Assembly (NCBI GenBank): GCA_029880245.1
Contig: JAOUOR010000006.1
Coordinates: forward strand, 1-46,265
DNA length: 46,265 nt
Source of the DNA: Alphaproteobacteria bacterium
GTDB lineage: Bacteria; Pseudomonadota; Alphaproteobacteria; Micavibrionales; Micavibrionaceae
Direction of reading: 5' to 3'
This document shows positions 1-46,265 of the stretch, piece after piece (position 1 is the first letter of the stretch; each line of letters opens with the position of its first letter). The notes below the pieces were generated by a model. The model saw nothing but the letters and a program-made list of their open reading frames with translations. It made no database searches and was not told where the DNA came from. A program made the translations under genes and the position numbers.

Positions 1-462
1 GATAAGGGTCTGGATTTTGTAAATGATCCATCCAATGACTTGGAGAATTTTGCACGTGTTCGTTTGCGTAAATCTATACCTATTCTGGAAAGAGAAGGTT
101 TGAGTGCAAAGCGCGTATCTAGGACGGCAGCGCGTTTGAAACGTGCGGAAGAAGCTCTGGATGAAATTTCAGAAAATATATTAAATAACAGTATACTAGA
201 GATAGAAACAAACCGGATAGTATTGGATTTTGAAGCCCTTGAAAATCAACCCTTGGAAATTGGGTTTCGTGTAATCCAAAAGGCAATGGAAAAACTTGGA
301 GATCAGGGCAAGTCTTATGCCCCGCGTATGGAAAAAGTGGAAGCCCTTTTTGATGATCTGATGAAACCTTCAGGTTTCAGGAAACGAACTCTGGGTGGCG
401 TTATCTTTGAGCAAAAAGTCAAAGAAGGGCAAAAGACTATTGTTTTAACGCGCGAGCAGTAA
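1..462 (+). CDS. tilS: tRNA(Ile)-lysidine synthase, C-terminal part (5' truncated by window)
   Basis: The reading frame is open from the first base and ends with TAA at 460-462, so only the last ~153 residues are present. The family enzyme modifies C34 of tRNA-Ile(CAU) to lysidine with ATP and lysine so that AUA codons are read correctly. The visible part carries the conserved segment NDPSN followed by R-x-R-L-R-K-S-I-P and a helix with RTAARLKRAEEAL, which is typical of the region after the PP-loop ATPase domain in TilS. The N-terminal SGGxDS loop lies outside the window. The order tilS-ftsH-glmM is common in proteobacteria and supports the call. The gene is 52 bases upstream of ftsH on the same strand and is probably co-transcribed with it. 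Confidence 0.85.
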   Translation, partial: DKGLDFVNDPSNDLENFARVRLRKSIPILEREGLSAKRVSRTAARLKRAEEALDEISENILNNSILEIETNRIVLDFEALENQPLEIGFRVIQKAMEKLGDQGKSYAPRMEKVEALFDDLMKPSGFRKRTLGGVIFEQKVKEGQKTIVLTREQ

Positions 463-514
463 TAAGATCAGGCAATAAATCCAACATTTTTAAATAATAA
501 AGAAGAGAATATAA

Positions 515-2482
515 GTGAATAATACAAACCGGAATTTGCTTTTTTGGGCCGTGATAGGGCTGTTTATTGTTATGCTCCTTTCAATCGCGCAAGAAACTCA
601 GAACAAATCTTTCTCATATGCCGAAGAAATCCATTACAGCAAGTTTCTTCAGCGGGCAAAAATGGGTGATGTTTCCGAGGTCTTGATTAAGGGAAGCGAG
701 CTATACGGTAAATTCGGCAATGGAGATGAAAGTTTCAAAACGCATATTCCGCCAGAGGAAAATGTTGTTGATCGTCTGGAAGGCACATCTGTGGAAATTA
801 TGGCTGATGATCCTGATCCGCCGCAGGTTAGTATGGCTTTTATTTTCTGGAATATTTTTCCAATTATCGTGGTGATTGGCTTTTGGCTATTTATTATGCG
901 CCAGATGAGCGGTAAGGGTGGCGGTGGCGGCGCGATGGGTTTTGGGAAATCCCGGGCCAAGATGCTGACTGAAAAACAAGGTAATGTAACCTTTGCCGAT
1001 GTTGCCGGTATTGATGAAGCTAAACAGGATCTTGAGGAAGTCGTTGAGTTTCTGAAAGACCCCCAGAAATTCCAGCGTTTAGGAGGAAAGATTCCGAAGG
1101 GGGCTCTGTTGGTTGGACCGCCAGGAACAGGTAAGACACTTGTGGCACGCGCTGTCGCAGGAGAAGCCGGTGTCCCGTTTTTTACGATTTCAGGTTCTGA
1201 TTTCGTCGAGATGTTTGTCGGTGTAGGCGCTAGCCGGGTACGCGATATGTTCGAACAGGGTAAGAAAAATGCGCCTTGTATAATCTTTATTGACGAAATT
1301 GACGCTGTTGGCCGTCACCGCGGCGCAGGATATGGCGGCGGGAATGATGAGCGGGAGCAAACGCTAAACCAGCTTTTGGTTGAGATGGATGGTTTTGAAT
1401 CCAATGAAGGCGTGATTATTCTGGCGGCAACAAACCGTCCTGATGTTCTGGATCCGGCGCTTTTGCGTCCGGGCCGTTTTGACCGCCAGATCACAGTGCC
1501 CTTGCCTGATGTAAAAGGGCGAGAGGCTATCTTGAATGTTCATATCAAGAAAGTTCCTTTGGCTAATAACGTCGATGTCTCGATTATTGCGCGTGGAACA
1601 CCGGGCTTTTCAGGTGCGGAGCTTGCCAATTTGGTCAATGAGGCAGCTTTGCTGGCGGCGCGTAGAAACAAGCGCGTGATTGGCATGGATGATCTGGAGG
1701 AAGCCAAGGACAAGGTGATGATGGGCGCAGAGCGCCGTTCTATGGCCATGAATGAGGAAGAGAAGAAGCTCACAGCGTATCACGAAGCTGGTCATGCGCT
1801 GGTAACATTGCACGAGCCGGAATCCGATCCGATCCATAAGGCAACTATCGTACCGCGTGGTCAGGCTTTGGGAATGGTTATGCGCTTACCCGAAGGTGAC
1901 CGTTACAGTTATTCTCTTGCCAAGATGAAGGCTAATTTGTCTGTCGGCATGGGCGGGCGCGTTGCCGAAGAGGTGATTTTTGGCAAGGACTTTATAACCA
2001 ACGGTGCGTCCGGCGACATCCAGCAGGTTAGTTCAATGGCAAGAGCCATGGTTATGCAATGGGGCTTGAGTGAAGAAATCGGTATGGTCAATTTCAGTGA
2101 TGACCCAAACACATATCACCCAAGAAGAATTTCCGAAACCATGGAAAATAAAATTGATGCGGAGGTGCGCCGTTTTATTGATGAAGGATATGAAAAGGCC
2201 AAGAAAATTATTACAGAGAATATTGATGATTTGCATAAAATTGCCAAGGCTTTGCTTGAATATGAATTGCTTTCCGGTGATGAAATCAAAGCGATTTTAA
2301 AAGATAAAGCTATCATTCGTGATACACCTTCCGATACTGTCATTAAACCAAGGTCTTCTGTGCCGACAAGCGCGCCATCTGAAAAGGCTTCTGAAAAACC
2401 TAAGGATCCACCTAAAGATCAGAAAGAAAAGAAGACAAAAACGGATAAAAAAGAAACCAAGGGCAAAAATGATAAGAACTAA
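515..2482 (+). CDS. ftsH: ATP-dependent zinc metalloprotease FtsH
   Basis: Membrane-anchored AAA+ protease that degrades misfolded membrane proteins and short-lived regulators. The 655 residues show an N-terminal membrane segment (about 8-25), a periplasmic domain, a second membrane segment (about 110-128), a glycine-rich linker, Walker A GPPGTGKT at 201-208, Walker B with IFIDEID, the second region of homology ([19 protein letters not shown]) and the zinc site HEAGH at 423-427. Length matches the family. The C-terminal 40 or so residues are a lysine-, proline- and acid-rich tail, unlike the conserved core, and are probably disordered. Translation starts at GTG 515, preceded by an AGAAGAG-type ribosome binding site; no ATG lies nearby in frame. 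Confidence 0.97.
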
Positions 2483-2555
2483 ATCTACGCTGGGTTTCCG
2501 GTCAGCCGGTATTCTATGCTTGTAAAACCTTACGCAGCCCCATAAGGTGCACAAT

Positions 2556-3935
2556 ATGTCTAATAGTAATAAGAGCACAAAGAAATATTTCGGCACTGAC
2601 GGGATTAGAGGTCAGGCCAATACTCCGCCTATGACGGCTGATATGGCGCTAAAAGTGGCCATGGCAACAGCCAGTGTTTTGCGCAGTGCACGCGGGGGTA
2701 AGCATATGGATCGCGTGGTTATAGGGAAAGACACGCGGGTGTCGGGCTATATGCTGGAACAGGCGATGAGCGCAGGTTTTGTTTCTATGGGCATGGATGC
2801 CATTTTAATCGGGCCAATACCAACACCGGCGATTGCGAAGCTGACCAATTCTCTGCGCGCAGATGTCGGTGTTATGATCTCGGCATCCCATAATGCGTAT
2901 GAGGATAATGGCATTAAACTTTTCGGGCCTGACGGTTATAAACTTGCCGATGAAATCGAAGCAAGAATCGAAGCCAAAATTGATGCGGATTTGACCGGTG
3001 AGCTTAGTCCGCCTGCTGAAATTGGAAAAGCTAGCCGTCTTGATGATGCTCTGGGCCGCTATATCGAATCTCTCAAACGATCTATCCCGGGCAGAGGAAC
3101 TCTGGAGGGGCTTAAAGTGGTGGTTGATTGCGCCAATGGTGCAGCCTATAAAGTCGCCCCGCAAGTTCTGTGGGAATTGGAAGTTGATGTGATTGCTATA
3201 GGGGATAAACCTAATGGCCGGAATATAAATGACGGGTTTGGCGCCACGGCAACGGGGCAGTTGCAAGAAGCCGTAGTCGATCATGGCGCGGATATAGGAA
3301 TTGCATTGGACGGGGATGCAGATCGTCTGATTATGGTCAATGAAAAAGGCGATAAAATAGACGGCGATCAGATTATGGCGGCAATGGCGCTTTGGTTCAA
3401 GGAACAGGAAATTCTAAAAGGAGGCGGGCTGGTCGCTACAGTTATGTCTAATCTGGGGCTGGAGCGGTTTATGTTACAAAACGGTTTGACTTTGGAGCGA
3501 ACAGCCGTAGGTGACCGCTATGTTGTCGAGTATATGAGAGAACATGGTTTTAATCTTGGCGGCGAGCAATCCGGCCATATCGTGATGGGGGATTATGCGA
3601 CAACCGGCGATGGGCTTCTGGCCGCGATACAAGTTCTGAATATTATGAAAGAGACAGGAAAAAAAGCGAGTGAGGCCCTGAACTTATTTGAACCATGCCC
3701 GCAATTTCTAAAAAATGTAAGGTTTGCAGGAGAAAATCCTATGCATAACGATTTGGTCCGTATTCAAATAGAAAAAGCGCAGGAACGCTTTGCCGGTAAG
3801 GGGCGTATTCTGGTTCGACCTTCGGGAACAGAACCTCTGGTGCGTGTCATGGCGGAAGGTGATGATGGCGAGTTGGTAAGAAATATCGTTAATGATGTTT
3901 GTGAAGTGATTGAAAAAGTTGCAAAGGCAGGGTAG
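2556..3935 (+). CDS. glmM: Phosphoglucosamine mutase GlmM
   Basis: Converts glucosamine-6-phosphate to glucosamine-1-phosphate for UDP-GlcNAc, and hence peptidoglycan and LPS synthesis. Signature elements in order are FGTDGIRG near the N-terminus, the active-site phosphoserine motif SASHN (serine about residue 111), the metal loop DGDADR, the sugar-binding GGEQSGH, and the phosphate-binding RPSGTEPLVRVM near the C-terminus. About 459 residues, slightly longer than usual because of a short N-terminal extension. I chose ATG 2556 because the AAGG ribosome binding site at 2544-2547 overlaps the alternative GTG at 2547 and so cannot serve it. The gene follows ftsH, a common alphaproteobacterial arrangement. 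Confidence 0.96.
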   Translation: MSNSNKSTKKYFGTDGIRGQANTPPMTADMALKVAMATASVLRSARGGKHMDRVVIGKDTRVSGYMLEQAMSAGFVSMGMDAILIGPIPTPAIAKLTNSLRADVGVMISASHNAYEDNGIKLFGPDGYKLADEIEARIEAKIDADLTGELSPPAEIGKASRLDDALGRYIESLKRSIPGRGTLEGLKVVVDCANGAAYKVAPQVLWELEVDVIAIGDKPNGRNINDGFGATATGQLQEAVVDHGADIGIALDGDADRLIMVNEKGDKIDGDQIMAAMALWFKEQEILKGGGLVATVMSNLGLERFMLQNGLTLERTAVGDRYVVEYMREHGFNLGGEQSGHIVMGDYATTGDGLLAAIQVLNIMKETGKKASEALNLFEPCPQFLKNVRFAGENPMHNDLVRIQIEKAQERFAGKGRILVRPSGTEPLVRVMAEGDDGELVRNIVNDVCEVIEKVAKAG

Positions 3936-3979
3936 GGTTCTTTCTCGGTAAAAGAGATGGTGAAACGAACTGAAAATCT

Positions 3980-5137
3980 ATGACTGGAATTAACAATAAT
4001 CCTGCCCTGTTACCAAAGGGCTTTGCCGATTTGTTGCCACCCGAAGCCGAGGGTGAGGCACGCTCTATCCTTACATTGATGAAACTGTTCAAGGCTTTTG
4101 GGTATGAACGGGTAAAGCCGCCATTGGTCGAGTTTGAAGATAGCCTTATCGCGCCAGGGCCGGGTGTGCGCCACTCTACAGATACATTTCGCGTTATGGA
4201 CCCGCTTTCTCATCGTATGTTGGGTCTAAGATCGGATATGACGGCTCAGATTGCCCGTCTTGTCACAACGCGTTTTGATGAAAGTGATATGCCGATTCGA
4301 ATGGCTTATGCCGGAGATGTTTTGCGAACAAAAGGCAGTCAGCTTAGAACGTCTCGTCAATTTTGTCAGGCAGGCTGCGAAATTATTACAAATAAAAGTG
4401 ACGTTGATGCAGATATCGAAATTTGTGTCCTGTCTATTATGGGGCTAAAGGCTCTGGATATAAAAGAAATTACGCTTGATCTAAATATTCCGGGTTTCGT
4501 TGATATGTTGACCAAGGATGTTGATGAAGATGACAAGCCGGCCCTTAATGAGGCAATTGACCGGCGTGATCAGGCTGGCATAAAAAGCATCAATTTTAAG
4601 TATGCAGACGAGGTTTTACAGTTGATTGCCTGTAATGGGGACGTTGACCAAACTCTTAAGTGTCTTGGTAAAATATCTAAAAAAATGAAGATTAAAGACC
4701 ACGTTGCGCATATAGATAATTTTAGCCGTAAGCTCAGGCAGGCGCTGGAAGATTATGGTGTGTCGGATGTATCGGTTTCCATCGATGTTTTAGAACAAAG
4801 TGGTTTTGAATATCACAACACAATCGGCTTTACCTTGTTTTCACCGCAGGTAAGAGGCGAGTTAGGGCGGGGCGGGGCGTATGATGTTTGTTTTAAGGAA
4901 GAAAACAAGGTAAGAAAAGGGCATGGATTTACGCTGTATATGGACACAATAAGCCGGACATATGCCTATACGAGAGATCAGAAAAAAATATTTGCTCCTT
5001 ATGGAGTAAGCTGGGGTGAAATAAAGAGCCTGCAAGAAGACGGGTGGACTGTTATAAGAGGGTTTGAGACAAATAATAAACCGCCACAGTCTTGTTCACA
5101 CACATGGATTGATGGACAAATAACGCCTATTGGCTAA
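3980..5137 (+). CDS. hisZ: ATP phosphoribosyltransferase regulatory subunit HisZ
   Basis: HisZ is a catalytically inactive histidyl-tRNA-synthetase paralogue that binds short-form HisG and allows the first step of histidine synthesis and its feedback control. The 385-residue protein has a class II synthetase-like core: N-terminal LPKGFADLLPPEA, then a motif-2-like segment (RTKGSQLRTSRQFCQAGCE) and C-terminal RGELGRGGAYD. It lacks the anticodon-binding domain expected of a ~420-residue HisS. hisG is not in the window. The start ATG 3980 has only a weak upstream purine tract. It is followed 40 bases later by purA, a pairing known from other Alphaproteobacteria. HisS itself is the alternative, less likely because of the length and neighbour. 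Confidence 0.85.
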   Translation: MTGINNNPALLPKGFADLLPPEAEGEARSILTLMKLFKAFGYERVKPPLVEFEDSLIAPGPGVRHSTDTFRVMDPLSHRMLGLRSDMTAQIARLVTTRFDESDMPIRMAYAGDVLRTKGSQLRTSRQFCQAGCEIITNKSDVDADIEICVLSIMGLKALDIKEITLDLNIPGFVDMLTKDVDEDDKPALNEAIDRRDQAGIKSINFKYADEVLQLIACNGDVDQTLKCLGKISKKMKIKDHVAHIDNFSRKLRQALEDYGVSDVSVSIDVLEQSGFEYHNTIGFTLFSPQVRGELGRGGAYDVCFKEENKVRKGHGFTLYMDTISRTYAYTRDQKKIFAPYGVSWGEIKSLQEDGWTVIRGFETNNKPPQSCSHTWIDGQITPIG

Positions 5138-5177
5138 GAAAAGATAGATTATATTTGATGGTAGAGAGGAACTTTTT

Positions 5178-6470
5178 ATGAGTAATGTCACAGTGATAGG
5201 TTCACAATGGGGTGATGAAGGCAAAGGCAAAATCGTTGATTGGTTGTCTTCACGTGCCGATGTGGTGGTGCGTTTTCAAGGCGGCCACAATGCGGGGCAC
5301 ACGCTGGTGATTGACGGCGTGGAATATAAGTTGAATTTACTGCCTTCCGGTATTGTAAGGCCTAATAAAATCTCGATGATCGGTAATGGTGTTGTCGTGA
5401 ATCCTTGGTGCTTGCTTAAGGAAATCGAAATGCTCAAGGAGAAGGGGGTTAAAATTAAGCCTGATAATTTGATTTTGGCTGAAAATGCTAATTTGATCTT
5501 GCCAATCCACCAAGCGCTTGATCAGGCGATGGAAGTTACGCGCGGGAAAAATAAAATCGGGACAACAAACCGTGGTATTGGCCCGTGTTATGAGGATAAA
5601 GTTGCGCGCCGGGGTATTCGTGTTTGTGATCTTTATCATCCGGAGATGCTGAAAGAAAAGCTTTCTAAGATGATGTTTTATCACAATATTCTTCTTAAAG
5701 GTATGGGAGCTGATCCGGTAGATGCGGAGACGACCTATGACAAGCTTATGGAGATTTCTGCCGATATCTTATCCTATACAGGTGTTGTCTGGAAGGAGCT
5801 TGATAAAGCCAGATCAGAAAACAAGAAAATCCTGTTTGAGGGAGCGCAAGGAACAATGCTGGATATTGATCACGGCACATATCCTTATGTGACGTCTTCG
5901 AACACAGTGGCTGCACAGGCTGCTTCAGGTTCTGGTATGGGACCGGATGCTATGAAGTTTGTACTAGGGATAACAAAAGCATACACAACCAGAGTGGGCA
6001 CCGGCCCATTTCCTACTGAACAGGATAACGAAATCGGCCAGCTTTTGGGAAAAAAAGGTAAGGAATTCGGAACAAATACAGGCCGAAAGCGTCGTTGTGG
6101 CTGGTTTGATGCAGTGATGGTGCGTCAAGCCGCTAAAATCAATGGAATGAAAGGGATTGCCCTGACTAAGCTGGATGTTCTTGACGGGCTTGAGGAGATT
6201 AAGATTTGTGTAGGCTATACGTTGAATGGTGAGAAAATAGATCATTATCCATCCTCGCAAATTTCTCAGGCCGAAGTAGAGCCTGTTTACGAAACAATTG
6301 AAGGGTGGAGTGACAGCACATATGGTGCACGAAGCTGGACTGATTTGCCGGCAAAGGCTATTAAATATGTTCGCCGCATAGAGGAACTGATTAATACGCC
6401 TGTGACTTTGCTTTCGACCAGTCCCGAACGTGATGATACGATTCTGGTGCACGATCCGTTTATTGATTAG
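5178..6470 (+). CDS. purA: Adenylosuccinate synthetase
   Basis: Catalyses GTP-dependent ligation of IMP and aspartate to adenylosuccinate, the committed step to AMP. The 430 residues match the usual length. Clear motifs are the GTP-binding P-loop [11 protein letters not shown] at 8-18, QGGHNAGHT around 34-42, the IMP-loop [36 protein letters not shown] (in two parts) and the C-terminal [10 protein letters not shown] / [10 protein letters not shown] segments. ATG 5178 has a good AGAGAGGA ribosome binding site about 8 bases upstream. The gene ends the housekeeping block and is followed by a strong hairpin (6501-6526). Confidence 0.98.
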
Positions 6471-6500
6471 GGACCAAAAAATATAAAGCAACATGTTTTT

Positions 6501-6526
6501 AAAATGCTGTTTAACGACAGCGTTTT
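6501..6526 (+). terminator. Intrinsic terminator after purA
   Basis: A 10-bp stem pairs AAAATGCTGT (6501-6510) with ACAGCGTTTT (6517-6526), with one G-U pair and a 6-base loop TTAACG. The A-tract on one side and T-tract on the other make it potentially bidirectional. It lies 30 bases after the purA stop. The rest of the 6471-6655 gap is very T-rich and shows no other gene; I see no convincing -35/-10 pair for the next gene. Confidence 0.65.
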
Positions 6527-6655
6527 ACATTTTATGTGTTTCGATTTACACTTCAATAAAATCTCTGTGTCTCCTGTGTTTTAATTTTTTTAATTTTTTT
6601 TGAATCTATTGGTTTATGATGGATGGAATAAATAACATTTTAAAACAGGTGGTTG

Positions 6656-8701
6656 ATGCCGGACGTTGATGGGAAAACGGCGTCTATAGGGCAATCGCAA
6701 CTTGTTAATTTAAAGGACAAGTTTGCGATTAATCCGGGCAAAAGGATGCCGTTATTTGATAATGGCTCTTCATTGGCTTATGAAGCCCGTGATTCCAGAG
6801 GCGAAATCCAAATAGCAATTATTTGCGATCCTAAAATGATAGCCAGGTTTACTCAGCTGGTTGCATATGGATCGTTGATCGATACATCTTTGTTTCATTT
6901 GACTGACCATGGTATTGTGTTTTGGCCTCCGGATGAGGCCGAGCGTTATGTGCTTATTTATAGTTGTGCATGTAATCAGGCAATCTGCCATGATAATGGT
7001 GGTATTTCTTCCAGAGTTCAGTGGCGTACATCGGATATAATGTCGGTTTTCATTAAGCCGATGATCAAAGTAATGGAAGAAATGCATAGTCATAATTTTG
7101 TGCATGGTTCCATTAGACCGTCAAATATTTACTTTTCGACAATCCGTCCGAAAGATCCGATTGTTTTGGGTGATTGTCTTTCTGTCCAGACCGGCAGTAC
7201 ACAACCTGCCATATATGAGCCTATTGATCGTGCTATGGCACATCCCCTGGCAAGAGGGCCAGGAACAGCAAGGCATGATGTGTATTCATTTGGCGTTACT
7301 CTTGTGATGTTGCTTCGTGGAAAAGAATATTTTGTAGGATTGAGTGATGAAGAAATTGTAAGGCAAAAGATTGAAAAAGGAAGTTATGTTACTCTGGTTG
7401 GGCATGAACGATTTCATTCCTCTTTCCTGACGTTGCTTCGTGGTGTTTTGCATGATGATGAAACTCAAAGGTGGGATATCGAGGAAATTAATTCGTGGTT
7501 TGATGGCGGGCGCTTGTCCCCACCACAGACGAGGAGCAGAAAAAAAGCATCCAGACCATTTCATTTTATGGGAAAAACCTACTACCATAGAGTTTTGCTT
7601 GCATTTGATCTTCATAAAAGCCCAGAAGAATTGTATGACGTCGTTAAAGATGAAACGCTTGGGCAATGGTTAGGAAAAGCGCTTGGCGATAAATATGTTT
7701 ATGAGCGATATGTTCAGGCTATAAGTAAGGCTGAAAAAAATGGAAGTGGCGATAAAGAATTTCTGGTAACCGCAGTACGAATGGCACTGGCGCCTGATTT
7801 CCCTGTTATGTATAAAGGGGTGTCGTTTTGTCCGGAAGGTATAGGAGCATTAGGAGCATCCTATATCTATCAGGGTAAGGATGTAAAAAAAATCAAGGAG
7901 ATACTGACTAAAAATATCGCACTGGATGCATTAAAGCTAGATACCACGTCAACGGCTCTTCCTGCTGTAGTCATGCAGCAAGTAAAATTGCTGGAAGTGG
8001 CCCGACTTGAGGCATCACATGAAAGATTAGGTTCAGGAGTAGTGAGATGTATTTATGCCCTTTGTAAGGATTCAATTTGTTTAAGTCCTAAATTTAAAAG
8101 AAATATAGTGCAATCCAAAAAGGATATTATGCGTTGTTTTGAAGAGCATAGTAAAAATGGTGAAGCTATCGCCCTTTATGTAGACAACCATGTCAGCTGT
8201 TTTTTATTTTCGGTTGATTCTTGGGCTATTGATCGCGCTATATATGATATAGCTTCGGATAATAAAGACGAACAAATCTTTGGTAATCTGCTGTGTCTGG
8301 CTAATTTACAGGAATCAACCGGAAAATTTTATCCAGAGATCGCAAAGGTGTTATTGGGAAGTATGGATGGTGTGTATAGTCGTTTTCATAACAAGAACCT
8401 GCGAGAGAAAATAAAAAAGACCGTTGAAAAGGCTGCGAAAGAAGGGGATTTATACGCCATGTTTACGGCGTTTGATAATCCGAACGTCAATGCCAAGGAC
8501 AAGAAAGCCTTTAGAATTGTATGCGGTGAATATGCAGCACTTGAAAAGGAAAAGAAAATTCTTATCAAGCGGATGTCGAATAAAAAGTTTTTTGGTTTGA
8601 AAAAGGGACGTGATATGTCGGCCGTCTTGGCCTGGATTATAGCAACGGTGATAACATGCTTGTTTGTTATAGGCTTTATTGGCGGAAAAGCTTTATTGTA
8701 A
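6656..8701 (+). CDS. Membrane-anchored protein kinase-like protein, probable pseudokinase
   Basis: 681 residues. The first ~290 form a kinase-like fold: a catalytic-loop equivalent at residues 150-157 reads HGSIRPSN where active kinases have HRDLKPEN, so the catalytic Asp is Ser152 while the metal-binding Asn157 is kept. The DFG position reads D173-C-L. The alpha-F segment DVYSFGVTL is intact. No glycine loop is visible and the beta-3 lysine motif reads IAII, so ATP phosphotransfer is unlikely. The middle (~290-640) is a helical region without a recognised domain. A membrane segment occupies about the last 25 residues, placing the kinase-like part in the cytoplasm. ATG 6656 follows AGGTGG; the TTG at 6653 is too close to it. 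From memory, kinase-like proteins with HxxIRPxN and GEC/GDC motifs are known in other Alphaproteobacteria. Function unknown. Confidence 0.75.
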   Translation: MPDVDGKTASIGQSQLVNLKDKFAINPGKRMPLFDNGSSLAYEARDSRGEIQIAIICDPKMIARFTQLVAYGSLIDTSLFHLTDHGIVFWPPDEAERYVLIYSCACNQAICHDNGGISSRVQWRTSDIMSVFIKPMIKVMEEMHSHNFVHGSIRPSNIYFSTIRPKDPIVLGDCLSVQTGSTQPAIYEPIDRAMAHPLARGPGTARHDVYSFGVTLVMLLRGKEYFVGLSDEEIVRQKIEKGSYVTLVGHERFHSSFLTLLRGVLHDDETQRWDIEEINSWFDGGRLSPPQTRSRKKASRPFHFMGKTYYHRVLLAFDLHKSPEELYDVVKDETLGQWLGKALGDKYVYERYVQAISKAEKNGSGDKEFLVTAVRMALAPDFPVMYKGVSFCPEGIGALGASYIYQGKDVKKIKEILTKNIALDALKLDTTSTALPAVVMQQVKLLEVARLEASHERLGSGVVRCIYALCKDSICLSPKFKRNIVQSKKDIMRCFEEHSKNGEAIALYVDNHVSCFLFSVDSWAIDRAIYDIASDNKDEQIFGNLLCLANLQESTGKFYPEIAKVLLGSMDGVYSRFHNKNLREKIKKTVEKAAKEGDLYAMFTAFDNPNVNAKDKKAFRIVCGEYAALEKEKKILIKRMSNKKFFGLKKGRDMSAVLAWIIATVITCLFVIGFIGGKALL

Positions 8702-8724
8702 ATATTTTAAAAAGTGCAACGAAT

Positions 8725-9207
8725 ATGTCAGATACCGAAGAAAGAAAGAAGAAGAAAAAAACCAGTGCATTAGGGGGAGTGTTCCTTCTGTTTTTGGTGT
8801 TTGGCGGGCTTGTCTTTTTGCCAACATCTATGATTTTATGTATTGGAATGCTTCCCAGTATAGTAGCTCTTCTTACAAGTTCTATTGTAACAAGGTCCAG
8901 AGTATCAACCATTGCAGCCCTGAATTTTGTGGGATGTGTCCCTTTTGTCTTTGAATTATGGTCATTGGGGAATGATTTCGAAACAAGTTTTGAAATAATA
9001 ACCGAGCCTTTAACAATTATTATAATTTATGGCACTGCAGCATTAGGCTATATCTTTGATTGGGTTGTTGTTGGTGTTGTATCTGCCTATCTTTATCAAA
9101 GATCGGAAGCCCGTTTAAAAGCAATAAATAAGAGGCAAGAGCAATTAGTCGAAGCGTGGGGCGAAAAAGTGAAGGGTAAATTTCAAACAAAAAAGAGCCA
9201 GAATTAA
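8725..9207 (+). CDS. Small polytopic membrane protein, partner of the kinase-like gene
   Basis: 160 residues. A charged N-terminus with a lysine run (about 8-13) is followed by hydrophobic stretches at roughly 17-32, 35-52, 62-78 and 90-118, suggesting three or four membrane segments, then a basic, helical C-terminus containing RQEQLVEAWGEKVKG that is probably cytoplasmic. I chose ATG 8725 because the upstream in-frame ATG at 8656 would place the start inside the 3' end of the kinase-like gene and add a non-membrane extension. The gene begins 23 bases after that gene and is almost certainly in one operon with it. I recall similar small membrane proteins beside kinase-like genes in other Alphaproteobacteria, but cannot verify this here. 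No function can be assigned. Confidence 0.7.
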   Translation: MSDTEERKKKKKTSALGGVFLLFLVFGGLVFLPTSMILCIGMLPSIVALLTSSIVTRSRVSTIAALNFVGCVPFVFELWSLGNDFETSFEIITEPLTIIIIYGTAALGYIFDWVVVGVVSAYLYQRSEARLKAINKRQEQLVEAWGEKVKGKFQTKKSQN

Positions 9208-9288
9208 GGCTTTATTAACGCTAAAATACGTAAAATGGTGGAGTGAGGAAATTATATATTCCTTTATGGCCTTTAGGTTGGTGTGGTT

Positions 9289-9307
9289 GCGGGAAACCGC
9301 TTTTTTT
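9289..9307 (+). terminator. Short GC hairpin with T7 tail
   Basis: GCGG (9289-9292), GAAA tetraloop and CCGC (9297-9300) are followed directly by seven T. The stem is only 4 bp, but the GNRA loop and T-run fit a terminator separating the kinase-like pair from the tad genes that start at 9380. The remaining gap bases are AT-rich with no gene. Confidence 0.5.
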
Positions 9308-9379
9308 ATGCCTGAAAACAAGATGGCATTAATGATAAATGTAAATAAAATTGAAACATATTTTTGGGTGGAGTAACAG

Positions 9380-10636
9380 ATGTTTGGCTTGATAAAGAAG
9401 TTATTTAAAAAGAAAGAAGGCTCTGTTATGCCTTTCGTGGCACTTACCTTTCCGGTTGTACTCGGGATGGTCGGGCTTGGTGTGGATGCCAGTTATTGGA
9501 TGGCTCAAAGAATAGATCTGCAAAAAGCGGCTGATGCGGCTGTGATTTCAGCTGGATGGGAGATGGCCCAGTCAACAGAAATATATATGGAAGACTCCGC
9601 CCTTAGAGAAGCCATAAGAAACGGGTATGATGTCAGTGCTAATGGTAATCTGACTTTGACAGAGCTTGGCACGACAACAGATGGAACAATAATCAGTCTG
9701 ATACTTGCTCAGGATGCTACGACATATTTTTCAAGAGCCATAATGAGCAATCCGGTGAGAATTCAAGTAGAAGCGCAAGCTTTGGTAACAGATGTAGATG
9801 GACTATTTTGCGTTTTAGCTTTGGAGCAATTTGATACGGCGACCATAGATACATTTGGTAGTGTTAATTTTTCCATGCCGGATTGCGGCATTGCCGTTAA
9901 TTCGATTCACGATGAGGCATTAACAATATCCGGTAATGCAAGTGTTGTGGTTGATAATGTTCGTATCAGTGGCGGATATTCTATTGATGGCGGTTCGGCA
10001 AATTTCCAATATGGTTCACTAAAAACCGATCAATCAAGATTAGAAGACCCATACGAAGATCTTGAAGTCCCGGCTTACTCTGGTTGTGATCAAACCAATT
10101 ATAGCACAGCCGCAGATACGGTTTTTAGTCCGGGTGTTTACTGTGGCGGTATTACAGTGACAGGTAATAATAATATAACCTTTGCGCCGGGCGTATATAT
10201 TATTGATGGCGGATCTTTGAATATATCCGGAGGCGGTAGCCTGTTCGGAGAAGGTGTCACGTTTATTCTGACAGGTTCCGGCACTGATTATGCTCAAGTT
10301 GATATAACCGGTAACAAAAGCGTACTTCTTTCTGCGCCCCTTGCCGGAGAAGAATGGGAAGGTATAACATTTTTTCAAGACAGAAATGCGCCTGTAGGAG
10401 ATAATACATCTAATAAAATTTCCGGAACAAGTGATCTTGTGATCAATGGCGTGGCTTATTTTCCATCACAAGCAATACAGTTTTCAGGCGATGCGTCTTT
10501 GGCAGGCGCAGCAAGTCCGTGTACGAAGCTCATTGCAAGAGCGGTATCTTTTGGCGGAAATCCCAGCATGGGCAATAATTGTGACCCTTATGGCGTAAGA
10601 GAAATAGAAATTCCAAAAGTACGATTAATTAACTAA
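9380..10636 (+). CDS. TadG-like Flp pilus assembly protein
   Basis: 418 residues. The N-terminus has the TadG-like pattern: a short basic leader, KKEGSVMPFVAL, then a membrane segment (about 16-34) and VDASYWMAQRIDLQKAADAAVISA, the conserved amphipathic helix of this family. The remaining ~330 residues are a glycine-, serine- and asparagine-rich beta-type domain, with repeated blocks such as TVTGNNNITFAPGVYIIDGG, expected outside the inner membrane. TadG-type proteins are minor components of Tad (type IVc) pili; their exact role is not settled. The gene opens the pilus cluster, is followed 30 bases later by a TadE-like gene and shares orientation with everything through tadC. ATG 9380 follows GGTGGAG. 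Confidence 0.85.
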   Translation: MFGLIKKLFKKKEGSVMPFVALTFPVVLGMVGLGVDASYWMAQRIDLQKAADAAVISAGWEMAQSTEIYMEDSALREAIRNGYDVSANGNLTLTELGTTTDGTIISLILAQDATTYFSRAIMSNPVRIQVEAQALVTDVDGLFCVLALEQFDTATIDTFGSVNFSMPDCGIAVNSIHDEALTISGNASVVVDNVRISGGYSIDGGSANFQYGSLKTDQSRLEDPYEDLEVPAYSGCDQTNYSTAADTVFSPGVYCGGITVTGNNNITFAPGVYIIDGGSLNISGGGSLFGEGVTFILTGSGTDYAQVDITGNKSVLLSAPLAGEEWEGITFFQDRNAPVGDNTSNKISGTSDLVINGVAYFPSQAIQFSGDASLAGAASPCTKLIARAVSFGGNPSMGNNCDPYGVREIEIPKVRLIN

Positions 10637-10666
10637 ACCTTTAAAGAATTTTATTATGGATAGAGT

Positions 10667-11107
10667 ATGTTAAAAACAATCAAAGCATATCTACTAAATA
10701 CAAAAGGGGCCTCCGCAGTCGAATTTGCTCTATTGGCTCCTATTCTCATAACGCTTTTAGTGGGAACCATAGATTATGGTTATTACATCGTCCAGCGTAT
10801 GGAGCTTCAGAGTGTCGCAACTTCTGTGGCTGAGTATGTGATGATAAAACAAAATGATGATAATCTTGTTACAGTCGCCGGAGAGGTCTATTCGGGAAAT
10901 CCTTTGGATATAACAGTCACATCATCATATCAATGTCAGTGCGAGGGTGGAGCGCCGGCAGCTTGCCCGTTGAGTTGCCCGGGGGATGACTATCAGCGTC
11001 GTTATGTTGTCGTTACGGTTTCCCAGATGCATAACATTTTATTTCCTTATCCCGGCTTTGATAGCTCGGTGAATTTACAATCCACGGCAAGAATGCGGGT
11101 AGACTAA
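10667..11107 (+). CDS. TadE-like pseudopilin (first copy)
   Basis: 146 residues. The N-terminal prepilin-like segment has TKGASAVEFALLAPILI, with Gly before the expected cleavage and Glu at +5 of the mature form, then a single membrane helix and RMELQSVATSVAEYV. The outer domain contains a cysteine cluster (CQC ... CPLSCP) that may form disulfides. TadE/TadF pseudopilins are processed by the same prepilin peptidase as Flp (cpaA below) and are needed for pilus assembly. The stop at 11107 is one base before the next start, indicating translational coupling. Whether it corresponds to TadE or TadF cannot be decided from the sequence. Confidence 0.85.
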   Translation: MLKTIKAYLLNTKGASAVEFALLAPILITLLVGTIDYGYYIVQRMELQSVATSVAEYVMIKQNDDNLVTVAGEVYSGNPLDITVTSSYQCQCEGGAPAACPLSCPGDDYQRRYVVVTVSQMHNILFPYPGFDSSVNLQSTARMRVD

Positions 11108-11108
11108 A

Positions 11109-11531
11109 ATGATAAAGAAAATAGCAAGACTTGTAAGATCCTATAAATCCGAGGAAAGCGGGGCGACTGCTGTTGAATTCGGACTCGTTGCTCTGCCGTT
11201 TCTTATGGCCATTTTAGGGATTATGGAGGCAGGTCGTATTTTGTGGGTGATGAATAGTGTTGAATACGCCTTATCGGATACAGCACGCTATGCCTCGCTT
11301 AATAGAGGGCTTGGCGATGGTGACTTTACAGTATACGCACAAGGTGTACTGGGGGATATGATGGTTCCGCAAGCTGGAACGTTTCAATTAATAACCCAGC
11401 TAAAAACAGTAAATGACATTGATTTCATTCAAATGGATGCCAGTTATGAGGTTTCTACTCTGTTTTCCGGTATTCTTCCTATTGCAAACTTTAATATGTC
11501 ATCAAGCGTAACCCGCCCGTTAATTGAATAA
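11109..11531 (+). CDS. TadE-like pseudopilin (second copy)
   Basis: 140 residues. The N-terminus has EESGATAVEFGLVALPFLM: a Gly-Ala junction, Glu at +5 and a hydrophobic helix, the class III prepilin pattern. This is followed by SVEYALSDTARYASLNRG, similar in arrangement to the preceding gene, from which it may derive by an old duplication. It has no cysteine cluster. It starts one base after the previous stop and ends the tadG-tadE-tadE unit; an AT-rich palindrome follows (11573-11593). Confidence 0.85.
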   Translation: MIKKIARLVRSYKSEESGATAVEFGLVALPFLMAILGIMEAGRILWVMNSVEYALSDTARYASLNRGLGDGDFTVYAQGVLGDMMVPQAGTFQLITQLKTVNDIDFIQMDASYEVSTLFSGILPIANFNMSSSVTRPLIE

Positions 11532-11572
11532 TATTTATTATCTATTACTATATAAATACTTATATATTTAGC

Positions 11573-11593
11573 TATATTTACAGTAAATATAGT
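11573..11593. other. AT-rich perfect palindrome, terminator or operator
   Basis: CTATATTTAC and GTAAATATAG are exact reverse complements around a single central A (11583), followed by TATTTTT. As RNA it would form an 8-bp AU stem with a 5-base loop plus a U-rich tail, so it could end the tadG-tadE transcript. As DNA it could bind a dimeric repressor ahead of flp. The surrounding 11532-11700 stretch is extremely AT-rich and holds no gene. Confidence 0.4.
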
Positions 11594-11689
11594 ATTTTTG
11601 CTGTAATAAATAAATAGTAAATTTTATATAAAATTTTATCTAAATAAAAAAAGTCTGTAATATTTAAATTTATTGGTGGTTTTAAGCAT

Positions 11690-11720
11690 TTGTTAAGTAA
11701 AGTGCGATATTCTGTATATA
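11690..11720 (+). promoter_or_regulatory. Candidate flp promoter
   Basis: TTGTTA at 11690-11695 and TATATA at 11715-11720 are separated by 19 bases, longer than ideal, and lie 80 bases upstream of flp, which would give a leader of ~70 nt. The placement after a terminator-like palindrome and before a gene normally expressed at high level is the main argument. This is a weak match. Confidence 0.25.
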
Positions 11721-11798
11721 TCGGTTAGGTACTTCAATGAGAATTGGGGTCAGGGTTAAACCGGAGCGAAGATAAATCAATTCTTAAAGGAGACAGAA

Positions 11799-11966
11799 AT
11801 GTTAGATTTGATGAAAAAATATCTTAAGAACGAAGATGGTGCAACAGCTATTGAATATGGTCTGATTGCTGCCGGTATTTCAATCGCGATTGCTGCTACA
11901 GTATTCCTGGTTGGTGGTAGTATTGATGGTTTATTCAATCAGGTTGTGGCTGCTTTGGCTGGATAG
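11799..11966 (+). CDS. flp: Flp-family type IVc major pilin
   Basis: A 55-residue prepilin. The leader ends KNEDG and mature pilin begins ATAIEYGLIAAGIS, with Gly14 before the cleavage site, Glu19 at +5 and the adjacent Tyr20, which are hallmarks of Flp pilins. A hydrophobic helix follows, ending VAALAG. Flp polymerises into the adhesive Tad pilus after cleavage by CpaA. The ribosome binding site AAAGGAGA (11786-11793) is the strongest in the region. A long AT-rich leader upstream and a good terminator downstream (11998-12026) suggest a separate, abundant transcript within the locus. The start is ATG 11799; an overlapping frame from 11866 is not a gene. Confidence 0.95.
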   Translation: MLDLMKKYLKNEDGATAIEYGLIAAGISIAIAATVFLVGGSIDGLFNQVVAALAG

Positions 11967-11997
11967 TCAATCAGTTCTTTACCAGATTATCATTAGA

Positions 11998-12026
11998 AGC
12001 CCGCTTGTTTTTACGGCGGGCTTTTT
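11998..12026 (+). terminator. Intrinsic terminator after flp
   Basis: A perfect 7-bp stem AGCCCGC / GCGGGCT (11998-12004 with 12016-12022), an 11-base loop and a run of five T. It lies 31 bases after the flp stop and is the clearest intrinsic terminator in the window, so cpaA and later genes need read-through or their own promoter. Confidence 0.8.
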
Positions 12027-12128
12027 GATGCAAAAAAGGTACACTGGAAAAAATTGCCGAATCGAAATTAATATTGGTCAAGTTTTTCCATCGATTTATC
12101 CACAAAAATAGTTTATAGTGCAGTTAAT

Positions 12129-12698
12129 ATGATCGTTCTGATTATTTTTCTGATTTGCGTTTTTATAAGTTTAGGGGTCGGTGTGCTGGCAGGTGCATCC
12201 GATATCAAGAGCATGACTATACCGAATAGCTATAGTGTTTATGTGGCTCTGAGCTTTGCTTTGGCTTACGCGGCTGTGGCATTTCTGGGTGTGGACGGTG
12301 TGTTTTCAAGTCTTTCATCGCATCTTTTATCGGCCGGGTTAATGTTTGGTTTTACCTTTATGTTATTCGGATTGCGTATGATCGGGGCGGCGGATTCTAA
12401 ATTTGGAACGGCTTGTGCGCTTTGGTTTAGCGCGCGGGATTTACCCGTCTTTATCGTTTATATGGCGTGTGCGGGTGGAGTATTGGCGCTCGCATCCTTG
12501 GTGATACAGCGCAAGAAACCTTTCGCAGCACCAGCGCAGGGGAGTTGGATTGAACAAGTGCAAGGCGGCGCCAGTAAGGTGCCTTATGGTGTTGCTATTG
12601 CCATTGGCATGGGATTTGCTTTTGTTAAGGCAGGATATTTCAGTACTTCTGTTTTATCATCTTTTTTACCAGTCGCAGGGGAGGGGCAGGCTTTATGA
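12129..12698 (+). CDS. cpaA: Prepilin peptidase CpaA/TadV
   Basis: Inner-membrane aspartic protease that removes the leader of Flp and TadE-type pseudopilins. 189 residues, mostly hydrophobic, with six or so membrane segments. The two catalytic aspartates are visible as Asp25 in AGASDIKSMTIPN and Asp89 in IGAADSKFG, a variant of the family's GxGDxK site with Ala-Ala in place of xGD's Gly. It lacks the N-terminal methylase domain of PilD, as expected for the short Tad-type peptidase. A ~50-residue loop near the C-terminus (PAQGSWIEQVQGG) is less conserved. It lies between the flp terminator and cpaB. Confidence 0.88.
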   Translation: MIVLIIFLICVFISLGVGVLAGASDIKSMTIPNSYSVYVALSFALAYAAVAFLGVDGVFSSLSSHLLSAGLMFGFTFMLFGLRMIGAADSKFGTACALWFSARDLPVFIVYMACAGGVLALASLVIQRKKPFAAPAQGSWIEQVQGGASKVPYGVAIAIGMGFAFVKAGYFSTSVLSSFLPVAGEGQAL

Positions 12699-12843
12699 AT
12701 TATTAAGGAAACAGAGATATCATATTAGATAAGACTGCTGTCAAAAAATAATAATTCGTGGGTTTGAAAAGTTCTGAATCTGTCAATTTGCTGAGTTTTC
12801 AAAGTTTTATAAGTTTTAAGTCCTGTAAAAGGGGGCATAAGAA

Positions 12844-13779
12844 ATGAACAAAAATATATTAATTGTGCTGGGCGGAGCTGTTCTAGCAGCTGTATTGGTT
12901 GCTGTACTTATACAGGTTATGGTTGGTGGAAATTCATCCACTATGCCGTCAGAAGGCTCGGTTATGGTTCTTGTAGCCGCGCGTGATCTTAAATCATCAG
13001 TCGAGACAAAAGATGGCGACTTTATGTGGCAGGAATGGCCGGAGGATAAACTCTTTCGCGGAGCTATGGTGCGGAAAGAAGATGATCAAAGTCCTGACGA
13101 GGTTCTGGATGGGCGTTTTGCACGGGATATCAATCAAGGCGAACCTGTTAAGCGTGATGCTATGCTAAAAGCCAAAACAGGAAATTTCGTAGCAGCCAGT
13201 CTTGCCCCCGGTGAGCGGGCTATTTCGCTTAAAGTTAAGCCTGAAAGCATTGTGGCAGGGTTTATTGGTCCGGGCACTTATGTCGATGTTATTTTGACCT
13301 ATCAGGAAAAAATTCAAATGGGCCGTGAGACTGATCCTTTAAAGAAACAAATGGTCGAGTTGAATATCGACAAACTTGCAACCGAGACAATTTTACAAAA
13401 TATCCGTGTTTTGGCGATTGACCAGACAACCGAACGTGAATTTGACGACGATGTCGAGATCGGTAAAACTGTGACTTTAGCAGTGAGCATAAGAGATGCA
13501 GAGAAAATTGCTCTGGCCGACAAAATGGGCACGATTACACTTTCAATGCGTGCCATAGGGGATGATTCAACGATCGATCGTTCCGAAGTGCCGGTTATTA
13601 CCGATGTTCGTATGACGAATATTCGTGATGAGCTTCAAAAGGAATATTTACGTATTTTAGGGCTGAAAAGCGGTAAAAAGTCCTCTTCTGCGTCTTCTAC
13701 CCCCTTACCAAGTATCAAACGAGGATCGGGTGAACTTAAAATTATTAGTGGGTCATCCGTACAGGAAGCAAAGTTTTAA
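12844..13779 (+). CDS. cpaB: Flp pilus assembly protein CpaB/RcpC
   Basis: 311 residues. There is one N-terminal membrane segment (about 5-26), then SVMVLVAARDLKSSVETKDGDF and the SAF-like region with GRFARDINQGEPVKRDAML, and the conserved LAPGERAISLKVKPESIVAGFIGPGTYVDV (in parts), which is characteristic of CpaB. The protein is periplasmic and thought to support the secretin channel, possibly by peptidoglycan binding. The C-terminal ~40 residues are Ser/Lys-rich and variable. ATG 12844 follows AAAGGGGGC. A hairpin downstream (13794-13819) separates it from cpaC. Confidence 0.9.
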   Translation: MNKNILIVLGGAVLAAVLVAVLIQVMVGGNSSTMPSEGSVMVLVAARDLKSSVETKDGDFMWQEWPEDKLFRGAMVRKEDDQSPDEVLDGRFARDINQGEPVKRDAMLKAKTGNFVAASLAPGERAISLKVKPESIVAGFIGPGTYVDVILTYQEKIQMGRETDPLKKQMVELNIDKLATETILQNIRVLAIDQTTEREFDDDVEIGKTVTLAVSIRDAEKIALADKMGTITLSMRAIGDDSTIDRSEVPVITDVRMTNIRDELQKEYLRILGLKSGKKSSSASSTPLPSIKRGSGELKIISGSSVQEAKF

Positions 13780-13793
13780 CATATGTGTTTTTG

Positions 13794-13819
13794 GCGGTTC
13801 ATTGTTTTGAACTGCTTTT
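13794..13819 (+). terminator. Hairpin between cpaB and cpaC, attenuator-like
   Basis: GCGGTTCA (13794-13801) pairs with TGAACTGC (13808-13815) with one G-U pair, a 6-base loop TTGTTT and a short TTTT tail. Position and form fit a leaky intrinsic terminator inside the cpa operon. Confidence 0.5.
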
Positions 13820-13867
13820 ACTGAGTCAGTTTTTTTTAGCAAAGTAACAATATTGAAAGATAGAACC

Positions 13868-15361
13868 ATGATGGGTTTGAATAAAAAGTTTTTCAAAATA
13901 ACAACTCTAGCTCTTGCTGTGGCTACGGGTTTGGTGATTTATGGATATGCGTTTGAGGCAAATGCTACGAAAGGGGATCTGGTCCCCTTGCAGGAAGTCA
14001 AAAAGACGCCGGCGCCTCTGCACATTACATTAGGTAAAGCCGATATTATTAAATTACCGGGCAATGTGTCCGATGTCCTTGTGGCTGATCCGGATGTTGT
14101 GGATGTGCAAGCCGTGCAATCCGACAAACTTTATATTGTGGGCCTTAATATAGGCGATACGAATATAATCGTTTTGGATGCTGAAGGGGAAGTTCTAAAG
14201 CGAATCGATATACATGTGACATATGACTTACAAGCGCTGCAGAGCCTGATAGAAAGATTATTTCCTAACGAAAACATAAAGGTAGGATCCATCAATAGTC
14301 AGATTCTTTTGACCGGGACAGTATCGAATCCAGAAACAGCTTCAAAAGTAGCCAATATTGCAGGTCACTATGTTAGTGAATTACAAGAGACAAGTGGTCA
14401 AAGCATTGATCAATTAATTTCCAATTTGATGGAAGTCCGCGGCGAGCAACAAGTGATGCTTCAAGTTAAAATTGTCGAAGCAAAACGCAGCGTATTAAAA
14501 GAGCTTGGGCTTGAAACCGGTGTCAATGATCCGGATGAGCTTGCGACAACAACGATTTTTGGTAAGATGCCCCCGACAAGCAGCATAAATAATGGCAATG
14601 CTTTCCACATGGCTGGTGGCCCTGGCCTGACTTTATCCGAGGATGCAGTTGGAACAGCAGGTTTGCTCTTGAACTCGGAGCGTAGTCCATTTGGTACAAT
14701 TGGCTTGTTCCTAGAGGCTCTGGAGCAGGAAAATCTGGTTAACATTCTGGCCGAGCCGAATTTGACAGCCGTATCAGGGCAGCAAGCCGGATTCTTGGCC
14801 GGTGGTGAATTTCCTGTACCGACAGGCCGCGACCAGTTTGGCAATATTACAATTGAATTCCGTGAATTTGGTGTGTCACTTAATTTCAGACCAATTGTAT
14901 TGTCGGATAAACGAATTAATTTACAAATGAATACCGAAGTGTCCTCACTGGACAATACAAATGCAGTTGTATTGGCTGACTTGACGGTTCCGGGTCTGGA
15001 TATTCGCCGCGCCGAAACAACTGTTGAATTACCCAGTGGCGGTAGTTTAATGATTGCCGGTCTGTTGCAATCTGAATCAGCCGAAGGAATGAGAGGACTC
15101 CCGGGTATTGCCAACACGCCTATTCTCGGTGATTTGATTTCTTCGGATAGTTTCCGTCGTGATGAAACCGAGCTTGTGGTTATTGTTACGAGCTATCTTG
15201 TAGAATCATTTGCCGATAAGGAAGTCGTAGAAAAAGAAGAGAAAAAGGAAAACACGTCAATGGCTAATATTTTTGCCGCTAATATCCGCAAAATGTTTAC
15301 GCCAAAAGATGAAGAATTATTTGCCGCATCTTCCGGTCCTTATGGATATTTGCTGGATTAG
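13868..15361 (+). CDS. cpaC: Tad pilus secretin CpaC/RcpA
   Basis: Outer-membrane channel through which the Flp pilus emerges. About 497 residues. A signal peptide ends near YAFEANA. The pilus-assembly N-domain follows (LGKADIIKLPGNVSDVLVADPDVVDV), then a BON-like domain (around GSINSQILLTGTVSNPETA) and the secretin domain with EQENLVNILAEPNLTAVSGQ, GGEFPVP and the C-terminal VELPSGGSLMIAGLLQ / GLPGIANTPILGDLI. A charged linker with a lysine/glutamate run lies close to the C-terminus. I prefer ATG 13868, which follows GAAAGAT, over the TTG at 13853; ATG 13871 is also possible. Confidence 0.93.
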   Translation: MMGLNKKFFKITTLALAVATGLVIYGYAFEANATKGDLVPLQEVKKTPAPLHITLGKADIIKLPGNVSDVLVADPDVVDVQAVQSDKLYIVGLNIGDTNIIVLDAEGEVLKRIDIHVTYDLQALQSLIERLFPNENIKVGSINSQILLTGTVSNPETASKVANIAGHYVSELQETSGQSIDQLISNLMEVRGEQQVMLQVKIVEAKRSVLKELGLETGVNDPDELATTTIFGKMPPTSSINNGNAFHMAGGPGLTLSEDAVGTAGLLLNSERSPFGTIGLFLEALEQENLVNILAEPNLTAVSGQQAGFLAGGEFPVPTGRDQFGNITIEFREFGVSLNFRPIVLSDKRINLQMNTEVSSLDNTNAVVLADLTVPGLDIRRAETTVELPSGGSLMIAGLLQSESAEGMRGLPGIANTPILGDLISSDSFRRDETELVVIVTSYLVESFADKEVVEKEEKKENTSMANIFAANIRKMFTPKDEELFAASSGPYGYLLD

Positions 15362-15388
15362 AAAATTTTATATCAAGGGATTAAATCG

Positions 15389-16063
15389 ATGACATTTTTG
15401 AGCATAATTTCAAAAAAAACTAAATTAACTCTGTGCCTGTCTGCTGTGGCTTTCTCTCTTAGTGGCTGCGGGGCGATTTCTTTGCACGAGCCAGGCACAA
15501 TCACGCAGAGCAAAATAAAGCTTAAAGAAGGTGTCTATCATAAGGAAATGAAAACTGCGGATGTTTCTAATGAATATCTGGCCCAAATAGCGCGCCATCA
15601 CGCGAAATACGGGGCTTCGGATATGGATGTGATCGTGACCTATGATCCAAAATCCTACCGAAACACAGCTATGATAGCGAGTGAGAAGGCTGCTGATTTT
15701 GCAACATATCTGCGCGATAATGGCGTAGGAGAAATGAACCCGCGCATATTACCGGTTAATAAGCAAGGTGATCAGTCTCAATTCATCGTATCATACGAAT
15801 ATATGACAGCGCATAAGCCAGATGACTGTAAATCTATGCCTGGACTAGATAATACAGACCTTAGCCATGATCCTGATTATGAGATGGGCTGTAGCACAAA
15901 AATATATATGGCAAAACAAATTGCCAGACCAAAGGATCTCATGGGACAGGAGAACCCGAATGTCGTATCAGAAGGCCGTTCGGCATCTAATATCGTTGAA
16001 GGGTATCGCACCGGAGCCAAGAACGAACCATTAGATGGATTTACGGCATCTGATATCAGGTAA
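15389..16063 (+). CDS. cpaD: Pilus assembly lipoprotein CpaD
   Basis: 224 residues with a lipoprotein signal peptide; the lipobox LSGC places the lipidated Cys at 27. The rest shows the CpaD arrangement: VIVTYDPKSYRNTAMIASEKAADFATYLRDNGVG (in parts) with an OmpA-like rhythm, two further cysteines in the middle (DDCKSMPGL and MGCS) and C-terminal NPNVVSEGRSASNIVEGYRTG. CpaD is an outer-membrane-associated partner of the CpaC secretin. It is 27 bases after cpaC and in the expected order. Confidence 0.85.
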   Translation: MTFLSIISKKTKLTLCLSAVAFSLSGCGAISLHEPGTITQSKIKLKEGVYHKEMKTADVSNEYLAQIARHHAKYGASDMDVIVTYDPKSYRNTAMIASEKAADFATYLRDNGVGEMNPRILPVNKQGDQSQFIVSYEYMTAHKPDDCKSMPGLDNTDLSHDPDYEMGCSTKIYMAKQIARPKDLMGQENPNVVSEGRSASNIVEGYRTGAKNEPLDGFTASDIR

Positions 16064-16177
16064 ACTCATATATTCGAAGAAGTTATTAGTACATTTTTAA
16101 GGCTTGAATGTTAGTCTTTGCATATAGAATTGGACGGTTTCTCGTCAATATCAAAGACTATTAGGAATAACAAATAG

Positions 16178-17428
16178 ATGAGTGATATAGAGCCTCAAAC
16201 AACGGATATTTTGCTACCGGGCGCTTCTGTTTCTGTGTTTTCCAAAGACAAGGAAACATTACAATCAGCTGCATCTTTGCTACAGGATTGGCGGTATTCC
16301 CGTGTCAAGGTTAGTTCTCATGAAGGGGATGTTGATACTGCAATACAGTATTTTAGTCAGGATGGAACAACACCTGAACTGCTTATAATCCAAACAGAGG
16401 ACGTCGGAGATAGCTTTATCGAGAAACTCGGTGAATTGTCTCAATATTGCAATGAAGACACTCTGGCCATTATTATCGGGCCGGTTAACGATGTTTATTT
16501 ATATCGAAAATTGATCGAAATGGGCGTGAGTGACTATCTCGTAAAGCCAATTACTCCAGATGCATTATCCGAAGTTGTTGCCAAAGCCCTTATTAATAAG
16601 CTTGGGGTTAGCGGCAGCAAGCTTATCGCTTTTCTTGGCGCAAAAGGCGGAATAGGGACATCAACTCTTGCACAGCTTTGTGCGTTATGCGCAACAGAAA
16701 AACTAGGGCAAAGAGTTCTGTTACTTGATGCATCTGGCGGGAGTTCCTCGCTAAGTGTGGGTATGGGGTTTGATTCGGCTGCCAGCCTGAGGGATCTCTA
16801 TAAAACGATTGAAAGCAATAATGAAGAAAGTCTCAAACGCATGCTTTTCAAAGCTAGTGAAAAGCTGACAGTGGTGGCAGGCGGTAGTGATGCTATTTTA
16901 GATTCAAGTATATCTCCGGAAGAATTTGAAGCCATTTTGGATTTTTTTATGGCCAAGTTTCCGGTCGTTATAGCGGATCTTTCGGGAGCTGAGGCATCTC
17001 TTAAGCGCCGTGTTATTTCTCGTGCCCGGCAAACAATCATGGTGACCACGCCAACAATTACGTCTCTGAGGCTTGCGAGAGGATTGATCAAGGAAATATC
17101 CGAAGTTCGGGGTGATAATAAGGGATCAATGTCGTTGCTTGTCAATATGGAGAATTTATCCAGAGCAAATGAAGTAACAGCAACAGATATCAAAGAGGCA
17201 CTGGAGTATGGTATTTCAGCTGTAATTCCTTTTGCACCGAATATTTTTATCAAAAACGAGAGCGAAATTAAGTCAATTATGGGGGATAAAGAAGGTTCCG
17301 CCATGATTGAAACCAAGATATTGCCCTTTATGTCTAGATTTTTGTCAGAAAGTGGCGAAATAGATGAAAATTCTGACAAAAATTCTGGTGTTATTGGAGG
17401 TTTTTTAACCAAATTCAAGTCAAAATAG
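16178..17428 (+). CDS. cpaE: Pilus localization ATPase CpaE/TadZ
   Basis: 416 residues. The N-terminal ~130 resemble a receiver domain (SVFSKDKETLQSAASLLQDW ... VSDYLVKPITPDALSEVV). This is followed by a MinD/ParA-type ATPase with deviant Walker A AKGGIGTST at 155-163, a Walker B-like VVIADLSGAEAS and VTTPTITSLRLARGL. CpaE/TadZ proteins find the cell pole and recruit the other Tad components. The switch-like Asp of ParA (LLLDASGGSSSLS) is kept, while Walker A ends ST rather than TT. Expected order between cpaD and cpaF. Confidence 0.92.
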   Translation: MSDIEPQTTDILLPGASVSVFSKDKETLQSAASLLQDWRYSRVKVSSHEGDVDTAIQYFSQDGTTPELLIIQTEDVGDSFIEKLGELSQYCNEDTLAIIIGPVNDVYLYRKLIEMGVSDYLVKPITPDALSEVVAKALINKLGVSGSKLIAFLGAKGGIGTSTLAQLCALCATEKLGQRVLLLDASGGSSSLSVGMGFDSAASLRDLYKTIESNNEESLKRMLFKASEKLTVVAGGSDAILDSSISPEEFEAILDFFMAKFPVVIADLSGAEASLKRRVISRARQTIMVTTPTITSLRLARGLIKEISEVRGDNKGSMSLLVNMENLSRANEVTATDIKEALEYGISAVIPFAPNIFIKNESEIKSIMGDKEGSAMIETKILPFMSRFLSESGEIDENSDKNSGVIGGFLTKFKSK

Positions 17429-17496
17429 GTTTGGTAACAACAATAATAACTCCCTTGTCTGAGTATCTTATTTTTTAATTTCAAGGCATATATACA

Positions 17497-19167
17497 ATGT
17501 TTGGTAAAAAACAATCAGGGTCTAGCGAGAAATCCGCACCAGCTAAAAAAGCTGCTAGTGCGGCGCAAGAGTCTGAAGAAAAAAAGAAAAAATCAGAAGA
17601 AAAGAAAAGCACCAAAACCCCTGCAGAAGCAGTTGCTAAGCCTAAAGAAGAAAAGAAAAAAGATGCGGCTGTGGCAGTTAAGGCAGATGATGATGCAGGA
17701 AATATTCTTGAAGGCATCGATGAGGCATTAGATACAGGAAAAGAAGAAAAAAAGCCGGCGTTTGACTTAAAAGGGGAAGGATCTTCGGATAATAAAAAAG
17801 CTGCGAATAAACCTCTTAAAGATATGGATGACGGTATTTTAAAAGGGGTAGAGGAAGAAGAAGAGGAAGAAATCAGTGCGACTGACTCTATTTCTGATTT
17901 GCGCCTTCAACGCTGCAGAAATCGTATATGGCTGGATTTGCGCGACGGTATTGATCTAAAAGCTTTGGCTCGTATGGATGCCAAGGCTGCACGCGAAGAA
18001 GTCTATTCAGCTGTCGAGGAAATTTCTCGCTTTCGAAATCTGGATTTAACACCTACCGAGCTTCAGAAAATTGCCAAGGAATGTGCCGATGATATGCTCG
18101 GCTTTGGTCCTTTGGAAGAATTGCTCGAGCGAGATGATATCGCCGATATTATGATCAATGGACCTGAAACAACCTATATCGAGGTTGGTGGTAAGATTGA
18201 ACGTACCAAAATTAATTTCCGTGACAATCAGCATCTTGTAACAATATGTCAGCGTATTGTGGGGGCTATTGGCCGCCGTGTGGATGAGGCTTCACCGATT
18301 TGTGATGCGCGTCTGGCTGATGGTTCACGGGTGAATGTGATTATCCCGCCTTTGGCTGTGGATGGGGCCTGCATGACAATTCGTAAGTTTAAGAAGGATA
18401 AGCTTACGCTGGAAAAACTTCTTGAATTCGGTTCTATGAGCCCCTCTTGCGCGAAATTGATTATGGCCATCGGTAGATGCCGTGTGAATGTTTTGGTCTC
18501 TGGAGGTACGGGTTCCGGTAAAACAACGATGCTTAACTGTTTAACGCGTTATATCGAAGCCGGAGAGCGTGTTATTACGTGTGAAGATGCCTGTGAGCTT
18601 CAACTTCAACAGCCACACGTTGTGCGTCTTGAAACACGCCCGCCTAACCTCGAAGGGGTGGGGGAAATTACAATGCGTGATCTGGTAAAGAACTGTCTGC
18701 GTATGCGCCCTGAGCGTATTATCGTTGGTGAGGTTCGCGGACCTGAGGCTTTTGACTTGTTGCAGGCTATGAATACAGGCCATGACGGTTCTATGGGAAC
18801 AGTTCACGCCAATAATCCGCGCGAAGCTATTTCCCGTATGGAAAATATGATTGCGATGGGGGGGCTTAACCTGCCGCAAAAAGCCGTGCGGGAACAGATT
18901 GCTTCAGCTGTGAACGTAATCATTCAGGTACAGCGTCTGCGTGACGGTTCACGAAAAACAACGCATGTGTCCGAAATCACAGGGATGGAAGGCGAAGTCG
19001 TGACAATGCAGGATCTTTTCTCGCTTGATATAGAAGGGGAAGATGAGAATGGTAAACTGATCACCAAGCAAAAATCATCAGGACTCAGACCAAAATTCTT
19101 TGATAATGCCCGTCAATATGGCGTAGCAGATATGGTAATGAATGCAATGGAGGAGGCCTACGGGTAG
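17497..19167 (+). CDS. cpaF: Flp pilus assembly ATPase CpaF/TadA with charged N-terminal extension
   Basis: Secretion-type hexameric ATPase powering pilus extension. Of 556 residues, the first ~130 are a low-complexity region rich in Lys, Glu and Ala containing two similar short motifs, [10 protein letters not shown] (about 68-77) and [10 protein letters not shown] (about 110-120). The conserved part follows: [25 protein letters not shown], Walker A GGTGSGKT at 336-343, the Asp box ([11 protein letters not shown]), Walker B ([12 protein letters not shown]) and the His box with [15 protein letters not shown]. The core is typical; the extension is probably disordered and is longer than I expect for the family. 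tadB starts 3 bases after the stop. Confidence 0.95.
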
Positions 19168-19170
19168 ATC

Positions 19171-20148
19171 ATGTCTTTACTTGCCATCATCATCATTGCT
19201 TTTATAGTTTTTATTATTATCGGTATGATTTTGCTTGTCGTCACCGGATCCGGTGATAACAACAAAAAGAAAAAACTTGAGCTAATTCGCGGAAATTCAG
19301 TTGCCGAGAAGAATATTAATGAAACAGACGTCCAAAATAAGCGGCGCGCCGAGATTGCTAAAAACCTTAAGAGATCAAAACAGGAAGAGCAAAAAGAATC
19401 CGGCAAAATTACGATTGCTTTGAAGATGCAGCAGGCAGGCCTTACCATACCTGTCAAATATTTCTGGGTTGCTTCTATTGTTCTTTGTCTGGCATGTTTA
19501 GGAATAGCGCGTGTGATGGAGATGAGCCCGCTAGTAACTATATTACTGGGCTTTACGGGACTATTTGGCCTGCCAAGGTTTGTTTTGAAAAAACTCATTC
19601 AAAGGCGCCAGAAAAAATTCTTGCAGGAATTTGCCGATGCGTTGGATGCAACTGTTCGTTTGCTTAAGGCCGGTATGCCTGTTTCTGAGGCTATATTAAT
19701 GATAAGTCGCGAATTCGAAGGTCCGGTAGGCGAGGAAATGTCTATTATTTATGATAAACAAAAAATCGGGATTCCATTACATGAGGCAGCCGTTGAAGGA
19801 ACTAAACGTATGCCGATTCCTGAAATGCAAATGTTTGCAACCGGTTTGGCCATTCAAGCGCAGACTGGCTCTAGTTTATCAGAAATTTTGACCAATTTGT
19901 CCGGTGTGATTCGGGCAAGATTTCGGCTAAAAAGAAAGATCATGGCACTTTCTTCCGAAGCTATTGCGTCAGCCTCGATTATCGGCGCGTTGCCGCCATT
20001 AGTGGCTCTTGGACTATGGGCCGTTAGCCCGGGTTATCTGGACCCGCTATTTGAAGATGAATTTGGTAATACTTTGCTCACCGGAGCGATTGGCTCAATG
20101 GGGGTAGGGGTCTTGGTTATGAAACAAATGATTAACTTCAAGATTTAA
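19171..20148 (+). CDS. tadB: Tad pilus inner-membrane platform protein TadB
   Basis: 325 residues. An N-terminal membrane segment (about 3-26) and a charged cytoplasmic stretch are followed by two further membrane segments (about 94-130), then the type II secretion F domain with ALDATVRLLKAGMPVSEAI and FATGLAIQAQTGSSLSEIL, and C-terminal membrane helices. TadB and TadC together form the platform on which CpaF acts. The start is 3 bases after the cpaF stop; a GGAGG within the end of cpaF is probably its ribosome binding site, so translation is coupled. Confidence 0.93.
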   Translation: MSLLAIIIIAFIVFIIIGMILLVVTGSGDNNKKKKLELIRGNSVAEKNINETDVQNKRRAEIAKNLKRSKQEEQKESGKITIALKMQQAGLTIPVKYFWVASIVLCLACLGIARVMEMSPLVTILLGFTGLFGLPRFVLKKLIQRRQKKFLQEFADALDATVRLLKAGMPVSEAILMISREFEGPVGEEMSIIYDKQKIGIPLHEAAVEGTKRMPIPEMQMFATGLAIQAQTGSSLSEILTNLSGVIRARFRLKRKIMALSSEAIASASIIGALPPLVALGLWAVSPGYLDPLFEDEFGNTLLTGAIGSMGVGVLVMKQMINFKI

Positions 20149-20164
20149 GGACTAAGGCGAAGAC

Positions 20165-21106
20165 ATGGAAGATTCTTTACTTTTAACAATTTTTGCCTCT
20201 TTAGGTGCAGCCTTGTCTTTTGCCGCGCTGGCCTATCCATTATTGCAAAAGTCTGATAAGAAAGAGCGCTATAAGTCCATTATTGAAAAGCGTCGTAAAG
20301 ATCTCATGCAACAGGCGCGTGAGGGACAAAAAATTTCCAAAGAAGAAAATGTCTCTGCCCGTGATTCAATGGCGCTTCACTATAAGTTCCAGTCTTTGGC
20401 GGGGAAAATGGGCGAGCGCGCCCGCGACAAAATGTTGCAAGCCGGGATTAGAAATCCCAAGGCACATATTAAATTCTTGATGATCAGGGCATTTTTGCCA
20501 TTGGTTTTTATTGGATTAGCTTTTCTCTTTCTTATGGCAGCATCTAAAGAGAACGAAATTTCGGCAGTGACGCAAATACTCATCCTCATTTTTAGTGGTC
20601 TTGTCGGGTTTAAACTGCCTGATATTTTAGTCAAAAATATGATTCTTAAACGTCAGCAGGAATTAAACCTGAGCTTTCCGGACTCGCTTGATATGATGCT
20701 GATTTGTGTGCAGGGGGGGATCGGTCTGGAACAGGCGATCGAACGCGTTGCCAGCGAGATTTCCGAGCATTCAGAGACTTTGGCCGAAGAACTTGGCATC
20801 CTTAGTGCCGAGATGGCTATGCTTAATGACCGAAGACAGGCTTTGCAGGATTTTGCGCGTCGCGTTGGCAGTGGAGCAGGGAAGAGCTTCGCTACGGCTC
20901 TTATTCAGGCCGAGCAATATGGTACGTCTGTATCACAGGCTATGCGCGTTATGGCTGATGAGCTTCGCGATATGCGTATGGCCGAGGCAGAACGCAAGGC
21001 CGCGTCTTTGCCCCCCAAGCTGACAGTGCCAATGATTCTATTCTTCCTTCCGGCCCTTTTTATTATCATTCTGGGGCCAGCAGGAATTGCAGCCTCTAAT
21101 CTCTAA
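20165..21106 (+). CDS. tadC: Tad pilus inner-membrane platform protein TadC
   Basis: 313 residues. It has an N-terminal membrane segment, a basic cytoplasmic stretch (KKERYKSIIEKRRKDLM), two central membrane helices, then the T2SS F domain with FPDSLDMMLICVQGGIGLEQAI and FATALIQAEQYGTSVSQAMRV, and a final hydrophobic helix ending at the C-terminus. It is the usual partner of TadB, 16 bases downstream, and the last plus-strand gene of the pilus cluster. Confidence 0.93.
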   Translation: MEDSLLLTIFASLGAALSFAALAYPLLQKSDKKERYKSIIEKRRKDLMQQAREGQKISKEENVSARDSMALHYKFQSLAGKMGERARDKMLQAGIRNPKAHIKFLMIRAFLPLVFIGLAFLFLMAASKENEISAVTQILILIFSGLVGFKLPDILVKNMILKRQQELNLSFPDSLDMMLICVQGGIGLEQAIERVASEISEHSETLAEELGILSAEMAMLNDRRQALQDFARRVGSGAGKSFATALIQAEQYGTSVSQAMRVMADELRDMRMAEAERKAASLPPKLTVPMILFFLPALFIIILGPAGIAASNL

Positions 21107-21229
21107 AGGAATGAATAACCCCACCCCAAGAGGCGAGGTATCAAGCCGTGCAATGACGACAACGCTGCAAGTGGCGAGGAATTAAACCCGAAAGTAAATA
21201 AAGTTTTTATTACCAAAAAATCTATGGAA
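21107..21229. other. Intergenic region between convergent tadC and tadD with imperfect direct repeat
   Basis: This 123-base gap contains two related 21-base copies beginning CAAGAGGCGAGG (21127) and CAAGTGGCGAGG (21168), 41 bases apart and matching at 17 of 21 positions. It also holds weak GCC/GGC pairings and an AU-rich hairpin near 21194-21213. The sequence is more GC-rich than its surroundings. It may carry a bidirectional terminator or a small structured element; I do not recognise it. Confidence 0.3.
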
Positions 21230-21889
21230 TTAACGCTCGTTTAGCGTTCTGATGATACGCAAGTTGCGCTCGATCTCTATACGGTCAGGAGATAGAGCCT
21301 GAGCACGCTCCAGAACTTCTATGGCTTCGTCTATAAAGCCTTGAGTAGCCAGATTAAGCGCAAGATTATTCATGATCGTTGTAGGATCACCTTTCCAATG
21401 CTCTAGCCCTTTGCGGAAGGCACGTTCGGCTTCAGGGTGCATTTCTTTGGCATCGAGAGCAATCCCTAAATTTTGATAGGCTGTATAATCCTGAGGGTCC
21501 TGAACGACTGCTTTTTGAGCATAATTTTCTGCAGAATCATAATTGGCCATAGCCAATTCAATCATGGACATTTCATTTAAAACCCCGGCTTTAGGATCCT
21601 CACTATCTGCAAAAGGCTTTAAAACCAAAGACGCTCTGTTTAAATAGCTGGCTTGACGAAGCGCATGGGCATAATTAAGGGCGGCAGTTGCATTCTGGCT
21701 GTCATTTTTATATTTTTTCTCAAGCATCAAGAGAGAGGCATTGGATCCTCCGCTTTTTGCCATAGCACGCGCAAAAGCGTCATCGGCACTAGCCTGTGCG
21801 GATACATCATGTGCAGACTTCGTTGTTTGACAGCCTGTAATGGGGAGCGCTAAACTTGCCAGTAAAACGATATACGCTGATTTTTTCAT
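21230..21889 (-). CDS. tadD: TPR lipoprotein TadD
   Basis: 219 residues. The signal peptide has lipobox ITGC, with lipidated Cys at 20. The body consists of tetratricopeptide repeats, for example AENYAQKAVVQDPQDYTAYQNLG and AERAFRKGLEHWKGDPTTIMNNLA. TadD is an outer-membrane lipoprotein acting as a pilotin-like factor for Tad secretin assembly. It is on the minus strand, convergent with tadC and downstream of the pilus N-domain gene. Either a separate promoter or a transcript from that gene drives it, in contrast to the single-direction tad operons of many species. Confidence 0.88.
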   Translation of the reverse strand: MKKSAYIVLLASLALPITGCQTTKSAHDVSAQASADDAFARAMAKSGGSNASLLMLEKKYKNDSQNATAALNYAHALRQASYLNRASLVLKPFADSEDPKAGVLNEMSMIELAMANYDSAENYAQKAVVQDPQDYTAYQNLGIALDAKEMHPEAERAFRKGLEHWKGDPTTIMNNLALNLATQGFIDEAIEVLERAQALSPDRIEIERNLRIIRTLNER

Positions 21890-21948
21890 TCTTTTTTGCC
21901 CTTATTTATCTCTAGTAAATTACCAATTAAAGAGTACCAAAATCATTT

Positions 21949-22554
21949 TTATTCACCTTCGGCAGTAGATGAAGAAGCATTAGAACTTGAACTATCCTTG
22001 TTTTTTCTTGCCCCACCTTTTTTGTCACCGTCAACAGAGGGGGCAATATTATGGCACATATCCGGACAGTAATAAACGTCAGTTTCCGTGCAGGAATCAT
22101 TCGCCTCTGATTCGCTACCCGTACAAGTTTTCCTAATCCTTACATATCCTTCTTTCGGACTGGCAACGATTACATGTCTTTGCATCAGGATTTCTCCATC
22201 ATTATCGAGAATCGTAAAATAGGTTGCGCCCGGCATTTTAGGAACGACGACTAATATTGTGGGTGATTCTGCTAAAACAGAAACATGTTCCGGATTTCCC
22301 AGAATAACACTACCGGCGGCGTTCTCAAGCCGGATAAGTTCGGATTTATCCGGTGTAAGCCTTAAAGGAGGATGCGTAACATCTTCATTATCAGGCGCCA
22401 TATAGTTTTCCTGCGATGCTGCCGGCAAAATATCGACGACCGAGTTACTTTCTGCGTTAGCAAAATTTTGAAACGGAAAAACAGATAAAGCACCCAGACA
22501 TAATGCCAGCCTAAGGTTTTTTTGCGAATCTTTAAATTTGAATACTTTAGACAT
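21949..22554 (-). CDS. Stand-alone pilus assembly N-domain protein
   Basis: 201 residues. A signal peptide (cleavage near NFANA) is followed by a single domain resembling the N-domain of Tad secretins: LRLTPDKSELIRLENAAGSVILGNPEHVSV and MPGATYFTILDNDGEILMQRHVIV, each in parts. This matches the opening region of CpaC in the same window (LPGNVSDVLVADP ... ITNIIVLDAEGE type). It has no secretin domain. The C-terminal part holds four cysteines (KTC, DSC, YYCPDMC), then a Lys/Ser-rich tail. Such a protein could be an adapter for the CpaC ring. It is upstream of tadD on the same strand with a 59-base gap. Confidence 0.8.
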   Translation of the reverse strand: MSKVFKFKDSQKNLRLALCLGALSVFPFQNFANAESNSVVDILPAASQENYMAPDNEDVTHPPLRLTPDKSELIRLENAAGSVILGNPEHVSVLAESPTILVVVPKMPGATYFTILDNDGEILMQRHVIVASPKEGYVRIRKTCTGSESEANDSCTETDVYYCPDMCHNIAPSVDGDKKGGARKNKDSSSSNASSSTAEGE

Positions 22555-22580
22555 ATGTCTATAACCTATTGTAATTTATG

Positions 22581-22609
22581 AAAAAAACACGAAACCCCTT
22601 AGGAAAGGG
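22581..22609 (-). terminator. Candidate terminator downstream of popZ
   Basis: On the minus strand CCCTT-TCCT-AAGGG forms a 5-bp stem (22596-22609), followed 8 bases later by seven T. The gap between stem and T-run makes it non-canonical. Confidence 0.35.
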
Positions 22610-22690
22610 AAGATATACTACCCCATTATAACGTGAAGAGTATTAAAGATCACCTTCTTTTTGCTAAAGTTTTATCTATTCAGGTAATAT

Positions 22691-23239
22691 TTATTCATCA
22701 AGCACACGTTTGGATACACGCTCCAGCTCTTCTTGAACAAGACGCTCAATAAGCTTGGGCAGATTTTTATCCAGCCAGTCACGCAGCATAGGCTTGATCT
22801 CACTTCTAACAATATCTTCTAATGTTACGCCGTTATGCTCAATTGCTGTTTTCCGCGCCAGTTGGGTAATAGCATCCAAAGCGGCACTTTCTGCCTTGTC
22901 GGTTAAAAGATGTTCCTCTTCCTCAAGTTCATCAAGTCCATCATCTAAATCGACCATATCGATTTCGATTGGAGATTCACTTTCTTCTTCAACTTTCTCG
23001 GTTAAATCAATGATTTCTTCTTCAGGCTCCGGCTCAGGCTCAGGTTCCGGCTCGGGCTCAGGCTCCGGCTCCGGCTCAGGTTCCGGCTCGGGCTTAGGTT
23101 CCGGCTCGGGTTCCGGCTCAGGCTCGGGAATAGGATCTGCAACTTCCTCATCATCCTCATCAGCAATGATTTGACGAATGGAATCAAGAATCTCTTCGAT
23201 GGATGGTTCTTCTTCGTTTTCTTCAGCAGGTTCGGCCAT
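22691..23239 (-). CDS. popZ: Polar organizing protein PopZ (DUF2497)
   Basis: 182 residues with the PopZ plan. A short N-terminal helix (about 12-28, PSIEEILDSIRQIIADE) binds client proteins; a proline/acid-rich disordered linker follows (here almost pure Pro-Glu between about 38 and 73); the C-terminal oligomerisation helices contain MLRDWLDKNLPKLIERLVQEEL. PopZ forms polar condensates that anchor ParB-parS and cell-cycle kinases in Caulobacter. Length is close to Caulobacter PopZ (177). Usual alphaproteobacterial neighbours are a pcm-like gene and tolC upstream and valS downstream; pcm is here, tolC and valS are not. The Pro-Glu stretch is encoded by a 6-base repeat. Confidence 0.9.
   Translation of the reverse strand: MAEPAEENEEEPSIEEILDSIRQIIADEDDEEVADPIPEPEPEPEPEPKPEPEPEPEPEPEPEPEPEPEPEPEEEIIDLTEKVEEESESPIEIDMVDLDDGLDELEEEEHLLTDKAESAALDAITQLARKTAIEHNGVTLEDIVRSEIKPMLRDWLDKNLPKLIERLVQEELERVSKRVLDE
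23024..23129. repeat. 6-bp simple sequence repeat in popZ (Pro-Glu codons)
   Basis: About 17 copies of a degenerate GGCTCN / GGTTCC hexamer encode alternating Pro-Glu on the minus strand. A unit of 6 keeps the reading frame, so slippage would only change linker length. Confidence 0.85.
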
Positions 23240-23377
23240 AGTTTACCAGAATAAAGGTTGAGCTTAATATAACTTGTGACTGGTCTAAGAGAATCTTTGG
23301 ACCAAGGACAGGATTAAGTCTGTTACATTATGTCTGTTTTGTCAAAGCGGTGCTGTGGAACAAATTGCATCATATCC

Positions 23378-23410
23378 ACATATATATGTAGATTTTGATG
23401 TAGATTTTGC
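23378..23410. other. Palindrome and short tandem repeat upstream of pcm-like gene end and popZ
   Basis: In the 196-base gap between popZ and the methyltransferase gene, ACATATATATGT (23378-23389) is a perfect 12-base palindrome. It overlaps two tandem 12-base copies TGTAGATTTTGA and TGTAGATTTTGC (23387-23410). It could be an operator for popZ, whose start is ~140 bases away, but no partner is known. The rest of the gap holds no gene. Confidence 0.3.
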
Positions 23411-23435
23411 CATATTCGGGAAAATTAATGCGACT

Positions 23436-24101
23436 TTAGAAAACAAATTCCGCTTTCTTATCAAAATCATGCAGCGTTTTTATTCCTGCTTCAAAAAGAT
23501 CGATACATGACAAACTACCGTCATTATTTTTTTCTATAAGGCTGGCTTTGCCCATCAATCTGCCTTTTTCCTTGATAACAGCAACAAAACGCCCCCCCGT
23601 GTTTAGCTGATTATGGAGCAAAGAATCAGGTATCTTTTCAACGGCACCATTAATAATAATAACGTCATAAGGGGCATGTTTCTCGGCGCCATCCGCCAGA
23701 GGGGCCTCCAGAGGAATAACATTGCATAGGCCAAGCGTTTTCCAGTTCCTTTGCGCAGCCGAGAGCAGGTTTTGATTTGATTCTGTTGCGATAATTGTAC
23801 TGCCCAGCGAAGACAGGATCGCAGAGCTATATCCGCTTCCGCATCCAATATCCAAAACAAGGTCGGTATCACTGATGTTTGCGGCCTCTAGCAATCGCGC
23901 ATGAACACAAGGCTCCAGCAAAAAACGGCCCTCGACATATTCCAGATCACTATCAATACAAGAGACATTCTTCAGCGCTTCGGGAACAAAAATTTCTCTT
24001 GGCGTGTTTTCGAAATTATCAAGGATTCTCTGGTCTATGACGCCCATCGTCTTGATCTGGGAATCAACCATAGTTTTGCGCGCCTGTTCGAAATTTGTCA
24101 T
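23436..24101 (-). CDS. Protein-L-isoaspartate O-methyltransferase-like methyltransferase
   Basis: 221 residues with the PCMT family plan. The N-terminal helix ARKTMVDSQIKTMGVID is followed by the SAM-binding motif LVLDIGCGSGYSSA at 81-94, an acidic strand end (TIIATESN) and DVIIINGAVEKIP. The true repair enzyme has a conserved substrate-site Ser/Thr stretch with IS-x-P, whereas here the region reads GRFLLEPCVHARLL. The protein may therefore be one of the alphaproteobacterial paralogues that are annotated as Pcm without shown activity. Its position next to popZ is a recurring alphaproteobacterial arrangement. Fold confident, substrate not. Confidence 0.8.
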   Translation of the reverse strand: MTNFEQARKTMVDSQIKTMGVIDQRILDNFENTPREIFVPEALKNVSCIDSDLEYVEGRFLLEPCVHARLLEAANISDTDLVLDIGCGSGYSSAILSSLGSTIIATESNQNLLSAAQRNWKTLGLCNVIPLEAPLADGAEKHAPYDVIIINGAVEKIPDSLLHNQLNTGGRFVAVIKEKGRLMGKASLIEKNNDGSLSCIDLFEAGIKTLHDFDKKAEFVF

Positions 24102-24263
24102 GGTATTGTCCTAAAAATAGAAATTTACCGTGAATATACAGCGATTTATGCTCTGTGGCTAGGGGGCAAAGGACGTGAAAAAAGAAAAATGCGTGCTTGA
24201 CGAGCAGGGCTTCAAAAGTCTAATGATAATCGGCACTCTACTGCACTCATGGATTTATAAAAA

Positions 24264-24337
24264 GGCGCGGTGGCAGAGTGGTTATGCAGCGGATTGCAAA
24301 TCCGTGTACACCGGTTCGACTCCGGTCCGTGCCTCCA
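24264..24337 (+). tRNA. tRNA-Cys (anticodon GCA)
   Basis: The acceptor stem GGCGCGG pairs with CCGTGCC (one G-U), with discriminator T and encoded CCA (24335-24337). The anticodon stem GCGGA/TCCGT encloses loop TTGCAAA with GCA at 24296-24298. The T arm is CCGGT-TCGACT-CCGGT type. It stands alone between the methyltransferase promoter region and an unknown gene; no integrase or duplicated 3' end was seen. Confidence 0.96.
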
Positions 24338-24463
24338 ATATGTAGATTACTAAAACCCGAAATTGTGCAAGTAACGTATTAATTTGACAGGAAAACCCAT
24401 ATTCTGCTACCCTATAAGCGGTTGAAATGAAAATATAAGAATTAAGTTTAAAAGGGTAGATAC

Positions 24464-25462
24464 ATGCTGGGATTTCTAGCTCCATTAGTAACAGGAACAG
24501 GCGCAGCACTAGGGCGTTCGGCATTGATCAGAGCTGCCCCAAAAGCCATGAACTCGGCTTGGAACTGGACTAAGTCTCTTTTGAGCAAAAAGCCTACTTT
24601 TGCAGGTTTGATAATGGCTTCCGGGTTGCCCACTATCGCGGCCACGATAGACAATGCAACAGGAAATAGGATTTCAGGTGCTTTATTAAAAACACCGATT
24701 GGTCCAGCTCTGGAAAAATTTCTGAAGTTTAAAGAGTTTTCTAACGATCAAGAAGCCACTGTTGTGGCTAATTCGGCTACTAATTATCTGGTAGAAAATG
24801 GTCGTTTAAAAGAAAATGCCCCCGATTATGATCGCTCGAAGTCTATAATAAAGGCCTTGGGTCATTTGGCTATTGGTGATGAGTTCGGCGCAGCAACAAA
24901 AGCGGCCGAGCTTGGCATTGAGACATCGGATCTGGTGGCGGCTTTAAATCAAGCGAGGGAAGAAAACCCCAATGGAGCGCCGAAGGATTTAGGGGTAGCA
25001 GCCTTCCAAAAATTGCGTGAGAAATTAAGGGAAAAAGATTCAAAATTAGAAGCTGCTAAAGAATTTTCTACCGCTGCTGCCGCCGCCCCTGCCGTAGCGC
25101 CTGCTACCGCTTCTGTTGCGACGCCTGATGCTGTGGTAGAGCCTCAGGTGACAAGATCTGAGACGCCAAAGTCTGTGAAACAAAGAAAAAGGCTTAGCCT
25201 TGATGATGTTTCGAATGAAGGAATATCGACAATATTCGAGAAAGCTGCAGATAATGCCGGATTTATGGGTATGATTATGAGAGGTATCTCTTTTATCTCA
25301 GGCCTGTTTGGACAAAAAGCAAATTTCCAAAGATGGGCACTTGATAATGTTATGACAAAGGCAAAGTATAAGGCCTTGCAAGCAGCCAATGGAAGAGGTA
25401 ACGTTGTTTCTAGGATGGGTGGTCTAGAGCAAGGTTTCAATATTCCAGAGCCGGCATACTGA
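24464..25462 (+). CDS. Hypothetical protein with Ala/Pro-rich linker
   Basis: 332 residues, not recognised. The N-terminal ~70 are moderately hydrophobic and glycine/alanine-rich with short basic segments (RAAPKAMNSAWNWTKSLLSKKP). A helical region (~75-200) follows, then an alanine/proline/valine-rich linker (about 200-222), a basic stretch (KSVKQRKRLSLDDV) and a hydrophobic amphipathic helix (GFMGMIMRGISFISGLFG) near the C-terminus. Membrane association or membrane-active helices are possible. ATG 24464 follows AAAAGGG. It begins 126 bases after tRNA-Cys and 27 bases before another unknown gene, likely one operon. No clear family or phage signature. Confidence 0.6.
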   Translation: MLGFLAPLVTGTGAALGRSALIRAAPKAMNSAWNWTKSLLSKKPTFAGLIMASGLPTIAATIDNATGNRISGALLKTPIGPALEKFLKFKEFSNDQEATVVANSATNYLVENGRLKENAPDYDRSKSIIKALGHLAIGDEFGAATKAAELGIETSDLVAALNQAREENPNGAPKDLGVAAFQKLREKLREKDSKLEAAKEFSTAAAAAPAVAPATASVATPDAVVEPQVTRSETPKSVKQRKRLSLDDVSNEGISTIFEKAADNAGFMGMIMRGISFISGLFGQKANFQRWALDNVMTKAKYKALQAANGRGNVVSRMGGLEQGFNIPEPAY

Positions 25463-25489
25463 ACATAGGATATTCACAAAGTCTTTTCC

Positions 25490-25795
25490 ATGACACAGCA
25501 ACCCAAAACAATTCTGGATATTATGGTTGCCGATATTTTCCTGAATAAAGAAGATAATTCCCTGACGATTCTCCACGATACGGCTTTTGATGATAATCTT
25601 TTATTATTTGAATATGATTTAACTAGCGGCGAATTGCTGTTTAAATTTGAAACAAAACAAATGGCTTTTGGCATAGAGCTGCGCGGTGAATTCTACGAAG
25701 GGCTAAAAAACGCACAAACCATTACGGTCCTTCAGATTGATATGGACACAAACGAGCCTGTACTTGGTCTGGAAGTGCCATTAGTGATAAAATAA
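25490..25795 (+). CDS. Hypothetical small acidic protein
   Basis: 101 residues, soluble and acidic, with alternating beta-type segments (LLLFEYDLTSGELLFKFETKQMAFGIEL in parts). It has no signal peptide, membrane segment or cysteine. It follows the previous unknown gene by 27 bases on the same strand and faces the glycosyltransferase gene tail to tail with a 20-base gap. Codon use looks like its neighbours. Family not recognised. Confidence 0.55.
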   Translation: MTQQPKTILDIMVADIFLNKEDNSLTILHDTAFDDNLLLFEYDLTSGELLFKFETKQMAFGIELRGEFYEGLKNAQTITVLQIDMDTNEPVLGLEVPLVIK

Positions 25796-25815
25796 ATGGA
25801 AATGGCTATACAGGA

Positions 25816-26850
25816 TTAAAGTGCGGCCATAAACTGTTTCCCTGCCGCTTCCCAGCTATAATGATCCTTGACATGCTGGATTCTGCTTTCCATGTCACAA
25901 TTTTTCATAGCCCTGTCGCAAGCCTGTTTCAAATCCGTCTCTTCTAATGCGCCAAGATAATCATGAATAATGATATCCTTTGGACCCGTGACATTATAGG
26001 CTGCTACAGGAAGTCCGCTGGCCAGAGCTTCTATTAAGACAATCCCGAATGTATCGGTGCGTGACGGGAATACAAAAACATCGCTGGAGCGATAGCAATC
26101 GGCAAGGTCTTGGCCGGTTCTTTTCCCTATAAAATGAGCGTCGGGGTATTTACCTTTGAGCTCTTCCATGATGGGGCCGTCACCCACAAGGACTTTGCTG
26201 CCTTCCCAAGGCATTTCAAGGAAGTCTTCAAGACTTTTTTCTATAGCAATGCGCCCGACATAAAGGCTTATGGGTTTGGGCAAATCCTGAAATAAATTAG
26301 CAGGCCCCGGCTTGAAAATGTCAAAATCAACGCCCCGTGTCAAAAGCGCCATATTATTCTGAAAACCCCAGTTTTCCAGTTGCTGGTGTAAGCTTTGAGT
26401 GGAAACCATCACGGCGCTGGAGGGCTTATGAAAATGCTTAACGACACGTATGCCCAGATTATGAACGCTCTTATATAAAGGCGGTATCAGCCACGCAAAC
26501 CGCTTGGCAACGTAATCGGGAAATTGTGTATGATAGGATGTAGAAAACTCAATCTTATTCCTGAGGCAATATTTTCTCGCCGCCCAGCCCAAAGGACCCT
26601 CAGTGGCGATATGTAAACGATCAGCGCCAAAATCCTCAATAAGGCTTTGCAAATGTTTGTATGGGGATAATACAAGCTGGATTTCAGGATAAAACGGCAT
26701 AGGCATAGTGCGCTTGAAATCGCTTGGCCCAATGACTTTTGTGACATAATCCTTCTTATCAAGCTCCTTTATGATATATTCATATGTACGGACGACCCCG
26801 TTGATTTGAGGGTGCCACGCATCACTGATAATAAGAACTTTCATGGACAT
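25816..26850 (-). CDS. GT4-family glycosyltransferase (MgtA-like)
   Basis: 344 residues, a GT-B glycosyltransferase. The N-terminal domain starts ISDAWHPQINGVVRTYEYI, the signature of the group that includes GDP-mannose-dependent alpha-mannosyltransferases; H-x-ATEGPLGWAARK follows. The C-terminal domain has SLYVGRIAIEKSLEDFL (donor-binding), LVGDGP and the nucleotide-sugar site FPSRTDTFGIVLIEALASG, in which the first acid of the E-x7-E motif is Asp. It likely adds a sugar to a glycolipid or envelope glycan; donor and acceptor cannot be determined. It is a single-gene unit on the minus strand. Start is either ATG 26850 or the second Met two codons later. Confidence 0.85.
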   Translation of the reverse strand: MSMKVLIISDAWHPQINGVVRTYEYIIKELDKKDYVTKVIGPSDFKRTMPMPFYPEIQLVLSPYKHLQSLIEDFGADRLHIATEGPLGWAARKYCLRNKIEFSTSYHTQFPDYVAKRFAWLIPPLYKSVHNLGIRVVKHFHKPSSAVMVSTQSLHQQLENWGFQNNMALLTRGVDFDIFKPGPANLFQDLPKPISLYVGRIAIEKSLEDFLEMPWEGSKVLVGDGPIMEELKGKYPDAHFIGKRTGQDLADCYRSSDVFVFPSRTDTFGIVLIEALASGLPVAAYNVTGPKDIIIHDYLGALEETDLKQACDRAMKNCDMESRIQHVKDHYSWEAAGKQFMAAL

Positions 26851-26952
26851 TTTAATGGGCAGAATCTAAAATAGGCGCGTTTCTTGCTTCTATAGTCTCG
26901 CGTATTATACGAATTTATTTATTTTAAACAAGGGAAGAGCCTAAACGCAACT

Positions 26953-28488
26953 ATGGCAATGCTCAATAGATTTTTTTACAGCTCGATATTTTGTCTGGGA
27001 TGTTCTTTGGGAACGCTCACGCCGTATGCATCCTATGCGCAAAATTGCAACGCCCCGCCCGAGATGATCACACAATTATTCTATCCCGAATTGGGATCTT
27101 ATACGGTGTGGGATAAATCGTACGGGGAGGCGCGCAGGAGAGAAATTTTTACAACCTCAGCGTCTCTGGAGGATGGCTCGATACTGGCTGTGGGTGAGAT
27201 GCGGCATTTGCCGGAAGTTTCTCCAAGCTTGATGGTCGTCCTGTTTGACAAAAGAGGACGAAAAGTCTGGGAAAAATATCATTCTATAGGACGTATCAAA
27301 AATGTCGTTAAAGTTCTGTCTCATGAAAAAGGATATGTTGTTCTGGTAAACAGGGCAGGTGATCCCGATAAAAAAACAAAAGATTATGCAACACTTGTGT
27401 TTCTTGATGAACAGGCAAAAGTTACAATCCAGAAAGACATTGGCTCCAAGTCATACAATATTACAGCAACAGACATATTATATACAAAGGAAGAGACAGG
27501 AAATATTGTTCTTTCTGTAACAGAAAGTGAATTGATAGGAAAGGGTGACGAAGCGGTTGAAAGAAAGAAAGCAACCATCAGAATCCTGGACAAAAAAGGA
27601 AACGATCTGTCTCGTCGCGAATATATGCTGGGAATAAACAGTGAAATTTTATCAATCAAAAGCCTTGAACTTTCAGAGAAAGCAAATAACTATATTGCTA
27701 CTGGGTATTTCGAAAATGACAGTAAACAGAAAATAGGCTGGGTTTTAAGGCTGAGCAGTGATGCTGCCTATATCTGGCACAGAGAATTTTCGCGCGGTAA
27801 AAATGCGATCATTTCGGATGCTTTTGGCTATAAAAATGAGGATATTATTGCCGGTGGAACAATTGATGCGGCTAATTCTGACCAGACAGGCGCGTGGTTA
27901 ATGCGTCTGGGCGGCATTGATGGCGAGGTAAAGTGGGAGAGATATTACTATAGTGAAAAACCCCATTATTTATATAAAGCGCAAGATGTTGTTGTTAATA
28001 AAGATGGTTTAATATCCTTCCTTATGCAGGCAAAAAAAATGGAGAAAACAGATGATGAATTGGAAAGGGATCAGTCCGATGTTATGAGCTATGCTCATTT
28101 ACTGAACGTGTCTCCAAGAGGAATTACACTGAGCGGAGATGCTTATTTTAAAGGAAAAGGCGCCTATGTTAATGAAATGAAACTTGATATTGGCGGTCAA
28201 TATGTGCTTTCTGGTTATGCGTGGCAAACGGCTCAGAAGGTTTTGGAGGAGTATACCGAAGAAAATAGTAAACCTGCCTCAGAAGTAATGTTGCCTAAAG
28301 TGGAAGTATCACAAAAAACCAAGGATGGTTTGGCTTTGCTTAGGGGAAAAACGGAAGAGAAAAAGTTAGAAGAGGAAAAACTTGATTCGGATAGTATAGG
28401 TCATGGCGATAAAGATCAGGATCTGGACCAAAATGCGTGGATTATGATTGGAGCGGCTCCAGACACGTACATAGATCCGTGTAAGTAG
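26953..28488 (+). CDS. Secreted protein with beta-propeller-like repeats, function unknown
   Basis: 511 residues. A signal peptide is present, cleavage probably after YASYA. The mature part shows repeated strand blocks, such as GSILAVGEMRHLPEV, EDIIAGGTIDAAN, GAWLMRLGGIDGEVKWERYY and GGQYVLSGYAW, where a Gly-rich strand and a Trp/aromatic strand alternate. This is the pattern of PQQ- or Kelch-like propellers that compare stored and delivered values. A charged, coiled-coil-prone insert (about 440-490, Lys/Glu/Asp-rich) lies before the last strand. The end has a free Cys (DPCK) that may pair with Cys near the mature N-terminus (QNCNAPP). No enzyme motif. It precedes rluD with no terminator between. 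Confidence 0.6.
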   Translation: MAMLNRFFYSSIFCLGCSLGTLTPYASYAQNCNAPPEMITQLFYPELGSYTVWDKSYGEARRREIFTTSASLEDGSILAVGEMRHLPEVSPSLMVVLFDKRGRKVWEKYHSIGRIKNVVKVLSHEKGYVVLVNRAGDPDKKTKDYATLVFLDEQAKVTIQKDIGSKSYNITATDILYTKEETGNIVLSVTESELIGKGDEAVERKKATIRILDKKGNDLSRREYMLGINSEILSIKSLELSEKANNYIATGYFENDSKQKIGWVLRLSSDAAYIWHREFSRGKNAIISDAFGYKNEDIIAGGTIDAANSDQTGAWLMRLGGIDGEVKWERYYYSEKPHYLYKAQDVVVNKDGLISFLMQAKKMEKTDDELERDQSDVMSYAHLLNVSPRGITLSGDAYFKGKGAYVNEMKLDIGGQYVLSGYAWQTAQKVLEEYTEENSKPASEVMLPKVEVSQKTKDGLALLRGKTEEKKLEEEKLDSDSIGHGDKDQDLDQNAWIMIGAAPDTYIDPCK

Positions 28489-28521
28489 AAAAGTAATATA
28501 TATCATAAGGTTATAAGAAAA

Positions 28522-29499
28522 ATTTCCAGCAATTTATTAAAATATAAGGTCGGACAGAGTGCAGGGCCGATAAGGGTTGATAAATTTCTTGCGGAGCAGG
28601 GAGATTTGTCGCGCGCCAGAATTCAGGAATTGATTAAGGATGGCTGCGTTAATCTGGATGGAAAAATATTGACCTCGGCATCACTGAAACTTAGGGGGGG
28701 AGAGGTTCTGACACTTGAGGTGCCTGATCCTAAGCCGACAATCCTAAGGGCTGAGAATATTCCGCTGGACATTATTTACGAAGATGAAGAATTGCTTGTG
28801 ATTAATAAGGCTGCGGGGATGGTTGTTCACCCGGGAGCGGGGAATTATGACGGCACTTTGGTTAATGCGCTTTTATATCATTGTAAGGATAATTTATCAG
28901 GGATAGGCGGGGTTGAGCGGCCCGGAATAGTACACCGCCTTGATAAGGATACTAGCGGTTTGATGATCGTGGCCAAGACGGATCATGCACATCAATCCTT
29001 GTCCGCGCAGCTTGCTGACAGGACATTAAGCCGCGTTTATCATGCTATAGTCCTTGGTGTGCCTATGCCGTTAAAGGGAAAAGTTGATAAGCCTATTGGG
29101 AGATCGCCCTCTAATAGACTTAAGATGAGTGTGAAAGGGAGGGCTTCGAGAGAGGCTATTACATTTTATAAAGTTTTACAGGATATTAGGGGTGATTTTT
29201 CTCTGGTTGAGTGTAAATTGCAAACGGGCCGGACGCATCAAATTCGTGTGCATATGCAATCCATAGGCTACCCTTTGATTGGTGATCCTTTATATGGTCC
29301 GCAGCGAAATATCTTAGAGTCAAAAATAAATAAATCTGTAGAACATATTGATAATAAAGAATATATTATGAATTTTGACAGGCAGGCATTGCACGCAGGA
29401 TTCATTTCTTTTTCTCATCCGGTCACTGGAAAGATTATGGATTTTGCCTGTGATATGCCGGAAGATATGGCCCAGCTATTGAAAAATCTAAATAAATAG
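28522..29499 (+). CDS. rluD: Ribosomal large-subunit pseudouridine synthase RluD, apparent non-canonical start
   Basis: Converts uridines of 23S rRNA helix 69 to pseudouridine. The body is typical: S4 domain with RARIQELIKDGCVNLDG, the catalytic-Asp motif HRLDKDTSGLM, LQTGRTHQIRVHM and GYPLIGDPLYG. The N-terminal half of the S4 domain (RVDKFLAEQGDLS) lies upstream of the first ATG/GTG/TTG in this frame (TTG 28606). From the upstream stop at 28486-28488 to 28606 there is no ATG, GTG, TTG or CTG. ATT 28522 gives a plausible N-terminus (x-SSNLLKYKVGQ) with AAGG 11 bases upstream; ATA 28513 is an alternative. Coordinates here use ATT as an inference; a sequencing error changing an ATG is the competing explanation. 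Confidence 0.85.
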   Translation: MSSNLLKYKVGQSAGPIRVDKFLAEQGDLSRARIQELIKDGCVNLDGKILTSASLKLRGGEVLTLEVPDPKPTILRAENIPLDIIYEDEELLVINKAAGMVVHPGAGNYDGTLVNALLYHCKDNLSGIGGVERPGIVHRLDKDTSGLMIVAKTDHAHQSLSAQLADRTLSRVYHAIVLGVPMPLKGKVDKPIGRSPSNRLKMSVKGRASREAITFYKVLQDIRGDFSLVECKLQTGRTHQIRVHMQSIGYPLIGDPLYGPQRNILESKINKSVEHIDNKEYIMNFDRQALHAGFISFSHPVTGKIMDFACDMPEDMAQLLKNLNK

Positions 29500-29607
29500 T
29501 CACCCGCCTTTTATATAAAAACAGTACGTCTTAGAATATAAAACCGAACCCGTAAATCTTATGCCACCGAGCGGCCTTGATTGCGATGTTTTTTTCTTAA
29601 TATAAGG

Positions 29608-30999
29608 CTAATCTAGAATCGACTTAAAGTTTTCAGCAAGGTGGTGCAGCATAATCTTGCTGGTTCGCTCATACAAAGAATTCTGTATGTCAATTGACTG
29701 TCCGTAATTTCTGCCTAGTGGTCTGGCGCTGAGTGTATAATGACTGTTATCGGGTATAAAGCGCAGAGAACCAATTGGCATGACAAGATTTAAACTGTGA
29801 TATCTATGCGTAGAACCACCGAAGGCGTCATGATCACGTTTATCGGATAAGACAATATTTCCGCTGAGTTTCGCGCCATTTTCAAAACTTTTATAGGCGC
29901 CGAATTCCACCCCTTTATCACCGGCAAGAAAACGCCCGGCTTTGACATTAAGGGTGACATCATAAACAGGAACATCATACCATAACCCCATATGACCGCT
30001 CAGGCTTGTCTCATCCGCCCAGCTCATATTAAGCGGCGTATGAGGATCGCGCCTGACAACATCCCAAATCTCGCCCCCTAAGGCCAAACGGGAGGTAAAA
30101 GGACGGAATAAAACCTGGGCGCCTGCTCCGATATAAAATTCCTCCAAATAGCCCATATCAAACGATCCATACCATGATGATCCAAGATTGCGGCTGTAAT
30201 TCACATAGGCATGATCAAGCGTTAGAAATCTGTCTGCAAATAAATCTAGGTCACCTTTTGTGATATCTGTACCAGCGGACCTGAGAGCGTTCAAATCTTC
30301 GAGATTATGGGCAAGATTAACGCGCAGAGCCTGATTAATGCTTAAAAAACCTAGAAATCCATCTTGCTGATGCTCTAAAATCAGGGAAGTTCTATGTAAT
30401 AATCCGTGATCTTTTTCTGCCAGACTAACATCTTGCTCCAGATGAAGACCGAATTTATGCTGGTTATAAGGGCTGTTTAGCAGTGTAGCGCTTTCATTAT
30501 ATTCTAAAAACTCGGCATCACTAACTGTAAACTCTGTGTTTTGCCAAATTTCCTGAGGACTCCCGTCATGGGTGATAAACGCGTTTTCAAGATCAGAACG
30601 CAAAAGCGTTATTTTTGGGCCTCTGATATTGGTGATAAAGGGCGTTATCTCTATGACCTTGACGGTTTTATCCGTATCTTTAGCCATAATGCGGGCGGCG
30701 CGACCAATTTGATTCATTGTGGAATGGCGGGAATCCAGTTGCAGCGATGCAGAAACACTTTGATCGCTAAAACTCATATCACGTAAAACAATGTTTTCAT
30801 CTCTAAGTTGTGCCACCTCCTCATCCTCATCCTCATCCTCATCCTCATCCTTTCTTATATCATGAGTTGTGTTTTTTAGACCAAAAGAACCAGTTAGGAA
30901 CGGACTGTCAGAATAACTTTTTGCCATGCATGGCTGGGATGACATGCATAGGAGAGTGGTGCTCAAAAAGCGCAGATGCCTTATATATTTTTGTTGCAT
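29608..30999 (-). CDS. YjbH-like outer-membrane protein (short form)
   Basis: 463 residues. A signal peptide (cleavage near PCMA-KSYS) is followed by an acidic Asp-Glu run (about 53-62), then a region resembling the YjbH domain: beta-rich segments with alternating aromatic residues (GSFDMGYLEEFYIGAGAQVLFRP), AGRFLAGDKGVEFGAYKSFENG and C-terminal LYERTSKIMLHH. YjbH proteins are linked to exopolysaccharide export with YjbEFG in enterobacteria. None of those partners is here, and the protein is shorter than the ~700-residue E. coli form, missing the N-terminal domain. I chose ATG 30999 because it starts a proper signal peptide; an upstream ATG at 31050 would bury it. Confidence 0.7.
   Translation of the reverse strand: MQQKYIRHLRFLSTTLLCMSSQPCMAKSYSDSPFLTGSFGLKNTTHDIRKDEDEDEDEDEEVAQLRDENIVLRDMSFSDQSVSASLQLDSRHSTMNQIGRAARIMAKDTDKTVKVIEITPFITNIRGPKITLLRSDLENAFITHDGSPQEIWQNTEFTVSDAEFLEYNESATLLNSPYNQHKFGLHLEQDVSLAEKDHGLLHRTSLILEHQQDGFLGFLSINQALRVNLAHNLEDLNALRSAGTDITKGDLDLFADRFLTLDHAYVNYSRNLGSSWYGSFDMGYLEEFYIGAGAQVLFRPFTSRLALGGEIWDVVRRDPHTPLNMSWADETSLSGHMGLWYDVPVYDVTLNVKAGRFLAGDKGVEFGAYKSFENGAKLSGNIVLSDKRDHDAFGGSTHRYHSLNLVMPIGSLRFIPDNSHYTLSARPLGRNYGQSIDIQNSLYERTSKIMLHHLAENFKSILD
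30816..30850. repeat. 6-bp simple sequence repeat in the YjbH-like gene (Asp-Glu codons)
   Basis: About six copies of TCCTCA encode alternating Asp-Glu on the minus strand. Variation in copy number would change only the length of the acidic run, not the frame. Confidence 0.85.
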
Positions 31000-31130
31000 G
31001 TCCAACTTACAATCTGTCGGATAGAGGAGGGGTGGAGCCGTCAGGCCCATTATGGATTGTGTCTTAAATACACTTGTGTGTCAAATCTATGATGTGGATA
31101 AGTTGTACTTTACACGTAATACCATCCTAA

Positions 31131-31151
31131 GTTACAATCACTGAGTGTAAC
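31131..31151. promoter_or_regulatory. Inverted repeat upstream of the hybrid kinase gene
   Basis: GTTACA (31131-31136) and TGTAAC (31146-31151) are exact complements 9 bases apart and end 20 bases before the kinase start, in the divergent gap with the YjbH-like gene. It is a candidate operator; no known regulator can be named. Confidence 0.3.
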
Positions 31152-31170
31152 CATTCTGGTCTTCTCTCCT

Positions 31171-33288
31171 ATGCAAAGTTCATACTATCTTTTTTTTATT
31201 GCTGAAACAGCCTTGATACTCATTCTTCTGCCGCTGATTGCTCTTCTTGTGATCAACTTACGAAGAAATGATCTATTGAAAGATGCCATTGAGGACATAA
31301 TCGAGTCATCTGTAGGGGGGTATATTGTCTTCGATAAAAATGGCCACTTCCTGAAAACAAACAGAAAAACCGCTGATTATTTTCCCTTCTTAATAGAGGG
31401 GCAAGATAGTAAAGCTAAGGGAAAGACCTATAGTGTGCATGATTTTTTTTCCTATCTGCACGATCATTCTGTCGACTTTGATAAATCCGTAAGAAATGCC
31501 GTTTCGGGTTTGGATCAAAATGGAGCAGAATTTGGTTTTTGTGAGGTTGTAAAAGGTGATAATGGCAGCCTATGCTACGTTTTTGCTAAAAATATCGGCA
31601 AAGAGTTTACAGTTTTTATTGTCAAGGATATTAGTCAGGGGCATCAAAGAGAAGCTCTTATGCTTGATATGGGGGAGCATAATAAACAGCTATTGCAGGC
31701 TGTACAGGCATCGACAAGCGGTATTCTTGTAACTGATCCGAAGCAAGGGAGTAATCCGGTTGTATTTTATAACAAGTCTATGAAAAATGTGCTGGGCGAT
31801 TCTTATGATGAAATCGAAGAACAGGGCTGGCAGTCAATTTTCGATATTATGCAGGATAAAGAAGAAAAGAGAATACTTTGGAACGTCATATCCAATGCCA
31901 TAGACAAAGAGGTCGAGATCCGGATCAAAAGGCCCAATGAAGAATTGCAATGGTTTAGTGCAAAAGTTTCATCAATTAAAAATGAAAAAGGTGAAATAGA
32001 TCTGATTATTGGGACATTCAGTGAAACAACTTTATTAAAGCAGAGAGAAGCCGAGATTTCTCATGGCCAGAAAATGGATGCGTTGGGACGTCTTGCCGCT
32101 GGTATCGCGCATGATTTCAATAATGTCTTATCCATTATTGACGGCTTCAGAAAAATGGCCTCTATGGATGTGGACATAAACAGCAAAACCTACACATATC
32201 TGGATCGTATTCATGCGGCTTCTAAAAGGGGAGCGGCACTGACACGCAAGATGCTAACCTTTAGCAGGCATAAGATAGTTTCGAATGAAGTTATAGATAT
32301 GAGTGCACTTGTGAGGGAACAAGCCGAGCTTCTAAACCCGTTGCTAGGCGGAGGAGTAAGCCTTGATATCAGTATCTCTGAAGACGAGGTACCTGTACTC
32401 TGTTCGGATGATTCAATAGAACAGGTTATGATGAATCTGGTTCTAAATGCCAGAGACGCCATGCCCGAAGGAGGGCAGATATTTGTGCGTTTGGACGTAG
32501 TAATGCCGGAAAATGTGCCCTTATCCATAAAGGAAAAAATTCCAGCCGAAGAATATGCTTGTCTTAAGGTTATCGATACGGGAATGGGAATGGAAAAAGA
32601 AGTGCTCGAGAAAATTTTTGATCCCTTCTTTACAACCAAAGGGGCAGGAAAAGGAACGGGGCTGGGGATGTCGGTTGTCTACGGCCTTGTAAACGAGATA
32701 GGCGGCGCAATCAATATCACGTCTACGCCTAAAAAAGGGACGTGTATGGAGGTTTATATTCCGGTTAGTGAAAATAAAGTTATTAAGAAAATTATAGGTG
32801 ATGAAGGGGATCTGTCTTCAATCTCCCTCGAAGGTTACACGGCTTTAATAGCAGAAGATGAACCTGATTTAAGGCTGCTTGTCTCCAATATACTACAAGA
32901 TTTAGGGCTGAACATTTTGGAGGCCGAGAACGGAGATGAGGCCCTTATCGTACAGGAAGACTTTGAAGGGAATATAGATATTCTGCTGACCGATGTGGTT
33001 ATGCCGGGAATGAATGGCGTAAAGCTTGCGGAATTGTTTCACTCAATGAGACCGAAGACAAAAACTATTTTCATGAGTGGTTATCCTGCTAATGGAGATA
33101 TGGCACCGGTGAATTTACCGGAAAATGCATGCTTTATTGCCAAGCCTGTGAATTACGACCATTTGGCTAAATTGCTATTAAGGCAGTTGCACGAGGAAGG
33201 TAACGGGAATGACGGCGACGGTGCGGAGGATGTAATGCGCTGGGAAACGGTCAAAAACAAAAAAGGAGATAAAACAAATGCGGCCTAG
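31171..33288 (+). CDS. Hybrid sensor histidine kinase with receiver domain
   Basis: 705 residues. It has one N-terminal membrane segment (about 4-29), two PAS-like regions (about 40-155 and 165-290), and a HisKA domain with GIAHDFNN where phospho-acceptor His is residue 314. The ATPase domain follows, with N box MMNLVLNARDAMPEGG, DTGMGM, FDPFFTTKG and GKGTGLGMS, and then a receiver domain with phospho-acceptor Asp608 in LLTDVVMPGMNG. The layout resembles CckA-type phosphorelay kinases but the sequence does not prove it is CckA, and only one membrane segment is seen. The stop overlaps the next gene by 11 bases, so both are translated together. Confidence 0.88.
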   Translation: MQSSYYLFFIAETALILILLPLIALLVINLRRNDLLKDAIEDIIESSVGGYIVFDKNGHFLKTNRKTADYFPFLIEGQDSKAKGKTYSVHDFFSYLHDHSVDFDKSVRNAVSGLDQNGAEFGFCEVVKGDNGSLCYVFAKNIGKEFTVFIVKDISQGHQREALMLDMGEHNKQLLQAVQASTSGILVTDPKQGSNPVVFYNKSMKNVLGDSYDEIEEQGWQSIFDIMQDKEEKRILWNVISNAIDKEVEIRIKRPNEELQWFSAKVSSIKNEKGEIDLIIGTFSETTLLKQREAEISHGQKMDALGRLAAGIAHDFNNVLSIIDGFRKMASMDVDINSKTYTYLDRIHAASKRGAALTRKMLTFSRHKIVSNEVIDMSALVREQAELLNPLLGGGVSLDISISEDEVPVLCSDDSIEQVMMNLVLNARDAMPEGGQIFVRLDVVMPENVPLSIKEKIPAEEYACLKVIDTGMGMEKEVLEKIFDPFFTTKGAGKGTGLGMSVVYGLVNEIGGAINITSTPKKGTCMEVYIPVSENKVIKKIIGDEGDLSSISLEGYTALIAEDEPDLRLLVSNILQDLGLNILEAENGDEALIVQEDFEGNIDILLTDVVMPGMNGVKLAELFHSMRPKTKTIFMSGYPANGDMAPVNLPENACFIAKPVNYDHLAKLLLRQLHEEGNGNDGDGAEDVMRWETVKNKKGDKTNAA

Positions 33289-33703
33289 CACAAAAGCAGA
33301 TGGTTCCATTGATTTCTCAAAGATAAAAATTCTGGTTGTAGATGACCAGAATGAGGCGCGGGCAATGATAAAAAACATGCTCACGGAAATGGGAGTTACG
33401 CAGGTTTTTGAAGCTCCTGACGGAAGGCAGGCTCTGGCTTTCATTGATACAGCATTTGATTTTGTCGATCTTATTATCTGTGACTGGAATATGCCCGGAC
33501 TTACAGGGGTTGAATTACTAAGGCAATTGCGGACAGTCTATACGGATGTGCCTTTTTTGATGGTTACGGGGAGAAGTGATATGGCTTCTGTCTCGGAAGC
33601 TAAAAGTAGCGGTGTTACGGCCTATATCTGTAAACCTTTTTCAGCAGATCAATTAGAAACCAAGTTAAGGATCGTTATTAAGAAAAAGCTTAATAATCTC
33701 TAG
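33278..33703 (+). CDS. Single-domain CheY-like response regulator
   Basis: 141 residues: a full receiver domain and nothing else. Acidic pair DDQ at the N-terminus, phospho-acceptor Asp69 in LIICDWNMPGLTG, conserved Thr in MVTGR and Lys in YICKPFS are all present, so phosphorylation should be possible. It starts inside the 3' end of the hybrid kinase gene, so it is the likely second receiver in the same phosphorelay; without an output domain it acts by protein binding or as a phosphate sink. An AGGAG-type site lies in the kinase coding end. Confidence 0.9.
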   Translation: MRPSTKADGSIDFSKIKILVVDDQNEARAMIKNMLTEMGVTQVFEAPDGRQALAFIDTAFDFVDLIICDWNMPGLTGVELLRQLRTVYTDVPFLMVTGRSDMASVSEAKSSGVTAYICKPFSADQLETKLRIVIKKKLNNL

Positions 33704-33725
33704 CCCGTGCAGGACATTAAGGTAC

Positions 33726-33754
33726 TTTCCGTAAATGTTTAATTCCTGTATAAT
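33726..33754 (+). promoter_or_regulatory. Candidate glpD promoter close to the start codon
   Basis: TATAAT at 33749-33754 is a consensus -10 only 9 bases before ATG 33764, with a poor -35 (TTTCCG at 33726-33731, 17-base spacer). If used, the transcript would be leaderless or nearly so, which fits the absence of a ribosome binding site there. Confidence 0.3.
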
Positions 33755-33763
33755 CCCAATGGT

Positions 33764-35272
33764 ATGAGCAATCTTCAATACGATTTATGTGTTATTGGTG
33801 GTGGGATTAACGGAGCAGGCATAGCCCGCGATGCTGCGGGGCGTGGATTGTCTGTTCTATTGGTTGAGGCCGATGATCTGGCCGGTGCCACCTCTTCAGC
33901 CAGTACAAAGCTTATTCATGGCGGTTTGCGCTATCTCGAGATGTATGAATTTGGGATGGTGCGCGAAGCTCTGAAAGAAAGAGAAACGCTCTATTATGCG
34001 GCGCCTCATTTGATACGCCACCAGAAACTGCTTTTACCGCATGATCCTTCTCAACGACCTTTATGGCTAATCAGGCTTGGTCTGTTTTTCTATGATTATC
34101 TGGGCGGGCGGAAATCTGTGCCGTCTTCCGGTTTAATAGAATTCAAGGGCAAGTCAAATCACCTGAAAACCGAATATAAAGACGGCTTTACCTATTATGA
34201 TTGCTGGGGTGATGACTCGCGTCTGGTAGTTATGAATGCAGTAGATGCAGCTATTCATGGCGCCCGAATTATGACCCGCACCAAATGTGAGGGGATGACG
34301 TCTGAAAACGGAATATGGCACATGACCTTACGGGATACGAATTATGACACGGTGCAGGATGTCACGGCCCGAATGGTGGTAAATGCCACAGGCCCCTGGG
34401 TGCGGAAATTTCTGGATAATACAGGACTAAGCAGCGATGATCCGAATATCCCGAATGTTCGGTTGGTGAAGGGTAGCCATCTGATTTTCCCGAAGCTCTA
34501 TGAGGGAGATAACGCCTATATCCTCCAGCAGCCTGATAAGCGCATTGTTTTTGTTATACCCTATGAAGGGCACTATACACTCATAGGTACAACAGAAGAA
34601 GCCTATGAGGGGGATCCGAAGGATTGTATGATTTCTAAAAGCGAGAGCGCATATTTATGCGAAGCGCATAACCGCTTTTTTAAGACACAGATAAAGCCTG
34701 ACGAGGCTATATTTTCCTATAGCGGTGTTAGGCCGTTATTTGACGACGGATCATCCGATGCGCGTTGTGTGACGCGGGGATATCGTATTTATCGCCATGA
34801 TCGCTATGACGCTCTGCTCCTTTCAGTGTTTGGCGGCAAATTGACAACCTACCGCGCTTTATCAGAAGCAGTTGTTAATAAGCTCATGAAAAGCACTGGC
34901 CGGTATGTCCCCGCATGGACAGCCCATAAGCCGCTTGCAGGGGGTGAATTTTCCGATAGGCGTTTAAATCCGGAAACGTCTTTCAAAGCGTTTAAAGACA
35001 GGCAAGCTCAAAAATACCCGTTTCTTCCCGAAGAGGTGCTGGAGCGCTATATAAGGGCCTATGGAACACGCATGGAATATATCCTGAAAAATGCTCGATC
35101 TTTGGATGATCTGGGAAAGAATTACGGTGATCAGGTCTTTGAGGCCGAAATAAACTATCTTAAATATTATGAATGGGCGCAAAGCGTTGACGATGCCGTG
35201 TGGCGACGGTCAAAGTTGGGCGTGCATATTTCCGATGAAACCTATCAAGCCCTCCAATCCTGTTTTCTTTAA
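33764..35272 (+). CDS. glpD: Aerobic glycerol-3-phosphate dehydrogenase GlpD
   Basis: Membrane-associated FAD enzyme oxidising sn-glycerol-3-phosphate to dihydroxyacetone phosphate and passing electrons to quinone. 502 residues, the normal length. FAD-binding GGGINGAGIARDAAGRG starts at residue 12; SSASTKLIHGGLRYLE, TGPWVRKFLD, YTLIGTTEEAYEGDP and SGVRPLFDDG are typical, and a C-terminal helical domain follows. It begins 60 bases after the response regulator and is followed by glpK 24 bases later, forming a glycerol catabolic pair. No glpF or glpR lies in the window. Confidence 0.96.
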   Translation: MSNLQYDLCVIGGGINGAGIARDAAGRGLSVLLVEADDLAGATSSASTKLIHGGLRYLEMYEFGMVREALKERETLYYAAPHLIRHQKLLLPHDPSQRPLWLIRLGLFFYDYLGGRKSVPSSGLIEFKGKSNHLKTEYKDGFTYYDCWGDDSRLVVMNAVDAAIHGARIMTRTKCEGMTSENGIWHMTLRDTNYDTVQDVTARMVVNATGPWVRKFLDNTGLSSDDPNIPNVRLVKGSHLIFPKLYEGDNAYILQQPDKRIVFVIPYEGHYTLIGTTEEAYEGDPKDCMISKSESAYLCEAHNRFFKTQIKPDEAIFSYSGVRPLFDDGSSDARCVTRGYRIYRHDRYDALLLSVFGGKLTTYRALSEAVVNKLMKSTGRYVPAWTAHKPLAGGEFSDRRLNPETSFKAFKDRQAQKYPFLPEEVLERYIRAYGTRMEYILKNARSLDDLGKNYGDQVFEAEINYLKYYEWAQSVDDAVWRRSKLGVHISDETYQALQSCFL

Positions 35273-35296
35273 AACCAATTCAAAAAAGGTGTTCAT

Positions 35297-36778
35297 ATGA
35301 GTGAGACATGTATCTTGGCCATCGATCAGGGGACGAGTAGTTCGAGAGCTATTTTGTTTTCTCTGGATGGGAAAATCAAAGCAATCCATCAACAGCCTGT
35401 GAATTTAATTTATCCACAGAATGGCTGGGTAGAGCAGGATGCGAAAAGCATTATCAGTACAACGAAGAAGTCAATTCACAATATTGTTGATAAAGCTGTG
35501 AAGAAAAATGTGGAAATTGGTGCTGTAGCAATTACAAATCAAAGGGAAACAACTATTTGCTGGAATCGAAAAACCGGAGATCCTGTCTATAATGCGATCG
35601 TCTGGCAGGACAGAAGGACAGCTGATTATTGTAAGGAGCTTCAGAAAACTGGCTGTGAGAGGAGTATACAGGCTAGAACGGGCCTTCTTCTCGATCCATA
35701 TTTCTCGGCAACCAAGATCAAATGGATTTTGGACAATGTTGACGGGGCCAGAGCATTGGCAGAGCAGGGTGATCTGCTTTTTGGAACAGTGGATAGCTAT
35801 ATTTTATGGCACCTGACAGGCGGCAAAGTTCATGCAACCGATGTTACGAATGCGTCTCGTACAATGCTTTATAATATTATTGGCCAAAAATGGGATGATT
35901 ATCTCCTGGACCTGTTTGATATCAATGATTCGGTTTTGCCAGAGGTTTTCGACAATATATCTGATTTTGGCCGAATCAAGTGTGAGGGGCTTAGCCTTAA
36001 TTTGCCGATTCGCGGCATAGCCGGAGACCAGCAGGCAGCTCTTATTGGGCAGGGATGTCTAGGTAAGGGCATGACCAAATCCACCTATGGGACCGGATGT
36101 TTTGCCCTGACGAATATTGGAGACGCCTTTAAGGCATCTCAAAACCGCCTTTTAACAACTATTGCCTACCGTATTGATGGTAAAATTACCTATGCGATAG
36201 AAGGGGCCATCTTTAATGCAGGCACGGCAATTCAATTCTTGCGGGATAATCTTGGCTTGTTTTCTCATGTCAATGAAACGGAAGATATGGCCAAAAGTGT
36301 CAAGGGGAATGGCGAAGTCTATTTTGTGCCCGCTTTGACAGGATTAGGCGCTCCCTATTGGAATCCTGCGGCCAGAGGCATTATTTGCGGATTAGGGCGT
36401 GACAGTACCAAGGCCCATATCGTAAGGGCTGCTCTGGAGGCTCAGGCCTATCAGACTCGTGATTTGCTGGAAGCTATGCAAGAGGATAGCCGGTCGGAGA
36501 TTGCCGTTATGCGCGCTGATGGCGGTTTGGTTGTCAATGAATTTATGTGTCAATTTCTGGCCGATATTCTGGGTGTAGCAATTGAAATTCCAAAGGTTAC
36601 AGAATGTACGGCATGGGGCGCGGCGTGTCTGGCAGGCGTTGGCGCAGGGATGTTTTCATCCATAGAGGAAATCGGCAAAAACTGGAAGGCAGATCGTATC
36701 TACACGCCTTCTATGTCTCGCGATGAAGCAATGGCTCTTTATCACGGGTGGAAAAGAGCCATTGAGAAATCATTTTAA
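35297..36778 (+). CDS. glpK: Glycerol kinase GlpK
   Basis: Phosphorylates glycerol with ATP, supplying GlpD. 493 residues with the FGGY family signatures: ILAIDQGTSSSRAILF at the N-terminus, NQRETTICWNR, GTVDSYILWHLTGG, GIAGDQQAALIGQGC, YGTGCFALTNIG and FVPALTGLGAPYWNP. ATG 35297 has AAAAAAGG about 8 bases upstream. It is convergent with the FecR-domain gene; a small AT hairpin lies in the 38-base gap. Confidence 0.97.
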   Translation: MSETCILAIDQGTSSSRAILFSLDGKIKAIHQQPVNLIYPQNGWVEQDAKSIISTTKKSIHNIVDKAVKKNVEIGAVAITNQRETTICWNRKTGDPVYNAIVWQDRRTADYCKELQKTGCERSIQARTGLLLDPYFSATKIKWILDNVDGARALAEQGDLLFGTVDSYILWHLTGGKVHATDVTNASRTMLYNIIGQKWDDYLLDLFDINDSVLPEVFDNISDFGRIKCEGLSLNLPIRGIAGDQQAALIGQGCLGKGMTKSTYGTGCFALTNIGDAFKASQNRLLTTIAYRIDGKITYAIEGAIFNAGTAIQFLRDNLGLFSHVNETEDMAKSVKGNGEVYFVPALTGLGAPYWNPAARGIICGLGRDSTKAHIVRAALEAQAYQTRDLLEAMQEDSRSEIAVMRADGGLVVNEFMCQFLADILGVAIEIPKVTECTAWGAACLAGVGAGMFSSIEEIGKNWKADRIYTPSMSRDEAMALYHGWKRAIEKSF

Positions 36779-36791
36779 AAAATTATGCTAA

Positions 36792-36807
36792 AACTATACA
36801 CATAGTT
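36792..36807. terminator. Small hairpin between glpK and the FecR-domain gene
   Basis: AACTAT and ATAGTT pair exactly around ACAC. It has no T-run, but its place between two convergent genes suggests a weak bidirectional terminator. Confidence 0.3.
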
Positions 36808-36816
36808 ATACACAGA

Positions 36817-39315
36817 TTATGGGAGGTCACTTCCTGCTGCCATTGCACCTTGCGTGCTGACCAGCAAGGTAATTGTGGTGTCTGTATAAATATTAAACGC
36901 TCCATCAGCTGTTGTACCATGATGGATAAAGGTTGTTGTCCCATCATTGACAAAGTCGAAAGTATCATTGGAATCCATTTCGATGACAATTCTATTATTT
37001 TCATCTGTCATGGCCAGAACATCCGAGCGGGATAAAGTAATGGCGTTATTTTGCGCCGAACCCTGCACAGTCGAAATTACCTCGAAATTATGCAGATAAG
37101 TATCATTTATGGCTGTGAAATCTATAGCTCCGGCACTGGCAAATTTAAGCTTGTCGTATCCGCCACCGCCATTAAAATACAAATTGCTGGTTCCAGTAGC
37201 TAAGTCTGCAATACCGGCTGTTGATTGAACTATAAATATATCATTGTCCAACCCTGCGAAAATATGATTACCTGTGCCAGAGTTATAAACAATAGTGTCC
37301 TGACCCTGATCGGTATACACATCATTCGAACTACCGGTTATAGTGACACTATCATTGCCATCATTTGTATAAAGACGGTTATTATTACCACTGATTGAAG
37401 CGCCATCATCGCCAGCACCTAATGAGACTATCTCACTACTGGCAAGACTTGTATTCGTAGTAGAAGTGGCATTAAATGTCTCAAATGTATAATTACTCGT
37501 ACTATCAATTAGATTGCCATTCGCATCATAAGCATGGACAATCAACGTGTATGTATCAGTAGTCACGTTTCCGAAATCCAGATACATAGTACCGGAGATA
37601 GTGATGTTTGCATTTAAAATCGGTCCTGTCGGGAAGCCTGAAATCTGTGTAGACGAGCTATCATACAATTCATAGCTATAAGATGCAATTTTCCCACCCG
37701 GATCATAAAATTCCTTAGAGAAATCATGAGCCCAGCTATTATTATCCGATGCGGAAAATGCGTTGGGACCTGAAGGGGTAACATTTGGACTATGGCCAAC
37801 AAACTGGGCTACTGACTCATCAATTATATTCAAATCAACAATATTTGAAAAAACATGACCATTAATATCTGTGGCTGTAAAATCCAGAGCTATAGGTGAG
37901 CTAGTGTCTAAGATAATATTCGGTTTGGTTACAATTTTGAAAGTTATCGGATCAATTCGTATAACGTCAAAATAGCTTTGTGACAGACCATTTAGCTGCA
38001 GTGTCATGCCGGTTGTAAAATGACCTTTAACAATAGCAACTTCCACGACACCGGTGTTGTGTTCTTCTACCGCCAGACGATTTACGGTGACGCTGAATAT
38101 AGCGGCTATATCACTCGAAGGAGGAGGTGGCAGAGGTTCTTCCGTACTGCCATCCGCGCTCGTGACAAGAGGCTGAAGAATAGGATCATCTGCCAACACA
38201 GGCTCAAGAGAATCATAAATTTGTTCCTCTGTTCCGGACTTAACAATCTCCTCACTCGTGATCATTTCCATTGTAGGATCTAAAAGTTTTGTCTCATTTG
38301 TAACGTTATCTTCAACTAAATTCTGTTCTGGCTGTGTCTCTGCTTCAACAGGGGCTTGAACATTTTGTGTGCTCCCTTGAACATCCGAAGCACTATCTTG
38401 AATAGAAGAAAACAATGTACCATTCACGTTGGATACACTTGTGAATTTTGTAACAACATCATTCGCAGACATCTCGCCCATATATTCAATTGTATTGCTT
38501 TCAGGCATAAATCTGGCGGTTTCATATTGATTGGACAGCGTAACAAAGTTACCTGAAAAGTCCCGCAGGACAATCGCGCCCTCAATGACTGTAATCTCTC
38601 CTGTGTCAACATTACCGGCTATGATTGTTCCGCGAATACCGATTGAACCGGATGGAGTGTCAATCTCCACATCATCCGGATCATCACGCCCGATAAGGCC
38701 GGATGTAAAAACAAACACACCTTTGAGAACAGAAAAATTCGATGAGCCCGATTGTGTGGCCGGATCAAATACATATTCATCAATAGCCAAACGCGCATCT
38801 TCGGACACGGCAAAAGTGGTTTCATCAACAAACATAATATTGACGGCGCCGTCTGCGTCGGTCTCGATGACATCACCCTGATAGATCGGCGTGCCGATAC
38901 TGGCTGTTTCAACTGTGCCATTTGTGCGTGTTACGGTTACATCACCGCTGATTTCCTGCACCGCACCAATAGGGGAGGCATCATTCATGGAATTTCCGGC
39001 ATTGGCATATTGCTGCTCGCCATGGGTAAAGGAATTCACAAGCTCGGGAGTCAACGTCAGGCCATTTGGCGCCACAAGATTAGGGGGCGTAGCATCGGCA
39101 AAGTAATTTTCGATGACGATTGTACCGTGATCGGTTTCCAAAACCAAATCCATGCCATCACGTGAAAAATCAGCATCACGAATATAGCTTTCATCCGGCA
39201 GATTCAGAGAATCTTGTCCGTTTGAAGATATAACCTGATTTTGCCCGGATAGGCTCTCGTGATTGCTCTCGAATAAACCATTATTCTCAGCCGGATCAAA
39301 TACCTTATAAGCCAT
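36817..39315 (-). CDS. FecR-domain surface protein with RTX-like C-terminus
   Basis: 832 residues. The N-terminal part has DLVLETDHGTIVIENYFAD. A FecR domain occupies about 118-260 (VQEISGDVTVTRTNG, GTPIYQGDVIETDADGAV, LKGVFVFTSGLIG, TPSGSIGIRGTIIAG). An acid/Gln-rich linker (~300-400) is followed by two cadherin/Ig-like beta domains (~405-520 and ~525-640). RTX-like Gly/Asp/Asn turns follow (GAGDDGASISGNNN, NDGNDSVTITGSSNDV, about 645-720), and the C-terminal segment AITLSRSDVLAMTDENNR resembles ends of type I-secreted adhesins. No N-terminal signal peptide is evident, fitting C-terminal type I secretion. No ABC/HlyD/TolC genes are nearby. GGGGAG precedes the ATG at 39315. Confidence 0.75.
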   Translation of the reverse strand: MAYKVFDPAENNGLFESNHESLSGQNQVISSNGQDSLNLPDESYIRDADFSRDGMDLVLETDHGTIVIENYFADATPPNLVAPNGLTLTPELVNSFTHGEQQYANAGNSMNDASPIGAVQEISGDVTVTRTNGTVETASIGTPIYQGDVIETDADGAVNIMFVDETTFAVSEDARLAIDEYVFDPATQSGSSNFSVLKGVFVFTSGLIGRDDPDDVEIDTPSGSIGIRGTIIAGNVDTGEITVIEGAIVLRDFSGNFVTLSNQYETARFMPESNTIEYMGEMSANDVVTKFTSVSNVNGTLFSSIQDSASDVQGSTQNVQAPVEAETQPEQNLVEDNVTNETKLLDPTMEMITSEEIVKSGTEEQIYDSLEPVLADDPILQPLVTSADGSTEEPLPPPPSSDIAAIFSVTVNRLAVEEHNTGVVEVAIVKGHFTTGMTLQLNGLSQSYFDVIRIDPITFKIVTKPNIILDTSSPIALDFTATDINGHVFSNIVDLNIIDESVAQFVGHSPNVTPSGPNAFSASDNNSWAHDFSKEFYDPGGKIASYSYELYDSSSTQISGFPTGPILNANITISGTMYLDFGNVTTDTYTLIVHAYDANGNLIDSTSNYTFETFNATSTTNTSLASSEIVSLGAGDDGASISGNNNRLYTNDGNDSVTITGSSNDVYTDQGQDTIVYNSGTGNHIFAGLDNDIFIVQSTAGIADLATGTSNLYFNGGGGYDKLKFASAGAIDFTAINDTYLHNFEVISTVQGSAQNNAITLSRSDVLAMTDENNRIVIEMDSNDTFDFVNDGTTTFIHHGTTADGAFNIYTDTTITLLVSTQGAMAAGSDLP

Positions 39316-39631
39316 TAGCTTCTACTCCCCAAATTCTATACTCTAAAATCTGCCATTTCCCACTTTTATCGGCAGATTATAATAAACTTTTGTATATCCC
39401 TGATATCAGAGTTATACATAGTAATTATAATATGGAAAGTGTTAATACTTTTGTAATATTCGGATAAAATTTAGGCTAAATTTTATGTATAGTCATTTGC
39501 GTTTCTTTTGTGACAGCGTTGCTTCGCTCCTTATGTAGGTTATCTACACGTCGTCGCTTGCGTCTTGTCACAAAATAAAGCCAAATAACTATATTTTTAG
39601 AAGTAAAATCAAAGAATTATACGATTTTTTA
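39316..39631. other. Gene-free stretch with palindrome
   Basis: This 316-base gap lies between the FecR-domain gene start (minus strand) and the end of the CDF gene. The right-hand part holds the long palindrome described separately; the left 39316-39488 is AT-rich and probably contains the FecR-gene promoter, without a match I would defend. No reading frame of interest is present. Confidence 0.6.
39489..39592. repeat. 104-bp imperfect palindrome, possible mobile or REP-like element
   Basis: The outer arms are 27 bases each (39489-39515 and 39566-39592), matching at 23 positions when one is reverse-complemented; the inner 10 bases TTTTGTGACA / TGTCACAAAA are exact. The centre of symmetry coincides with an inner hairpin TGTAG-GTTAT-CTACA (39534-39548). 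The parts between are GC-richer and contain similar GCTTCGC / CGCTTGCG stretches. It lies downstream of the CDF gene, so it could also end that transcript. Confidence 0.6.
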
Positions 39632-40537
39632 TCAGGCTGATTCGGCTTCGATAAAGACTTTTTTCACAAAAGGGTGCCCGGCTTTAATGTCTTTTGTAAT
39701 GGAGGCGATCACGGTTTCCATCTTTCCCGCAGGCAAATTATCATCGAAATGGGCGCTAATGGTGACTAATAAGAATTCCGGCCCCATATGAAGAGTCAGA
39801 ACCTCGTTAATGTCTTTAACACAGCCATATTTCTCTGCCAGTTTCTTTATATCCTGAATAATTTCAGGGCTTGCGCCTTCCCCGATGAGAAGGCTTTTGG
39901 TCTCATAGGCAAGCCAGATCGCTGTAAACGCAAGGATCAGGCCGATAATAACAGAAGCCAGACCATCCCAAAACGGATCATGTGTCACTTGTGCCATAGC
40001 AACACCGAACAAAGCCACCAAAAGGCCAAGCATCGCGGCGCAATCTTCGAACAGGACAACAAATAAGGAAGGGTCTTTCCCTTTTTGAACCGCCTCGACA
40101 TAGCCCATCGCCCCGCGCACCTTATTGAATTCCGTAAGGGCATAGTACAAAGCGCCGCCTTCAAAGATAATAGCCAGCCCCAGTACAATATAATTGATCA
40201 TGGCATTATGCATATGTTCCGGCGGATGAATGATGTGCTGAATGCCTTCATACATGGAAATCCCTGCGCCCACTGCAAAAATCAGTATAGCAACGACAAA
40301 GCTCCAGAAATAAATCTCTTTGCCGTGACCAAAGGGAAACCGCGCATCGGGAGGCTTGGCCGCTCTTTTTAATCCATAAAGAAGAAGAATTTGATTGCCC
40401 GTATCAACAAGCGAGTGAATCCCCTCCGACATCATAGCCGCACTTCCTGTGATAGTAGATGCAATAAACTTGGTCACAGCAATAAGACTGTTCCCGATAA
40501 GCGCGGCAATAATGACTTTCTTTGATCCCGAGGCCAT
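39632..40537 (-). CDS. Cation diffusion facilitator family metal transporter
   Basis: 301 residues with the CDF pattern: membrane helices with SAAMMSEGIHSLVDTGNQ (His and Asp metal site), FPFGHGKEIYFW, a second pair in the core (THDPFWDGLASV) and a C-terminal cytoplasmic domain with ferredoxin-like beta segments (EVLTLHMGPEFLLVTISAHFD). The family exports zinc, iron, manganese or cobalt by proton antiport. The second metal site is HxxxD-like with Asp kept in WDGLAS. Metal specificity cannot be read from the sequence. Single gene on the minus strand, with no regulator in view. Confidence 0.9.
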   Translation of the reverse strand: MASGSKKVIIAALIGNSLIAVTKFIASTITGSAAMMSEGIHSLVDTGNQILLLYGLKRAAKPPDARFPFGHGKEIYFWSFVVAILIFAVGAGISMYEGIQHIIHPPEHMHNAMINYIVLGLAIIFEGGALYYALTEFNKVRGAMGYVEAVQKGKDPSLFVVLFEDCAAMLGLLVALFGVAMAQVTHDPFWDGLASVIIGLILAFTAIWLAYETKSLLIGEGASPEIIQDIKKLAEKYGCVKDINEVLTLHMGPEFLLVTISAHFDDNLPAGKMETVIASITKDIKAGHPFVKKVFIEAESA

Positions 40538-40631
40538 AGCGACTTATATATAGGGTAAGATTAGGACGCTGCAAAGAGGCCGTCCCTGTTGATCCACATT
40601 TAAAATAAGGCTCTAGCCTAGAGCCATAAGA

Positions 40632-42314
40632 TTATACGTCAAGGACGGGAAGTTTGGATTCACTCCGGCTCGGGGGAGATTGTGTTAAAGTCTCCCCAAG
40701 CTCAGCAAGTTCCTCACGTATTTCCTTTGTGAGTTTTCTGATCGACGATCCCCCGGGCAAACCTCTACCACTGTTTGTAAGAGTGTTATCCAAATTAGCT
40801 ACAGTTATCTGCCCGGCATAAGGGCCGTATTCGAGGACATAGCTACCACGTTTACCATTCGGAGCTTTAGTAGTGCTATACAGCCATGTGCCGGTGGCAC
40901 GATAATGCGCCAGAAGACTGAGTTTAATCAGGAGAAAATCAAGATCATCCTGATCATGGATGTTTTTATAATCTAGACCATGTTCATCGGAGATTTCTTT
41001 ATTAAGTATAGAAATGGACAATCCTCCAGGCAAACCTCTTATCCTTTGTCTAAGAGCGCTATCCAACGCACCTACCGTTATCTGCTCGGCATAGGGTCCG
41101 TATTTGAGGGTGTAACTACCTTTTTTGCCATCCGGGCCTTTAGTAGTGCTATGCAGCCATGTGCCGGTGGCAAGACGATGCGCCAGCAGGCTGAGTTTAA
41201 TCAGGAGCAAATCAAGATCATCCTGATCATGGATGTTTTTATAATCTAGACCGTGTTCATCGGAGATTTCTCTATTAAGTTTAGAAATGGACGATCCTCC
41301 AGGCAAACCTCTTATCCTTTGTCTAAGAGCGCTATTCAACGCATTTACCGTTATCTGCTCGGCATAGGGTCCGTATTTGAGGATGTAACTACCTTTTTTG
41401 CCATCCGGGCCTTTAGTGTGTCTCGACAACCATTTGCCGGTGGCAAGGCGATGTGCCAGAAGGCTGAGTTTAATTAGTTGCCGATCAAGCGGCGGTTTTT
41501 TGCGGGCAAAAGCGGCAAGATTTTTGACTTTTGGCTTTATCTCTGCGCCTTCCAATATGGCTTTGATTTCCGACCACCAATAATCTTCGTTGTTAAATTT
41601 TATAGCTGTGATATCGGGTCGGGCCTTGAGTTGATCTTTACTAAGAGATTCCCACAGAACGGGGCCGATAATGCGCTGCCCCACAAAGGTTGTTTCGCCG
41701 ACTTGATCGCACACGGCAATTTCTTTATCCAGATGCGGAATTTGTACCAATACATAGGGAAGCTGACGCACCATACGTGGATCAACAGTGCAGGGACGAA
41801 TAATCAGATTATTCGTATGAGTCTTAGTATCCATCTCCTGAAGATGTTTGATCAGCATGGCCAGACGGGGCTGGGTTTCTATTTTAAAACTTTGCCCACC
41901 GCCGGAGGGCGGCTGAATTTTTCCTTCACCTGTTTGTACGAAGGTTTTCGCGGATGGTATGACCAGTGCACCGCCCTTGCGCAATTGTTCAAGAACGTCG
42001 TCCAACTCGGCGTTCTGGAGACGGTCATAATATGACGTAACCTCATTCAGGATATTGGAAATCGTTAGGTTTTCTGGAAGCAAAACTTTATAGGGCAGAG
42101 CGGCATTGGCAAAATTCTCTTCTAAATCTTGGGATTTAAGACCATTATTCATGCCCATAATGAATTTATCCATTTCAACCAAAGGCTCGAAAACTCTTTC
42201 ATATGCCGCTTCCGAACCGTCATAAAGTCGCGCGGCGTCATAGGCACCTTTTAGCCATTGTCCATAGCGCTCACGATCTTCGGGCGTCTTGAAAGGGTTG
42301 GTTTGATCAGTCAT
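40632..42314 (-). CDS. Unknown protein with three tandem 91-residue repeats
   Basis: 560 residues. Residues 1-270 form a non-repetitive region of unknown fold (with PYVLVQIPHLDKEIAVCD and DYWWSEIKAILEG) and no signal peptide. Residues 280-370, 371-461 and 462-540 are tandem repeats with pattern LIKLSLLAHRLATGxWL, TKGPDGKKGSY, LKYGPYAEQITV, LRQRIRGLPGG, EISDEHGLDYKNIHDQDDLD. The third is shorter and more divergent (NSGRGLPGGSS). The TGxW ... ALRxxxRGLPGG layout resembles repeats I recall in large proteins of Planctomycetota; that is memory, not a search. The repeats' basic, small helical character would allow DNA or protein binding. Function unknown. The C-terminus is Ser/Pro-rich. Confidence 0.6.
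   Translation of the reverse strand: MTDQTNPFKTPEDRERYGQWLKGAYDAARLYDGSEAAYERVFEPLVEMDKFIMGMNNGLKSQDLEENFANAALPYKVLLPENLTISNILNEVTSYYDRLQNAELDDVLEQLRKGGALVIPSAKTFVQTGEGKIQPPSGGGQSFKIETQPRLAMLIKHLQEMDTKTHTNNLIIRPCTVDPRMVRQLPYVLVQIPHLDKEIAVCDQVGETTFVGQRIIGPVLWESLSKDQLKARPDITAIKFNNEDYWWSEIKAILEGAEIKPKVKNLAAFARKKPPLDRQLIKLSLLAHRLATGKWLSRHTKGPDGKKGSYILKYGPYAEQITVNALNSALRQRIRGLPGGSSISKLNREISDEHGLDYKNIHDQDDLDLLLIKLSLLAHRLATGTWLHSTTKGPDGKKGSYTLKYGPYAEQITVGALDSALRQRIRGLPGGLSISILNKEISDEHGLDYKNIHDQDDLDFLLIKLSLLAHYRATGTWLYSTTKAPNGKRGSYVLEYGPYAGQITVANLDNTLTNSGRGLPGGSSIRKLTKEIREELAELGETLTQSPPSRSESKLPVLDV
40932..41477 (-). repeat. Tandem 273-bp DNA repeat inside the repeat-protein gene
   Basis: Copies 41205-41477 and 40932-41204 are nearly identical at the DNA level over most of their length: the stretches around 40957 and 41230 (GATCATGGATGTTTTTATAA) are the same with period 273. 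A diverged third copy lies at about 40695-40931. The high identity, including synonymous positions, implies recent duplication or gene conversion. Confidence 0.85.
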
Positions 42315-42391
42315 GCCGGAATTATAAGTTAAGTATTATGAAAACGCAAGAATGGGATTAGCCTGTCTTTCTATAAGAATAGACGGGGTGT

Positions 42392-42745
42392 CTATATTCC
42401 GGCTTTTTGTCGGCTCATCCAGATAATGGCCATAAAAACACCTTTGGCCCGCGGCAGGATAAGCGCCACCAGTGTCAGGGCAGCCAGAATAATAACAGAG
42501 ATTTCGCTCCAGAGTGATTGAGTGTCATGGCTCAGAAAACTATAGGATAGCGGCACGATAACATGCCCTGTGATAAGAATCGTTGCCCATGCTGGCCCGT
42601 CATCCGCCCGAAGCGGGGCAAAGTCTTCCTGACATTCTGAGCATTCACCAAGAGGCACGAGAAACCGCCGGAGTAATTTACCTTCTCCGCATTTGGGGCA
42701 GCGCATACGAAGCCCCCGCATCACTATTTCTGATTTTTCAGACAT
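42392..42745 (-). CDS. DUF983 zinc-ribbon membrane protein
   Basis: 117 residues. Four cysteines in two pairs, C16-x2-C19 (RCPKCGEGKLL) and C35-x2-C38 (ECSECQEDF), form a zinc ribbon, followed by DDGPAWATI and two hydrophobic helices (about 53-72 and 81-100). This is the DUF983 pattern; the family's function is not established. It starts 8 bases after the end of the lipoprotein hydrolase gene on the same strand, so they share a transcript. Confidence 0.88.
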   Translation of the reverse strand: MSEKSEIVMRGLRMRCPKCGEGKLLRRFLVPLGECSECQEDFAPLRADDGPAWATILITGHVIVPLSYSFLSHDTQSLWSEISVIILAALTLVALILPRAKGVFMAIIWMSRQKAGI

Positions 42746-42753
42746 CTCATAAC

Positions 42754-43707
42754 TTAAGGCTTTACAGGTTTTTCCGGCGAAATTTTACGCTTTGCATTTT
42801 TTTTCAAAGCTTTGCCAAAATCCGGTTCAAAGGTTTTTAGTTCCTCTGTCCCGGCCGGTAAAGTCATTTTCTCCGTCATCATATAGCAGGTAAGAGGCAG
42901 ATCCAGAAGTTCCGGCCATTTATCGACCCAGCCCTTATCATGCGTGGCTTCCTGCACCATCAGATTATGAATGCAATTAGATGGCGGAGTAGCTTGAAGG
43001 TAGCCGTGAAGAACAGCCGGAGGCACTTCTTCGTCTTTACCGCCAATAAAGTGGAATTGTGGAATATCTTTAATTTGAACAGCAATAAGAGATGGATTTA
43101 CGGGACCTTCAAAAGCCGTTTTTTCATGAATAGCAGAATATGTATCTGTGTCTAATATACCTGCAACGCTTCGTATCGATAATATATCGCTGCGTTTATC
43201 GGCCAAAAGCGCCGCAATGGTGGCACCACCGGAATAACCAATCAGGTTAAATCCTTTAATGTCATAACGCTTGGCCATATCATCAAGCACAAGGGAATAG
43301 GCATTAATGACATCCTCCGAATATTCCGCTCCGCCCCAGTATTTCTGCGCGCAATTTTCAGCGCCGATATAGTGGCAAGGCCGCGCTATATAGGCCAGAT
43401 TATCCGCTTTGTCCTTAGTCGCCAGATGCAGGGCCACAGGATTTTCTGGGGCTTTATTAAAACTCACGCCAAGGGCGCCGCCTTCACCGCTTATATAGAT
43501 ATTGGCAGGCTTGCGCCGCTCATGCATCCGCTCATAGACCCTTAAGGGCAGGGCGCCAGAAGATACATCCCGCTCCACCATCCACGCCGCCGAAGCCAGT
43601 CTTCTGGCTGTTTCTTCCTTCATATAGGGAAGATTATTGGTCGTACATCCGGCTAGGATAAAGATAAAAAGGCTCAATATTAGGATATTGGAGGGAGTTT
43701 TTTTCAT
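42754..43707 (-). CDS. Lipoprotein alpha/beta hydrolase
   Basis: 317 residues. A lipoprotein signal peptide is present with lipobox LAGC (Cys21). The fold is suggested by VSFNKAPENPVALHL, the nucleophile elbow GYSGG with Ser159, a possible acid in GGKDEEVP and the catalytic His in ATHDKGW. It is probably anchored in the inner or outer membrane facing the periplasm. Substrate unknown; it could be an esterase or a lipase-like enzyme. The C-terminal ~25 residues are lysine-rich. It is upstream of the DUF983 gene. Confidence 0.72.
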   Translation of the reverse strand: MKKTPSNILILSLFIFILAGCTTNNLPYMKEETARRLASAAWMVERDVSSGALPLRVYERMHERRKPANIYISGEGGALGVSFNKAPENPVALHLATKDKADNLAYIARPCHYIGAENCAQKYWGGAEYSEDVINAYSLVLDDMAKRYDIKGFNLIGYSGGATIAALLADKRSDILSIRSVAGILDTDTYSAIHEKTAFEGPVNPSLIAVQIKDIPQFHFIGGKDEEVPPAVLHGYLQATPPSNCIHNLMVQEATHDKGWVDKWPELLDLPLTCYMMTEKMTLPAGTEELKTFEPDFGKALKKNAKRKISPEKPVKP

Positions 43708-43791
43708 GGCATGCTTCTGGATTTAATATGAGGAAAACGCAAATTCATAATACTTTATCACGGCTTAGAAGAAAAATCATCACTGTTTCTT

Positions 43792-44562
43792 TTATGGCGT
43801 TAATTTTAGCGTCAATTCAATGGGCGTGTGGTCAGAAGGCTTGTCCCACCCGCGCGGCTCTTTGTTAATGACACAATTTTCCAGCTTATCTGCCATAAGC
43901 GGGGACAGCAGAAAATGATCGATCCTGATGCCATTATTTTTTTGCCACGCTCCGGCCTGATAATCCCAGAATGTATAGTTTTTATCACCTGTATTAAAAA
44001 CACGAAAAGCATCCGTAAGCCCTAAATTCAAAAGAGACCTGAAAGCTTTTCTCGTCTGAATATGAAACAGGGCATCATCTTTCCATGTTTTTGGATCATG
44101 GCAATCTTTTCCCTCGGGGATGACATTGAAATCGCCGCCTATGATAAAGGGCGTATGGCTTTCCACCAAAGCACTCACACGGTGCTTCAATCTTTTCATC
44201 CAGCCAAGCTTATACTCGTATTTCGTCCCCGGCGCTGGATTACCATTAGGCAAATAGATATTAATATAATGCACGTCATCAATTTTAATTTCCAGATAAC
44301 GCGCTTGCTCATCAGAGGCATCACCCTCAAGAGCCTCTTGCACCACGTCAAAGGGCGTTTTGCTCATAATAGCAACGCCGTTATAGGCTTTTTGTGCAAC
44401 TATATGACTATGATAGCCCGCGGCTTCGATCGATTCTTTCGGGAATTCAAGACCTTTAAGCTCCTGCACCATCAGGATATCAGACTCACTTTCCCTCAAA
44501 TAGCGCAAGACGTGATCGCCGCGCGCTTTGATCGAATTAACATTCCATGAAGCAATTTTCAT
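43792..44562 (-). CDS. xthA: Exodeoxyribonuclease III
   Basis: 256 residues, an AP endonuclease / 3'-5' exonuclease for base-excision repair. Motifs are KIASWNVNSIKAR at the N-terminus, metal-binding Glu in LMVQELKG, YLPNGNPAPGTKYEYKL, the catalytic GGDFNVIPEG, RIDHFLLSP and the terminal SDHTPIEL. Length is normal. It lies upstream of the lipoprotein hydrolase gene and downstream of the truncated hemoglobin gene on the minus strand, in the xthA/erpA/dgt neighbourhood found in many Alphaproteobacteria. Confidence 0.95.
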   Translation of the reverse strand: MKIASWNVNSIKARGDHVLRYLRESESDILMVQELKGLEFPKESIEAAGYHSHIVAQKAYNGVAIMSKTPFDVVQEALEGDASDEQARYLEIKIDDVHYINIYLPNGNPAPGTKYEYKLGWMKRLKHRVSALVESHTPFIIGGDFNVIPEGKDCHDPKTWKDDALFHIQTRKAFRSLLNLGLTDAFRVFNTGDKNYTFWDYQAGAWQKNNGIRIDHFLLSPLMADKLENCVINKEPRGWDKPSDHTPIELTLKLTP

Positions 44563-44604
44563 GCATAAGAGAATAACAGTTTGAAGCTATTCAGCAAGGT
44601 GCTT

Positions 44605-44964
44605 TTAACGATTGAGAACATCGTCCTTGGTGCTTGCCACAATATCCATGATCTCATCAATCAGCCCTTGAGGCACGTTCAATTGATTAAGCGTAGCCAC
44701 CAAATTCTCGCCCACAGCATTAAAGTCATCCTCGGTCAGATTAAGGTGCTTATGGGCTTCGCGCATTGATTTTCCTGAATAATTAGGGGCGCCGCCAAAG
44801 GCATAAGTCAAAAACACCTTTTGCTTGCCGCGCTGCTTGACCATATCGAGATTTTCGAAATAATGATTGATGCGATCATCCGCCATTATCTTGTCATAGA
44901 AAATATCGACCGCCGCGTTCACAGCATCTCTTCCACCAATACGTTCATATAGTGTCTCACTCAT
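44605..44964 (-). CDS. Group 1 truncated hemoglobin
   Basis: 119 residues, similar in length and sequence to cyanobacterial GlbN. LYERIGGRDAV and DPVY-like FYDKIMADDRI lead to the E-helix region with FGGAPNYSGKSM. The proximal heme ligand is predicted as His71 in MREAHKHL. The C-terminus reads TKDDVLNR; the His that binds heme covalently in Synechocystis GlbN (HKRDVLN) is absent, so ordinary heme binding is expected. It probably binds oxygen or nitric oxide. It sits 35 bases after erpA and 42 before xthA, an insertion into the usual erpA-xthA arrangement. Confidence 0.88.
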   Translation of the reverse strand: MSETLYERIGGRDAVNAAVDIFYDKIMADDRINHYFENLDMVKQRGKQKVFLTYAFGGAPNYSGKSMREAHKHLNLTEDDFNAVGENLVATLNQLNVPQGLIDEIMDIVASTKDDVLNR

Positions 44965-44999
44965 TTTTCATGGCTCCTTATTTTGAAATTGAAGTATTT

Positions 45000-45323
45000 T
45001 TATATCGTAGAAAAAGATGATCCGCAACCACAACCTGAGGATGCGTTCGGATTGTCGATTTTAAATTCTGCTCCCATTAATTTATCCTCGAAAGAAATCG
45101 TAGCGCCTGCAAGAAAGCCTATTGAGACATCATCGGTCACAATTATATCGTCAAAGACCAGATCATTTTCATCCAGTTCATCATCGGTCAGTTCTAAAAC
45201 ATATTGGAAGCCGGAGCAGCCTCCACCCTCGATTCTAACGCGCAATCTCAACTTATCCTTCGCTTGTTCCTTGCGAAGGTCATGAATACGCTTTACGGCT
45301 GTTTCATCAACGTTTAATCTCAT
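45000..45323 (-). CDS. erpA: Iron-sulfur cluster insertion protein ErpA (A-type carrier)
   Basis: 107 residues. The three conserved cluster-binding cysteines are Cys36 (GGGCSGFQY), Cys98 and Cys100 (SGCGCGSSF). A-type carriers take a 4Fe-4S cluster from scaffold proteins and deliver it to apoproteins. I chose ATG 45323 because the longer frame to 45374 adds residues with no family counterpart and would run into the dgt start region. It is divergent from dgt with a 42-base gap. IscA is the main alternative, but the dgt/xthA neighbourhood is the usual one of alphaproteobacterial ErpA. Confidence 0.88.
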   Translation of the reverse strand: MRLNVDETAVKRIHDLRKEQAKDKLRLRVRIEGGGCSGFQYVLELTDDELDENDLVFDDIIVTDDVSIGFLAGATISFEDKLMGAEFKIDNPNASSGCGCGSSFSTI

Positions 45324-45365
45324 GGATACTTGTATAATATATAACCCCAGTAAAAAGCAACCGCT

Positions 45366-46265
45366 ATGAACCAACCATCCTATAATTATTGTGCGCTACC
45401 CTTGGCCCCTTATGCCTGCAAGCCGGAAGAATCTTTGGGCCGTGTTCATGACGAGCCGGAAAGCCGTCACCGCACGCCGTTTCAAAGAGATCGTGATCGC
45501 ATCATCCACTCCAGTGCTTTCCGCCGCCTGAAATACAAGACGCAAGTCTTTGTCTATCATGAGGGCGATCATTACCGGACGCGCCTGACCCATACGCTGG
45601 AGGTTTCGCAAGTTGCCCGCACCTTGGCGCGCTCTTTTATGGTGAATGAAGATTTGGCCGAAACTGTTGCGCTGGCCCATGATCTAGGGCACACACCCTT
45701 TGCCCATATAGGTGAGGACTATTTACAAAAAGCAATGGAGCCTTATGGCCGTTTTGAACATAACGACCAGTCTTTGCGTGTTTTGACCACATTAGAGCGA
45801 AAATACCCGGAGTTTGACGGACTGAACTTAACATGGGAAACGCTGGAAGGTGTAGTTAAACATAATGGTCCTGTGAAAGGGCAGCCTCACATCGCTGCGC
45901 GGGAACTCAATGAAAAGTTTGATTTAAGACTTGATACTTATGCCTCAATGGAAGCGCAAGTTGCGGCTCTATCCGATGATATTGCTTATAATAATCATGA
46001 CATTGAAGATGGCGTAAGGGCGAAGCTATTCTCGGTCGAGGAACTGGAAGAGGTTACATTGATGCGTGAAATTCTGGAGACGGTGCGCAAGCGATATCCT
46101 GATTTGTCGGAACGCTATCTGGTTAATGAGCTAAAGCGTAATATGATCGGGGCAATGGTTGATGATGTCTCGAATGAAACCAGAGCGCGTATCGAAACAT
46201 TAAAGCCCGAATCATCAGATGATATTCGCATGGCGGGCATGCAGGTCGTGGCCTTTTCCGAGGAC
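45366..46265 (+). CDS. dgt: Deoxyguanosinetriphosphate triphosphohydrolase-like protein, N-terminal part (3' truncated by window)
   Basis: 300 codons are visible and the frame is open at the window end. HD-superfamily dNTP triphosphohydrolase of the short Dgt-like type. [25 protein letters not shown] opens the enzyme (in parts); the metal ligands are seen in [13 protein letters not shown] and [11 protein letters not shown], followed by [10 protein letters not shown] and [16 protein letters not shown] 45366 is the first in-frame start; the upstream sequence lacks a strong ribosome binding site. It is divergent from erpA, sharing a short control region. Confidence 0.95.

Follow-up and report, generated by a model that had tools for sequence, protein, structure and literature searches.

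A tandem repeat module, probably DNA-binding, in a Micavibrio-like bacterial protein and in viral homing endonucleases and helicases

A small module absent from the catalogues is repeated three times in tandem at the end of a protein from a Micavibrio-like bacterium (P0001), and the same module is found in viral contigs attached to DNA-cutting and DNA-unwinding enzymes. From these partners and its position in them, the module is probably a DNA-binding unit that is used in changeable strings. The reading favored here, with a probability of roughly 0.6, is that P0001 carries a DNA-binding array on a non-enzymatic N-terminal domain and serves as a cytosolic, site-specific regulator or accessory factor. 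The module would be a core of about 70 residues, predicted to form three helices and a loop of isolated beta bridges, and tandem units would each offer the exposed face of helix 2, just before the RGLPGG motif, to DNA. It would direct the GIY-YIG homing endonucleases of viral contigs, and in several SF2 helicases it would be the C-terminal part that grips DNA; in P0001, three units behind a 275-residue domain would provide site-specific DNA binding without enzymatic activity. Duplication and diversification of the inner units within a lineage would then change the target that is bound. A repeat with no significant match in the four protein libraries searched is thus common to helicases, homing endonucleases, and P0001, whose function is unassigned, and the shared module gives P0001 its first testable function. 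It is also a candidate DNA-targeting module whose structure is modelled with confidence and for which a few candidate contact residues can be named.

The gene and its repeat units

The complete gene lies on the minus strand of the window (the whole stretch of DNA analysed, 46,265 nucleotides) at 40632..42314, as one open reading frame of 560 codons with ATG at 42314 and the stop codon at 40632-40634. No obvious ribosome-binding site was seen on inspection of the upstream region. The N-terminal domain (residues 1-275; 41490..42314, minus strand) is followed by three tandem units of 91 residues each (residues 276-548) and a C-terminal tail (residues 549-560; 40635..40670, minus strand). In the register set for this study the units, on the same strand, are unit 1 (residues 276-366; 41217..41489), unit 2 (residues 367-457; 40944..41216), and unit 3 (residues 458-548; 40671..40943); the last part of unit 3 degenerates into the tail. 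Tandem Repeats Finder reported 2.7 copies of 273 bp at 40744-41474 with 87% matches and a score of 1094, far above chance. An earlier note on this DNA had described three tandem units after a 270-residue domain; the open reading frame and the repeat search confirm the arrangement, and the length is corrected to 275. A search of the bacterium's own 2.15-Mb genome with the P0001 protein returned a single locus, the gene itself.

Units 1 and 2 are identical at 248 of 273 nucleotides (90.8%) and 79 of 91 amino acids. Of the codons that differ between them, 12 are nonsynonymous and 6 synonymous; the identity is high, but with 25 differing bases the note's "almost identical" was too generous. Unit 3 has 64.1% DNA identity to unit 1 and 69.2% to unit 2. 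The proposed signature TGxW ... ALRxxxRGLPGG also holds in part: TGxW is present in units 1-3, but ALRxxxRGLPGG only in units 1 and 2, the corresponding position of unit 3 reading TLTNSGRGLPGG. Repeats of this type, which the note likens to a Planctomycetota module, may occur there, and the same motif form is found in proteins of two viral contigs of unassigned host (L055 and L130). Relatives have a more compact form of the unit, for example TGRWPTQKSGLVKHGPYANGRITFLALGKALSVGSRGLTGGSSL in L042, and the P0001 units are a variant of it with an insertion (WLSRHTKGPDGKKGSYILKYGPYA). The units had further been called small basic modules, which describes 35 of 59 units (pI above 8) but not the 16 that are acidic (pI below 6.5); in P0001 the pI is 9.69, 7.1, and 9.06 for units 1, 2, and 3, thus not uniformly basic.

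A model of two units has a pLDDT of 92.1 and a pTM of 0.63, the latter making the unit-to-unit geometry unreliable. In this model unit 1 has a helix at positions 3-17, isolated bridges, and helices at 48-57 and 68-79. Helix 2 is a candidate recognition helix from the model and the variation described below, and corresponds to residues 323-332 in unit 1 (41319..41348, minus strand) and 414-423 in unit 2 (41046..41075, minus strand).

Searches of Pfam, PHROGs, NCBIfam, and PADLOC gave nothing significant for either part of P0001. NCBIfam halo_CC_star (E 0.0023) and PHROG 30015 (E 0.0072) were sub-cutoff, covered short stretches only, and were set aside. A PDB sequence search with the A5 profile gave designed TIM barrels (best E 0.0028), dismissed as covering just 14-17 profile positions. 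Neither the two-unit nor the N-terminal model matched a PDB entry at E 0.001 or better in Foldseek; BFVD likewise had no match within the 0.001 limit; helicases of giant viruses, three in number, appeared at E 1.7-2.0. In VIA structure comparison 35 chains aligned to the repeat units, with a best Z of 2.7, and 999 to the N-terminal domain, with a best Z of 5.7; by the tool's own guidance such scores can reflect no more than a common arrangement. Mediator chains matched residues 133-265 weakly (Z 4.4-5.5), and this match was not used. These fold searches do not show a new fold. Literature text searches for the motif string RGLPGG, the phrase "homing endonuclease associated repeat", and Planctomycetes terms returned no match.

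Other carriers of the module

Viral contigs in IMG/VR were scanned with five units from the Micavibrio family (A4). One 125-kb contig has three separate open reading frames (L054, L056, and L057) with 4, 3, and 3 units, respectively, behind a GIY-YIG domain. Pfam recognises GIY-YIG in L054 (1.3e-7) and L057 (1e-12), with L056 sub-cutoff at 0.014, and all three match a PHROG homing endonuclease at 1.9e-14 or better. A search of phages with L057 matched 340 records; the 15 matches listed all align inside residues 1-203 of L057, for the most part in its nuclease region. A second viral contig encodes a 1035-residue Mrr/SF2 helicase with 5 units (L055; Mrr_cat_2 1.1e-32, ResIII 1.6e-21), and L130 is an array-only viral protein of 5 units with nothing else recognised. 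A helicase-like protein of 843 residues on a 407-kb viral contig (L131:2973-5501) has an endonuclease-type HTH at its C-terminal end (phrog_6156, 2.8e-6), and its units match weakly (E 1.7 with A3, 7.5e-4 with A5). The bacterial family of the window also has carriers: an SF2 helicase with 6 units (L089; ResIII 1e-18), a 539-residue protein with 3 units (L088), and a 137-residue protein with a single unit (L090), the last two having no recognised partner domain. A ParB_N match in L088 (4.6e-4) is sub-cutoff, overlies the repeats, and was set aside.

By sequence comparison, the units of the viral contigs and of the Micavibrio family are a homologous module. An HMM profile made from Micavibrio-family units alone (A3) detects each delimited unit in the three GIY-YIG reading frames (4, 3, and 3), in L055 (5), and in L130 (5), with per-unit E-values of 5.1e-10 to 1.2e-16 in the GIY-YIG proteins (scaled to 1e6 sequences). 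The same profile listed none of three HA-domain helicases and 12 shuffled controls, even at E up to 1000. Alignment of A3 to A5 with hhalign gave a probability of 99.7 of 100 and E 7.8e-27, an E-value not calibrated to a database, and the per-unit matches weigh more for homology than this value. Comparisons of the units with the N-terminal domain and with HA by hhalign had probabilities of 0.1-0.6 of 100.

All five proteins with a confidently recognised partner domain have a nuclease or helicase, which lends indirect support to the note's suggestion of nucleic-acid binding. Since L088, L090, L130, and the Micavibrio N-terminal family have no recognised partner, the link to DNA rests on L054, L055, L056, L057, and L089, together with L131, whose units match weakly. 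Three known systems are useful for comparison, the first of which is the HA domain (PF03457). The helicase part of L055 matched 709 plasmid records, the best at 49.5% over query residues 34-668; five were inspected, and three Rhodococcus proteins were Pfam-scanned. These Rhodococcus plasmid Mrr/SF2 helicases (L123, L124, and L125) have an Mrr_cat_2/ResIII front followed by 8, 5, and 5 HA domains (1e-82 or better), so that two modules without detectable homology occupy one slot. HA units are tandem, 65-73 residues long, and C-terminal in these homologous helicases as the module is in L055, and by eye both have a pattern of helix, G-x-P, W, and helix. Homology was nevertheless rejected: Pfam does not list HA for P0001, ten relatives, L054-L057, L088, L089, L130, or L131, and hhalign with 12 HA units gave a probability of 0.1 against A5 and 0.6 against A3, of 100. 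With both tests failing, membership in HA is not a fair conclusion; from the position in the helicase, it is fair to suppose that the two modules work similarly. A tandem array C-terminal to an SF2 helicase is present in L055 and L089 and absent in P0001, and in contrast to HA the module also occurs behind GIY-YIG nucleases. A search for HA in the order is uninformative: it found 0 of 55, and the controls were equally negative (0 of 14).

GIY-YIG homing endonucleases carry C-terminal DNA-binding NUMODs, as stated in PMC1564403, and the module in L054, L056, and L057 has the same place as the NUMOD, described there as a DNA-targeting module behind GIY-YIG. This position is supported by Pfam for L054 and L057 and by PHROG for all three reading frames, and does not apply to P0001. 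Pfam found no NUMOD in L054-L057 up to E 10, and none in P0001. Unlike NUMOD, the module consists of 3-4 similar tandem units and is present outside nucleases too.

Variation within arrays

Variation was studied in an alignment of 59 units from 15 arrays, leaving out the degenerate L043 and L044 as well as L049, L010, L012, L013, L018, L130, and L131. Taking helix 2 together with the next two residues, variation at exposed columns is higher there than at the exposed columns of helix 1 in 11 of the 15 arrays (p 0.0013, Wilcoxon), and higher than at those of helix 3 also in 11 of 15 (p 0.053). The direction is opposite in L006 and the three phage endonuclease arrays, where helix 2 is not above helix 1. 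To guard against circularity, columns were ranked in 10 arrays and tested on 6 close pairs from 5 others. In the test pairs the top 10 discovery columns had a pN of 0.300, whereas sets of columns drawn at random averaged 0.116 and none of 1000 was as high; random sets include buried columns, so this control cannot separate contact from mere exposure. Discovery and test sets also correlate (rho 0.55, p 0.0009) across the 33 columns variable in the discovery set. The nine columns ranked highest in discovery are in helix 2 (41, 37, 40, 45, and 44), helix 3 (61 and 58), two residues past helix 2 (47), and the loop (27).

The cross-validated variable columns have a dN/dS of 0.73 (0.65-0.77 for 8-16 columns) versus 0.30 elsewhere, and the helix-2 face, which was chosen after seeing the data, has 0.98. 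None of these is above 1; positive selection is therefore not claimed, and relaxed constraint may also account for the variable columns. Taken by itself, the pattern of variation indicates a contact surface that is less constrained or diversifying, and is no proof of contact with DNA. Helix 2 is the presumed contact surface, and the homing endonuclease partners together with the variation suggest that binding may be sequence-specific.

The array also appears to have been amplified recently, as the note had proposed: in the unit tree, units 1 and 2 of P0001 are sisters, units 1-3 of its closest relative L041 cluster, and 9 of 15 arrays are monophyletic. Unit 3 of P0001 falls in a clade with unit 4 of L041 and two units of L045, and at the DNA level unit 4 is also the L041 unit closest to it (176 of 273). 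These groupings suggest that inner units multiplied separately in each lineage after the lineages split, and that the last unit was retained. Among relatives with the P0001-type N-terminal domain, counting delimited arrays with a complete C-terminus and leaving out more divergent or cut arrays, there are 3 units in P0001 and L047, 4 in L041, L006, and L011, and 5 in L042, L048, and L050. Periods of the arrays behind this domain range from 75 to 128 residues. Two unit types alternate in the L048 array (L048:418-3183), one of them, the second, with the sequence RLPTREDGPLPDYPDVTW...TTLEKVLIEAGL; mixing of subfamilies within an array may therefore occur.

TALE-like DNA-binding repeats have units of 33-35 residues with a conserved scaffold and few highly variable positions. 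The module is likewise tandem with a conserved scaffold and few highly variable positions, but its units are about 70-128 residues long and any code for it is conjectural. A bolder idea, speculative and distinctly unlikely on present evidence, is that of an undescribed modular family of DNA readers, in which each unit would read a short subsite through the variable face of helix 2, unit duplication would lengthen, shorten, and rewrite the arrays, and bacterial regulators, helicases, and the homing endonucleases of phages would exchange the cassette. If so, a residue-to-base code might be derivable, and modular specificity would make this a further natural system that reads DNA by tandem units.

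The N-terminal domain, alternative readings, and the locus

The AlphaFold2 model of the N-terminal domain (pLDDT 85.1, pTM 0.81) has a helical part (about residues 11-113) and, after it, an alpha/beta core (about residues 145-255; 41550..41882, minus strand). It is the core that is matched in the most distant relatives, which have dissimilar N-termini: L035 and L036 from the order, and L138, which belongs to a different family of the class and in which no units were detected. Seven residues are invariant across 14 N-terminal domains (G33, S34, R150, R183, P186, Y187, and P193), and none of them is acidic or a histidine, which makes it most likely that P0001 is non-enzymatic. In narrower sets E65 and K226 are invariant (10 members), or K226 and C202 (11 members). 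P0001 has no membrane segment (maximum KD19 1.23) and no hydrophobic N-terminus; this and the ordinary neighbours of its relatives fit a cytosolic accessory protein, for which a regulatory role may be envisaged.

HA domains at helicase C-termini are usually presumed to be nucleic-acid clamps without sequence specificity, and the module could be such a clamp, with the variation in helix 2 being ordinary drift of an exposed surface. The helicase fusions (L055 and L089), the HA domains in the same slot, dN/dS below 1, and the occurrence of acidic units would all agree with this; however, homing endonucleases need to choose a site, the three GIY-YIG paralogues on one contig differ in their helix 2 residues, and the exposed helix columns vary unevenly, though not in the three phage arrays, so a clamp of this kind is considered rather unlikely. 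It is improbable that the ligand is a protein, RNA, or a polymer of the cell envelope and that the fusions to nucleases and helicases are incidental: while P0001 matches no known DNA-binding family and its N-terminal domain has no known function, every confidently recognised partner is a DNA-acting enzyme, and P0001 has neither a hydrophobic N-terminus nor a membrane stretch.

An N-terminal domain that is an unrecognised nuclease or other enzyme would be compatible with DNA binding by the repeats and would make P0001 a DNA-targeted effector, either a defence or a mobile-element protein. The domain does sit where other carriers have nuclease or helicase domains, it has E65 and K226 invariant in narrower sets, and its presence is patchy, with different open reading frames at the locus of one genus member (G070, below). 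This possibility is nonetheless improbable given the residues that are invariant across all 14 members, the lack of a PADLOC match, and the six scanned neighbours of relatives, which are ordinary chromosomal families with no shared partner (PhzF, LysR, DnaA, T_hemolysin, acyl-CoA dehydrogenase, and YdjM).

Relatives of P0001 are present in 13 of 104 genomes of the window's own family, and in the order the N-terminal profile matches 16 of 142 genomes and the unit profile 11 of 142, own genome included in each count. A contig scan of named genomes with N-terminal-domain patterns only gave ten loci, all in Micavibrio sp. or Alphaproteobacteria MAGs; L041 (Micavibrio sp. UBA5703), on the same contig as L002, belongs to the window's own GTDB family. 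Across the class, the module was found in 1 of 337 genomes, its own, and the N-terminal domain in 2 of 385, its own and one without detectable units. A search of the phylum with the A5 profile found the module in 0 of 398 genomes and is weak, as the threshold applied was one at which A5 fails to detect even the bacterium's own genome. No relatives were found by tblastn of plasmid and phage records, nor any in viral contigs searched with P0001 and with A1.

The gene looks accessory. G070, the genus member with the efflux gene closest to that of the window, retains the FecR-like, cation-efflux, hydrolase, and exonuclease genes of the locus, and between its cation-efflux and hydrolase genes it has other open reading frames, including patatin-like and HMGL-like ones. 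The FecR-like gene of the window (36817-39315, minus strand) encodes a protein of 832 residues in which a FecR domain is recognised (1.9e-10), besides sub-cutoff matches to a BapA prefix (0.0024) and RtxA_C (0.027); it is possibly secreted and adhesin-like. Elsewhere in the window there are short tandem repeats at 23022-23128 (12/18 bp units, inside the open reading frame 22691-23239, minus strand) and at 30818-30851 (6 bp units, inside 29608-31050, minus strand). Beside the cation-efflux gene, an intergenic palindromic element of about 100 bp (39490-39590) resembles REP/MITE repeats: the segment 39485-39600 folds to -33.1 kcal/mol (z -5.2), and the element has 23 matches in the genome, including itself, at 73-100% identity.
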